Of a stretch of DNA of 64,000 bases, positions 1-64,000 are shown piece by piece. Both the position numbers and the translations under genes were made by a program. Under the pieces are notes generated by a model. It made no database searches and was not told the DNA's origin. It saw only the letters and a list, made by a program, of their open reading frames with translations. Numbering within the stretch: position 1 is the stretch's first letter; each line of letters opens with the position of its first letter. The stretch is from Medicago truncatula (taxonomy: Eukaryota > Streptophyta > Magnoliopsida > Fabales > Fabaceae), in the NCBI RefSeq assembly GCF_003473485.1, contig NC_053045.1:30230494-30294493 (forward strand), written 5' to 3'.

Positions 1-540
1 TCCAATAGATGAATCTCTCTCCTCAAGGCATTACAAACAAACGAAGGACTAAATTTAAAGATTTTAATTTCATGCCTAAATGTAACAAATTCCTTATCAC
101 TTCTCAGGACACCTCCACAGGATGCATGCAAACCCACGTCAATCACTGCCCAATATGAATTCACACCCACTACACTAGCATTGGTCTGAACCCATTTTAC
201 ATACTCACAATTCTTAACACATGTAATATTTAGATTAAGGGAAATGTTGAAAGAGTGCTTTTGAAGATATGAGCTTTAAGTATTTTTTTTTATGAAAATA
301 AGTGTAATTAATTCATTGAAAATCGATGATATGAGCTGTCTTTGGTGTTCACTTTCATATCAAAATAAGTACAAGCTTTATGGTTGAAAACAAGATCATT
401 CCTATACCACCATACATGTCTAATAAAAGTCCAAAAAGCATATTCCAATTCAACCCAAGATCTTATCTTGGTTGGTAATATCCTCCGGTAACCAATCATG
501 CAAATCATCAACGAAAACACTCCTACATTACGTTTTTTTT
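1..540 (-). mobile_element. LINE fragment, RNase H-like 3' end
   Basis: Read on the minus strand, about 1-240 translates to an RNase H-like segment of the kind at the end of plant L1-type LINE polyproteins. It has a WVQTNAS-like start of the domain and a CGGVLRSDKEFV stretch matching the usual 'GG(V/I)(I/L)RD..G.F' pattern. A second open stretch at 308-520 carries FWTFIRHVWWYRNDLVF, like the W..RN...F motif just upstream of that domain. The two parts are separated by non-matching AT-rich sequence, so this is a decayed piece whose other end lies outside the window. The assignment rests on motif recall and could be another retroelement RNase H. Confidence 0.5.
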
Positions 541-3403
541 CTTCTTTCTTTTCTTTCTTTCAAGTAGCTTAATGACTTGAATTCGCATTTTAAGATAAGT
601 AAGTTAAGTGTTTAGAGTTCAAACCACACTTCCTATAAATTACTATACATTGTCCATACGGATTAAATTATGCTCATGTGTTTACTCTTGTATTACATTT
701 CCATGATATATGTATACGTATTAGGTAGATTTTGTTATAAAAAAAATGTATTAGGTAGATATTTACAAATTTTGTAGAAAAAAATGATAAATATTTACAA
801 AGTGAATCAAATTATTTTTAAAAAAAATTTAAAACATAGAAATGTGTAATATAATCTTCAAATTATATGATTTTGGTTTAGGATGTTCAATCTTGTAGTG
901 TTCTCCTCTTAGATCCCATGTTCGATTCTCTTCAATACTAATTTTGACGGGTTAGTTTGACTTATTAAAAGAGAATATCTACAAATTTTATGACCAATCG
1001 ACTAATCCAATTTAACTAATTGATTAATCTATTTAAAAAAAAACAAAAGAACTAATTGATTAATCTATCATTACCCTGAGCATCCGTACTAGTCTTAGTG
1101 TATGTTTAATTTCCCTTTATAAGGATTCTAAATTGACTTAAGTGGTGTACAATTGATTTTGACTATTTGTTGCTCTTGAATATAATTAATTTGTTTTCCA
1201 AGAGTGGATTCTAACTTCAATATAGACTTAGAAGCTATTGATTCTAGAATTAATTTTTACACTTACATTTATTTTTAGAGTTACATTTATTCTTCAACTA
1301 ATTTTTGCAAAAATGTATCTAAACTTAAACAATTTTAGCTTTAATGATCGATCACTTTTAGTAATAATCAATTCATTTACAATCAATTTTATACTATATG
1401 CAATTCATTCTAACATACATGAAGTGCAATTCATTCTAACATACATGAAGATGTATCAATTCAACAAACATCACACTAAATAAGAATTGGACTCAAGCAA
1501 CAAACAACATATATCATCAACACATTTATATTATGCAATTTAACACAAAAGTTACACATCACAAGGGATGGTCTTAAACACAAATTGACATACCATATTT
1601 CAACCTCTCATAACAAAATCGATAATCGTGAAAAACCTAAGGATCATGGGACATCCCTATTTGATAAACCTACTCCCTATCCATTGTATCCAAGAGTCAA
1701 ACCCCCCTTAATACCTTATTTGACAAGTTTTGGTCTTTCTATAGATTGATTATGCTAGGAAGAATGATCCTTTCAATGTCCTGAAAATTTGGAGGCAATT
1801 CTGATAAGTGAGAAACAACACTGATATTATGCACTTCAAAATACTAGACTCACATATTGAACAAACGGAATTGGAAAAGGTTGAAAATTTTGAGAAATGA
1901 AATTTCTTGAGAGGTTTGGTCACCTTTTTTTCAAGTGAACATGGAGAGGATTGAAGATGAGAATTTGATGAAAAAATATGATAATTAAATTAACCCTTCA
2001 ATTTTATAGTGTTGTATTTTGTGATCTTCTTGTGCATAGTTATTCATATTGTTTGACATGATATGTAACAATGGTGAAGTACGCATAGTTGCATTTATTT
2101 TTTGACAACTACGCATATTGTTGCATTATTCATACTAGCTAGCTAGAATTTAGAAATTGCAGATCATATATTCTGTTATCAATATTATATAATATACACG
2201 GTTAGGAATTTTTTTCATAACCCGATTTTTTTTTGTCTTAAACCCATTTTCTACAACATTTACCAAATTTAATAATTATATTATGTGGTTTTAATAATTA
2301 TTTAATATTTAAATACATTAGTTTAATTTTTCCCCATTCTATTGAATCTGTGGATTCGTCCGTGATCATGAAATTTGTATTAGCAGTAGTTAGGTCATTC
2401 AAAACTCAGATTTCAAAAATATAGTTGTTGATTGGTTGGTGCATCATTCACAATATGTCTGCCTCTTCCTAATTTGTATTTTACCAAAAGTCAAGAAATT
2501 GAGAGTTTTTAAAATTAACCATGTAACCCAAGAAAAGAATCAATACATTTATTAATTATATAAACATGCATGAAGAACTTTGGGTTGACTCATTTACGTG
2601 TGACATATATGGTCCTATTATCCTATAAACCAAACTAATCTAATAATTCAATACTTGCAAGATTTGAAGCAACTATTTAAACTTACCTAAAAATATGAAG
2701 GTCAAATTATCAAGTATGTACCTATTTGAAGGAGAAAAAAAAAACCACTTTTTACTATTTGAATATACTTTTAAGTAAATGATCCATTCTACACAAAAAG
2801 TTGATATTTCTTTAAAAAATATATTTAGTGGGACAAAAATTAAAGGTTGGTATATTTATAGGGACCAAAAACATATTTAACCCTAAAATGTAAAAAGAAA
2901 AACAAAAATTTGATATTTCCTTAAAAAAAAATTGATATTATTTATAGATATGGAGTAGATTTGTGTACCAAATTCCACTAGTGAGACACATCATGCGAAA
3001 AAAATATATACTGAGTTTATCTCAAACAAATTAAAGTGGGGAATCATGATACTGACTGATATAAATGCATAGTGATAGTGGACACTCCATTCTGAATATT
3101 AGGTACTTCGTAAACCATTCCTAATTGCTCTCAGTGTCACATTCACCGCCATAGATTATATTCAACCTAAAGTACAAGATATAGAAACATAAAAATTCAG
3201 AGAAATATTCATTGTTAGCTACCTTGTGATCCCACCATATAAAATTGCTCCACTATGTGAGCAATGATCAAGAAAACAAATCAATTTGTCTTCTGTCCTA
3301 TATTATTTGGTGGGAGAAAACAATTCCTAACAGGTGTCCGGTGATGCATTATTTCTTTGTAAATAAAGGAGAATATTAATTAAGATGGAAAGAAATTAAA
3401 AAA
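541..3403. other. AT-rich intergenic DNA
   Basis: No convincing gene. Short open frames here (such as 1238-1483) are low-complexity, rich in F, I, L and N, and have no recognisable domain. Around 2820-2885 a stretch ending 'gggaccaaaaacatatttaaccc' resembles one terminus of the Mutator-like MITE seen whole at 47117-47655, so it is probably a remnant of that family. Confidence 0.6.
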
Positions 3404-4162
3404 AAGTTTAAATGGTGCGGGAGGCTTACCGCTTCATTACTAGTCATGTGGATCACTCGGATAGGAGACTCGTCAACAATATTTGGCATAGGCACATACC
3501 GATAAAGGTGTCTCTGTTTGTAAGGCGCCTTCTTCGCAATGACTTCCGACTCGAGACAACATGTCACGAAGGAATTTAGTTCACACAAATAATTCATTGT
3601 GTGTGCTTGGGTGTGAAGTTATGGAAACGGCAGGTCACTTATTTTTATCTTGCGGTAATTCTTTTATATTATGGTCGTTGGTATCAACTTGGTTAGACTT
3701 GTCTTTGGTATATTCTAATGATCTTTGACAGCACTACCTTCAGTTTTGCTCTATGGTGGAACTTCCCCGGGGTATACACTCTTATTTTACAGGTATATGG
3801 TATGCTTGTGTTTGAGTGATATGGAAAGATCGGAACAAACATATTTTCCAAAACGAGGCAACACATTATCTCGTTCTTATGGAGAAAATCAAACGCAACT
3901 CTTTTTTGTGGTTGAAAGCAAAGAACATTTTTTTTTTAATTACTGTTATTATGATTGATGGACACATCCGCTCCTTTGTATGGGAGTGCACCAGTAATTT
4001 ATCTTAACTGTTACTTGAGGGTGCCTTTCATTTTCTGGCATATGGTTGTCTGTAAATATTTTGCGGTGTCTCGCTTTTTGCAAGTCTTATGTTGGGTGTT
4101 TCATCTGCATTATTAATATATTTCATTTTAACTTGTGCAAAAAAAAAAAGAAGTTTAAATGG
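3404..4162 (+). mobile_element. 5'-truncated L1-type LINE with target-site duplication
   Basis: The element proper is about 3416-4150. It is flanked by a perfect 12-bp direct repeat, aagtttaaatgg, at 3404-3415 and 4151-4162, and ends in a poly-A tail at about 4139-4150. Translation in several frames gives the zinc-binding end of a LINE reverse transcriptase: HIPIKVSLFVRRLLRNDF, then VMETAGHLFLSCGNSF, then VIWKDRNKHIF and FLWLKAKN. These match the zf-RVT region of plant non-LTR elements. Only the last ~700 bp of the element is present, as expected from incomplete reverse transcription. Frames are broken, so it is inactive. The intact duplication and tail suggest a fairly recent insertion. Confidence 0.85.
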
Positions 4163-4190
4163 CATTAGTGTGAAGGGACAATAATTAATA

Positions 4191-4578
4191 GGCCAAATAC
4201 CACTTTTGGTCCTTTTAGTTTGACAGAATTCCCAAGTTACGAAAGTTTCAATTAGGTCATTTTAGTTTGACAGAATTCTTAAGTTAGTCCGTTAAGATTA
4301 AAAAGTTTCAAATAGGTTCTTTTAGTTGATAAACTATTTCACCGTAACCGTTTCAAAAGTTTCAAATAGCTCCTTTTAGTTTGAAACTGTTGAAACTTAA
4401 AAGGACTAGCTGACTTGAGAATTCTGTCAAACTAAAATTACCTATTTGAAACCTTTGAACTTAAAGGACTAACTTGGGAATTCTGTCAAACTAAAAGAAC
4501 CTAATTGAAACTTTCGAAACTTCAAGGACTAACTTGATAATTATGTCAAACTAAAATGACTAAAAGTTGTATTTGGCC
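4191..4578. mobile_element. Mutator-like fold-back MITE
   Basis: The 388-bp block reads almost as its own reverse complement: the left end 'ggccaaataccacttttgg' mirrors the right end '...taaaagttgtatttggcc'. It is flanked by a 9-bp direct repeat, taattaata, at 4182-4190 and 4579-4587, the length typical of Mutator-type transposition. Inside are several repeats of 'ttttagtttgacagaattc' in both orientations. There is no coding capacity, so it depends on a transposase from elsewhere. Confidence 0.85.
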
Positions 4579-4587
4579 TAATTAATA

Positions 4588-6732
4588 CTATAAAAACATG
4601 AAAGGAAATTAAACCTATTTGAAGATTAATTTTTGTATTATTTTGTATTTCTTAAAAATGTAGTTTTAACCAAAATACAAAATAATATAAAAATTAATGA
4701 TATAAAATAATAAGTTTAATGTTTGTATTTTTTTATCAATGATTTCAATGCTTGAGATTTTTTCTTTCTGGAGGTTGGGTTCTATGGTTGATGCACGTTA
4801 AGTTTTAACTCATTCTTTGCATGCATGTCATGTTTACTTCAATGCAAGTTTTCTATATTTGCCACCATCTATAAGAAATTTGGGACAATGCATCATATAC
4901 TATTTCTCAATTCATTATCTTAAACCAAACAATCAGCCAATTGACTATATTTCTCACTTATTTTTCTTTTCTCGCAATCTCTCTTCTTTATATGACATCA
5001 CAATGAAACACACCATAAATAATAATCATGGAGTGAATAAAAGACTAATTTTATTCTAGAAAAGGCACGTGAATCAAAATACGGATAACTTGTTTGATTT
5101 TATAAATATTTATAAAATCAAACAATTGAAATGAACCAAAATTATCCTATAAATTTCTTAAAAAAAAATTTATCTTATAAATTGTTTGCTATTAATTACT
5201 TTTGAAATATCTAAAATACAACATATATAAGGGACAAATTTCGAGTATGCTTGTAATAATTAATAGTAATTAATTAAATACGTCGTGTTTGTTGTGGTGA
5301 GCATCAATGTGATCATGAGTGAATCTGAGACTCGAGAAGTGAGGACGGTGTTCGATTTACATACATGTACTTGTGAGAGGGAATGATGATTCCTTTCAGA
5401 CTTATGTGAAAACTTGTACTAGTTAGTTGTCTATATGGTCTTTTTGTTTGAGGATGTTTCTTTCTATGGGAGCAGAAAACAAACACAATGAGATGTACTA
5501 TGTTGAGTTACGTAATGTTGTGTCTGTTTGTAATTGTGTGTTCATCTATTCATACATACTTACTTATTGTGTACTTGATTTATGATTTACTCATCCTATC
5601 TATGCATGTCTATGTTTCAAATTGTGTGTTACTTGTGTGTGTGAACGAGGACTCTCTCAGCAAGATGCCAATGAGTGTAATTTGTACCTAGCTTTGGGAT
5701 AACTAAGTTCAAGATTATACGCCTTATCTATAATATTCCTTTATGCTAGCTAGATTTAGGCTTTTGTATTTATTTTTATGAGGGATGTTTCGAGACGGGA
5801 TAAGTTTCAAGTTTTGGTAAAAAAAAAAAAAAGAGTTCAAGATGCGAAATCTTACGACAATGGTAAATTGTAGAATCTTCATGAATGAATGTGGAGGTCA
5901 AAATCCGAGGTGGATATACTGACGATGGAAAACACTCTAACGTTTAAGTTGAAGTAGATGTTAGGGTTAGAACTAATGACACGTACATTTTAAGTCTTGT
6001 GCTCATATAGGTCGACAAACGTGGTATTGAGAACAATAAATGTTAGAGATATCATCAAAAGAAACCTATTAGACCAGGTCAAGCCCAATATCACGTCAAA
6101 CAAGGTTAAAAAATCGCAAACAACACATATGTTAACCTCATATCATGTTTGATTAAATCGAACATGCATGCCAATTCAAATTCGAAAGCTTGCAAATATG
6201 ACAAACTAAAACCGACACATCCCACTTAGGGGTTTTGATTCTCTCCATTGAAAATTCGTTCAGTTTTTCTCCATTTTCATTCTCCAGTTTTAAAACACAC
6301 AACTACTTTTCTTTATAATTTAACTTTTATTTTCTCTCTGTCATGTTTGATGGTTGTGATTCAACTTGAAAAAAATTGAGAAATTTTTTAGTGGAGAGGA
6401 TCTACACCCCCACTAAGATACGTTGTCAGTAACCTTGTCTATTACGATTTTGGAGTCATTTTCTACATGAGTTGTGTTTTTAAACAACTATTTTATTGAC
6501 AACTTATGTGAAAACTATAAATTTATAAAGAAAAAGTATATATCGACATGAAAATCAAGACAATAAAGAGATAAAATAAAACATAATATGAGTATGAGAG
6601 AGAAAATTGTCACAAAAAATATCACAAAATAATTGTACAAGTATCGTTTCTCTTTTTACATAGATGAAATATACTCTCCCATTAAGCTAATAGCAAGGTA
6701 CATTTCTCATATATATTTGGAGGACAACCTCA
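4588..6732. other. Intergenic DNA without recognised features
   Basis: No gene, RNA or element boundary is supported. Open frames here (for example 4817-5059 and 5488-5691) are short, lack domains, and are biased toward F, L, I and Y as expected of translated AT-rich DNA. Confidence 0.5.
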
Positions 6733-7128
6733 ACACGTTTAAAGACTTAAATAAATTTTCATAGTGATGCCTTTTAAATTAAAGATATAGAAACCGAGTT
6801 TCGTAGAGTCTTAAATTTGAACTTAGGTTAGGCATATATGAAGCTCTCATTTTCACTAATTTAACTTGGATAACATCTACTTGTTGGGTCATAGGGGAGC
6901 CTGAGGGACCATCCACATCGAGGCTAAAACAACATATTTAAAGACTTAAATAAATTTCCATAGTGATGCCTTTTAAATTAAAGATATAGAATCCGAGTTA
7001 GTCTTAAATTTGAACCTAGGTTAGGCATATATGAAGCTTTCATTTTCACTAATTTAACTTGGCGAACATCTACCTGTTGGGTCATGAGGGGAGCCTGAGG
7101 GACTGTCCACATCGAGACTAAAACAACC
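6733..7128. repeat. Tandem duplication crossing a TRIM boundary
   Basis: About 200 bp is present twice in direct order (roughly 6733-6932 and 6937-7128). Both copies start at 'tttaaagacttaaataaa' and run through 'gggagcctgagggac' to 'gctaaaacaac' or 'actaaaacaac'. The last ~50 bp of each copy is the start of the TRIM terminal repeat and the earlier part is non-TRIM flank. The duplication must therefore have occurred after the TRIM inserted. Confidence 0.8.
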
Positions 7129-7676
7129 ACATAAGCGAGAGAGACACCACATTCTTACCCAAAACCTTAAGGCAATATGTTTATGGGTCCTCTTACTTAT
7201 AAGGTGTTCAACCTTTCGTATTTTATCCGATGTGGGACATATAAGTCACACTTGCACACAACAACACCCCTCCTTAAGTGTGAGTCCATATTTTCATCAT
7301 GGTGTGAGTCCATCTTTTCATCGTGCTCCCCCTTCAAGCGAAAGCTCTTACTTGCTTGAATCGTCGTTGCTGGTTTCTCCGCAAACGGACCGACACTACT
7401 TGTACCGTCGTTGTTGCTTTATGCACAAACGGACTGACTGTCTCGGTCATACCCTTCGTCGAACGGGGCTCCGATACCACTGTTGGGTCAGTGAGGGGAG
7501 CTTTGGGGGACCGTCCACATTGAGGCTAGAACAACCTCACAAGCAAGAGAGACACCACACTCTTACCCAAAACATTAAGACAATGAGTTTATGGGTCCTC
7601 TTACTAATAAGGTGTTCAACCTTTATTTTTTTTTATCCGATGTAGGACATATAAGTAACACTTGCACACAACAACA
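7075..7676 (-). mobile_element. TRIM (terminal-repeat retrotransposon in miniature), apparently whole
   Basis: Two similar direct terminal repeats, 7075-7266 and 7481-7676, both begin TGTTGGGTCA and end ACAACA. They flank a 214-bp interior. On the minus strand the right repeat is followed by TGGTATCGGAGCC, a good match to the initiator-Met tRNA primer-binding site of plant LTR elements. The other repeat is preceded by a purine run (AAGGAGGGG). A perfect 5-bp target duplication, ctacc, lies at 7070-7074 and 7677-7681. It is noncoding, as is normal for TRIMs, and would need proteins from another element. The long terminal repeats are clearly diverged, so it is not very recent. Confidence 0.85.
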
Positions 7677-7681
7677 CTACC

Positions 7682-8476
7682 ATTAGTTAGTCATATTATA
7701 TATTTTTTAGAAAATTAATTTTTTTAGAAAATTTTTTGAGCAAAAACTTTGAAGCCTAAAATCATAACTTCGACTGATACTATATTTTCGCATGTTCAAA
7801 ATTTATATTTATTTAAAGACTTTTAGTGTATTGTACATAAAAAGACTTTTATATATAAGTTTTATTGTGCTAATATTAACCAAACAAAAAGTTGTTCAAA
7901 ACTAAAAAAAATTACTCCATGAGAATCAAATTAGGACAATCCATTTTTCTTTTTCCAGTTATCATGATATTGATATGAAGTTTTCACCGACGCTTAAGGC
8001 ACGATTAATCTTCGTTAGAAAACATGCGGAGCACACACAAGGTGTATTCCCCCCTACAACAAGATTTTTTCATACACAGGATGCATCGATCGAACTCCTA
8101 ACCATTTAGTTATAAAGTTTAGATCTGTTATCACTTGAACCAATTCATTGTATCAAAACATATTATGAGGTGAAAGGTGTCTCCTTTGTTGCATGTAGAT
8201 ATGCCCAATATTTTTTCTTTTTTTATAAGTGTATAAGATTTGGGTGCTAAACTGCTAATAGCATTCCCAATACATTAGGCCGAATAGCATTAACAGATTT
8301 TTCGGGTCGAACTGGGCCATATTATTTCAAACCGAATTACCCGTACGTTTCATCTTCAAAACCCGGTTCGTACAGAAAGTAAACCCTTGTGTCAGAAACA
8401 CCGTGAAAGTGAACTCAGTGTAAGCTGAAAGGAAAAGTGCTTGTACTGAATAATCACTTATCAAAGTAAAATCACA
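7682..8476 (+). promoter_or_regulatory. Upstream region of the NF-YC10-like gene
   Basis: AT-rich intergenic DNA between the TRIM and the first ATG of the histone-fold gene. The promoter and 5' leader should lie here, the leader probably in the less AT-rich 8340-8476. I see no unambiguous TATA box at a fixed distance from the start codon. Confidence 0.35.
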
Positions 8477-11234
8477 ATGGCTTCTTCCAACAATTCAGTA
8501 GCAGAAAACAACAAGAAGAAAACCAAAAAACCACAAACCTCAACTCCTACAAGCAAAATCAAGAAAGACAACAAAAACATTGAAAAATCCAAAGAAAACA
8601 ACAACAAGAATAAGAAGAAGCTCAATTTCACAAATGGAAATTCCAAAGAACAGGAAGAAAGTGGAAGAAAAAAGAAACATGCAAAGGATGATGACGAAGA
8701 AGAAGATGCGAAAACGCATGTGTTTCCTATGAATCGAATTAGGACGATGTTAAAGGGTGAAATTAGCGATTTGCGTGTTTCTCAGGAAGCTATATTGGCT
8801 ATTAACAATGCTGCGGTAATTTTATGAATTTTTATGTTGATGTTTGTATTGGTTATTGTTATGTGTTTTTGATTCGGTTTTTGTGTTTTATAGGAGAAGT
8901 TTCTTGAACAATTAGCGGAAGATGCTTATGGTTGTTGTGCTCAGGATCGGAAGAAATCTTTGAGCTACAATCATCTATGTAATGTCCCTGTTGCTCTCTA
9001 CTTTTTTCTATAAGCTGTTATATTTGTACTTGCTACTTGTGTTTGGTGTTTGGTATGTGTCAGTGTCCAACACCGACAAATGTGGTTGCGTTTAAATTAT
9101 TTTCGGTGTCTATGTGTTATGTTAATGTCAAGTGCTTATGTCTGGGATTCATGGCATATCAGCGCACTAGCAATAGCCCAAATCTAGTAGCTTATGGGTG
9201 TCTATGTGTTAATGTCAGTGTTTGGGCTAATTTGGATAAACAACTTATTTGCAGCTTATCATGATAAGCGCTTATGTATAAGCTCACATAAGCTATTTCT
9301 ATAGAAAGGATAAAATAAAGTTATATTATTTTTGTATATGCTATAAGTTGTTCTTACAAGTTAAATTAGAGAACTTATGAAAATAACCTGAGAAAAGCTT
9401 TTGAAAATTGTCATAAGCTGTTTTCATAAGTTCTCCCAAATAGGCTCACAAAACTTATGCTAATAGACAAGCTCAAATAAGTCAATACAAATTAGCGTCT
9501 ATATTCTTGGAACTTAAGGGATGCTTTTCTTTGTTGGAAAATATTGGCTTGGACATTTAGGTTTTGTAATCTATTAGGCTATGATTATTATTATAATATA
9601 AGTGCTTTTGAGTGAGAAATATGCATTCTGCTCAAACAGTTACAAATTAATATGTGAGAGTGGATTGTCAATTTTGTACGTCTCTAAGTACTGTTATCCG
9701 TCCGTTTATTGTTTTTGACCATTTGTTACCTTGTGATTGGTCATTTACTAGTTTTGTTGTGTTTTCATGCAAAAATATTTGTCATCAATAACAATGTAAT
9801 TTTTTTTTGAGTAAATAACAATGTGATCATAACTTAGCAAGTTAGCAGTGATCTTTTGTACTTTAAAAATGAACTGCTTGAGTAGAATTCTTAGGCATTT
9901 GTGGTTACTTTTCTGAGGAGAATAACGGATAGGTAAGTTGAGTTTTGAAAGAGCTTTTGCCCTTAAGGTAGGGAATATCAAACTGGTTTTATTTTTTTGG
10001 TACATTGAGGCTTACAATCTAGCAGCTGTCCCAAATGAAATCTAGTTAATAGTAAATATTGAATGAATTCAGTATGAAGTTTTTTCCCCGCATAAAAATG
10101 TTACAAAATCTATTCAACCAATCATATTAAGCCTATCAGTTCATGGGGACTTAGAAGGCATGGATGATAAGACACATGGATGAAAACATGTTGTGCGATA
10201 CTAGTAACGATTCAGTTCATATACGATTTTGCATATTGATTGATTATCTCTCCATGTGATGTGAAGTGTGATGAATTTTCAGTTATTATTTCTCTTGAAC
10301 CTTTTCCTCTATTCACTTCTGAATGGTTTTCAACCCATTCACTTATAAATATCACCACTACTTTGTTCTAGAAACCTATATTCTGATTCACATGAACTAA
10401 AATTAACCTATTATTAAGTTAGGGTCAAATGGTTCAGAGATATGGTAAAATCATTAAACTTCTTCAGTGCTGTAAACTAGAAAAGGGAATGGTGGAGGTA
10501 TTTTTTTAATATTTTCTTTTACTCTTTTGTATAATTGCTGTCATTGCAAGCCATTTCAAACATTGCTTTCTTTTTCCCTGTGCAATATTGAAGGAAATCT
10601 CTATCATTATCATGAATAAAAATCTGGTAGTTGTCAAGAGAAAAATCATTAATCTAACCCATTAATTAGGCACTGGGAGTTATCATTCACCGTAAGTCTT
10701 TTGTTCTGTTAGTTTTTTTTACTTTGATCTCTATCAATAAGAGCAAAAGCGAGGAGGGTGTGTTCAACAAAATTTCGTAAAACCTTGTTTGTTTTGTTTT
10801 TGGTCTGCACTTAGCAGTGTTAAATTGAAAATATGAACCAACATAAGGCTTAATATTTGACCTATGCCATAAGTAGGTTGTAAAAATGCTACTTTGTATG
10901 TCCATTGGAATTGATCCTTGTGCATGTTTATTTATGTGCTGTTTGTTCATTGAGACCTTTTTTCCAATTACTGATAAGACAACTGCTTTGTGTTTCAGCA
11001 CGTGTTGTTAGTAAGCAAAAAAGATATGACTTTCTGTCCGGTAATTTCTTATCCCTGTTGAAATTTAATCTGGTGACCATTGAAATATTTGAAGTTCACC
11101 TTTCCATGTATTTATTTACCACTAATTAAAAGGGTTTCTGCATTGTTTTTGCTTGTTCAGACTTTGTTCCTGAGAAAGTGAAAGCTGAGGATGCATTAAG
11201 AGAGACAAACTCAAGAGGGAATAAAGGAGGTTAG
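8477..11234 (+). CDS. Histone-fold protein, NF-YC10 / DNA polymerase epsilon subunit C (DPB3-1) type
   Basis: Four exons with GT/AG borders: 8477-8815, 8894-8978, 10999-11040 and 11161-11234, giving 179 residues. Residues 1-80 are a charged, Lys/Asn/Glu-rich low-complexity tail with nuclear-signal-like KKK and RKKK runs. Residues 82-156 form a CBF/NF-Y-type histone fold: FPMNRIRTMLK, then SQEAILAINNAA, EKFLEQLAEDAY, and a closing RVVSKQKRYDFLSD. The C-terminal FVPEKVKAEDAL also fits this family. Arabidopsis relatives act as an NF-YC/Dpb3-like subunit pairing with a histone-fold partner, in DNA polymerase epsilon or in transcription with DREB2A. The nuclear role here is inferred from family. 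The first ATG is chosen because no in-frame upstream ATG extends the frame. Intron 2 is about 2 kb and holds a MITE. Confidence 0.88.
9226..9496. mobile_element. Fold-back MITE in intron 2 of the NF-YC10-like gene
   Basis: The block is bounded by gctaatttg at 9226 and its complement caaattagc at 9488-9496. It is full of 'ataagct/agcttat' motifs arranged as an imperfect palindrome ('agcttatcatgataagc', 'cataagctgttttcataag'). This matches the look of an abundant legume MITE family. It sits wholly within the intron, so splicing should remove it. Confidence 0.65.
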
Positions 11235-13766
11235 GAAATGTAAAACACAGAAAGTGGTGAACCTAAGTCAATTCTTTTGTTAAACACATTCTGAAATGGA
11301 AACATGTATGATGGTTAGTACTTAGTAATGCACTGTTTTACATCTCCATAGTGTATTTACCGTTGCACTCTTCTTTAAAGCTTCCATCTCATATGGCTAG
11401 ATTTTTCTTTTCTTGCTGTGGCTATGCGAACTTGATGCTTGACATTTGTAACGGTTATTTTCGTTTTTATTTTTATGCTGAAAATCCCATGGGAAGATAG
11501 AAAACATATAGAGTTACTAAATACTAACGACAGGGTGGAAACAATGCTTAAGCTACGTTTGTATGCTTTTAGGTGGAGGGTAATAGAGGGAAAAGAAAGA
11601 GAAAGCTAATAATGGGATGGATTGGAAGTATTTCCCCTTGTTTTGAATGTTAAAGTTAAATTAGCGGGAATGATATTTCCTCCCTTATTTATTTGGATAA
11701 AACTCTTTTCGTTTGTTTTCCCTCTAGTTTGAGGGGGATGGATTTTAAGGCTTTGAGATGGAAGGAGGGTAAGAAGTTCTCACCCTCCACCCCCAAAAAA
11801 AATTACTTCACCCCTGCCCTTGTTTGCATTGTTCCCCCTTTTTATTGCTTGGTTACTCACTCCTTCCAGCTCACTATTTTTATTTTTATTTACCCTCCTT
11901 TCAGCTTGCCAACAAAGATTTTGGTCACTTTCCCGCTTTGTTGTCTTATTACATTCCAATTCCTTCCCAATACCTCCTAAATAAACTAAATAAAATCCCC
12001 AATTGGATCTAAAATTGACGGGTTAGTGTGAGCTTATCCATGCGGTTATGCACCCTTTAGAATAGGAATCCTTTTTGTGAAAGATCCCCTTCCTCCGAAG
12101 TCCTCCCTTTCAAACATCAATTATTTTTTCCAACTAATTTTAAACATGAATTCAGCATTTCAGTTGTTTTTTTAGATGCTACATTCCTTTCTTTTCCCTG
12201 ATATTTGTTCATATCTTGGTCCCAATTGTTTGCTCAGTGCTTTGGATGACAACATTAGAAAGGACTCAGTGCAGTGGTCTTCTTTCAGATGTTGTTTTTT
12301 GAGTTTCAAACCAATTTTATTTGTTGTTTGTCAACAGCACTTGGTACCGTCTGAAAGTACAGAGGATGCAGATCTGAAACACAATCTGTTTTTTGTCAAC
12401 TGTAATAGTGTGCATAACCACTTCCTCCAGAACTTGAGAATCAACACTTTTGTCAACCACCATAAACGTATTCCATTGAACTGCTAAACTAAAAGTTGGT
12501 CCTTGTGAACCATCTTTGCATTTTTTTTTTCTTCCAAAGTATTGACTCAAATCAAGTCTAGCAATCAACGTTGATATTCAACCAGACCCGAAAATGAAAT
12601 AGACTTGTGATCCAGCTTGCAAGATTGTTAAATGTCAATTGTGATGGCTGTCTCTATCCAAATTTCCTAAATGCATAATACCTATTTACTTGAAGTAGAC
12701 CTCTCAGCAGTTCTTACATAACATGTTTATAATAATAAAATTCTGGTTTCTGGTGGATGATTTTACCCCAGAAGAATGTTCGATATCACCAAAGATATTG
12801 TTAGAACTATTACCTGTCATATCTATTTTAGGAATCTAATGTAATTAATCTGCTGTTAATTTTATGCTAGATTCAAACTTTAACATTCCTTGGTTTTATG
12901 GCTCGATGGCTATGTACACAAAAGGACACAAATTTCATACCTGATCTTATGATATAGTAAGACTATATAACAAATCATTATGCATCAAAGTAAAAATATA
13001 CTTTCAAGTGTGGCTCAAAATAGCCATAGTGTTCACTATTAATGAATGGATTTTAAAAAAATCCCAAAATTATAGCAACACTTCTTTTAGAAACTAGATA
13101 GTAAGAAAATTTTATGACCTTTGGAGTAATCATCTGTTAATCAATCCTTCTTCCACAACAAACATTAATGGCAACAAACATAATCATCAGAGTCCCACCG
13201 GCAATAAACACTGAGCTAATATCGTAGTTCAAAGGCTAACATCAACAGAGTTTATTCAAGTAACCAACATCAGATTTCTCACCCATTCCTAATAATATCA
13301 TGAAACTTGATCAAAATCAAAATGTATTTTAAAAGTAAAATTCAAGAGACTTGTTTCTTGAGTTGGAAGCAACTACTTGATTGTTTTGCTATTTCGAAAG
13401 AATTACAATTTACAAGTAAATGCTACACAATAATAATCACTTTTTCTTTTTATTTTGCCCCCTCTCTCACTCACACACACACACACACACACACACAACC
13501 ACATACATTATCTCACTGTTTTTCCTGCTTCCCCAAGCAAAATCCAACTTCCTAATATATTAAAGTAGCATTTGACACACTACCTCTCATTGATGTATAA
13601 ACATGTATGCTGGCAATTTAAGTTTCTAAAGAAACATTTCACCAAACTTCAAAGGAAAAAAACCCTTTCATGATTCCATATATTTCCCACCCTCCATCAC
13701 TCCTACATGCATCAAAGCATTCACTTCAAGGACCACCCTTCCATTTTCAACTCCTTTCTACAAAAT
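11235..13766. other. Intergenic DNA between NF-YC10-like gene and first FLA
   Basis: Contains the 3' region of the upstream gene and the promoter of the FLA gene. Around 11540-12120 is a diverged, G/C-patchy stretch ('ggtggagggtaatagagggaaaag' and 'gatggaaggagggtaagaag') that may be an old MITE. A minus-strand frame at 12317-12568 encodes 83 residues including SLAVQWNTFMVVDKSVDSQ. It looks more protein-like than its surroundings but I recognise no family. Confidence 0.4.
13472..13497. repeat. (CA)n microsatellite
   Basis: About 13 CA dinucleotides in an uninterrupted run, about 270 bp upstream of the first FLA start codon. Confidence 0.95.
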
Positions 13767-14519
13767 ATGGTGATGATGAAACATCCATTCCTCTCTTTCA
13801 CACTTCTTCTAATTGTTTTTTTCTCTTCCACCACCACTTTAGCCCAGAAATCACCTGCTCCGGCCCCTTCGACTGATACCGCCCCAACCGACATTATCAG
13901 AATCCTCAAAAAGGCTGGAGGGTTCACCACGCTAATCCGTCTTCTCCAAACCACACAAGTGTCCACCCAAATCAACTCTCAACTCTTAAACTCGAACGGT
14001 GGTTTAACCTTGTTTGCACCAAACGACAATTCCTTTTCAAGTCTCAAACCCGGCTTCCTCAATTCGCTTAGCGATGAACAAAAGAACAAGCTCATCCAAT
14101 TCCACTTGCTACCTACATTTGTATCCATGTCAAATTTTGATACTTTGAGCAACCCGGTGAGAACACAGGCTGGTGATGACCCTTATAGGTTGGGACTGAA
14201 TGTAACAAGTTCAGGAAACCAAGTGAACATGACAACAGGTATTGTTAATGTCACAGTCGGTGGCACTGTTTACACCGATCACCAGCTTGCAGTTTACCAA
14301 GTGGACAAAGTGCTCCTTCCTCGGGATTTCTTTGTTGCTAAGCCTCCTGCTCCGGCTCCAGCACCGGAAAAGACTAAGTCGTCTAAGAAGAAATCTTCTG
14401 ATAGCGATGGTGGAGTTGCAGGAGACGATGATTCTGGTGCTGTTAATGTAAAACAAAGACGTCTGATGTTGGTTCCTGTTGCTGTTGCTACAATCATAGT
14501 AGCAATATATTCATGGTGA
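13767..14519 (+). CDS. Fasciclin-like arabinogalactan protein (FLA11/12-like), copy 1
   Basis: Single exon, 250 residues. Residues 1-26 form a hydrophobic signal peptide ending near TTTLAQ. A short Ala/Pro glycomodule (SPAPAPS, 29-35) precedes one FAS1 domain, about 42-187. The domain has the H1 motif GGLTLFAPNDNSF, the central QFHLLP and the H2-like VYTDHQLAVYQVDKVLLP. A second glycomodule (PPAPAPAPE) and a Ser/Lys/Asp linker lead to a hydrophobic tail (233-250) typical of a GPI-anchor signal. N-glycosylation sequons lie at N145, N154 and N161. It is expected on the outer plasma membrane or in the wall; group-A FLAs are linked to secondary-wall cellulose deposition. The frame is open to an ATG at 13707, but the ATG at 13767 gives a normal signal peptide. 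It is the most diverged of the four FLAs here. Confidence 0.93.
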   Translation: MVMMKHPFLSFTLLLIVFFSSTTTLAQKSPAPAPSTDTAPTDIIRILKKAGGFTTLIRLLQTTQVSTQINSQLLNSNGGLTLFAPNDNSFSSLKPGFLNSLSDEQKNKLIQFHLLPTFVSMSNFDTLSNPVRTQAGDDPYRLGLNVTSSGNQVNMTTGIVNVTVGGTVYTDHQLAVYQVDKVLLPRDFFVAKPPAPAPAPEKTKSSKKKSSDSDGGVAGDDDSGAVNVKQRRLMLVPVAVATIIVAIYSW

Positions 14520-16831
14520 AGAAGATCATGTACCAAAAGGTTAAAGATCATGCAACTGGGGCGGATTAATTGATCTACATTTTGCAGTCTTATATAGTGT
14601 TTTTTCAATTATATTGTCTTGTTAATTTTTCTTTATTTCTTATTTCTCACATGAATCTAATCAGTTTGTATATGTAAGCTGGTGTTAAAAGAAAAATGAA
14701 TCTATGTAAAATTGAGAAAGCTTCCTATGACAAAATCAGTTATCATGGAACTTTATGTTATTAGGAGAAATCTCAATGATTTTGCACAAGATCACTACTA
14801 CAGTATCATAAAATTTAGATATATGAGTGGGGGTGAATTGATTCTAAGGCCATTTTTCTTAGATTCTGTATAGTATTGTTTAACTAATAAACCAAGAACT
14901 TGACAACCTCTTTATATGATCCAAACCTTCGAGATCTTTCGATTGTTAAAATTTTCGACAGACTCCATTGCCACAAAAATTTAGACAGGAGATTTATATA
15001 TCGATTGTAATGAGAATTTGCACTCGTTATTTTTTTCTACGTAAAAGGGTGAAAATTCAGTCAGAAAATCATTTGTTTGCATTTTTGTGAAAAAAATCTT
15101 GATGACATAATATTGTGAAAATTTCTGTTATTGTAGAATTCATCCGTGAGCGAGACAATGCGAGTTAGAGAGAGATCTGGGAGACCAAGTTAATGATGCA
15201 TACATATGAATTGACATGCTTATATTTGAGAAATATGAGTTTTTGTATAATCTTACTATTAATGTTACGATTTACGATTTCACTTCTCCTGCTGATCATG
15301 CGTAAAATCTATATTTTGACTACCTTGCATATATAAGTACACATAGACATGTACATGTACATGAATTGGAATACTATAAATAGTCTAATATTTTTAATTC
15401 TCCTTTCTATTTTCTTATCTAAGATAAGTATTTAATTAATACACATGAGATGTCAAAAGGTTGGCTCAATTTTAGAACAAATGCAGAAAGGATTTTCATT
15501 AGGATTTTAGTAAATCAAACAATTGGATTGAAAAGGTTGATCATGCATGTCTCAATTTAGATTGCATTGTGAATGTCTCACATTTACAACTATCCTAGGA
15601 TCAAAACATTAATGTGAAATAAATTCTAAATGAAATATCATTTCAGGTTGATAACATGGTTAAATTTGAATTACGTCCAACACAATCCTCACAAATAAAA
15701 AGTGAAATTTACACTCGTATATGAAGTGGGACTCACATCCGACAACGTGTTAACATTATGATCAAGTCAGACATACATCGAAGCATGCTCATCGGAAAGC
15801 TTCAAGTATAGATCACAAAAGTCTTCTAAGGGTTGTAATGAGGCTATGTTACAAGAAATTGTCATTTACTTGAGAAATGTTTCAAAAAGGCCTTATAGTA
15901 GGGAAACATTCCTTACTAATTACAAGTGTACAAGTTATGTACACAATATTTAAACCTATGTGTAATATGTACTACTATTTACAAATATTTATAATTCCCA
16001 TTTATTTGAAAAAATAACCCTATGGCGATATGAAAACATTGATCAACAATTCTTGACGACTTATTTTCTTTTTTCTTTTTCTTTTCATCATTTTTTTTAT
16101 GTGGGTTTCATTTTCAAAGTGTGTTACCCACATGGATTTCATCCAATAAGAGGGTGAATGTTAAAAAGAAAAAATCTATTATCATCCCTATCGTAGGTTA
16201 GGTCATAGATCCCTATAGATCAATTTGACCTATTATCACCCCTATCGTAGGCACCTGTTGATTGATTTGACCTATTTTCACCCTTACCTTATACTCATGA
16301 ATTTTACAGTTTCTCATAGAAATAACTATGTTGTTAAAGTTGCCTCATAATTGTAAAAAAAAAATAAAAAAAAAAAACTTGCTTCATTTGGAATGCATGC
16401 TCAGACTTTTTCTTGGTGGGATTATCTACCTTCTCCTTTATTTGGGACAACTTTTTCACAACATATTAGGCCTACCGTAATTTATATAATTTATATATCA
16501 TTTGTTTCCTAGGTTAGGTTAATGTCCTACTATATATGGTTTTTGTTTTCTCTATGTCTTTAGCACTAAAGTTTTGGGATTCTGCAAATTAAATGATTAT
16601 TGCGTTACTGTGTGACAACACAGTTTAAATGTAATTATTCATAATTGATGATGATTCTACGCTTGCTTTGAAAAATTTAAATTTTTTTTAGGGAAAAAAT
16701 TTAAATTTTAAATAATGTTAGAAATACACTTTTTAATACAAACATCCCCACATACTCTTTTTTATTTGTTGAAATTCAAATAAGTCTCATCAAATTATGT
16801 TAATCTTATATATATTTGATGGGACCTATAT
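14520..16831. other. Intergenic DNA
   Basis: Contains the 3' UTR of the first FLA, then AT-rich DNA with no supported gene. At 16180-16290 a short motif 'atcacccctatcgtaggt' is repeated about three times with drift, a minor local repeat. Confidence 0.5.
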
Positions 16832-17676
16832 AGGCTCTGTTTGGTAAAAATAGCGGATAGCTGATAAGCTAGCTGATAGCTTTTAGCTGATAGCTTTTAG
16901 CTGATAAGCTAACTGAAGTGTTTGATAAAAATAGCGGTTCAACTAGCTGATAAATGTAAAATGACATAAACGATATTCTTAATTCATAATAAAAATTATA
17001 TCATTAATTTAAGTATTTGTAATTTTGTAAACTAATTTTTCTTTAAAAAAATACTTTAAATTTATTAATTTAATATATCCTATGTATTATAAATTAAATT
17101 AAATTTTATTCACTAAAATTTTATCTTATATTTATTATCATTTAAGTGTTTCCACTTTATAAAAAAAAATAACATTTACCTCAAAAACAAAAAAAAAGGT
17201 AGCACTAATAGAGTAATACTAATAACAGAGAATAAAGAAAATAACACTTACCTCAAAAAAAAAAAAAAAAAAAGTAACACTAATAGAATAATAGTATTTT
17301 GTTTCGTAAAAAAAAAAACGAAGGTATATATTTTTTAAAAAAAAAAAAAAAAAAGGCCAGCTGATATATATACAAAAATTGGAATAAAGGGATAGTAGTC
17401 TTTATTACGTAGCTTATTATAAAAATTATAATGGATAAAAATACAATTTAAATGAAATAATAAGGGTAAAATTGGAAGAAAAAGTGAGAAGCTATAAGCT
17501 ATAAGCTCAAACGTTACTTGGAATAGCTTCTGAAAAATAGCCTATAAGCTCGAGAAATAAGCTATAAGCTCATGGTGAAAAAGTGTTACCAAACAGAGCT
17601 TTTTTTGTCAAACGAGCTTATAAGCTATAAGCTAAAAGCTAAAAGCTCTTTTATGGGGTTAACCAAACAGACCCTT
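16832..17676. mobile_element. Large MITE-like element, 'ggctctgtttggta' family
   Basis: The ends are inverted: 'taggctctgtttggt' on the left and 'accaaacagaccctta' on the right. Just inside each are clusters of 'agctgataagct', 'cttttagctgata' and 'agctataagctaaaagct', giving large palindromic potential. The middle is AT-rich with three long poly-A runs. No coding frame. A target duplication is not clear, so the superfamily (hAT-like or PIF/Harbinger-like) is unresolved. A diverged relative lies at about 37040-37420. Confidence 0.6.
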
Positions 17677-17698
17677 AAAACAATTGTGTTGCAATGTG

Positions 17699-18273
17699 TA
17701 TGTTAGAGTGTCTTGTTTTTTTTAGACAAAAACAAAACGATATTCCGTAATTTAAATTGATAGAATACATCAAATACAATAACATGATATACATCGCTAA
17801 AAACGTAAAGGGTAAATCTACGAACAAACTCACAACATCCAAGTTAAAACGGCAAAAATGCCTACAAATATTATGATAAAATTTAAATCACCGAAATACA
17901 CATGCTTCTGGATCTGCAACATTGATGTCAAAATCATTTATTGAATATGTGATTGACTGAAGTAGATCTTTCAATATGAACCAAACGAGCACCACAACAA
18001 GACGCGAAATCAAACAACGCCACACAAAAGGACGAACAACACAACACTCAACGACAAAATCACGAATAAAACACAAAAGAAAAAACTTGATAGATGTGAA
18101 AATCACTTATTTAGATAGAAAGAAAGGGAAAAAAGATGCAAAGGGTGATTCTAGATCCAAAATTGACCTAAAACCACCCCTGCTCGATGAGTGAAAGAGA
18201 AAGAAAACTTTGAAAAAAGTTAAAGTTTCTCTCACAAAAAATAACTAGCTCAGCTATGTTAGAGTGTCTTGTT
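17699..18273 (-). mobile_element. Noncoding retroposon 'R1', whole copy with 19-bp TSD
   Basis: A perfect 19-bp direct repeat, tatgttagagtgtcttgtt, lies at 17699-17717 and 18255-18273. The inserted ~537 bp starts on the plus strand with a T-run, which is a poly-A tail on the minus strand. This is the signature of L1-type target-primed reverse transcription. The body has no long conserved frame. It is repeated, with divergence, at 28232-28790 and 45850-46372, and as a piece at 43075-43235. It may be an internally deleted LINE or a long SINE-like element; I have no named family for it. Confidence 0.75.
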
Positions 18274-18638
18274 AATAATCTTTAAATTTATTTTATGAAG
18301 GTACCTATTCTCAAAGTGATTTTAGTGTATCAAAGAATTCTCTCTCTGTTTTTTTTTTTAGGGACAAAGAAATCTCCTTTAAAAATTATCATTCAATGTA
18401 GTGGGTGGAGAAAATAACGCAAGTGCGATGTGGTGGGGCGGACATGCCACGATTAATTAAAAAATGAAGGTGAGGAACTGAAGGAAGCTTCTTCGATATT
18501 AACTTTACCAACAAGTTATTACTAATTCTTTATAAGCATTGAATATTTTATTTTCGAAATTTTGAGCTTGTTGAACAAGGCAATTGACCCATTCATTAAA
18601 TTATTATTTATGGATGAAATCCATGAATTAACTATCAC

Positions 18639-18646
18639 TATATAAA
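18639..18646 (+). promoter_or_regulatory. TATA box of the GST gene
   Basis: TATATAAA lies about 45 bp upstream of the GST start codon at 18689, a plausible spacing for a short leader. Confidence 0.65.
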
Positions 18647-18688
18647 GGCAAGAGCAATGCTAGCTTAGCATAAGACAAATTAATTAAG

Positions 18689-19539
18689 ATGGCAGATCAA
18701 GTGAAGATACATGGATTTTGGTACAGTCCTTTTACTTTAAGGGTAGTATTGACCCTTAAGCTAAAAGGTATACCATATGAGAACATAGAGGAAGATCGTT
18801 TCAACAAGAGTCCTCAACTTCTTCAATACAATCCAGTGCACAAGAAAACTCCAGTGTTGGTTCATGATGGAAAACCTCTATGTGAGTCTATGATCATTGT
18901 TGAATACATTGATGAGATATGGCCACAATACCCTTTGCTTCCTGTCGATCCCTTTGAGAGAGCCCAAGCTCGGTTCTGGGTAAAATATGTCGATGATATT
19001 GTAAGTTTAATCATATGCAATTTTTCTTAGCTTTCATTCGCATACCATTAAAATGTTAATTTGAGTATAGGACAAAACTTAGGTACAATTTTAGTCCTTT
19101 GATTGGTCGAGGTGAAATTGGGACCAAAGAAATTAGAAAGTGACATAGAAAAAGAAATATGAAAATAATAACATACTGTTATCAATTTTTACAGATTCCT
19201 GTAGTAGGTGCACTCTTCAGAAGCGGTGGCGATGAAGAGCGGAAGAATATCATAGCGAAAATCTGGGAACATCTTAAAGTTGTTGAAGAACAATGCATTG
19301 ACTACGAGAAGAAACTTTTTGGAGGAGACACTGTTAACATTGTGGACATAGCTCTTGGATCAACTATCAAGTTTCTTGTAACTATTGAAGATATCATTGA
19401 ATTTAAGATTCTACAAGCTGAGAAATTCCCTCACTTGCATACATGGTTTGATAATTTCAAGAATGTACCTGTCATAGGTGAAAATCTTCCTGATCATGAG
19501 AAACTGATAGCTTTTCTGAAGGCTCTCATACAAAAGTAA
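18689..19539 (+). CDS. Tau-class glutathione S-transferase
   Basis: Two exons, 18689-19000 and 19195-19539, with a 194-bp phase-0 intron (gtaagt...acag), giving 218 residues, the normal length for plant GSTU enzymes. The N-terminal thioredoxin-like half has the tau active-site region [10 protein letters not shown] with its catalytic Ser at about residue 13. It also has [20 protein letters not shown], in which KTPVLVH and E-S bind glutathione, followed by EYIDEIWP. The helical C-terminal half includes [16 protein letters not shown], the conserved 'G.t..ivDia' folding motif. The family conjugates glutathione to electrophiles such as xenobiotics and oxylipins in the cytosol, and is usually stress- or hormone-induced. 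Nothing looks broken. The single-intron layout is typical of tau GST genes. Confidence 0.93.
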
Positions 19540-19779
19540 TTATAGCATCTTCCTAAGAAAGGGGTAGCTTATATGAAGTGGTAATAAAGCACATGTTAAT
19601 GTGTTATCTTTCTAATGTACTTCTTTATGTTACCAACCTAGGGTTGGGTTTGTCAAGCTCATGCATAAAAGTAATAAAATTGTAAGATGGTTTGTATTTG
19701 CTTTTATATTTTGATTTTGAAATAACTTTAATGTTTTTTTATATGCAATGACAAATTAAATTAAAGAGAGTACAAAGGG

Positions 19780-19873
19780 GTCCTTGCGAGTTTAGCTCAG
19801 TTGATATGGACAATGCATAATATATGCAAGGTTCGGGGTTCAAACCCAACCCCGGCCACCACCAAAAAAAAAA
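19780..19873 (+). mobile_element. tRNA-like SINE, copy 1
   Basis: A ~94-bp unit with tRNA-type Pol III boxes: box A-like 'tttagctcagttgat' and box B-like 'ggttcggggttcaaaccc', then a short poly-A. It is flanked by near-perfect repeats 'agagtacaa(a)ggg' at about 19767-19779 and from 19874. It lies about 240 bp downstream of the GST stop codon. Related copies are at 29371 and 34412. Confidence 0.8.
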
Positions 19874-20150
19874 AGAGTACAAGGGGCAATATTCCAACCC
19901 GAGACAAACAATTTCGTATGAAAAAAAATCAGATGACACTTAAACATGTTCATGGATTATGCACAAAGAGAGCCGCAAAGATCATTAGGAGAAGTAAAAC
20001 CCTAATCTTTAACGCATCTCTTGATGGTAATTTATAAAGCAGCAATCTCTACGTAAAGATGAGCACTTTTGATGGAACCAAATTCTTCCAAAGTTTACGA
20101 CTCACCGAGATTCCGCCATTGGCAAAACATATAAGAGATGTCAAGAAAAG

Positions 20151-22745
20151 TCGACAACATTTTGTTCGTGGATGAATGGCTAAAGAGCAGTTGTGGTAAC
20201 AAATTTAACTCAAAAACCTCTCATCGATCACCCTGCTACCACCTCTGCAAAGTCCATCATTCAAGCATGGTCCCATCTATGAAACACCCTTCAATCAACC
20301 TCTTCATTCAATCAACACCATCTTCACCAACATCTCAAAACTCTACTCAATTCCCAAACCTCTCTCCATGTTGCTTGACCTACAAGCAAAACTTCTCCTT
20401 TCCATTCTCACATCTTCAAATTTCTCTCTTTCCCATGAATCCTTCCCCCTTCGTTTTAGACTTCTTTACATATGGACAATAAAATAAAATAAACTTACCA
20501 AACAAACTTTTGATATTATTGGTTCAGCAGTTGAGTTTCTTTCTAAGTTATTTTTATCATCTACTTCGCAATTTGATTTTGAAATAGTCATGTTTTATTA
20601 TTCTCTGAAGCTATTTTACTTCTGGGTGCTTTTTCTTTTGTTCATTCTTTATCTCAAAATACTAAAAATTAGTGCTTGGATATTCTGTCTAGATTGTTGG
20701 TAGATAAGTGTAGGTTGGTTTGTTTGTTTGTTTGATGAACTTGTGCCTAATGTTCTTGCTGGAATTGGGTATGCTTTGTCATCTTCTGTGAATGTTCATT
20801 TTGTGAGAATGTTGGATTGTTTGTTTGGAATTTGGGGAAAGGGTGATGGTGGGCCTCAAGGTCGTGTTGTTCATGGACTTATGGTTCTTTATTTGTTTGA
20901 TTGGGTTGCGTCGAATTTGATCAATTTCAGATTTTTGGACAAAGTGGATGTTTTTGTGAGAGTTTTAAGGAAAACTATGCACCATTTGTTGTTTTCATGT
21001 CTGGGATTGGAGTTTTAAGAGTTACTGATAGATATGCTTCTTCTACTGGTATGAAAGTAGACGTCCTCACTAGGATGAGGACTTCTGCGATTGTTCGGGT
21101 GGAAGCTTTAGTCAGTGATTTGGTTTCTAGGACATTAAGATTTAGAAACTTAGGCAATGATCTTCAAGATAGAGTTTTGCTTCAGTGTGTTACATTAGGA
21201 ATGACTCGAACCATTTCGTTTTCAAGCCATTCGTCTTTGTTTGTTTGCCTTGGTTTGTCATTGTTAACCAGGATACTTCCCTTGCCTCGCCTCTATGAAT
21301 CTGTATTTGAATTGTCACCGAGTTCTGGTGGACTGAAGGTGAATGAGATAAAAGAACATCCAGATAATATCCTCTTCAAGGAAGCAGGAGCTGTAACGGG
21401 TATTTTCTGCAATCTATATGTTTTAGCTGACGAAGAAAATAAGAATATAGTGGAGAATCTTATATGGGAATACTATCGCGATATTTACTTTGGACACAGG
21501 AAAGTGGTTATGGATCTTAAAGGAAAAGAAGATGAGTTGCTTACAAATTTTGAAAAAACCGCGGAATCTGCTTTTCTCATGGTTGTAGTATTTGCACTAT
21601 CTGTAACAAAGCACAAATTGAGTTCCACATTTGCTCAAGAAATACAAACCGAAATCTCATTGAAGATACTAGTATCATTATCTTGTGTGGAATATTTTCG
21701 CCATGTGCGCTTGCCAGAGTATATGGAAACCATTCGCAAGGTAACTGCAATTGTTAAGAAGAATGAGAATGCTTGTACATTTTTTGTGAACTCCATACCG
21801 TCTTATGGTGACTTGACAAATGGGCCAGGTATGATTTATTCAATTGCATTTTTATGTGAATTGCTCTTTTTGTTCTTTTGTTTGTGTTTTTATAAGATTC
21901 TATGTTCTTCTAGACCAGAAAACGAAATACTTTTGGTCCAAGGATGAAGTACAAACAGCCCGTGTTTTGCTTTACCTACGAGTCATTCCAACTTTGATTG
22001 AGTGTTTGCGCGGCCCTGTATTCGGAGACATGGTAGCTCCAACTATGTTCTTGTATCCTATATCAACTAAGTACATATTTAGTTTTGTTTTGTTTTTCCA
22101 CAAATTAGTTTCATTTCAAGCTTTTGGCCAAAATTTATATATGTAGTCTTTTGTTTATAATCGATTTTGAGCACTAGATACACTAGGCATTCATTAAATA
22201 AAATTTGGGGATTCTTGGTCACATTATCAACCTCAGAAAATCTGCTTCCTTGTTTAAAAGAAACTAGATATATGGAACATCCAAATGGAAAAGTAGCTCG
22301 AGCCTCTCATTCTGTGTTCACTGCATTTATTTCTATGGGGAAGGAATCTGAAAAAATTGATAGTCTCATTGAAGGAGAAGCTCGTTTTCTATCCTTATCG
22401 ATAATAATTCTGCCAAATACCCTGGTCTTTAATATGTGAGAATGATAATTCCGAATACATTTTTATATCATATCATATGGCTTCTGGAGGGAATGGCTTC
22501 TGGAGTTGTAGGAATGGTCCGACATCTTCCTGCCGGAAGCCCTACCACTTTTTACTGCATTCACAGTCTCGTTGAAAAAGCAAATCAGCTATGTTCTGAA
22601 GTCTTCACTCATTAGGCTCTGATGCATGGAAGCAGTGGCAAGGAGAGCCAGAACCAAGCAAGAAATTTATTCAAAAAAAAAAAGAACCAATCAAGAAATT
22701 AATGGACTTGCACTTACGCCTAGTTTTCCTTGTTGATATACAAGT
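20151..22745 (+). pseudogene. Decayed copy of a large conserved plant gene of unknown function
   Basis: Protein-like sequence runs through this region but needs several frame changes. Near 20235-20460, ATTSAKSIIQAWSHL is followed by an in-frame TGA at about 20280, and KLLLSILTSSNFSLSHESF is in another frame. The stretch from about 20728 reads DELVPNVLAGIGYALSSSVN. Near 20970 the frame shifts into a long one (to 21828) with SIPSYGDLTNGP at its end. Plausible introns follow (21829-21913 and 22071-22177), joining exons with RVLLYLRVIPTLIECLRGPV and RHSLNKIWGFLVTLSTSENL. Further fragments, ASGVVGMVRHLPAGSPTTFY and a QWQGEPEPSK-like piece, are in yet other frames. The helical, Leu-rich composition suggests a HEAT/ARM-like scaffold, but I cannot name the family. 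Some exon-like parts remain open, so transcription is possible. Confidence 0.7.
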
Positions 22746-23366
22746 AAGACTTTAATTTATATAGATGGATACCGGACACGACATTGACACTGGCAAGTGA
22801 ACAACAATAATTATTTAAGAATATAGAAGTGATTGAATATTGCGTCTGTGTCAGACACATGACACAGTTTCAACCTGATTGCCATTGCTATATGGATTAA
22901 ATATTGTTTGTAAACTTATAATAATGCAAGGTGTTCTACTTTTCAGGTACATCCCATTTTCTACTTTTTAGTCTCTTAATAAATTTACTAACTACGTTAT
23001 ATTTTACTGAATGCGATATACATTTTTCAAACTTTTAACATCACTTCCTGCATTTAATTGACACTCTTTTGTCACTGCACCTATTCATTGTACCAATATG
23101 TCAATGTTTTGTGCTTGAGGTAGAATCTTGCAGTTCCAACTGCTTCTCTTGTTTAGCATTTCTATTTTTGATATATGAATTATAGTCTTTATGATAATTC
23201 AAGTGTGTGTCTATACATGTTTAGACCCATCCAGGTTCTATACACATTTTTTAATGATAGTTCATGTGTGTGACATGTTCTAGTGCTCCTTCAAACTTTA
23301 GAGTACAAGCATGTGTAGGCAAGTGGTCCTTGTGTGGCCAAAGGTTCCAAAAAGAAAAAGCTACCC
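22746..23366. other. Intergenic DNA left of the Copia-like fossil
   Basis: No gene seen. Two near-repeats around 23195-23275 ('tgataattcaagtgtgtg' and 'tgatagttcatgtgtgtg') are minor. Confidence 0.45.
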
Positions 23367-24066
23367 TGTTGTGAATTTGATCGAAAAATAACACCAATAA
23401 CAACTTGATGTGTGGAGCAAGGGATAATCAAGCAACCAAAACAAAGTGTATGAAACAATTAAATACAAGCCAAAAGTAGAAAACAACGGCGAGAAGAACA
23501 AAAAGAAGAGAAGAACACAAAAGAATTTGTTGACCCAGTTCGGTCCAAATTGACCTAGTCTGAGGGAGAGAGCAGCCCTCCGATCCACTATATGATGAGT
23601 AACGTTACAAAGAGAAATCAATGGGTTACAAAAATAAGTCTCCCGCCTAATTCTACCCAAAGTCCCAGCCTCTTCCCGTAACCAAGAGACTCAATCCTAA
23701 TAGTGTTTCCCAAGGGGAATCAACCCACAAACCCTAGTGTTTGTTCCGAAGAGACAAACTCTATACAAACCCTAGTTTTGTTGTTGCCTTTCTAAACCCT
23801 TGTTTCAGCCCCCTCTATCTCCAAGTTTGCTCTGATACAAGGCCTATATTTATAGTAAAAGTATCGCTTAAAATTTGGAACAAATCTGCACTAAAAATAT
23901 GTTTCTGTTTTTCCCTGCCAGCACACCATCGTGCCACGATGCGATCCCATCGTGCCACGATTTTTCCAGTGCCTTGCCTCAAAAAAAATGAAACCTCCAT
24001 CGTGCCACGTTGCCCTTCAATCGTGCCACGATTCCTGCAGATCTTGATTTTAAGTTAACTCTCACA
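23367..24066 (-). repeat. Left LTR (3' LTR) of the Copia-like fossil
   Basis: A 700-bp repeat, TGTTG...CACA, nearly identical to the outer parts of 25662-27711. It contains the repeated motif 'atcgtgccacgat', a short palindrome present several times near 23930-24030. Confidence 0.9.
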
Positions 24067-24154
24067 ATTCTCCACCTTGACTTCAAATCAGTGATGATGC
24101 CAATCATCAACCACCTTGTTGCTCTTTCCCTTGCTTCCCACTACTCCAAGTAGC

Positions 24155-24542
24155 TCCACAAGTTTACACCCTAACCTCTTCAGCCATCGGAATGTCTTCC
24201 GCCTTCTCGAAGATGCTTGTAGTCCAACTACGCTAGGAATTTCAGGTAGTTCTACAAGACTATACCATAACCTCTTCAATACGAGACATCTCCCGCTTTC
24301 CTTGAAGATCTACTTGTACCCAATCACCCTTGGCTTTTAGAGTAATCCACAAGTATACACCTCAACCCCTTCAGCCCTCGGAATGTCTTCCGCCTTCTCG
24401 AAGGTCCTTGCAGTCCAACTACACTAGGAGTTTTAGGTAGTCCCACAAGCATTCACCATAACATCTTCACCGCAGAACATCTCCCGCTTCCTTGAAGATC
24501 ACCTTGCATTCAATCACCCTTGGAATTTTTAGAGTAATCTCG
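24155..24542. repeat. Two ~192-bp tandem repeats inside the Copia-like fossil
   Basis: Units 24155-24346 and 24347-24542 both run from 'ccacaagt.tacacc' through 'ggaatgtcttccgccttctc' to 'caatcacccttgg'. They replace the place where pol would be expected and look like a 3' untranslated-type region. Confidence 0.8.
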
Positions 24543-24814
24543 CAAGCCGTGCTATATATTCTTCAACTTCATGAAGAAATCCCTTGCTCACCATAGAGCA
24601 TAGCACCCAAGGTCCTTCATAGCCGTACCATTACCGGTGTGTTCAACTCCACCTCACGCTGAGCGTACTCTATCTCAACTAGCAAATGCGTACATCCCAC
24701 TATGTCTTCAACCTTGAAACTCCACCTCAACAGGTAGATCATGAGTATTCTTACCACCGCCTCTCCAGGCTGATGTTGAGTGTTTAACGTGTCTCCAGAC
24801 GAACCACCGCTCCA

Positions 24815-25661
24815 CTAGGCATCAATCCCAAGGTGAGATACATCACCTTCTTCATCCTCCAAACAACACCACACCATCAGAGCACCCGCATCCTCATAAC
24901 CCTCTGAGATAATTTGTGCGGAGTTACCATTAATCTCCGGACAATCCTTCTTGAAGTGACCCATCTTATGACAGTTAAAGCATTCAAACCTTGACTTGTT
25001 TCCACTCTTTCTCCGGTTACCTCTACCTCCACCATTCCCTCTTGAGACACTTAGGCCCTCACCGTGTTCATGAGTCAAGTCCTTGGACTTGGTCAACTCC
25101 TTGGTTCTCAAAGCCGCTTGAACTTCTTCCAAGGTAACAATGCCTTCCTTGCCAAAGAGCATGGTATCTTTAAACGATTCAATAGATTTCGGTAGAGCAG
25201 ACAACAAGAGTATAGCTTTATCCTCATCCTCAAGTTGCACCTCAATATTCTCCAAGTCATCAAGGATTTTGTTGAACTCCGTAAGTTGCTCCATGATGGC
25301 CTTTGACTCTACCATCCTGAATGAGTAGAGTCGTTGCTTTAGGAATTGCCGATGAGCCAAAGACTTTGTCATATACAAAGATTCCAAATTTGCCCACATC
25401 GATGCCGAGGTTGCTTACTTTGCTACTTCTCTCAAAACTTTATCCTCGAGGCACAAGACAATGGCACACCTGGCCTTGTCCACCATCTCGGTCTTCTCCG
25501 CTTGTGACATGGTGACTGGTAACGAACCTTCACCCTTCAAAGCTTTCTCACACTTCTGCTGTATTAACACCGCTTCCATCTTTACCTTCCATAACCCAAA
25601 ATCGTTATCTCCGGTAAACTTCTCAATATCCTTTGACCCTTGCCCCACGGTGGGCGCCAAT
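24815..25661 (-). mobile_element. gag region of the Copia-like fossil
   Basis: The minus-strand translation shows a Copia gag-polypeptide pattern: LAHRQFLKQRLYSFRM and FNKILDDLENIEVQLEDEDK, then ILLLSALPKSIESFKDT, and a CCHC zinc knuckle CFNCHKMGHFKKDC. This is the UBN2-type gag of plant Copia elements. No protease, integrase or reverse transcriptase follows. It is treated as a fossil. Confidence 0.85.
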
Positions 25662-27711
25662 TGTTGTGAATTCGATCGAAAAATCACACCAATAACAACT
25701 TGATGTGTGGAGCAAGGGATAATCAAGCAACCAAAACAAAGTGTATGGAACAATTAAATACAAGTCAAAAGTAGAAAACAACGACGAGAAGAACAAAAAG
25801 AAGAGAAGAACACAAAAGAATTTGTTGACCCAGTTCGGTCCAAATTGACCTAGTCTGAGGGAGAGAGCAGCCCTCCGATCCACTATATGATGAGTAACGT
25901 TACAAAGAGAAATCAATGGGTTACAAGAATAAGTCTCCCGCCTAATTCTACCCAAAGTCCCAGCCTCTTCCCGTAACCAAGAGACTCAATCCTAATAGTG
26001 TTTCCCAAGGTGAATCAACCCACAAACCCTAGTGTTTGTTCCGAAAAGACAAACTCTATACAAACCCTAGTTTTGTTGTTGCCTTTCTAAACCCTTGTTT
26101 CAGCCCCCTCTATCTCCAAGTTTGCTCCGATACAAGGCCTATATTTATAGTAAAAGTATCGCTTAAAATTTGGAACAAATCTGCACTAAAAATATGTTTC
26201 TGTTTTTCCCTGCCAGCACACCATCGTGCCACGATGCGATCCCATCGTGCCAGATTTTTCCAGTGCCTTGCTGATAAGTGCTCAAAAGTAACATATTTCA
26301 TGTGTTAACTTAGGCAAATTAGTGATTTGTTTTGCAAGTTATCTAAGGAAAAGCTACCATTTGAGTGCAATTTTACCATTTATGCTTTACATGCCTGATT
26401 CTACCCAATTTATGCAGGAAATGACAAGCAAGGACCAAAAGAAGGAAGCTCCAGTTCTGTTCGCTTACAAGCACGCTTCCAGTTCGCTCTTGAAGAAAGG
26501 TCAGTTCGCTTAAGCGACCTATGGTTCGCTTAAGCGACCAAGTTCCAGTGAGCTCCAGGAAAGTTCGCTCACATGTTCGCTTGTGCTTCGCTTAAGCGAA
26601 GTTCATCCAACTTCAGAAGATAGGGACCACGTGGCAGCACCTCAATGGTCAACTGGAGATTTCCTGGATGTTCGCTTAAGCGAACTCTGCTTCGCTTAAG
26701 CGAACTGGCACGCAGTCAGCCCATATAAATAGTTTTCTCTTCTCTTTCTAAATTATTCTATTACATTTTTATTCATATTTTTCTGGTTTTAGAGAGAGAC
26801 TAGGGCTTTTCTAGAGAGAGAAACACAAAGCAAGGTAGTTAGGAGAAGATTCAAGCCAAGATTTGTTGAGACATTATGGATCTTGTCATGGAATCTTCAC
26901 CCTTTCTTCATCCTTTGCAAAGCTATCATAGACATATGTAGCTACATCTACTCTTGTAGTTTTGAGGTATTCAAACAAGCTATTATGTAATCTTTTGATC
27001 TTTTAATATATGGTTCTAGCTTATTTATTCAATATTGTTGTTATTTTTGTTTTTATTGTTTTATTGAGATTCAGAATGATATGGACACATACTTTTGAAT
27101 CTAGAAATAGAATAACAATCTATCTTAAGTTATCACTCTAGACATGGATGTTAATATTTGATAATCACTTTTAATCTAGAACTTAATGCTTTTGGGTAAT
27201 TTAATCGGTTGGGAAATCGTCGATTAAACTACCCAAACGACTTTGTGATCGTTTAAATGTTTGGGAAATCGATGTTTAAACGATCCCTTAGAAATAACGA
27301 TATCATTTGGACACGAATGATATTGTCGAGTGATTGTGATAATATAGTTTAAAAAGCTAGAATCCGTTAATCGATCGAGAGATTGCAACTGTTACGCTTG
27401 GTTGATGTCTCTGACCGCAAGCGGAATAGCCCTATCTCTTCTCGTTTTACTTTTATGTCGATTAGGAAAATAGTTTTACACAAACAAACAATTTATACCC
27501 AAACACTTAACGTGACAAATATTGTGAAAATGCTTATGAAATACGCAACTCCCTGTGGACACGATCCTATTATACTTACGTGTAAATAGTTTTATGAGAG
27601 GTAAAAATCCTTCATCACTTGCCTCAAAAAAACTGAAACCTCCATCGTGCCACGTTGCCCTTCAATCGTGCCACGATTCTTGCGGATCTTGATTTTAAGT
27701 TAACTCTCACA
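25662..27711 (-). repeat. Right LTR (5' LTR) of the Copia-like fossil, interrupted
   Basis: Parts 25662-26271 and 27618-27711 together correspond to the 700-bp left LTR, with 26272-27617 being a later insertion. Just beyond its right end, 'attctccaacttgacttc' repeats the sequence that lies inside the element next to the left LTR. This suggests that a neighbouring element copy was once joined here. Confidence 0.85.
26272..27617 (+). mobile_element. Solo LTR, probably Gypsy-type, nested in the Copia LTR
   Basis: A 1346-bp insertion beginning TGATAAGTGC and ending CTTCATCA, with a perfect 5-bp target duplication, cttgc, at 26267-26271 and 27618-27622. It has no internal coding region, so it is best explained as an LTR left after LTR-LTR recombination. 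A possible promoter TATA (tataaata at about 26723) is followed by 'agagagagactagggct'. Upstream are five copies of the palindrome ttcgcttaagcgaa (or its core) between 26505 and 26704. Family placement is by general look ('actccctgtggacacgat' near the 3' end), not by coding sequence. Orientation is inferred from the same features. Confidence 0.75.
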
Positions 27712-27754
27712 ATTCTCCAACTTGACTTCAAATCGTGCCACCTTATGTTCAGGG

Positions 27755-27785
27755 ATAATTTTTTTTTTTTTTTTTTTTTTTTTTG
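27755..27785. repeat. Poly-T tract
   Basis: A near-uninterrupted run of about 28 T just right of the Copia-like fossil. Confidence 0.8.
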
Positions 27786-27950
27786 TAAACTACTCCTATA
27801 AAAAGGGATGGAAGGAGTATTAATTGTGCATGTCATTGAAATCACAATCGTCTAATGGTGAAAATCAACGGATAACATGAGGTCGTGTGTTTTTTGTTTG
27901 AAATCGTAACAACTAACATTATCCATATGGTAAACACCTAAACAACCTAT

Positions 27951-28098
27951 TTGCTCGGATCACATTTATAAGCAAAAGAACAAATTTTTATGTTCATTGA
28001 ATAATTAATGTATTTGATCACATTAATACACCAGATACATTAGCTATTCAATGAACCTAAAAGTTGATTTTTACTTATAACTATGACCGGAGGGAGTA
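27951..28098. mobile_element. Stowaway-like (Tc1/mariner) MITE
   Basis: The right terminus reads 'cttataactatgaccggagggag' followed by TA, the reverse complement of the typical CTCCCTCCGGTC Stowaway end. The left end 'gctcggatcacatttataag' is a degraded match. The halves 'tgttcattgaataattaatgtatttgatc' and 'agatacattagctattcaatgaacc' are inverted copies. About 148 bp, noncoding. Confidence 0.75.
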
Positions 28099-28231
28099 CC
28101 CTATATGTGTGATGCTACATTATTTAACGAGCATAATAAATTTTTTGTAAAAAAATATGACATAATTTATAATATATTTTACCTCTTTTCAATATTTTTT
28201 TTAAATACATGCTAAATTTATAAGAAAAAAA

Positions 28232-28790
28232 CAATTATTCTATGTAATCATACAAATCTAAAGTCGCTAAAAACAAAAAGAATGAACCCGCAAACAAACA
28301 CAACAAACTCACAACATCCATGTTAATAACATAAAACAGAAAAGTATTTATGCCTACAAATACAACTATATTCAATTATCTGGAATACTCATGTCTTCTG
28401 ATCTGTAACGTTGGCGACTCCAAAGTCATTGATCGGATCTGCACTTGCTTAAAGTTAATCTTCAATCCTAAATAAAATAAACACCGCACTAAGACGTGAA
28501 ATAAAAAACACACCGGACAAAGGCGAGAAATCAAAACAAACACAGTTGTGCAGAGACAACGAAACCATAAAAATAAATGAAAGAAAACTGAAAATATGTG
28601 GAAATCACTTATTCAATTAGGATAGAAGGAAAAACAATTCGAAAGGGTGATTTTGGGTCAAAATTAACCCTAAATCACCCTTGTTCGGTAGACAAGAAGA
28701 AGAAAGGGGCTACGCTACGGTTTGAGAAGGAAAGAAGAGAGAGAAAAATAGAGATATGCAAGGAAGTTTTTGTGTTTGTCATAAAAATTG
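28232..28790 (-). mobile_element. Retroposon R1 copy, directly 3' of NCR gene 1
   Basis: Aligns along its length with the R1 copy at 17718-18254: 'gtcgctaaaaac', 'aacaaactcacaacatcc', 'tatttatgcctacaaata', 'ggatctgcacttg', 'ggaaatcacttattca' and 'agggtgattttgggtcaaaattaa'. It has the same minus orientation. Ends are approximate and no target duplication was found. It ends about 115 bp downstream of the NCR stop codon. Confidence 0.7.
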
Positions 28791-28905
28791 AAATGCTAGA
28801 GAAACATAAATCAAATTTTAAAGTAAATTATAAAAATGCAAACATTATGACATACAAATAAAATTGTATGTTTAGAGGTAAGATAATGATTTTTAAACTT
28901 AATTC

Positions 28906-29167
28906 TTACTCCATCACGAGCTCGCATAATTTATTAATGCACTTCATAACCAAGGCTAACTCTTCTGGACAATCAGCATCAGAAACGCAGGGAATGAGAC
29001 CTATGTTGTAATATAGGAAAGTTACTAAAAGATGATATAACATTGTGTATAAGATAAATTAGAAAATTGGAATGTGGTGTGAAAAGAGACATACCACCAT
29101 TGGTTACAATAATAAATATGGAAAGAAAGATGATCAAATCATAAATAAACATGAGAATTTGAGCCAT
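28906..29167 (-). CDS. Nodule-specific cysteine-rich (NCR) peptide 1
   Basis: Two exons on the minus strand: 29167-29095 and 29000-28906, with a GT/AG phase-1 intron of 94 bp, giving 55 residues. Exon 1 encodes the NCR signal peptide MAQILMFIYDLIIFLSIFII and the first residues after it. Exon 2 encodes the mature acidic peptide LIPCVSDADCPEELALVMKC followed by INKLCELVME. Cysteines are at 29, 35, 45 and 50, spacing C-x5-C-x9-C-x4-C, as in four-cysteine NCRs. Such peptides are secreted into symbiosomes of IRLC legume nodules, where they control bacteroid differentiation. Function for this member is inferred. The net charge of the mature part is negative, so it is not a typical antimicrobial cationic NCR. 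It is too short for ordinary gene finders. Confidence 0.9.
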
Positions 29168-29209
29168 ATTTTTCTCTCATTTACATGTAATAAATAATTT
29201 TTTTTATCG

Positions 29210-29216
29210 CTTTATA
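29210..29216 (-). promoter_or_regulatory. TATA box of NCR gene 1
   Basis: TATAAAG on the minus strand, about 43 bp before the ATG. NCR gene 2 has a TATA-type motif at nearly the same distance. Confidence 0.65.
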
Positions 29217-29370
29217 AGTTAAAAACTTAATCATGCTTTGTTCAAGTAAATAGTTTTTAGCACTTAGGAGTTGTCAAAAGCCACTTATAATATTGGAATT
29301 AATGATTTATTTATTTTTTTGACAAATATTGGAATTAATGTTAAATGTCTCCAATAAATATGTCATGTGT

Positions 29371-29469
29371 GTCCCCGTGACTTAACTTAATTGGTAGGGA
29401 TATTGCATAATATATATATAGAAGTCGGAGTTTGAACTCCAAACACTCCACTTATTCACCTTAAAAAAT
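29371..29469 (+). mobile_element. tRNA-like SINE, copy 2, inside the NCR1 promoter
   Basis: 'gtccccgtgacttaacttaattggtaggg' (box A-like) and 'gtcggagtttgaactcc' (box B-like) followed by an A-rich tail. It resembles the copies at 19780 and 34412 but is more diverged. It falls between the proximal and distal promoter parts that are contiguous in NCR gene 2. Confidence 0.7.
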
Positions 29470-29635
29470 AATTCTTAACCACTACTTAATAGAAAAAATG
29501 TATTTGTATCCTTTGGCTCTTTCAATTGACCACCTAACATTCCCTCAAAAGAAATTGACCACCTAACATTAGTAAATATCTCACATAATTTAAGTCTAGA
29601 TGGTCATCAAAGATCAATAATGAAATGTAAAAACA

Positions 29636-29745
29636 TTTCACGTTTATCCCTTTATCTCACTAAATTGATCATTAATCTATATAAATATTAAAAAAAAATA
29701 TTGATGATCATAAAAAGTTTATTACTTATTTTGTACTTATAAACG
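29636..29745 (-). promoter_or_regulatory. Distal NCR promoter block, copy A
   Basis: The plus-strand text 'tttatccctttatctcac', then 'ttgatgatcataaaaagttt' and 'attacttatttt', aligns with 'tttatctctttatatcac', 'ttgacagtcataaaagttc' and 'attatagttttt' upstream of NCR gene 2 (46893-47000). Conservation between two diverged NCR loci suggests a regulatory role, though recent shared descent could also explain it. Confidence 0.6.
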
Positions 29746-29764
29746 TACACGAATACTCTTTGTT

Positions 29765-30125
29765 TTTTCTACGTTACCCCTTGATGATTTGGGGTAATTT
29801 ACCCCTTTTAAAGAAAAATTTCTTTCATCTTTGTTTTTAAAATATTTTTTATTTTTTTTAATCTCAACAACATCAAACTTCTTCATTTCCTTCATTTAAC
29901 ATGTGATCTCCACCTTTGTTTCATAATCGAATCATATTTGTTATTGGGGGTAATTTATCCCCAATTCATTAAGGGTAATGTATTTCGGTTTTTCTTACAA
30001 TTAGTTATCATTTTTATCTTAAAAACAATAAGTTTCTTCATCTCCTTCATTCAACATGTGATCTTCATCTCATTCCTTTCAGAATCGAATCATATTTATC
30101 ATTAAGGGTAAATTACCCCCAATTC
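29765..30125. repeat. Imperfect tandem duplication, ~160-190 bp units
   Basis: Two units share 'ttcatttaacatgtgatct' / 'ttcattcaacatgtgatct', 'aatcgaatcatatttgttatt' / 'aatcgaatcatatttatcatt' and 'gggtaatttatcccc' / 'gggtaaattaccccc'. Noncoding. Confidence 0.75.
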
Positions 30126-30235
30126 ATAAAGGGGTATTGTAGATCTCATCGAGTACTCTTAGGACACTTGACACTTCGAATACATCATACATTTCCTATA
30201 ATTATTTTTCATTAACTAGATTTTTTGTAGAGTGA

Positions 30236-31015
30236 TGATATATGGACACCCCTACGTGGCATCTCTCTCTTGTACACTCTTCCACATGTCCCTATTTATT
30301 ATAAAATACTCTAAAAAGTGACACCTCATCATATGCATCTCATCCACTAGTTTTCTCTCACTTCCTCTCTTATCCCAGTTCTCTCTACCATGTTAATTTT
30401 TTTCCATCACACCTCTGCCGCTCAATCGTCTTCGACCTATTTTTCTCTCCACCTCACCCTGTTTAAATCTGTAGGACTTCACCACCGGCCTCCCCCTCTC
30501 TTCACTCACCGAACACCACCACTGACCGTCCCCAGATCCAACGCCATCATCACCCACAATCCTCACCATCATCCTTGTCAATGTAAGTCTGTAACCCACC
30601 ACGACAATCATCTTCAGGACCACCCATATTTATCACCATCCCATTCTTCGGCCACCTACTTTTCAAATCGCGATTTTGCTCGTCCTCACCACCTCCATCG
30701 GTCTTCTTCCGTCACCCTCCTTTCGCAACTTGTCGTGTCTTTATCACTGTAGTCGTTTATGGTCTCACTGTTGTCGTCCATGGTTTTTCTTGTTTTTTTC
30801 GTCCACGGTCTCACCATCGTCGTGATAGTTTCAAATCTGAACGGTTATGGTAGGAAGAAAAGGGACAAACATAGACAGAGAGGGAGTTTAAAAAGGTTTC
30901 ATGTGAGAGAGGGGAAGGATGAATCAAGAAAATAAATAATAAAGTGCGTGAAATTACTATATGCCCATGCCACATTGAGGCTGTACAAGAGTGGTAAAAA
31001 AAGGATATCAACCAA
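30236..31015. other. C-rich block with weakly inverted ends
   Basis: The stretch 30380-30760 is markedly richer in C than its surroundings and open for 120 codons on the plus strand, rich in H, P and S with no recognised domain. The flanks are loosely inverted ('gatgatatatggacacc' against '...aaaaaggatatcaacc', and 'atttattataaaatac' against 'aaataaataataaagtg'). It may be an old transposon that captured host sequence, but I could not define ends or a target duplication. Confidence 0.35.
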
Positions 31016-31499
31016 TAATTGCATTTTTTTAATTCTATCTAACTAAAAAGCTAGAGAGAGGGAGGGATACAAGCGCGTAGCAAATCATGATCTTCCCTAA
31101 AAGAGAGCTAAGAATAATATTAACTACTTTCCTTAAATTAAATCCAATTTGTTTTATTGCTTAAAAAGTATGTATTACTGAAATGATTTGTGATACTTCA
31201 TGGACACATCTTCATTTGGGTGTAATTCATATGATAAGTCAACATTGTCAAAGTAAAGATCAAGGATCCATTTTAATTGCGTGAAGTAAGCCAAGGATCC
31301 ATTTTAATTCGTTGGGGTGTAATTGCAAGAATAAAAATACCATCTTAACTTGTAAGACACATATCAACACTTGTCCGATATTGCTGCACAACAAAAGATA
31401 CATATATGTTACATTTGTATCTTCCCCGATGCGGTTTTTGCCACTGAACCAATTTCTGCTGCTGCCATGTTTTCGTCTGCATCAACTACATCAGGGTTG

Positions 31500-33590
31500 C
31501 ATGAACGGTTAACTTTTGCCTTGATTATCCATAATGTTTGCTAGCTTCCAATAATCCTCAACTCAAGCAGCCAAACAACTATGTCCACCACCTACGAACG
31601 TGATTCCGACACATCTTGGCAAATCATTAGATTACTATGTTTCCAAAGACCATAAAGATTCAGTGATAGGCGCCGCACTAACATGAAAATTGTAGTTGTT
31701 GGTTTGGTTTAGTGGTTTCCAGCACTTCTTTATTGATTTTGCACCATAATCCAGAAGCACACCGTACTTGGACAAAAAAAGAACATTAAAAAATGACATG
31801 AGTGAGGTCTTCATATAATGAGTCACAACTCACAATTGGGAGGACATTCAATTCCTTTGGTTTGCAACCATGCTCTTGCTGGAAAGTGATATATATCAAA
31901 ATTGTTGCACCTCATATCCTCTCTTTAAAACAAAAAAACCCTCTAACCTCTTTCTAAAACTTTTTCATCGCTCGACATCCCCTCCAAATCCAAATGTCCT
32001 AGTTCCGATGTAGGCTCCATGGGTAGTGACGCGACAAGACCGCTCCTTCACGCCACCATTTCACCCCTTTGGGTGGTATTAGGTGGTTTGGTTCCGGATC
32101 TTGTTTTATGGGAGGTGTTGGGTTGATTTTCTATCCTCTTCAATGTTGATGGCCTTAGATCTCTGGTTTCTTCCCATATGTTTGAGATCTTTAGATTTCA
32201 TGGTTTCTTCCCATATGCAAAGGCAAAGCTGCCACATAACCTTGTTGTTGTGGGTGCTTATGGCTCTTGGTTTACTCTAGATTCAGGTTCAATAAGGTTT
32301 CGTTATGGCTTTGTTTTTTGGAGAAGGTCTCCATTTAAAACACCATGTTCAGCGGTGTGTGGTTTCTCGAAACCTAGTCTGATATGTTCTGATACCTTTG
32401 TTGTTGGTTCTGATCGCTGAGTTTGTTTAGGCCGGAAAGGGTGATTACGCCTTTAGGCTGGAAAGGGTGATTGCGCCTACCGTGTTTTGCAGGGGCTAAT
32501 GGTACATGAACATTTATATGTGTTGGCGTTGGCTTCGCTGGGGTGTGTTGACGTGTATTTACCTGTTAGAAATTTGTGTTTATTTATACCACTTTTGCTA
32601 ATATTTGTTGTAATACCCTTTTAGGACTGATTATGTGGTTGCTTAGTAAGGTCTATATGCCCCCTCATCTTTTTGTACTTTCTCTTTATTTATAAATTTT
32701 CCTTTGCTTAAAAAAATGCTCTTATTGGATAGCTTACTCTACACATTCGCCAAACCAAGTTCCTTACTTTTGGGTGGGGGGTGAGGGGATTTGAGTCGTC
32801 ATACAATAGACTAATAACCATAACACCTAAGATAGGAATAGTCCACAAGCTCCTCCATACACAGTCGATGAGCACTCTTTAAAGAATAGTGCCCATTTTA
32901 TTCCATCTTTCCAAATCACTCTATATGTTTGTACATGGGAAAGAATGGGTGTTTTTAGGATCTTAGTTGCTATGTCCTCACTAAACAAATATTGCACCAC
33001 CTCTTGGTTCCAACTTCCAAGTCTTGCTTGCAAGATCAATTAAACTATTTACTATCGCGTTTACCAAGTGAGAAGCACACGGTGAAATCCATGAAATGCA
33101 ACCACCTTCCATCTGCCAAGGTTCATCTAATTAAGATAAAGATAATGTCCTATGAACCAATATATCATCTGATCCACGTCGAACGATAAATTTTGCATTG
33201 AAAATGCTATGCCACACATAACTTGGGTTATGACCCAAATATGAAGACAAAAAGCTCATGTGAGGGAAATATCTAGCTTTGAACAATGGGATACCAAGGA
33301 GTCTGGCTCCATTTGGAATTTCCATCCAAGTTTAGCAAACATCGCCAAATTGAAAGCATCGAGGTCTTCAAAACCCATACCTCCGTACAATTTAAGAAAT
33401 TCCAAATTTTTCCAAGACATCAAATGAATACCACAGTTATTTGAACTACCATGACCCCACCAAGTAGAGTTCATCATACTCTCAATAGTCAACACAAGAG
33501 AAGTAGGTAGGAAGAATATACTCATACATAAGTAGGAATTGATTGCAATACAAAATTGATCATTACCTCTCGGTCTACCTTAGATGAACA
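31500..33590 (-). mobile_element. L1-type LINE fragment, split by a later retroposon
   Basis: The minus-strand translation from about 33590 gives the end of the reverse transcriptase: EVMINFVLQSIPTYVMSIFF, then MMNSTWWGHGSSNNCGIHLM and LYGGMGFEDLDAFNLAMFAK, then ARYFPHMSFLSSYLGHNPSY. After frame changes it reaches LVWRMCRVSYPIRA at about 32729. The zinc-binding part resumes at 31882 with WLQTKGIECPPNCEL. The gap, 31883-32715, is another element flanked by a target duplication. Both ends of the LINE are missing and it has several frameshifts and stops, so it is dead. Confidence 0.85.
31883..32715 (+). mobile_element. Noncoding retroposon 'R2', copy 1, nested in the LINE
   Basis: An 833-bp insertion ending in a short A-run and flanked by 'atgctcttgctgg' (31870-31882) and 'atgctcttattgg' (32716-32728), 11 of 13 matching. 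The LINE reading frame continues across the site once the insertion is removed. It contains paired 'gccggaaagggtgattacgcc' / 'gctggaaagggtgattgcgcc' and a 3' part like that of 44184-45292. No conserved frame. Confidence 0.7.
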
Positions 33591-33599
33591 CTTACTGCT

Positions 33600-34399
33600 A
33601 CACAAATTAATTTTTTTTTTCTTCCAAATTCGATCTTTGATAAAGCTAAAAGTTCCCGACTTATTCCTCTTAATCAAGATGGTAGCTTGAGGTACTTACT
33701 AGTTAATAAAATCGCATGTACACCCAAATAATTAGTAATTGAATTTTGAAGAGTTTGAGAAAAATTTCTGCAACAACATATTTCTGACTTTTGGTAGACT
33801 TAGAGCTTAACCAGACACTGCTTTCTATTGTGGATAAATCTAACTATGTTTGTGGTTAGTTAGTTGGCTTGTAGAGCAAATAACTCAACTTAGTCTAATA
33901 AGTACTTTGTTTTGTATTCATTTGATAGAATTCATATCACACATTAATATCTTGTATCATAACCACTATGCAATACAATTCACCATAAACAAAACTCTCT
34001 TCATCCTCTCTATTCTTAACACAGATCTGAACGTTCTGAACTCTCTCATTTCTCTTAGACTTCGGGCTGAACATACTAGTTGTAGGTAATTGAATTAGCC
34101 TTCTAAGGATACAGTAATCAAATTAATTGCATATTTAACTCAAAATATGATCTGAACACCACACTGGTCATTAACAAAAATCAAAATGATGAAAATGACG
34201 TCCAAGATGCAATACACGATAACCTACACTCAAAACCAGTCTTAAGATTAAAGTATGGTGTTTAAATCGTATTACAATGAATAATGAATGGCTTGCTATA
34301 TAGTTAACCTTGAGATATATGATATAAAACTGAATTTTCTCAATAGATCATAATTTAAATTGGTCAAAATAAAAAGGCTCATGTGATACAATTTTAAAT
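33600..34399. other. Intergenic DNA
   Basis: No supported gene. The AT-rich open frame 33850-34089 lacks any recognisable domain. Confidence 0.45.
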
Positions 34400-34411
34400 T
34401 TGTTATTGCAT

Positions 34412-34497
34412 GTCCTCGTGAGCTTAACTCAGTTGATAAAGATCTTGCATACTATATGCAAGATCCGGGGGTTCAAATCCTGACCACAAAAAAAAAA
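34412..34497 (+). mobile_element. tRNA-like SINE, copy 3, with perfect TSD
   Basis: Box A-like 'gcttaactcagttgataa' and box B-like 'gggggttcaaatcctg', then poly-A. A perfect 12-bp target duplication, ttgttattgcat, lies at 34400-34411 and 34498-34509. This is the best-defined copy of the family in the window. Confidence 0.88.
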
Positions 34498-34897
34498 TTG
34501 TTATTGCATCCAAACCTACTATCGTATTATAACTATTATATAATTCCTCTATAGTTGAATATTATTATCAGGAACTTAGTAAACCTAGTTAAATGTATGA
34601 TTTTTTTTTTTTGGTTTTGCTGCTCACTGTTTACTAATGTATTTTTTTGCTTGACATTACACCTTATTATAGATGTATGCATTAAATTTGCAGCTGCACC
34701 TTGATATTTTTATGTCCCCTCAGTAACCTCTCAATGTAATGTCATTCTCCTTTGTCCAACGATATTAAAAATAATTAGATAAAAGATCTTTATTCTCCAT
34801 GATAGATGGGATATACCACCTTCACATAACACAGCTACAAATTAATCTCACAACCATAATATATTTCACCAACCTATCATTTCATTAATCAACCTCT

Positions 34898-34904
34898 TTA
34901 TAAC
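34898..34904 (+). promoter_or_regulatory. Possible TATA box of FLA copy 2
   Basis: tttataa in a C/T-rich context, about 120 bp before the ATG, allowing a leader of ~90 bp that starts near 'cttccacac'. Confidence 0.45.
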
Positions 34905-35023
34905 CCCTCTCTTCCACACTCCCCAATCATCAAACACACATTTCATCATTCACACTCTTTCATAGCCATCAAAACCCTAAAAAATTATATCTACAAAGAA
35001 GGCTTAAAACAAAGAACTTGAAG

Positions 35024-35866
35024 ATGAAACAAGTCACTTTCTTCTTTTTCTTTTCACTCTTTCTTCTCTTTTCATCCACATTATCCATTTCACAAGCACC
35101 TGAATCATCCCCAAAATCTCCTAAAAAAACACCCCCTACCCCAAAAGCAACAGCACCATCACCAAAATCATTAGTCCCCACATTGCCTGAATCACCAGAC
35201 TCAACAGACTCCGTCCCTGACGACATCACAACAATCCTTAAAAAGGCGAAAACATTCTCCGTCCTAATCCGTCTCCTAAAAACAACAGAAATCATGAGCA
35301 GCGTAAACTCGCAGCTCATCACAGCAAAAAACGGCGGCTTAACAATCCTCGCGCCAGATGATTCAGCATTTTCAAGCCTCAAAGCCGGGTTCCTTAACTC
35401 CTTAGACGAAAACAAAAAAATAGAACTTTTACAGTTCCACATCTTACCTCAATATGTAGCGAGCTCAAACTTCGATTCTTTAAGCAACCCTGTTCAAACA
35501 ATAGCTGGTAAAGACCCGACAAGGCTTCCACTTAATGTTTATGCATCAGGTAACAATGTCAGTCTTTCAACCGGGGTTGTTACTGCTTCCGTTGTGGGTG
35601 TTGTGTACACTGATAACAAGCTCGCGATTTATCATTTGGATAAAGTGCTTCTTCCTCGTGATTTCTTCGCTACTAAGGCACCTGCTTTGGCTCCAACTCT
35701 TGCTGCTGCTGCTAAGGCTCCTAAAGCTGCTAATAAGGAAAATTCTTCTGCTGATGATCAAGATCAAAATGATCAGGATCAAGGTAAATCCGGAGCAGTG
35801 AGATTGTGTGGAATTCTTGGAACAACGTTGATGTCTTTTGTTGCTGTAGCAATGATATGGAGTTGA
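35024..35866 (+). CDS. Fasciclin-like arabinogalactan protein (FLA11/12-like), copy 2
   Basis: Single exon, 280 residues from the ATG at 35024. The signal peptide is about 1-24 (FFFFFSLFLLFSS core). A Pro/Ser/Lys-rich region, about 25-60, includes SPKSPKKTPPTPK and other AG-type motifs. One FAS1 domain spans about 68-212, with GGLTILAPDDSAFSSLKAGF (H1), LLQFHILPQYV and VVYTDNKLAIYHLDKVLLP (H2). An Ala/Pro module (APALAPTLAAAAKAPKAA) and an acidic DQDQNDQDQ linker follow, then a hydrophobic GPI-type tail (262-280). Sequons include N178 and N240. Predicted role as for the group-A FLAs: cell-surface, GPI-anchored, wall-related. It sits 2.4 kb upstream of FLA copy 3 in the same direction, a tandem pair. 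Confidence 0.93.
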   Translation: MKQVTFFFFFSLFLLFSSTLSISQAPESSPKSPKKTPPTPKATAPSPKSLVPTLPESPDSTDSVPDDITTILKKAKTFSVLIRLLKTTEIMSSVNSQLITAKNGGLTILAPDDSAFSSLKAGFLNSLDENKKIELLQFHILPQYVASSNFDSLSNPVQTIAGKDPTRLPLNVYASGNNVSLSTGVVTASVVGVVYTDNKLAIYHLDKVLLPRDFFATKAPALAPTLAAAAKAPKAANKENSSADDQDQNDQDQGKSGAVRLCGILGTTLMSFVAVAMIWS

Positions 35867-36385
35867 TGAATGGTTTCCATTTGGAAGTTGCATTTTAATT
35901 TTTTTATGTCTATCTCGCCATGCCACTTTTTTGTTGCTTTTCATTTGAAATTTTCTATGGTTTCTTGATTTCTTGTGTATGAATCCTTGTGTCATTTTTA
36001 TTGTAAAATCATTTTTATTGTATAAAAAAAGTTTGATTTGGATGGTACTTCAAATTTGCATTCTTTTCAATTAATCTATTGTTCACTAAGGAGTCTTTTA
36101 GGCTCTATTTGGCTACACAAATAAACTAGATTATATTTTATTGGATTAGCATATAAACTTATTTAATTAAATGAGACGTGTTTGATTAATAAGTTTCTTT
36201 CTCCATCTTATCGTTTTTCTTTGAGGTAATACTTCAAAAAGGAAAACTTTTAGTAAAAATAGAACATTCCAAATATTTCATCAGCTACAAACTCATGACC
36301 TACTAAATTCTGTTTAACTTTTTGTTAAGGACTGACTATGTCTAGAGTATATACTTTTTGTTTCATATGATCGTTTTTTTTTTTT

Positions 36386-36728
36386 GCTTAAATGCATTTG
36401 TTACCTCTTAACTTTTAAAAAGTTGCAATTTGGTACCCTAACAAAAAAAAAAAACAATTTTACCCCATAACTTGATAAAACGTTGCAAAACTGTTTAAAA
36501 AACGCCACGTGTCCCAAAACAGGGGGCCGGAATCGCAACATTTTGTAAAGATAAGGGGAAAAAGAGCGTATTTTTCTAAAGATAGAAGGTTAAAAAAACA
36601 TATTTTCATATATATAGAGTCAAAAGAACACATTTCCTTAAGGATCGAGCGCAAAATTATTGTTTTTTTGGTTAGGGAGCCAAAATTCAAACTTTTTAAA
36701 AGTTAAGAGGTAAAAAATACATTTAAGC
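36386..36728. mobile_element. Fold-back MITE with long inverted termini
   Basis: Left 'gcttaaatgcatttgttacctcttaacttttaaaaagtt' is mirrored by right 'aactttttaaaagttaagaggtaaaaaatacatttaagc', about 39 bp inverted with few mismatches. About 343 bp, noncoding. T-rich flanks hide any target duplication; a Mutator-like origin is likely by resemblance to the other fold-backs here. Confidence 0.75.
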
Positions 36729-38144
36729 CTATTTTTTATGGGCTTCTGTAACTTTTGATGGCATTGTAAACTTCTTTTTACAAAAGGTAACCCTTTTCGG
36801 TGTTTATGAGTATTAAACATGGGTATCTCTTTTGGTTAGAATCAATCATTAGTTTGACATGTTGTATAAGTCTAATTCTTTCCGCTAGACTCCATCAACC
36901 TTTTTCGTTTAGAGATAATAGTTCTTTGAAGAGATTATTAATGGTTCTTATGAGAAATTGCAAACTCAAATCCGCCCTCAGCTTATCAATTGTTTGTATA
37001 GCATTTATCATCAATAATTCTGATTGGTATAAAAATAGCTCATAGCTAATAAAATAACTTACAGTGGATAGGCGATAGATTAACTTATAATTGTTAGCGT
37101 ATAAACTAATTGATTGAATTTGTAGTGTTTAGTAAAATTAACAATTCAACTTAAAAACATGACATAAAAATATATATTTAATCAATATAAAAAAATTCAA
37201 TTAAGATTACATGAGGAAAATTGAAATAAAATATGAAAAGCTATAACGTTATGCTATAAGCTACTTGAATTAGTTTATCATAAAAAGCTCTAAACTAGTA
37301 AAAATAAGCGATAAACTCATAAAAAAGTAACGGCTATCAAACAAATCTTTTATAGTCAAATGAGTTTGAAAGACATAAGCTATAATCTCAAAAAAGTGTC
37401 TTGCCAAATAGACCCACATGTATCATCAAAACATTGCTTACGAGATAATATTTACTTAAACTATTATGCATGGTATGGCTATCCACCTTAGCATTATTAT
37501 TGAAGAAGATGGAGGGGTTCTTGTCCCCGTTTAGTTAGTCTAGTTGTTGTTTTCTTTAAATGTTTTATATGCAGAAAAGAGGTATATATACTATTCAACG
37601 CGTCTCGAATATGATTATTTCAATTGAAAAGAGCATATGGAAAACGAAAAAGAAAAAATAAATCATGCTTCCTTAAAGAAAGTAGAATAACCCAATAGCA
37701 TCCATTTGGATGAGATGAGAAAAGATCTCTTCCGACTTAAGAGAAGAGGAAATATGCACAATTATTATAATTTTTTTGAACAAGCACAATTAATATTTTG
37801 AAGTGTGTGTTTTAAAACAAGAAGATCAATTTTATGTTCCAATATCCAAATCCACTATTTTGAGCTGAAAATGGATGGAGCATTAGTTCCAACTGAAAGC
37901 AACACATTACATTGTACCAAAAAAGAAACACATTTGGTTACTTACAACTAAGCTTTCACTTTTTCCAATGTTTTAATCTTTATTGATGCCCCACCATTAC
38001 CTCCTTTTCAGATAAATGATATCATGAGACCTTAATTGATGTAACACCTTAATTTCATGCTAGATACCAAAATTTAAGTTAATAAATCACAATTAAGGGT
38101 CCATAACAAAGCCTTTCACCTAAATGTCATATTCTCCAAGCCTC
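36729..38144. other. Intergenic DNA and promoter of FLA copy 3
   Basis: About 37040-37420 is a diverged relative of the MITE at 16832-17676 ('aaaaagctctaaactagtaaaaataagc', '...gccaaatagaccc'). From about 38010 to the TATA box the sequence matches, in inverted orientation, the upstream region of FLA copy 4 ('gatgtaacacctta', 'cctttcacc.a.atgtcat'). Confidence 0.55.
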
Positions 38145-38151
38145 TATAAAA
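38145..38151 (+). promoter_or_regulatory. TATA box of FLA copy 3
   Basis: TATAAAA about 75-80 bp upstream of the ATG. It is conserved at the equivalent place before FLA copy 4, together with the following 'cttaatccttagtat'-type leader sequence. Confidence 0.7.
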
Positions 38152-38225
38152 GCCTAATCCTTAGTATTATCAATGCATTCACAACTTCAAATATCACCTA
38201 AAACTTTCTTTAACAAAAAACCAAA

Positions 38226-39101
38226 ATGATTAGAAATCAATCTCTCTTGTCCTTCTCACTTGCACTACTAGTTTCTCTCTTGTATTCAACCACCACTAGT
38301 TTATCTCAACTATCACCTGCTACTGCTCCTATACAACCTACACTACCAGCTCCAACCACACCTGCTGCAGCTCCTAAACCATTGGTACCTTCATTACCAG
38401 AGTCACCTAGTGATTCCACCCCTGACACCGCAGGCACTGTTGACATCGTCGGAATCCTGAGAAAGGCGAAGGCATACAATGTCTTCATTCGACTCATGAA
38501 AACAACTCAATTGATCAACCAACTCAATTCACAACTACTGGCTACAAAAACAGGTGGATTAACAATACTTGCACCAGATGACAGCGCTTTTTCAGGACTC
38601 AAAGCGGGATTCCTAAACTCTCTTTCCGATGGACAAAAGCTCGAGTTGTTACAGTTCCATGTTATTTCAGACTATGTATCTAGCTCTAACTTCGATACTC
38701 TAACCAACCCTGTGAGAACACTTGCTGGAGATAAACCCGGAAAGGTGGAACTTAATGTTGTGAGTTACGGAGGAAGTGTGAACATATCGACAGGGGAAGT
38801 GAACACGACAATCAATGGCATTATATATACCGATAAACGTCTTGCTATTTACAAAGTTGGCAAAGTGCTTCTTCCTATGGATTTCTTTTCCGTTGCTAAG
38901 GCACCGGGGAAGGCACCATCTTTGGCACCAGAACCTTCAACCGATACAGCAAAGGCACCTAAACCCGATAAAGATACATCATCAGATTCGTCGCAGGTGA
39001 TTAATCCAACTGTAAACAAGTCTGGCTCTATCAAGATTGTGTATGGAAAGTGGATGTCAGTTGGACTTGTATTACCTTTCGCGGCGATGATTCAAATTTG
39101 A
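38226..39101 (+). CDS. Fasciclin-like arabinogalactan protein (FLA11/12-like), copy 3
   Basis: Single exon, 291 residues. The signal peptide is about 1-27. A Pro/Ala/Thr-rich AG module (28-62; PATAPIQPTLPAPTTPAAAP) comes before one FAS1 domain at about 73-218. The domain has GGLTILAPDDSAFSGLKAGF, LLQFHVISDYV and IIYTDKRLAIYKVGKVLLP. An APGKAPSLAPEPS module and an Asp/Ser linker lead to a hydrophobic C-terminus (about 270-291) suited to GPI anchoring. N-glycosylation sequons include N186 and N193. Predicted cell-surface wall protein. It is nearly identical to FLA copy 4 (54353-55231) through the middle, with differences at both ends; promoter and leader are also shared. Nothing suggests it is broken. 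Confidence 0.94.
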   Translation: MIRNQSLLSFSLALLVSLLYSTTTSLSQLSPATAPIQPTLPAPTTPAAAPKPLVPSLPESPSDSTPDTAGTVDIVGILRKAKAYNVFIRLMKTTQLINQLNSQLLATKTGGLTILAPDDSAFSGLKAGFLNSLSDGQKLELLQFHVISDYVSSSNFDTLTNPVRTLAGDKPGKVELNVVSYGGSVNISTGEVNTTINGIIYTDKRLAIYKVGKVLLPMDFFSVAKAPGKAPSLAPEPSTDTAKAPKPDKDTSSDSSQVINPTVNKSGSIKIVYGKWMSVGLVLPFAAMIQI

Positions 39102-40457
39102 TATTGAGAGATGAATATATATGCTTTTGAGTTTCATTCTTCAGAACACGCACGTTCTTTTACAATTTTTTGGTTTTGTCTTGTTTTTGAATTCTTATCT
39201 TAGGGAGTATACTTTGAGAGGCGAGAGCTTTGTAACGGTTTGTGTGACTATGTTGTGGTGATACTATCATATGGTATTTATTTATTTAATTTGCTTGTAT
39301 ACAAAACTCAGCCAATTATTATCTTTCTTTCCTAAACAATTTTGGAGCATTTTTATTGAAGTTATATTGGATTTGGAGTATCACATTGCCGAAGTTATTG
39401 GATGTTAAATAGACTTGGATTTCACTCTAAAAACTAACTCCTAAGAAGAGGGTGTTCAAGAATATTTAAAAATTCAATAATACTAGAACCTTGACAATGT
39501 GAAACAGAATTGGCGAGGACCACTTTATAGAAGTAAGAGTGAGCACTGAAATAGTGTAAGATCTACATTGTTAAGGTTCTGACACTAAGATTTAACCCAT
39601 TTGACATTTTCATTGAAGAGATAATTAACTGTCGTATATAACGTCAATGATTCCTAGTACATGGTTGTCGAAATCGTGATTTTGTTTTAGATTGAAAGGG
39701 AATAGCAAAATCAATAATTATAAAATCACAATCGAAATCGAAGGATTTACTCAATAGAATCGATATATGATATCAAATTCGAACATCGTAAAATCACGAT
39801 CAAAAAATAATGCTAAATATATGTAATAAATTGTATGTAGTCATAAATGTATCAAAGTTTCAAGTCCACAAAATACTTATACATAAATGACTTAGCCTAA
39901 ATGCCAGGAAACCTGTGATTTTATGCAAACTAAGGTACAGTCAACTCGTATAAAAAAAAAATCCTAGAATCCTTAAAGACTTGCTATTTTGCAAGGATTT
40001 CAAGATTTTATGCGATTTTATTGGGATTTTTCTTTTCCTGTTTTAAGATTCTACCATGAATTTGGATCGATGAAGGTGAGTATTGAGTAAAGTCGTAAAA
40101 TTATGAATTTTGAAATTTAAGTTGCGAATTTGACAATCTATTATGTACAGTCATGCGGTTTTCTTCTACATCTTCAAAGAAAAATGCTATTGGAACATCC
40201 CATTTTAACAATAATACCAGACATTTGCAAATAATAAGGTTTAAGAACAATCAACAATTATTCAGTATCATTAAATGGTTCAACTGTGTTCTCAAATATA
40301 AACAAAAAGTCAACCAAAAGAGATGTATCTCGTTTAAAAGTTGAGCTTGATAAATCGACTTTTTTGATTTTTTCTTGCTTATATTTACGAGCGAAGAGAG
40401 TAAAGACCAAGGAAGAGCAGCCTAAATCTAGGACTATTGTTTTTGTTTGTTTAACTT
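39102..40457. other. Intergenic DNA
   Basis: 3' UTR of FLA copy 3, then AT-rich DNA without a supported gene. 39660-40140 has recurring 'aaaatc(a/g)cgat' and 'gattttatgc' phrases, a low-complexity repeat-like stretch. Confidence 0.45.
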
Positions 40458-40466
40458 GCCCGTGTA

Positions 40467-41411
40467 GGTGAGGTTTAGCATTGGAAGGGGAAGTTGTTTT
40501 CCACCATGGGAAAGTTTTTTTCAACCATTAGATTAAAGAGGAGTATGAATTTTATCATGGACTGTTCACACCATATTTTTTTCCCTTTCTCTTTTACACT
40601 TTTATTTTTGTTCAAATCTGGAATTTATTTTAATTGATCAATAAAAAAAATTGGGAAAGGTCAATATCCGGACATCATCATCATCCCCGGAAATACAATC
40701 TTCACCAGCGATCTCCATCTCTGATCAGTTTATCAGCAAAACCTCCAATTCATGCTCCTGTTACTCCTCCACTCCGATATTCCTTCCTTCTTCGCTCCAA
40801 CACCTAAATCCGGCCAATTGTTTCTGACGATAATACCAAAGGTTCACTCGCCGGCGATGGATTTCGGTGTTGGATTGTCGGCGAACCCTATTCGTTAATT
40901 ATATCCAAAATGGTGTTAACATCTTTGACAAAATGATCATCCCTTAGATGTAACTGATTACTATTCTTATCATGAACATCATCACTGTCGTCTTCATTAT
41001 TGTCATCACCACTTGAGGATTCAGCAGAAAAGAACCTAACTGAAAAACTGAATTTCGGTGGAGCCAAAATAATGTAATAATTTGAAGAATTAAAAGCATT
41101 GAAAGAAGCATCCATGAGAGGCTTATATAACACAGCGATTAACATTCATGGTAGTGTATTTTTCACATGATTGAGGTACATGGGGTAGATTGAGAAATGG
41201 TCATATTTAATTTACACCGGCGATGGACAAAAATTTCATCCAATGAAATAAAAATCAAGATCTGGACGAAAAAAAAAGAGTGTAAAAGAGAAAGGAAAAA
41301 AATATGATGTAGGCAGTCCATGATAAAATTCATACTCATCTTTAATCTAATGGTTGAAAAAAAAATTCTCATGGTGGGAAACAATTCCCCTTTTCCATAC
41401 TAAACCCCACC
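40467..41411. mobile_element. Non-autonomous Mutator-like element, candidate Pack-MULE
   Basis: A perfect 9-bp target duplication, gcccgtgta, lies at 40458-40466 and 41412-41420. Terminal inverted repeats exceed 150 bp: left 'ggtgaggtttagcattgg' against the complement of right 'ccatactaaaccccacc', continuing through 'aaccattagattaaag' and 'tgaattttatcatggactg'. The central ~480 bp is not inverted and is less AT-rich. It includes a minus-strand open frame, 41145-40888 (85 codons), with VRFFSAESSSGDDNNEDDSD, which looks like captured host coding sequence (perhaps near an organelle-targeted N-terminus). No transposase. The donor gene is not identified. Confidence 0.82.
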
Positions 41412-41420
41412 GCCCGTGTA

Positions 41421-43074
41421 ACATGCGAAGTCTAAAAGATGTGCATGTAAAAAAGGTGCAGTATCCAACGCAATTCTGGAGCAAAATCAAACAAAAATTT
41501 GGAAACATGATCTTGGAACTCTAAAACCCTGGAAATTAGGGGGAAATAGTGCAAATTCAATGAACTACGACATAATCTTCTAAGACCATCCACAACACCT
41601 CATTTGAGTGTTTAAATGGGTCTCGATCGCACACGTCAACCATTTTATAATTATTAATTGGGCCCCAGCAATAACTTATATCATTTAAGTGATTTCTAAT
41701 TTTATTTTTGCCACTTTCGTAAGTGAATCGGATATTGAAATGGCGTCGATGTTTCCAATAAAGGAGGACCTATCAAAACTGGAGAAGTTTTTTTTCCCTT
41801 ACTTCCAGTATCAAATTCTGAATCAGTAGAAGAAAAACAAAAGGCAGATTTTGATAATGTTGCACTCTTCTCTACTATATTTTCCGTAATTTTCGGAAAG
41901 ATTGGAGATGTTTCTGGTTTCAGACAAGGAAGACAAGAAATGGGCAATACATTGTACATCAAGCTTAGAATCGAAATTGCATGTGGCCTAATTGCAATCC
42001 ATGGACCCAGTAAAGAAATCAATGGGTTTTTGCACAATGCTGGTTTTCTATTTAGCTACTTTAGCTATTGGATTTACTACACGCATTTTCTTGTTAAAAG
42101 AAAATATATTGATTTTGCTTAGATATTTGTAATTCAAGTTGGTGGTGAATGATAATCCTTACAATGTTAAGATAATAATTTTGTTTTTCTTCTGAAAGAG
42201 TGTTAAGGTAATTATGTTAGTTTTAATTAGTCAATTAGGAATTAGTTAAGAGTTAGTTCGTCAGATAATTAAGGGATTTGTTTATTGATACTTATAAATA
42301 TTGCTTTAAAAGTATTCTCTTTGCATATATCATCAAGATTAAGAATGAAATATGAATTATTAATATTGAAGTATGACCTTTACTACATCTAATAAAACAA
42401 AAGCTTTGATAAATTTTCAAAATTGTGACATATGGGCTCCGGCATGATCTGTTCGGTGAAGGTCAATTGTCCATAAAAAAATAAAAAATACAAAGTGATA
42501 TGTTTGGTGAAGATCAAAGACATGAAGTGGTGGTTTACGGTGCTCAGACGTGGAGGAGGTTGAGCTTCCACGACGAAGAAGAATTGTGTCTTTAGACACA
42601 TTAGCATTCCAATGCTCAAGTCTATGTTAGCATTCCAACGCTTTAGACTATTTGCGAGATGTTGTTATGTGCGAAAAATGTGTGAATGGAAAACGTACCT
42701 TGTGAGTGATGCTAAATCACCCATATATTAGGCACAAAAGTCTCTAACCTTCTCCGTGAGACGCAGTGCAATCCCCAGAGGCAGTTATATAGAGATGTGA
42801 TGGCCAACGAGGATTAGACTGAGACGGGCGCTTGTGCGGTGATCCGCACGGAGTCTTGCAGGCACCTATACCCTTTTCGGCCTTGAGTGTTTTTGGGATT
42901 TGGCTGATAAGGCCACTTGTCATTGGGCTTTTTTCAGTCTGAAACAGTTGACCCCCCAAGTCATTATTGTCTTTATGACATAAATTGACTTGTTCTCGGA
43001 GTTTGTTGTCCTTGGTGTTGTTGCATGGCGGTCTTGGAATATTTGAGGGCGCCTTGTTTGAAGTTGTGCTCGAT
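41421..43074. other. Intergenic DNA, possible element scraps
   Basis: A minus-strand frame 41702-42037 (111 residues, starting MCKNPLISLLGPWIAIRPH) has ordinary amino-acid composition but no family I recognise. About 42195-42360 resembles the end of a legume LTR ('ttagtcaattaggaattagttaagagttag', then 'cttataaatattgc'). 42660-43060 is less AT-rich ('gagacgggcgcttgtgcggtgatccgcacgg') and may be another retroelement piece. None is firm. Confidence 0.35.
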
Positions 43075-43235
43075 GAGTGGAAAACACTTATTTAGATTGA
43101 AAGAAAGGAGAAAAAATATGCAGAGGGGTGATTCTAGGTCAAAAAATGACCTAAAATTAGTCATCCTTGATGAGTGAAATAGAAAGCGAACTTAGAGAGA
43201 AGGTGAAGTTTCTCTCACTAAAAACTAGGACCGTA
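43075..43235 (-). mobile_element. Retroposon R1 fragment
   Basis: Matches the right-hand end of R1 at 18090-18250: 'gaaagaaagg.gaaaaaa.atgca', 'gggtgattctag.tc', 'cttgatgagtgaaa.agaaa' and 'gtttctctcac.aaaaa'. Only this part is present; the remaining ~370 bp on its left is missing or replaced. Confidence 0.7.
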
Positions 43236-44169
43236 TTTTTGGTAGCTCGTCACGAAATCAAGTTAACCCGATAAAAAAATAGAACTCATTCTACTTTTAA
43301 AATTAAAATATCCGAAGAGTCCCACAGTCTTCCCTCACCGTTGCACGAGTCTGCGACACTAAAAAAACGGTCTAACATGTTAGACCTCTCCGAACTCCGT
43401 TTTTGACCCTTAACTCTCCCAATTCGTCCCTAGTTAACACCCTATGGTTACCCTAACATCCCAACACTAATTCTCTATTCAATTCCTTTTGTCTAACAAC
43501 TTTTTTACATGATTCAATCCATTGATCAAAACCCTAGTTTCCTCACTTTTCTCCCTTTTAATCTTATCTTCATCACTACTTTGCAGAATTCATAGATATA
43601 ATAATAAGAAAGTTTTATGAACCTTAATTCTCCCTTTCCACCATATACAACCCAATGATGAAAGGTTTCTCCCCTTGCCCCGAATTCTTCAAGGATTGGA
43701 GGTTTATGGTTTTCTTCTCCTTGACTAGTGCTCTCTCCTTCTACTCTTCTCCTTTCATGTGGCTGCTCTTTTTCTTATACCTTTCTCTGGTGCGCGGACA
43801 TACACTCACTCACACACACACATAAAAACAAAAGACAAATATTTATATTTAATAATTTTTTTAAAAAGAAACATAGGATAAATATCTGCCATGAATTCAT
43901 AAAAAAAAGACAATATTTGAACCATAAGATCAAATCTGCTTCAAAGTTGTAAAAACTAATCCTGATAATTCAGTGTACGTATTCAAAACGAAATTACGAT
44001 GACCATAATCATTCTATTCATTTACGTTAAAAGTGCATATCTGTTCGATGAAAAACATGTCTTGTATTACTTATGTTGTGCAATGTGAATCGTATTGTTA
44101 AACCAGTCAATCATGTTATTCATTCTATATTTTACTATACCAACTATATATTCAACAAACCCGCATAAT
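43236..44169. other. Intergenic DNA
   Basis: No gene seen. It includes a short (CA)n-rich stretch at about 43805-43825. Confidence 0.45.
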
Positions 44170-44183
44170 AGAACGAGTATTTT

Positions 44184-45292
44184 AGCTGAAAATTTGAACT
44201 TTTACTTCCTCTGTCATCTCTCTAAACAAACTTTTCCACCGCCTACCTCCTTTCATCCAAATCATAACAACAGGATGTAGAAACTGTGTGGTGGTGCGAT
44301 GAGAATCTTTCTTCTCCACACCACCCTTTCCGGTCGTTTGATGTTGCTTCAAGCTTCCTCTGGTTCCTTTTGAGCGGCGGCGTTTGCTTTGGAGGTGGTC
44401 CTACTTTCAGATCGGCGCTTGTTTTGCTTGGGTCGGTCCTCACCACCTATCACTTGGTTGTTCCGGTAGTGTTTGTTTGTGTAGCACCATAGATAGGATT
44501 CCGTTTGTTTTGTTGATGGCGCCGCTGCGGTGGTGAGCTGGTGGCAGCGTCGTCTCCTCTTGTTCTGTTTTGGCTGGCTCGTCGGAGGTTTTCTCCGTTG
44601 ATCTTGTCTCTGTTGTTGGTTTCTTGCTGTTTTCTGTATGGTTTTTTTTTGCTTTTTCGTATTGTTTGCTTATGTGTTTCAGATCAGAGACTTCGGGTGG
44701 TGGTTGTTATGGCCTTGTTTTGGTTTCGTAAACCCGAAAGGGTTTGGTTCTTTTAACCCGAAAGGGTTGTTTGGGTTCTTTGCAATCCGTTGATTTTGTG
44801 CTCTTGTGCTTGACTCTCTGATGTTCCAGGTCTGTTGAGATCTGCAGGCTTCAAGTCTTCAGGATTACGTCCTCTCCAGTTCTGACCTGTTATCCATCTC
44901 GGTCAATGTGATTGTTATCGGACTGTTAAGCTCGAAAAAACTATTATACCTGCTGCTTTGTTAAGGGGGTTGTTGGTACGTGGATCTTGATACCGTGTTG
45001 GCGGTCGATCCATTCGCCTCTAAACCTTATTTAATTCTATGGATGTACACTCTTCATATTTTTTATTTTTTTTTTAATCTGGTTTCGTGTTCGTACGCGG
45101 GCACGCTGGGTTGCGTTCGTGAGGAGTGCTCTTTCTGTTAGGATTATTTAGGGAAGGGCTACCTGGGTTGTATTATATTGTATTATTCCCATTTAGATTG
45201 TACCTGGATCAGGCCTAATGTCCCCCCAGTCTCTGTATCTCTTTATTTTTATTTATTATATTTTGGTTTCTTGCCTAAAAAAAAAAAAAAAA
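44184..45292 (+). mobile_element. Noncoding retroposon 'R2', copy 2, with 14-bp TSD
   Basis: A perfect target duplication, agaacgagtatttt, lies at 44170-44183 and 45293-45306, with a poly-A tail at about 45277-45292. The 1.1-kb body is GC-richer than its surroundings, with paired 'cgtaaacccgaaagggttt' / 'taacccgaaagggttg'. Its 3' part ('cctaatgtccccccagtctctgtatctctttatttttattta') resembles the R2 copy at 31883-32715. Short open frames show no domain. It may be a LINE-dependent non-autonomous element or a retroposed transcript. Confidence 0.78.
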
Positions 45293-45306
45293 AGAACGAG
45301 TATTTT

Positions 45307-45849
45307 TCTAGTTATATCAAAAGCAAAAAAAATAGATGATACATTATATTAAAATACTATTTTTTTCGAAAATAATTAAAATAATAATATTAGCTTTCTT
45401 TAGTGAAATTATAATTTTTTTTTTGGTAAAACCAGTGGCATATGTTATGTATTATAAATATATTAGATATTTAAATTGCATATATCAGATATGTATTGTA
45501 GCGTTATTTCATGAGTATAACAGATTATTATTTTATTCTTTGATCAATTGGTCTAATGGCTAAAAATTCACCCCTTAAGTTAAATAAGTGGGGAATTTAA
45601 AATTCAAACTCTGACCCTTTTATATCTTAATGTTTCTGTCAACGGAGTTATACTCACAAAAACATAACATTGTTTTAGGTTTAGTTTGTTTGAATAACTT
45701 TATAAATACATACTAAATTTACTAGTAAAAAATATTAAAAGTAAAAATAGAATAGATAATTAATCTACATAATCAGATAATGTCTTTATCTATTAAGTTA
45801 GCTATAATTATGCAACGATATTTTTGTTTGGCTTTTTTTATTGCGGTAC
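45307..45849. other. AT-rich intergenic DNA
   Basis: No gene seen. A weak SINE-like phrase lies at 45543-45600 ('caattggtctaatggctaaaaattcacc'). Confidence 0.4.
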
Positions 45850-46372
45850 TTTTTTTACTAAAAAGGGACAACGTTTTTTTTATTCAAATTGTTAGAGTAC
45901 GTCGATACAATACAAATTCACTAAAAACAAAAATGATAAATTTGCGAACAAACTCATAACATTCATGTTCATAACCTAAAATGGTAAAATACATAAGCCT
46001 ACAAATATGACTATATTCGGTTGTTTGGAATAGCCATATCTCAGAATTTGTAATGAAAATGTACTTGATCGAAGCTAATCTGAAGCCATATCTCAGGAAT
46101 AGACATTGATTGGATCTGCACTTGATCGAAATTGATTTGACAATCTGAAGTAATCTAACACCACAACAAGACGACGAGAAAACAAAACAAAACCACACCA
46201 AGACGGCGAACATCACACTAAGATGAAGAAATCACAAAAATAACTAAATATATTAAAAGATCACATATTTAAATAAAAAAGAAAACAAAATGATTAAAAT
46301 GGGTGATTTCTGATCAAATTTACGGCTAAACCAACTACCTTTGGTGATAGATGAAGTTGAGTACTTAGGGTT
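45850..46372 (-). mobile_element. Retroposon R1 copy, directly 3' of NCR gene 2
   Basis: Aligns with the other R1 copies: 'aaattgttagagtacgtcgatacaatac', 'cactaaaaacaaaaatgataaatttgcgaacaaactca', 'aagcctacaaatatgactatattc', 'ggatctgcacttgatcg' and 'gggtgatttctgatcaaa'. It has the same minus orientation and ends about 70 bp from the NCR stop codon. It contains an internal near-duplication ('ccatatctcag' and 'cttgatcga' twice). Boundaries are approximate. Confidence 0.72.
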
Positions 46373-46392
46373 ATGGATGGTTGCAGATGCAA

Positions 46393-46443
46393 GACACACA
46401 CACACACACAGAGAGAGGGGAGAGAGAGAGAGAGAGAGAGAGA
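46393..46443. repeat. (AC)n(AG)n microsatellite
   Basis: A (CA) run followed by a (GA) run with one GGGG interruption. It abuts the stop codon of NCR gene 2, so it is likely within its 3' UTR. Confidence 0.92.
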
Positions 46444-46444
46444 C

Positions 46445-46732
46445 TTAGGGCTCAGGGTCATCACTGAAATACGTCACACAGGTCCCTTTATCGCAATGCG
46501 TAGCAATAGCTGTTACATCATGGTCACAATCAGTGTCAAAAGTACAGTTTGGATCTGTTACTGCAATGTCAAATAAGGAAAAAGAATTTTACTATAAGGT
46601 GATAAAATTTTGTGAATAATATAAATTAAAATAAAAAAATGGTGTGAAAAGTGACATACCCACTATACGTTGAGCAATTAATGGAGAAAAAAGGATGATA
46701 AAAGCACAAACATAAAAGAGAATTTGAGCCAT
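46445..46732 (-). CDS. Nodule-specific cysteine-rich (NCR) peptide 2
   Basis: Two exons on the minus strand: 46732-46660 and 46560-46445, with a GT/AG phase-1 intron of 99 bp, giving 62 residues. Exon 1 is the same length (73 bp) as in NCR gene 1 and encodes the signal peptide MAQILFYVCAFIILFSPLIA plus QRIV. Exon 2 encodes the acidic mature part VTDPNCTFDTDCDHDVTAIA and then THCDKGTCVTYFSDDPEP. Cysteines are at 30, 36, 47 and 52, spacing C-x5-C-x10-C-x4-C. An extra Cys at 9 is in the signal peptide. The family acts in symbiosomes of nodule cells. The mature peptide is strongly acidic, unlike the cationic antimicrobial NCRs. Start codon and intron position agree with NCR gene 1, supporting the model. 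Confidence 0.92.
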
Positions 46733-46776
46733 ATTTGTCCTCCTTTGCATGATATAAACATAAAAAAGTTAGATCC

Positions 46777-46785
46777 CTTTATATA
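46777..46785 (-). promoter_or_regulatory. TATA box of NCR gene 2
   Basis: TATATAAAG on the minus strand, about 45 bp before the ATG, matching the position of the TATA motif of NCR gene 1. Confidence 0.7.
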
Positions 46786-46810
46786 TAACAAAAAAAATTC
46801 TTGTTTTATT

Positions 46811-47080
46811 AGCTTCAATTAAATTAGCTCTTGGAAGTTGCAAGAAGTCATTAATAAAATTTTAAATTAATGCTAATATGTCTAATCAATAAGTCAAGTT
46901 TATCTCTTTATATCACTCCATTGATTACTTAACCTTAACAAACACCGCTAATAAAAATCTTTGACAGTCATAAAAGTTCATTATAGTTTTTATTTATGTT
47001 TTAGTCTATCCAAAAAGATAAAATCCTAAAGAAGAACCAATATGATGAATGATGAAAACAACTAGTTTTATATATAACAC
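46811..47080 (-). promoter_or_regulatory. NCR gene 2 upstream region, conserved blocks P1 and P2
   Basis: P1 (46811-46945) contains 'agcttcaattaaattagct' and 'aataagtcaagtttatctc'. P2 (46950-47080) contains 'aaaaatctttgacagtcat' and 'aaaagataaaatcctaaag'. P1 recurs at 47853-47980 and P2 at about 50155-50300. The same order is recognisable, split by a SINE, upstream of NCR gene 1. Repetition before separate NCR loci makes these candidates for nodule-specific promoter elements. Confidence 0.6.
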
Positions 47081-47116
47081 ATTGAAGATGTAACAAACAA
47101 TTTATTATAAATAAAA

Positions 47117-47655
47117 GGGTTAAATATATTTTTGGTCCCTATAAAATTGATACCTTATAAGTTTAGTCCTTACTTAATTTTAATAGTTCTTTTAGTCCCT
47201 AAAAAAATTTCTACACTTAATATTAGTCCCTCCTCAATTCAAATTTGTTTAATTTATGTTTAAACTCTTGAGTTTTTGAATAGTTTTCTGCAGACGTGTT
47301 AAGAACATTACTAAAAGTTCCTCTGCAAAAAATTGTCGCAAAATTTGACTTTTACGTCCCAATTTTGTTAATTTAATCTTTAACTTTTGCCGTTTTAAAA
47401 AATTCATATTTAATTCGTTTCATGTTAAAAAAATCTAAATTTTAGAAAATGAACCTTTCATAGTGTTCTAAACATATCTCAAAAAAATCGTTCAAAAATT
47501 TAAGAGTTTAAGGATAATTAAACAAACTTTGTTTTAAAAGGGACTAAAATTTGAAGTAATTTTTTTTTTGTAGGGACTAAAAAATCTATTAAAATTAAGT
47601 AAGGACTAAACTTAGAAGTTTCCAATTTTATAGGGACCAGAAACATATTTAACCC
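47117..47655. mobile_element. Mutator-like MITE, 'gggttaaatata' family
   Basis: A 539-bp element with inverted ends ('gggttaaatatatttttgg' and '...gaccagaaacatatttaaccc') and subterminal 'ttagtccttacttaattttaatag' mirrored by 'ctattaaaattaagtaaggactaa'. A perfect 9-bp target duplication, taaataaaa, lies at 47108-47116 and 47656-47664. Noncoding. Confidence 0.88.
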
Positions 47656-47696
47656 TAAATAAAAGTATCATTGAGTATTTGTTTTTGTTGAGTAAA

Positions 47697-47980
47697 TTTT
47701 AGTTTGCAGTTATAACTTGTCAATGTGAAAATTGTAAGTAATACCCATATGATTTTTCAATTAAAACAAAAGCATTTAAAAAAAAAATTGTAAGCGGAAT
47801 TTAAAGAAACAAACTATAGTTCAACACAATAATTATATGATATTTTTTTTTTAGCTTCAATTAAATTAGCTTTTGGAAGTTGTAAGAACTCATTAATAAA
47901 TTTTTAAATTAATATTAATATGTCTAATCGATAAGTCAAGTTTATCTCTTTACATCACTCAATTGATTTATTGACCCTAA
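47697..47980. repeat. Repeat block including a solitary NCR promoter copy (P1')
   Basis: 47853-47980 is a close copy of the NCR2 proximal upstream block P1 ('agcttcaattaaattagcttttggaagttg', 'aagtcaagtttatctcttta'). The adjoining 47697-47815 ('caatgtgaaaattgtaagtaat', 'tatgatttttcaattaaaacaaa') recurs at about 52730-52850. No NCR coding exon lies where the promoter would predict (about 47700-47780). Confidence 0.65.
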
Positions 47981-48185
47981 ATCACCCCTGTGATAAAAAT
48001 AGGGTCTTAAAAATAGGAGGATTAAAATTTCAATTAAGTTAAAATAAGGGGATCAAAAGTGCATTTAAACCAAAATATTAACAATTAGAAAGCAACAAGA
48101 GTTGAATTTTAGTAGAATATGGCAGCAAAGAAAAAGCTTATGGAATTGAAATAGAGGCCTTTTAGTTCAATATAAGACAACATTG

Positions 48186-48224
48186 ACAACAACAACAACA
48201 ATAATAATAATAATAATAATAATA
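48186..48224. repeat. (AAC)n(AAT)n microsatellite
   Basis: Five AAC units followed by about eight AAT units. Confidence 0.9.
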
Positions 48225-48369
48225 AAGATTCCGTGTTTTGTTCTTAAGCGCATACAGAATAGTGAGTTTGTCCGCTAATTTGATGGGTTTAATGAGAGAG
48301 TTAAAGATTTTTGGGTAATTATTTTATCAAATAATTAGATTTAATTAAAAATATACCACATAATTTTAA

Positions 48370-49797
48370 GGCTTAATTGGTCCATTAGTCCCCTAATTAA
48401 TTTTCAGTTTTTATTTTGGTCATATGTCTCGTAAAGTCAACGTTTTGGTCCCTTATGTTTGTTTCCGTTATTCAAATAAATCAATGGTTGTTAACTTTAA
48501 CTTCAAATGTCTATGGTGGACGAACCTTAAAAGTGGTTCACCATAGACTCTATTAATATTTTTAATTTATACCGCCCGATCTAATTTTAAAAAAGAGGAT
48601 TGTTAGATCATGAAGATCCACTTTATCTTATGGTGAACAAAAAACATCTAATTAATTTTCCCTTTATTCATATTCCTTCTTCTTCTTCATAATCCTCGTA
48701 CAACTTCATCAATTATACCCAGAAAAAAAACCCAGATAATCCAACACTTCTTCTTCGCTTCTCTCCAACCCCCACATCATTTGACCCTTTCTTTCAAGAA
48801 TAATCATACATCAATTATACAAACTTGAACAACAACAACATACTTGTTTATTTTTTTCACCCATTATCATTTGTAACCAACATGTTACTCTCAGAAACCT
48901 TTCTCACACATTGCTTTGAACGAATCTCAGAAATGATGAAGTGTGTTATATACCTTTGGATCTGAAAATCGGTTCCTTTGATTTCATTGCGTTTGCCTTA
49001 GAAGCAATTTTTCTCTTCCAAACTTTCGATTTCACCTTCAATTACTCTCCTTCTTCTACTTCTGATCTCTCTCAACTTTTTCTCCCAATTTCTATTACCA
49101 TGAAGAAGAAGCTCGATCCATGTTTCCCTGCTGTGTGTTTTTTCTATTTTTCTTTTTAAAGTTTTGATCTTTTTGTTATTTTATGTTGTTCTAGAATTAA
49201 ATTGAGCAATTTGGTGATTTTTGTTATGTGGATTTTCTTCTAAAATTTTGTTGATTTTGGTTTGAAATGGGTTGAGTTTGGATCTGATATTGAAGATATT
49301 AAAGATTGGTTGTGGTGGATTTGGAAGGAATGAGTTCATAGTTATTTGTAGAGGTAGGGTGGACAATGATTAACAATATATGGCAAAATTTGATTAAGGA
49401 GGACGGTGGTAATACGATGAAGATGAAAGTGTTATGGGTTTTCCTTTCTACGTTTTTCTCTTTGGTTATATAGAAGAATGAGGGGAAAAAGAGGGGAAAA
49501 TGAAGTTGTTGGTGGTGGTTGATGTTTCTGGGTATGTTAATGAAGATGATGGTGATGGTGTTTATGAATGTGATGATGAAGATGACGAAGAAGTTGAGGG
49601 AATAAGATGAAGAAAGAAAAAGTTAATTATATGTTGTTCATTTACCGGAAGATAAAATGGACATTCATGATCCAACGATCCTTTTTTTTAAAAATAGATC
49701 AAACGGTATAATTTAAAAAAATTAATAGAGTCTATGCTGGACCACTATTTAAATGAAAACTGAAAATTAATTAGGGAATCAAAAGACCAATTAAGCT
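48370..49797. mobile_element. Non-autonomous MULE with very long inverted repeats
   Basis: A perfect 9-bp target duplication, taattttaa, lies at 48361-48369 and 49798-49806. The ends, 'ggcttaattggtccattag' and 'ccaattaagct', are inverted. The inversion continues for roughly 300 bp, for example 'agactctattaatatttttaatttataccg' against the complement of 'ggtataatttaaaaaaattaatagagtct'. The centre (48700-49600) is C/T-rich on the left and its G/A-rich counterpart on the right, so nearly all of it folds back. Open frames show no domain. Confidence 0.85.
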
Positions 49798-50089
49798 TAA
49801 TTTTAAATTTCTAATACGCATGTATCTTGTTAATTCAACATAATATATATGCAATTTTTCATTGTTACTTACCACAAAATATCAAAATTGATTGAATTTG
49901 AAATAATAGAGGTTGAATTAAAATATTCACATGGAGAATGACATCAAAAACTAAAAAAAAACTTGTTATCACAATGTTGTGACTTTTGCATGATCCTACA
50001 TTGTACTTGTTCATCACTATAAGAGAACTCATACAGCTGAGTTTGACATCATATTTTTGCCCTAAATATTAAGATATTAGGTATATAAG

Positions 50090-50300
50090 TCAAATTACTA
50101 TGTTGTTCAACATTTCTCTTCCATTCAATTTAACCTCAGCAAACATGCATCTCAAATAAAAATCTTTGACAATCTTCTAAAAAAAAACTTTTGATAATCA
50201 TGAAAGTTTATTATAGGTTTTTATTTATCTTTTAACCTTTTCTAATAAATAAAATCTAAAAAGATAACAAACAGGATGAACGATAAAAACAAATATTTAT
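50090..50300. repeat. Solitary copy of NCR upstream block P2
   Basis: 'aaaaatctttgacaatct', 'gataatcatgaaagtttattatagg', 'ttttatttatcttttaacc' and 'aaataaaatctaaaaagata' align with 46950-47080. With P1' at 47853-47980, it looks like one former NCR upstream region split by about 2.1 kb that includes the MULE at 48370-49797. Confidence 0.6.
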
Positions 50301-53300
50301 ATTATTAGAATTTGGGCAAATTTGTATGTTTAGCCATTTGGGTCCGCCATAGTGTAATGCCCGCTAGGTGACCACAAATTCAAGAGTTACTTTGAGATCC
50401 TTAAAAAAAAGAGTTACTTTGATTAAAATAATGTTTCTATTTACTTAAGAAAATGGGAACAATTTTTTGATTGACAAAAGCACCAAACCGTATATGTTGG
50501 AATACAATTTTATTATTTTTATAATTTACAGGTTCCGTTTGATTTAGAGCCACAATAACACCGTAATTCTCCTAAAAAACACCGTAATTGTTTTTTCTAG
50601 GTGACACCAACCGAGGGAATGATTTGGGGAATGAGAAATGATATTTGTACAATTATTTAGTGACAACTTTTTGACAACTATCTCTTTCATATTCACATTA
50701 TCATTTTATTCTCCCTCATCTTTTCTCTCTCTCTCTATTGTTTTTAACCAATAAGAAGAGAGAAAAAGAAAGTTGTCAAACAAGTTGTACCAAATGGTTG
50801 TACTAATATCACTCCTCTTTTGGGAATACATCACCATAAACTTTAACTTAATTTTAGGTAACATTTTCGTTTTATCTCTTTTTTGTTTCGATTTAGTCTT
50901 CATATTTTAAAATGATAATATCTTGTAATTTTGTATGAGATTTGTTTAATGAAATTTGAGTTTCTTGGTTTGTATGACGAAGATTTGAGGTTGTTTATGA
51001 GTTTGAAATTTTTTTTTAGTTTGATTTTTTTCGATAAAAAAGAAAAACTATGTTGACATTTTATAATATAAATGACTAAATTGAGACAAAAAAAGATAAA
51101 AGAACGAAAGTATTATCTAAAATTAAATTAAGAAACGAAATGTGTAATTTTGTCAATAATTCATTAGTACTATTAACTTAAAACAAAATGGAGAATAGTA
51201 ATTTGAAGTAACTTTTTTGTTTTTTTTAAAACCGAACGGTATCTAGCAAAGTGCTAGATAACCAAAATATATTAATAAAAAGATGAGAAAAATGCTACAA
51301 GAAAGGAGGGGGACATGAGAGCCAAAACCTCCCTAACTCGTTACTCTTAAAGTCTATATATCCATCTTTTTTTTAGGGAAGAATAATTTTATTATTGAAA
51401 AATGATATTTGAACAATCATTTTGTTACAACTTTTTCTCTCATACTCACATTGTGTTTTTACTTTCTCTCATTAAGTTGGATTGCATACATGGATACAAA
51501 ACGGGATTAGCCAACTATATTATGACTCTACTTTGTAGTGTTCTTATGATGCAATTATTATGTTATTAGACAACAATTACTATTAAGAAGTTGTTGAATA
51601 AATAGGGAAATCAAATGAAAAGTGAGTAGACATTTTATTTGGGACTGGATATTGGTTTGGGAGAGACCAAACTCTCGAATTCTTGGAGGGAAAGATTCAA
51701 GACTCTCAATTTTTTAGGAAACTCATTGTATCATATATTCTTATTGTATCATCAATAAAAGTAAGTTATTTATGTTATATTTCTATGTTTGGTACCAGTT
51801 TTTATCATGATAATTCAAAGAATGCGTCTTAAATATTAAAATTAACTTTAAATGTTTGCTTTTAATATCTTTTGAGTCAAGTATAAGAAAAAATATAAAT
51901 TTTTAAGTTTTAGGGCATTTTGCACATAAGTGCAAAACTTCAAAGGAAGATTTGCAAAACGTCATATTGATTAACAGTAGAATTTGATAGAGGGGGTAAA
52001 TTGATTAACGTTGTGCAATTCAGAAGGGTAATTGAAGTTTTGTTAATATTAGAGAGTAATTGACGAAACTCATAATTTCGGGGGATAATAGCCTATTTAT
52101 TCCTTTTATTTGTTTATCTTTGGTTGTTCCATTAGTTATTCAAATAAAATACATCTTTATTTTATTTTTGTTACCTTTATTTTTGGATATGACATGTTAC
52201 CGGTGTTATTATTTTGACGAAACTACCGTCGTGAATCAACATGTTAATTTATTTTACCATTTTTTTATAGTTGAAAATTTCTTTATCTATAATTTTTGAT
52301 CATTTATAAAAGTTTGCATTCACAATTTCATATTTTTACTTTTAATTTCATACTCATTTTTACCCTCTTAATTTCATCAGTTTTGTCTTCATTCTTCATT
52401 GTTTACTCATTATAAGTTAAGTTCTATTTTGTTTTATTTTTAATATTAATACTAATTTAAAATAATGAAATTATTATTTTAAGTTGTAACAATATTAAAT
52501 ATGAATAGAATGTTAATTTTTTATGTAAGTTGTGGGATTAATATAAGTTCTTTAGAGTTCACCACCAAAACTAAAAATAAACGAATTGTTTTAAGATGAT
52601 GTGTTAAAATAGAATCCACAAAATAATCATTTATAGAGATCTTCGTGAAGGTGCTCTTACAAATCTTATTAAAAAAATTTATTAAAAATTAAGAGTATCA
52701 TAGGATGCTTTTTTTGTTAACAAAAATTTATATTACAGTTTCTAACATATCAATGTGGAAATTGTATGTAATATGCTCAAATTTTAAAATATGATTTTTG
52801 AATTAAAACAAATTAATTTTTATAAGAGAGTATTTGTGAAATTTAAAAGATATCTTAAACGTATGTTCTAAATGAGTTTCAATCTATATATCTTCTCTTT
52901 GTAAACTATGAGTTAAAATTGCGATGACATGGGACATCTAAAAAACTTCACATATTCTTTATGTGTTTATATGAATCATAAATTTCAATTCAATTCATCC
53001 AATTTAGGGTGCTCTATTGTGGATGGTTGATCTCAATATTTTTAGTTTCTATTGATGTGACTATTTGTCTTACATTGAAAAATATTGTGCGTAAATGTAA
53101 TTTTGCGCACCAAATTTTGGGTTTTGTTCATCACCACTTTCAAACAACAATTGTATAATTCATCTTCAATTTTGAATTACATTTTTCCCCTCACTTTTTT
53201 TCTTCATCTCTTTATTATTAATTGGTTTCTATGAAATGATAGGGAGTTGAGTTACTCTTAAATTAGTCAAATATTTGAGCTCTACTCTTTATTTTATTGA

Positions 53301-53399
53301 TACGATGTATGTTAGTCTATTTTTTCGACTTTCTTCCGATTTTCTTTTATTTCATATAAAGATAATTTTTTTGACTTTAGGAATTTATGGGATTTTCCA
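50301..53399. other. AT-rich intergenic DNA
   Basis: No supported gene. About 50640-50720 and 51395-51470 share 'acaactttttgacaactatctctttcatattcaca' / 'acaactttttctctcatactcaca' motifs, probably MITE ends. 51640-51780 ends '...cttattgtatcatcaataaaagtaagtta', resembling an LTR polyadenylation region. 52730-52850 is the second copy of the block at 47697-47815. Confidence 0.45.
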
Positions 53400-53690
53400 C
53401 CGCACAAGATCATGCACTAGCTCGGTCTCCCCGTCCACATCATCACCATTAGACTTTTAAGATGACATCACATTTCATGAATGTCGTTAACATGTCACCC
53501 TTAAGGTACACTTCACTTCTACTACATTTCCGCATATAACCATATCTCTTGGACACTTACATGAGTGTTGGAGTGCTAACGTGTGCATCTTTTCCCTCTA
53601 CCGTGAAGACTCAACCTCCGCCACATCTGAGCACCGTGAACAACCGTTCCATATAATCGATGGTCATCGGACAGATCAGAAATCAAAAAG
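53400..53690 (+). mobile_element. Possible Gypsy LTR/leader scrap
   Basis: GC-richer than its surroundings, with 'ttggacacttacatgagtgttggagtgctaacg', a phrase common near the 3' end of plant Gypsy LTRs, followed by a C-rich leader-like stretch. No pair or boundaries were found. Low confidence. Confidence 0.35.
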
Positions 53691-54352
53691 AAATTATTCA
53701 TAAATACGAGATTTGAAGAAATTTACAAGAGACAAAAAAATCAAATTGGATAAATGAATCATATACACCGGTGATTGCAACCCAGAAAATTTGTTAACTT
53801 CATTTTCTTCATCTCCATCTCCACCTTCAAACCCTGAAAAATTCATCTTCTTACTCTTGACCCTTAGAAACATGAACATATCATAATTTAAAAAGGACAT
53901 AGTACCCAATTTCTTAAGCTCCCTACTAAAAAACCCCAACAACAGTCGCAGAACTCCTCAATTCTTCTTACAAATTCTTAATCCTCTTGCAACAAATTTG
54001 CAATTTACCTTCAATGGTAGTTGAATTTCTTTAATGGAGATTGGAGATAAACAAGAAGAGTTTAAAAAAAAAAAGAATCACAAGGATGATGAACATCAAA
54101 CAAGTGTTACAAGACACGGATGTTGGTAGTAGTCGAACAAGAGCATTGGCGAGGAAAGTCTTCGTGACATATAGCACCTCTCATATTTTAATAACTTGTA
54201 CAAAACAGTGCTCGTGTAGAAGAAAATTAAATATAAATACTGTAAGATAAATAATCACGCAAACCTCCAAAAACAAGAAAAACCAATAAAATGTAACAGA
54301 AGGTGCATGTTTCTGAAAATGAAGCTCATCAGCATATCCACTTGTTTCAATA

Positions 54353-55231
54353 TCATGTTTGCATCATGATCATCACAAAAGCTAATACAAGTCCAAGTGA
54401 CACGAACTTTCCATACACAATCTTCACGGAGCTAGACTTGTCTTCAGTTGGATTAATTACCTGCGACGAATCTGAGGATGTATCTTTATCGGGTTTAGGC
54501 GCCTTTGCGGAATCGGTTGAAGGTTCTGGTGCCAAAGATGGTGCCTTCCCCGGTGCCTTAGCAACGGAAAAGAAATCCATAGGAAGAAGCACTTTACCAA
54601 CTTTATAAATAGCAAGACGCTTATCGGTATATACAATGCCATTGATTGTCGTGTTCACTTCCCCTGTTGATATGTTCACACTTCCACCGTAACTTACCAC
54701 ATTCAGTTCTACCTTTCCGGGTTTATCTCCAGCAAGTGTTCTCACAGGGTTTGTCAATGTGTCGAAGTTAGAGCTAGATACATAGTCTGAAATAACATGG
54801 AATTGTAACAGCTCGAGTTTCTGTCCATCAGAAAGAGAGTTGAGGAATCCTGCTTTGAGTCCTGAAAAGGCGCTGTCATCTGGTGCAAGAATAGTTAATC
54901 CACCTGTTTTTGTAGCCAATAGTTGTGAATTGAGTTGGTTGATCAATTGAGTTGTTTTCATGAGTCGAATGAAGACATTGAATGCCTTCGCCTTTCTCAG
55001 GATTCCGACGATGTCAACAGTGCCTGCAGTGTCAGGGGTGGAATCACTAGGTGACTCTGGTAATGAAGGTACCAATGGTTTAGGAGCTGCAGCAGGTGTG
55101 GTTGGAGCTGGTAGTGTAGGTTGTATAGGAGCAGTAGCAGGTGATAGTTGAGATAAAGTAGTGGTGGTGGAAAACAAGAGGGAAACTATTATTGCAAGTG
55201 AGAAGGACAATAGAGATTGAATTTTAATCAT
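54353..55231 (-). CDS. Fasciclin-like arabinogalactan protein (FLA11/12-like), copy 4
   Basis: Single exon, 292 residues, from the ATG at 55231. The signal peptide is about 1-27 and the AG module PATAPIQPTLPAPTTPAAAP matches copy 3. One FAS1 domain spans about 73-218 (GGLTILAPDDSAFSGLKAGF, LLQFHVISDYV, IVYTDKRLAIYKVGKVLLP). It ends with the APGKAPSLAPEPS module and a hydrophobic GPI-type tail (LVLAFVMIMMQT). Residues ~26-260 differ from copy 3 at only a few positions. The first 25 and last 30 differ more, including VNKSGSI against EDKSSSV. It lies ~15 kb from copy 3 in the opposite direction. The frame is open further upstream but without an ATG; 55231 matches the start of copy 3. Confidence 0.94.
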   Translation of the reverse strand: MIKIQSLLSFSLAIIVSLLFSTTTTLSQLSPATAPIQPTLPAPTTPAAAPKPLVPSLPESPSDSTPDTAGTVDIVGILRKAKAFNVFIRLMKTTQLINQLNSQLLATKTGGLTILAPDDSAFSGLKAGFLNSLSDGQKLELLQFHVISDYVSSSNFDTLTNPVRTLAGDKPGKVELNVVSYGGSVNISTGEVNTTINGIVYTDKRLAIYKVGKVLLPMDFFSVAKAPGKAPSLAPEPSTDSAKAPKPDKDTSSDSSQVINPTEDKSSSVKIVYGKFVSLGLVLAFVMIMMQT

Positions 55232-55337
55232 TTTGGTTTTCTTTAAAGAAAGTTTTAGGTGATATTGAAGTTGTGAAGGTGGTAGGAGTTGAAGTTGCAA
55301 TGAGCACTTGATGCATTGATGATACTAAGGATTAAGA

Positions 55338-55344
55338 TTTTATA
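55338..55344 (-). promoter_or_regulatory. TATA box of FLA copy 4
   Basis: TATAAAA on the minus strand, about 110 bp before the ATG. It is the equivalent of the box at 38145; extra leader sequence (about 30 bp, around 55275-55310) explains the larger distance. Confidence 0.65.
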
Positions 55345-56339
55345 AAGGCTTTGATAGAATGACATGTTGGTGAAAGGTTTTGTTATAAACCTATAATTGT
55401 GATTTGTAACCTTATAAAATAAGGTGTTACATCATTGAAGATAGATACAGGAGTTTGATTCCTGAATGTTGTGAAGTTCTCATGGTGACATATCTGACAA
55501 TGATATTATGGTGGGGCATCAATGATAAAGTGAGAGCTTAGTTGTATGTAACCAAATTAGTTGGATGTGTACTAGGTAATGTGTAACATTCACATATATA
55601 GGATTAATGTAAAATCCATTTCTTTTAAATTTTTAGCTCATGAAAACTCATTTTCCAGTGGATTTGGATGCAGGTAGTTATAATTGTGGATGTCTTCATT
55701 GTCTGTTCTGCCTATTTTTTGCCCATAAGATATTAAGTTTTCTTACGGGCTGGTAATTAAAGAAAAGTATTGAATTTTTTCTGATAAATATGTAGAATAT
55801 TTTCCCAATTTATCCGTAAGAAATGTTAGTTGCACCATAGTTTTTTTTGTTTATAACATTTCATTATTCAAAATATGTTTGTAGGTTCGCACTCCTACCA
55901 CTAACCACCAGAGCTTCTATAATAATGCTAGAAAATAGATTTACAATGATTCATGATATCCCAAAATTTCGAAACGTCATGCATAGATGACTGAAAACTA
56001 TCAAACATCTTAGAATCAAGCTAAAGATCCACTTGTACCAAACTCAATTCATGTACCCAATTAAGAGAGAGAGTAAGCCAAGAACTTCACCAATATGCAC
56101 TTCACACAAAGGACCAGCTGCCGGCAGGGCCGGACCTTGGGGTGTGCAAACCGCTCAATGGAGCTGGGCCTAAAAAAAAAAATTATAGCCCAGTAGTGCT
56201 ACTAAATACTACCCCACTACTCCCAAGGTTTCCACTTTTCTTTTCTGTTGTCTGGTTTTAGACCTATTAGAATTGAGTCCTCATGCTTTTGGTGTTAGGT
56301 GGATATTTTTTTAGAATTGTTTTGTTCCGATTTATAATG
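55345..56339. other. FLA copy 4 upstream DNA and intergenic sequence
   Basis: The first ~250 bp mirrors the promoter of FLA copy 3. At about 56125-56170, 'cagggccggaccttggggtgtgc...ggagctgggcct' looks like a transposon terminus (hAT-like CAGGGCCGG), but no partner end was found. Confidence 0.45.
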
Positions 56340-56560
56340 CTAACAACAGGCTGTTCTGTACCTGCTATATGAGAAATCACACGGGCTGACTTCCCGTCAT
56401 GTAACATAGATTGAGCACGTGTAAACGCGGAGTTTTGTGTTTCTGTAGTGTTATTCCATAATTTGTTGTTTCTTTGCTTTCAAATACTCCATAAGATGCA
56501 GGCAAACAATGAGGCATCATCCCTTGTAATATGTTGCAGCACCTAAAAAAAAGCCTCAGT
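56340..56560 (-). mobile_element. LINE fragment, RNase H-proximal region
   Basis: The minus-strand translation gives FACILWSI, then KQRNNKLWNNTTETQNSAF and ARVISHIAG. The 'W.iWk.RN..lW' pattern lies between reverse transcriptase and RNase H in plant non-LTR elements. About 220 bp only. Confidence 0.65.
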
Positions 56561-58189
56561 TGTACAATTTGAGATAGCCGAAAAGATACTCATACTCCAA
56601 ATATTCATGCTGTTAAAATTCATACTTCCATCATTTATATGCATAGACAATTTATTCCATGAAAGTCAACATATGGCTTTGTTTTGATTCTCATAAAATA
56701 AATCAGAATAGGTTGTGACACTAATAAGAACTTCACCACCCACGTTTGGGAGACACTTGCTCCTCCATGATTAGTTGAACTTCTTTTAAATTCTATCTAT
56801 AAATATTGATAAATAACTCTTTATTTCATAAAATGATCGTTAAATTATAAATTTTTGAAGCAGGAGTACCGGTACACCTCACAAAATGAGGTGTACCGTA
56901 GAAGTTCCCTTAACATGATATCCCGTTGAACTATCTCTTTAATATACCATCATGTTTCCCACTATTGGTGCTTATAGGGAAGATATGGAATGGTTCGACG
57001 AAACTCTCACTTTTGTTGGCTTCTCTTTGTCAGACTTGTATTACTCGTTGAATCCTTATGTCTTTCCACAAACTCATAATTTGTCTATTTGCCAAACGAT
57101 TATAGAAACATTGACTTTATGTTGACAACAATTCTCTTCGACAAATTTCAAATTTTACGTATAACAGGGACATAAATAAAAAAGGTTGGCGACGAAACAA
57201 TACCCTTTTTAAATATAAAATTTTTGGTAGTGTTCTAGGAAATTTAGAAATGTTTCCCATCATTTAAAAAAATGCAGTATAAAATATGACAATGAGGTAG
57301 TTAGGGTTCTACAATAATAGAGGGGACTCGTCAATAATAGAAACTCTCGATTTGCATGCGGATTTTGCCAAGAATTGAGATTCCAACTAATAACTTCGTG
57401 GGTAATCATTTCCTTAGAATTTTAAGATCCGCAGGAAAATGTACTGCATATACTCGCAGTAGAATTCGCAGGAAAGTTTTTGGTCAGAATTTGAGGAGAT
57501 TACTTCCCGTGAACACATTAACTGAATCATATCCGCAGGTATTTTCGCAGCAAATGACATAGGAAAATCTGTAGGAAAAACCGCAGGAAATGTTTTTAGA
57601 AGAACAAACTAGATCAATCATAGGTGTTCCCTCATCTAATTTTTTTTATTTTTTTTTTATAGCTAATTGGCATATGAAAAGTTCATTTTGAAATTATATT
57701 GAAAATTGGAATCAAAAACATCTAAATGGCCATTATATAATTAAAAAACTAAACCAAAATTCGATCCGCTTGTAGTTTGAGGGCTAATCTTACATTGAGA
57801 TCGAGATCTCTCGTATTATTGGGTATGAGGTGGATGGTATATTATTCTAGACATTAAAGAACAACAACAAAGAACTACAATAAAGTTTTCGTGGGTATTT
57901 AGGGTTGCTCGATGATGAAGGTCCCATTCAAGGGTAAGGAAACTGATTGTGGTCCGATGACTAATCTTACATGAAGATCAAGATCTCTCGGATTACTCAT
58001 GTCTGAGATATTAGTTTAAAAGACTTAACATGATGGATTTCCAAGTACAAGTATTGATGTATTTAATTACTTTAGTAAAATAAGGTTAGAACATGTATAA
58101 TGTAATAAAACAGAACTTAGTTCGCCAGCTCAACAGTAAAAGACTTATGTAAAAACCTGGGAATCTAGACTAAGTTCGTATCAATTAGC
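56561..58189. other. Intergenic DNA with a short perfect hairpin
   Basis: No gene seen. 56870-56898 is a perfect hairpin: 12-bp stem cggtacacctca / tgaggtgtaccg with loop caaaa. Part of 57780-58010 is internally repeated ('aatcttacattgagatcgagatctctcg' and 'aatcttacatgaagatcaagatctctcgg'). Confidence 0.5.
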
Positions 58190-61100
58190 ATCCGGAGTTA
58201 AATGGACAAGAAAAATCAGCCAACAAAGTTATACTAAATGGTATTAAGAAGAAGCTGGAGATAAAGAAGGGACTCTAGTCCGAACAGTTGTACGAGGTAA
58301 CACAAATAATACATAATTTTTTACAATAACTACTCTTATTAGCAATGGTTAACATATATGACGACATGAAAGCATATGTATTATATATGGTCGTATCATA
58401 CGATACCCCACTCAATCACTAAGGAAACTCCGTTCGCCATGGTATACGATGTTGATGTCATGATCTTAATCGAAATCAACACGCCCACCTAGCGCAAAGA
58501 GAATTTTTCAGAGGAAGGTGAGATATACATCATCTACTAACCCTTATTTTTTGTAGATCAGATCCAAGAGAATTAAAAAAAAAAAACATTATATGTTTAT
58601 CAGAACTTACTGTCGTTTTAATGAAGGACAATGAAACAAGTTTAAGATGCAACCTCGACATGCTGGAATTCCCATCGAAGCAACGTGCAACAAGGCGATA
58701 CAACTCCAAAGAAGGAGACTTAGTCCTCTGGAAAGTGGTGGAACCCACAAGAACTAAGAAGTTTTTTTTTCTAACTTGGAAGGACCTTAAAAATTAAAAG
58801 GAAAGTTGCCTCACGGCGCCTACAAGTTTGAAGGAATGAATGGATATCTTGTTCCCAGAACTTGGAATTCAATCAACCTTCGTCACTATTACAATTGAAA
58901 ATTTTCATGTTTTTTTTTGTTATCTTTGGAATAAAGGCGAACACAAACATTGAAATAAAGCCCTCCAAAACTGATGTATATATTTTAATTTTCATTCTTG
59001 ACATTAATAAAAGTGGTAACTTAGAAATATTTTCCTCTCCAAAGGTAATGGGTTTTAACGAGGCACCCTATTTACTAATTTCAGGATTTCTTACAATCAG
59101 AAAAAGAACAAACCAGAAAGAAAAAAAATGCCCAAATACCCAAAGACATTCACAAATTTAGAAGGAAAAAAAAATAACCAGCAAGTAAAACAAAAACGAA
59201 AACAAAACTAAAAATAGCCCAAGAAGAAAATCACCCAAATATATGTTAATAGTTAGCAAGGGCACCCTACTCTTACAACATGAAACAGGAAACAAAAGAC
59301 GCCTTAAAAGGCCATTACAAAAAGCTTGAACTAGCAACTCGACCATTACAAAAGCACAATCATGGCTCATCGACCAGCTCCCCTCCCTAAACAATCTTGA
59401 ACGATGAGAGACTACTTAGATCAAAAGATGGGTATCACAACAAGACTTGATCGTTGGCTCGATCAAACCCCTTTTCTATATTCTCAGCAACATTCATCTT
59501 AGCATTTTGTACCTCCTCCTGTAACTCAGTAATACTTTGGGGGCCCTTCCAAGCCTCGCCATTTAATCATAATTGTTATTAAGCTCTAACAGCTTAGCTT
59601 CAGCATCCCGCTTATTCTCCTAAACTTTCTTCTTCTCATACCTCGCTGTCTTTAAGGAATTGCCAGAATCCTTCAACTAATCCTCTAAGGATTTAACCTT
59701 TGACTTACTTTAGCTTATCCTCCCGCGATTTTACAGCCTAAAAATCTTCCTCCATCACTTCAAGCAACACTATAGAACGCAGACAAGAAACAATGGCATC
59801 TCGAAACAAGCTGAAATGATTAGACTTCCTCGCTGCCTCAAAATCCTCAGGAAGGTTGAAATGATCTTTCACGAAGCCAGTCCGATAAAAATTCCTATCC
59901 CAAAATGAACCCCCAATTTTAAGATCAAGGACTCGCTTTGTTTGCCTCACCTCTATCACTCTTTCCTTTATTCTTTACGGGAGATGCCTTAGTGAGCCGA
60001 GTCTCAGCCTCAATTTCCACAACAAACACCAAACTACCAACATAATTTTTCCTTTTATTACTCCGATGAATTTCTTCAATAGGATCACTTTGGGTATAGG
60101 ATCGTCAACTTTCCTAGCCTTTTTATCCTTTGAATTCTTGAGGAAAGCCCTCCACAATAGACATAGGCGCCATCGACTATTCAAAAGAAAAGCAAAACAA
60201 CAAATAAATAAACTATTATGAGCAAAAGGAACAAAGATAAAGAAGAAACGCATGTAAATAAGCATCAATCTAAATGTTTTCCCCTTCCTTATTTAGCAAC
60301 TCCCTGATATTACAGGGCAACATCCTCTCCAATAAAAAGACCACATCTTGCTTCTACTCGTTCAGTTTTCCAAATTCATACTCGGCGACGGAGGTGGGAT
60401 CACTAGTCTAGTATAAAGGAAACTTACACTTGCCTACATAAATCAAAGAAGCCTCAAGACAATCTTTCCCGCCTCGGACTTGAAAGTACTTCTCTTTCTA
60501 GCTCTTATAGTTTGACGCATAAATTTGAAATTGACTCGTGTTAGAATTGGCGCTGATAGAAACTCAAAACCTTTTATCAACTCCCTTTGTTTTGTAAAAG
60601 GTAAAGAACACGTTCATTGAAGGCTGAGATCCCAAACCTTTGCACAATATCTCGAAACCACACATATACGTCCAACTATTTGGCTTAATTTGTGAGGGGG
60701 AGATATTACGCACCTCAAGGACATCAAACTCAAAAGTAGTGAAATGAAGCTTTACTCCTAAATCCTCAAAACACACGATAGATTTGAAAAATCTCAACCT
60801 TCACTCACTGAGGACGTCTCAGACACACCTTATCATAAGTATACAAGGTTCTAAAATAACATCCTTCTCCCTACCAGTAGACGAGATATCCACTTTACTA
60901 ATAAAAAAAGACATTATTTATTTGGTTTTGTAAATAGAATCCAAGTAAAGACATCATCAACAAAGGTCTCGACATCTGATTCATCAAAAGAAATGGGATA
61001 TCCAATTTTCTTCCGAACTAATCCAGGGGAACAAGAAAGTAAAACATAATCACTAACCCGACTAGAACTATCACCACCATTCTCTTGAAAGCTCGCCCAA

Positions 61101-61375
61101 CATTGAATGATAATAACAACTCGTTTCCAAAACAACCCAATTTGTAGTCCCATCGAACCGGTTCACATTTTGTATACACGCATTCCACAACTTGCACTTT
61201 TCCTAAAACGTGTCGAGCTGACAACCTTCCTAGATTCGTCACACTCCCTAATCAAAACTATTTTCGTCCCCTCTAAGCGAAGTAGTAAAATTCGAATTGA
61301 AGACATGAAAAGGAAAAGTATTTGAAACCTCGGGTTACTAAAAGTCGAAAAGCAATGATTGGGACACATGTCAGA
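58190..61375 (+). mobile_element. Tat-lineage Gypsy LTR retrotransposon fossil, 3' part
   Basis: From about 58200 to 58895 the plus strand carries pieces of the C-terminal end of a Gypsy polyprotein. These include an integrase-end motif like YNSKEGDLVLWKVV near 58690 and the closing LVPRTWNSINLRHYY near 58850-58895, which is characteristic of Tat/Ogre-type elements. Downstream, an antisense extra coding region follows (59160-61375). Gag, protease and reverse transcriptase are absent, no LTR was recognised, and the coding parts are interrupted several times, so it is broken and fairly old. Lineage is inferred from the C-terminal motif and the antisense frame. Confidence 0.75.
59160..61375 (-). 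mobile_element. Antisense extra coding region of the Tat-type fossil
   Basis: Minus-strand segments show a pattern known as the 'putative gypsy type transposon' domain (Pfam Transposase_28): FVDDVFTWILF, ISPSQIKPNSWTYMCGFEIL, VFFTFYKTKG and a later helical part. Tat-lineage elements are known to carry such an extra frame between pol and the 3' LTR in antisense, and this layout fits. It is broken at several places; its role in the element is unknown. Confidence 0.65.
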
Positions 61376-62751
61376 GAAAGGTAAGAGAAAGTGACACGAC
61401 TACATAAATGAACAGTCATATCAATCTCTCATGATCATTCTTAAGACATAACCTAATCAGATACAAAATCTTAATAACTTTAACTTATTCACATGCTAAG
61501 TTTTATTGTACTAATTGTAAGCACACTATGTATTTAATTTGTATTAAGATTTTAGAAAAATAATTCATGCTTAGCACAAAGCATGCATAATGTCATTAAT
61601 TAGATCTCAGTCATATTTTGACTTAGTAGATTCTTTTAATTTATTAGGATATGATGGTGTAATTTTTATTTTTATTTTGGGTACAAAAGAGGGCCTAAGT
61701 GTAAAATTGTTTTATTAATAGTGCATATATATATATATATATCCTTTAATCTAGAGCATAATATATAGGAAAGTACGACAAAAAGCATTTAGCTCTTTAT
61801 ATAGTAATATTTTATTTGATTTCACGGTAGAAAGCATCACGGTCTCCACAGTAGAAAGGGCAAGAAAAAGAAAGATGATAGGTCACAGCCACCAGGTAGG
61901 TATTGAAATGGTACGATGCTGAAAGGTTCTATCAGCGTTTATAGAAAAAGCCTAGTGAAAAAAACAGAAACTCAATTAACTAAACTAATTCTACTGCTTC
62001 TACACCTCTAAGAAAACGAGACATGCAAGAAGGAGATCAAGACTATATAGTAAGTGTAGGGTAGGGACCTTCCATAACTGAGAGAGTCATCCTGTACGTT
62101 TTGGAATCATCTCACACCTATGCATGGTTTTTGTCCCTTCTAACATGCAATGGTCCCCATCTCATTCACGAGATCTCTTTCTCATTTCTTTCACACGTGA
62201 AACTTAATAGATCCCATATATTCACTGTGCATGAGCATGTTTCACTCTCAAATCCGCTCTATCTTATTTTTCGACCATATTATTTGTAAGAAATTATTAT
62301 TGTTGTTAAATAATGATTAATATTGGTCTCCGTGAGTTTAACTCAATGACTAATATTTGTAATAATGACTAATATTTGCCGGATAATTTATGAAGTATAT
62401 AAAGTGAGCTCTTCCCTCCTAAGTGAAATATGATATCGATTTTACAATCAATTAATTATTATATATATGATCGTTACATGTTTCAGATTATTTTATAAAA
62501 AAATAATAAAATTAGCATCTCACGAGTTTTTTGGGTAAAAAAAGAAGTTAATTAATCATACTTAGTATTATTTCTACTAAATTTTCATTTCCGTTTAATA
62601 AAGACTAATATTCGCAAATAATTTATAGAGTATATAAATTGAGTTCTCCACTTCAAACTAAAATATGAGATTGAATTCATAATCACTTACTTAAGTGTTC
62701 AATTCTCTTACAATATTTGAATTAATCCATTGTTGTTTAACTCGTCCACTG

Positions 62752-62802
<51 letters not shown>

Positions 62803-63179
62803 ATAGTTAGATGTTTCAAATTATTTTATAAAAATTAATAAAATTAACTTCTCACCAGCCTTTTTGGTAAAAAAAAATAAAAATTGAAGTTAATTAATTA
62901 CTCTTAGTATTTTTAGTCATAGTTTAAAAAAATTAATAGCTCACCATTTTTTGATGAATGAATATTGTTTTGTTTTTTTGTAAAAAAAAAAAAAAATCGG
63001 GGGTGCAATTAATAGATTAAAAAATTAGATTAGGGCTCCACAACTGCATTGCAACTACAATTACGACTATCAAACTACAATTTCACATGCTGTTGCTAAT
63101 AAGAGTACATAGTAACTTCATTACACTCACTAGTAATTTTGTAGCTCTTTGAGCTACATTTTCATTGAAATAGAGAACT
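61376..63179. other. AT-rich intergenic DNA and 3' flank of the IDD gene
   Basis: No supported gene. 62327-62375 begins like the SINE family ('ggtctccgtgagtttaactcaatgact') but lacks box B. Two diverged copies of ~110 bp ('actaatatt.gc..ataattta' and 'gtatataaa.tgag') at about 62370-62460 and 62605-62690 form a small local duplication. The 3' UTR of the minus-strand gene should lie left of 63180. Confidence 0.45.
62754..62799. repeat. (AT)n microsatellite
   Basis: 23 uninterrupted AT units; a shorter run lies at about 61725-61741. Confidence 0.95.
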
Positions 63180-64000
63180 CTAGCAGTAGTGTCCATTACC
63201 ATACTGGCTCTGAAGATTATTTCCTAATGATCCCATTCCATTAAACTCACCAAGTTCTTGCTGCAAAAAAGGTCTACTCATTGAGTCATCTTCTCCAACC
63301 CCAAGAAAATCTCTTGTAAAACCCATTTGGTTTTTTTCTTTTGACCTTGAACCTGAATCATACATTTGTCTATTTGTTGTCTCTTTATCCACAGACAATA
63401 CCACATGATCCAAATCCTTTGTACCATTCACAATCCCAAACATATTGTTTGAATCATTTAATAAATACCCACCTCCAAGATTAGTGCTACTATTGCTTCC
63501 CTCCAAATTCACCAACTCATTCAACTCTTCACTTTCACATTGCTTGTTATAAAATTTCTGAACCTCATGAACAATGTGAAAGTGGTTCAAATTATTGAAG
63601 ACTGTGTTATTATCATTGGTAATTATTGTCCTTGTAGATCCCATTTGAGATTCTTTCTGCAACAGTGATGTTGTTACTGACAAGTGATTTGGTGCTTCTT
63701 GCTGATTCTGATTCTGACTTCTACTCAAGTACAAAGAGCTTATTACACTAGCAGACAAATCTTTGTTTTCTTCTTGTTCTTGTTTCATTACTCCATGTAG
63801 CATTGGCAAAGATAGATTAGCATTATTATAATTCAGCCACTGTGGTTGTGATCCAAACACATCCATTGTTTGCATTATATCAGAATTTTGATGAAGTTGA
63901 GAAATGTTAGTGTAATTTCCCAATGGTGGTTCTGATGATGTTGCTGAATTAACAAATTCCGAGTGAAACTGAAAACCAGGAAAAATATGAGGAATTCTTG
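63180..64000 (-). CDS. INDETERMINATE DOMAIN (IDD) C2H2 zinc-finger protein, C-terminal part
   Basis: Open on the minus strand from the right window edge (64000) to a TAG at 63180, about 273 residues; the start and zinc fingers lie beyond the window. Two C-terminal IDD hallmarks are visible. SVTTSLLQKESQMGSTRT corresponds to the family's MSATALLQKAAQMG motif, and MGFTRDFLGVG to its TRDFLG motif. The rest is Asn/Gln/Ser-rich, as in plant regulators. IDD proteins are nuclear and bind DNA through four zinc fingers; many partner with DELLA or SHR/SCR GRAS proteins in root patterning, gibberellin response or sugar/starch control. The closest subgroup cannot be named from this part. The apparent start near 63923 is not an ATG; the frame continues upstream. 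Confidence 0.9.
   Translation of the reverse strand, partial: RIPHIFPGFQFHSEFVNSATSSEPPLGNYTNISQLHQNSDIMQTMDVFGSQPQWLNYNNANLSLPMLHGVMKQEQEENKDLSASVISSLYLSRSQNQNQQEAPNHLSVTTSLLQKESQMGSTRTIITNDNNTVFNNLNHFHIVHEVQKFYNKQCESEELNELVNLEGSNSSTNLGGGYLLNDSNNMFGIVNGTKDLDHVVLSVDKETTNRQMYDSGSRSKEKNQMGFTRDFLGVGEDDSMSRPFLQQELGEFNGMGSLGNNLQSQYGNGHYC

Follow-up and report, generated by a model that had tools for sequence, protein, structure and literature searches.

The nodule-specific cysteine-rich (NCR) genes of Medicago truncatula, which encode small symbiosis peptides, number about 700, and expression confined to nodules is one mark of the family. Members (PF07127) consist of a signal-peptide exon, an intron and a short second exon encoding four or six cysteines; they are both clustered and dispersed, and the second exon is strongly diverged. 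In the accessible parts of a review (PMC7230169) and a survey (PMC8862580) transposons are described close to NCR genes, and the review proposes that they helped the family to spread. From nearness of this kind transposons have been considered likely agents of NCR expansion, and here we take such nearness apart for a single element, a retroposon that we call R1. Its closest described counterparts are plant SINEs and other non-autonomous, LINE-dependent retroposons. The accessible parts of PMC5369179 and PMC4168050 hold no mention of such an element behind NCR genes, and a literature search by title among openly readable papers yielded no title on an R1-like element beside NCR genes.

The window, the whole stretch of 64,000 nucleotides that was analysed, corresponds to C4:30230494-30294493, and the genome searched comprised 429.9 Mb in 42 contigs. 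The window contains two NCR genes and several copies of R1, listed here with their coordinates within the window.

28906-29167, minus strand: NCR-A, with ATG at 29167, exon 1, intron, exon 2 and a stop ending at 28906
about 28252-28767, minus strand (sense): retroposon R1-A, behind NCR-A, of an R1 subfamily other than that of R1-B
46445-46732, minus strand: NCR-B, with ATG at 46732, a stop ending at 46445, two exons and one intron, exon 1 being the signal peptide
about 45830-46360, minus strand (sense): retroposon R1-B, behind NCR-B
45440-45829, strand not given: flank beyond R1-B, in whole or part common to five other cassettes, with parts also matching the 3' flanks of NCR genes that lack R1
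17718-18255, minus strand: third R1 copy, between exact 18-bp target duplications at 17700-17717 and 18256-18273
43077-43186, strand not given: R1 fragment of 110 bp, 83.6% identical to the copy at 17.7 kb

Read directly from the sequence, NCR-A and NCR-B each have a secretion-signal exon, an intron and a second exon, with four cysteines per mature peptide. The peptides, spliced by eye, matched PF07127 (Nodulin_late, cut-off 30.4) with E 4.5e-19 and 69 bits for NCR-A and E 7.6e-8 and 33 bits for NCR-B. Around exon 1 the two genes were 75.9% identical over 174 columns. R1 lies on the 3' side of both, and its sense strand (the strand with poly(A) at the 3' end) is the NCR strand. The coordinates and strands of both pairs thus confirmed what had been claimed from the letters alone, that each gene has an R1 in the same orientation close at its 3' side; the distance from stop to R1 was about 138 bp for NCR-A and at most about 85 bp for NCR-B, where 70-115 bp had been given. 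The gap between NCR-B and R1-B is occupied by a CT/GT microsatellite up to 46444. This may be an expanded 5' pyrimidine tract of R1-B, with the tract reaching the NCR-B stop.

R1 is a poly(A)-tailed element of about 540-590 bp, long for a plant SINE, with target duplications and dispersed copies. When 30 copies of the 17.7-kb type were aligned with their flanks, most had the poly(A) end (on the window minus strand) and a common 5' end, and target duplications were visible by eye in several. Exact duplications were measured at two copies, 18 bp at 17718-18255 and 15 bp at locus L069. The poly(A) end and the target duplications bear out the sequence-only reading of R1 as a retroposon. A search with the 17.7-kb copy gave 40 scored loci (itself included), all matching nearly its full length, and a search with the R1-A pair gave 40 that all spanned R1 almost completely; the R1 loci of both searches were spread across all eight large contigs. 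Pattern counts allowing up to two mismatches yielded 607 copies of the A/B type, against 1 for the reversed pattern, and 320 copies of the 17.7-kb type, against 10 for the reversed pattern. The counting patterns were present in 22/25 and 29/30 known copies, which are the best-matching ones, and the R1 at L059 carries neither pattern, so the genome total of about 900 is a lower bound. Marks of a SINE are a head derived from a Pol III RNA and a 3' end shared with a partner LINE. No open reading frame above 110 aa was found across R1-B, and no Rfam family reached threshold in three R1 loci (L069, L010 and L072), Rfam not being a SINE library. R1 is presumably non-autonomous, copied by target-primed reverse transcription with enzymes borrowed from LINEs. 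R1-like 3' tails of about 100 bp were found in L048, L051 and L068, and at L031 (C7:48.50 Mb) the 186-481 part of an R1 copy occurs twice more behind it, in head-to-tail order. The third window copy has no NCR neighbour; it lies about 430 bp upstream of a gene starting near 18689, which we take to be GST-like.

Very probably, two R1 subfamilies inserted separately behind related NCR genes, and NCR-B together with R1-B was afterwards duplicated as a block in which R1 was a passenger. The first part of this account concerns the relation of R1-A to R1-B. The two were 65.9% identical over 413 columns; R1-A reached 85.9% with its nearest dispersed relative, and R1-B at most 75.2% with any R1 outside its cassette copies. 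The elements are therefore further apart than the genes beside them (65.9% vs. 75.9% around exon 1). Identities and a FastTree tree were computed for 64 copies, three duplicate loci having been dropped, and an IQ-TREE tree for 45 R1 rows, to which L103 had been added and from which 20 of the 17.7-kb type were excluded. In the latter, R1-A grouped with 14 dispersed copies and the R1 of L069 (16 rows with R1-A itself; support 100/100), and R1-B fell in a clade of its six cassette copies (support 100/100). A tree forced to join R1-A with R1-B and its cassettes was 57 log-likelihood units worse and was rejected (p-AU 7e-6), a grouping that was tested after the FastTree tree had been seen.

The DNA past R1-A and past R1-B aligned with the 3' flanks of five other NCR genes (L095, L102, L110, L113 and L131), and R1 was not found in the 3' flanks of these that were read. 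With most of the same flanks the DNA between the NCR-A stop and R1-A could also be aligned, and beyond R1-B the NCR-B flank resumes at 45829. By the alignments and trees, R1-A and R1-B are thus best read as separate arrivals in homologous NCR 3' flanks. No target duplication was recovered for either element, although one was looked for at both, and their separateness therefore rests on the trees and the breakpoints, the latter blurred by deletions: R1-A is without a 3' tail, and about 77 bp after the L102 stop are absent from NCR-B. From comparison with L095, the 3' tail of R1-A and some 70 bp of flank appear to have been deleted. In principle, gene conversion from a dispersed R1 could also have replaced one member of a pair that was identical at first. 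The flank past R1-A also includes a self-complementary, MITE-like stretch (27954-28092; 74.6% over 142 columns). The distal flanks of A and B have a 34-bp stretch in common (29/34; 2/500 shuffles scored as high). We considered this likeness as a sign of one cassette and rejected it; since comparable flank occurs in NCR genes without detected R1, the likeness needs no common cassette.

A third NCR gene, L069 on C7, has an A-type R1 that starts 27 bp past the stop and lies inside exact 15-bp duplications. The idea of a common cassette had been built on the premise that R1 would hardly have hit the same place twice independently; because the R1 of L069 has a target duplication of its own, this premise fails. 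Grouping the R1 of L069 with R1-A was rejected (p-AU 5e-4). At L103 on C2, R1 starts about 40 bp past the stop; its grouping with R1-A was likewise rejected (p-AU 9e-10), and its grouping with the R1-B lineage was not (p-AU 0.45), so that the R1 of L103 and that of the NCR-B lineage may go back to one insertion. Counting R1-A, the R1-B lineage and L069, R1 therefore inserted independently at least three times, each time in sense.

The second part of the account is seen on C4, where NCR-B, R1-B and the DNA past R1 recur in five further copies (L002-L006), one at 25.57 Mb and four near 11.3 Mb, making six in all. Compared with the window copy, the five were 89.7-91.4% identical over the 5' part, exon 1 and the intron, 87.2-92.0% over R1 (88.4-92.2% in the comparison of 64 copies), and 89.1-91.8% over the distal flank of about 180 bp in 4/5, with 73.2% in L003. 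Over exon 2 identity was 62.5-68.3%. Gene, R1 and both flanks are thus homologous and evenly diverged, with exon 2 and the L003 distal flank as the exceptions. When 401 bp of the R1-B distal flank served as the query, the same five places ranked directly after the query itself, and two of them (L003 and L006, at 11.308 and 11.352 Mb) matched only part of the 401 bp. The NCR-B lineage is a real duplicated cassette, spread by block duplication and with six known copies, in which the mature-peptide exon 2 has diverged much faster than its surroundings. The proposal that NCR and R1 were duplicated as one unit therefore holds for this lineage, where R1 and the DNA beyond it go with the gene, and falls for the window pair A and B, for which it was made (p-AU 7e-6). 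L074 at C2:19.9 Mb is a close relative, 87% identical over query positions 119-517; in the 0.6 kb that was read downstream of its stop, R1 was not found.

Several further observations were made around these cassettes. In L004 and L005 (C4:11.32 and 11.36 Mb) the end of NCR exon 2 and R1 are set apart by several hundred additional bases, and on inspection by eye a slightly later stop takes the place of the usual one. The 5' region of NCR-B (46801-46958) is repeated about 1 kb upstream at 47843-48000 (86%), and between the two copies lies an inverted-repeat element (47116-47656) that is 71.9% identical to its own reverse complement; similar extra copies of the 5' region occur near other cassettes (C4:25569368, 11342987 and 11345946). 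In the flank past R1-B, 45525-45657 matches 30 dispersed places at 71-88% (within query positions 79-227) and by eye resembles a tRNA-derived repeat.

The association of R1 with NCR genes was counted from both sides. From the R1 side, we took 55 R1 loci that had not been chosen for an NCR match (L007, L009-L038, L070-L073 and L075-L094), with flanks of about 0.1-1.5 kb, and searched them with an NCR exon-1 profile built with the window genes, L069 and L074, the cassettes not included. On NCR loci the profile gave E values of 8e-6 to 1e-12; at 0/55 R1 loci was there a match below E 0.1, and the five weak matches had E 0.18-0.58. R1 is not an NCR-specific element. From the NCR side, 3' flanks were read for every one of the 39 best relatives of NCR-A outside the window: L069, 20 pieces of 641 bp, and 18 pieces of 311 bp that cover about 60-370 bp downstream of where the stop was expected. 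A stop with the cysteine pattern was located in 8/20 of the longer pieces; other stops were taken from the alignment, some of them approximate, and not all of the 39 loci are necessarily intact genes. Two of the 39, L069 and L103, had an R1 in sense no more than 200 bp past the stop, and L103 is the only fresh find, because L069 was known before the set was chosen. Short R1 matches of only 18-63 bp in L096, L112, L114, L115 and L118 were not counted.

Under a Poisson model with R1 copies evenly spread (927 to 10,000 copies), which ignores any liking of R1 for gene flanks and treats a set of related genes, 0.008-0.09 same-sense cases were expected for the 39 genes, with P(>=2) of 3.5e-5 to 0.004 and P(>=1) of 0.008-0.09. 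A second NCR set, chosen by Pfam as the best 30 of 180 matches, yielded no gene with R1 in sense at 200 bp or less (0/30). On the 3' side of L059 there is an R1 some 220-240 bp away that runs in the opposite sense, and R1-tail matches of about 36-106 bp, likewise 3' and oppositely oriented, were found at L039, L048, L049, L051, L061 and L068. For all 69 genes the same even-spread model gave an expectation of 0.015-0.16 and P(>=2) of 1.1e-4 to 0.012. When the coordinates of 264 R1 places were joined with those of 124 NCR places, nine pairs within 5 kb emerged, with R1 in sense on the 3' side in every one: NCR-A, the six NCR-B cassettes, L069, and on C6 one weak NCR match (E 1.78) with R1 about 1.6 kb off. 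The join is no census, having missed the R1 of L103 and omitted the NCR list of the Pfam search and part of the smaller rows. The expected enrichment of R1 near NCR genes thus does not appear from the R1 side and does appear, within 200 bp on the 3' side, among the relatives of NCR-A; recurrent 3' capture of R1 by NCR genes is suggestive, not proven.

A single ancestral cassette of NCR and R1, duplicated to give both window pairs, is a very improbable origin. It would account for the same side, the same sense and the similar spacing of R1 in A and B, and it agrees with the 34 bp that their distal flanks share at 29/34 and with the homology of both flanks to NCR 3' flanks; but R1-A and R1-B belong to different subfamilies (p-AU 7e-6), R1-A is 65.9% identical to R1-B vs. 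85.9% to a dispersed copy, and flank of this kind is also present in NCR genes without detected R1. Hardly credible at all is transduction, in which R1 transcription or retrotransposition moved the NCR genes. An NCR gene does stand at the 5' side of R1, in the same sense, in A, in B and its cassettes, in L069 and in L103, yet the NCR genes keep their intron, the duplicated unit extends beyond the 3' end of R1, and the target duplication of L069 encloses R1 alone. Neither target duplications enclosing gene and R1 together nor intron-less copies were seen in the loci read.

It is possible, though on balance unlikely, that the 3' ends of NCR genes of the NCR-A/B subfamily are a recurrent site of R1 landing or retention beyond chance, through target preference, through selection against insertions elsewhere, or through the use of R1 as a transcript end. 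The 2/39 relatives of NCR-A set against 0.008-0.09 expected speak for this, as do the insertions at A and B, which bring the independent events to at least three, all in sense. Against it, L069 was known before the 39 were chosen, leaving L103 as the fresh case (P(>=1) 0.008-0.09), and the R1 of L103 may itself share the insertion of the NCR-B lineage (p-AU 0.45); the Pfam-chosen set gave 0/30, with the R1 of L059 in the opposite sense, and 0/55 R1 loci had a nearby NCR exon. More doubtful still is the fuller version, in which an NCR subfamily at least three times gained a same-sense R1 within about 140 bp of the stop and kept it as a putative 3' UTR or polyadenylation region, gene and R1 then spreading by segmental duplication while the peptide exon diversified.

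Separate insertion followed by block duplication is the reading that we prefer. On the evidence of the trees and flank maps, two R1 subfamilies inserted on separate occasions into homologous NCR 3' flanks, giving the look of one cassette. Later, segmental duplication copied NCR-B, R1-B and the DNA beyond to produce the six C4 copies, while exon 2 diversified. R1 would have been a passenger in these block duplications and not their agent or motor, because the genes retain their intron and the copied block extends beyond R1 on either side. Judged by position, a sense R1 tens of bases past the stop is probably part of the mRNA 3' UTR. Such an R1 must be in the transcript unless cleavage precedes it, and at L069 cleavage before R1 would leave under 30 bases after the stop. 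For the NCR-B lineage the order of events reads as insertion, block duplication and exon-2 divergence. The case is also a warning that common flanking elements are no proof of a duplicated cassette. Should the 3' excess extend to the whole genome, R1 would lend itself naturally to testing transposon-derived transcript ends in a peptide family that is growing fast.

NCR-A and NCR-B themselves do not differ from known NCR genes: they have the exon-intron structure and the four cysteines common to the family, and here too clustered and dispersed members and a strongly diverged second exon are found. What they add is a 3' retroposon for which trees reveal the order of arrival. R1 has the same poly(A) tail and target duplications as plant SINEs and other non-autonomous LINE-dependent retroposons, and likewise hundreds of dispersed copies in several subfamilies. 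With the transposons near NCR genes in the accessible parts of PMC7230169 and PMC8862580, proximity is the point in common; in contrast to those accounts, one element was followed here copy by copy, and what it points to is separate insertions in homologous 3' flanks and block duplication with the element as passenger.
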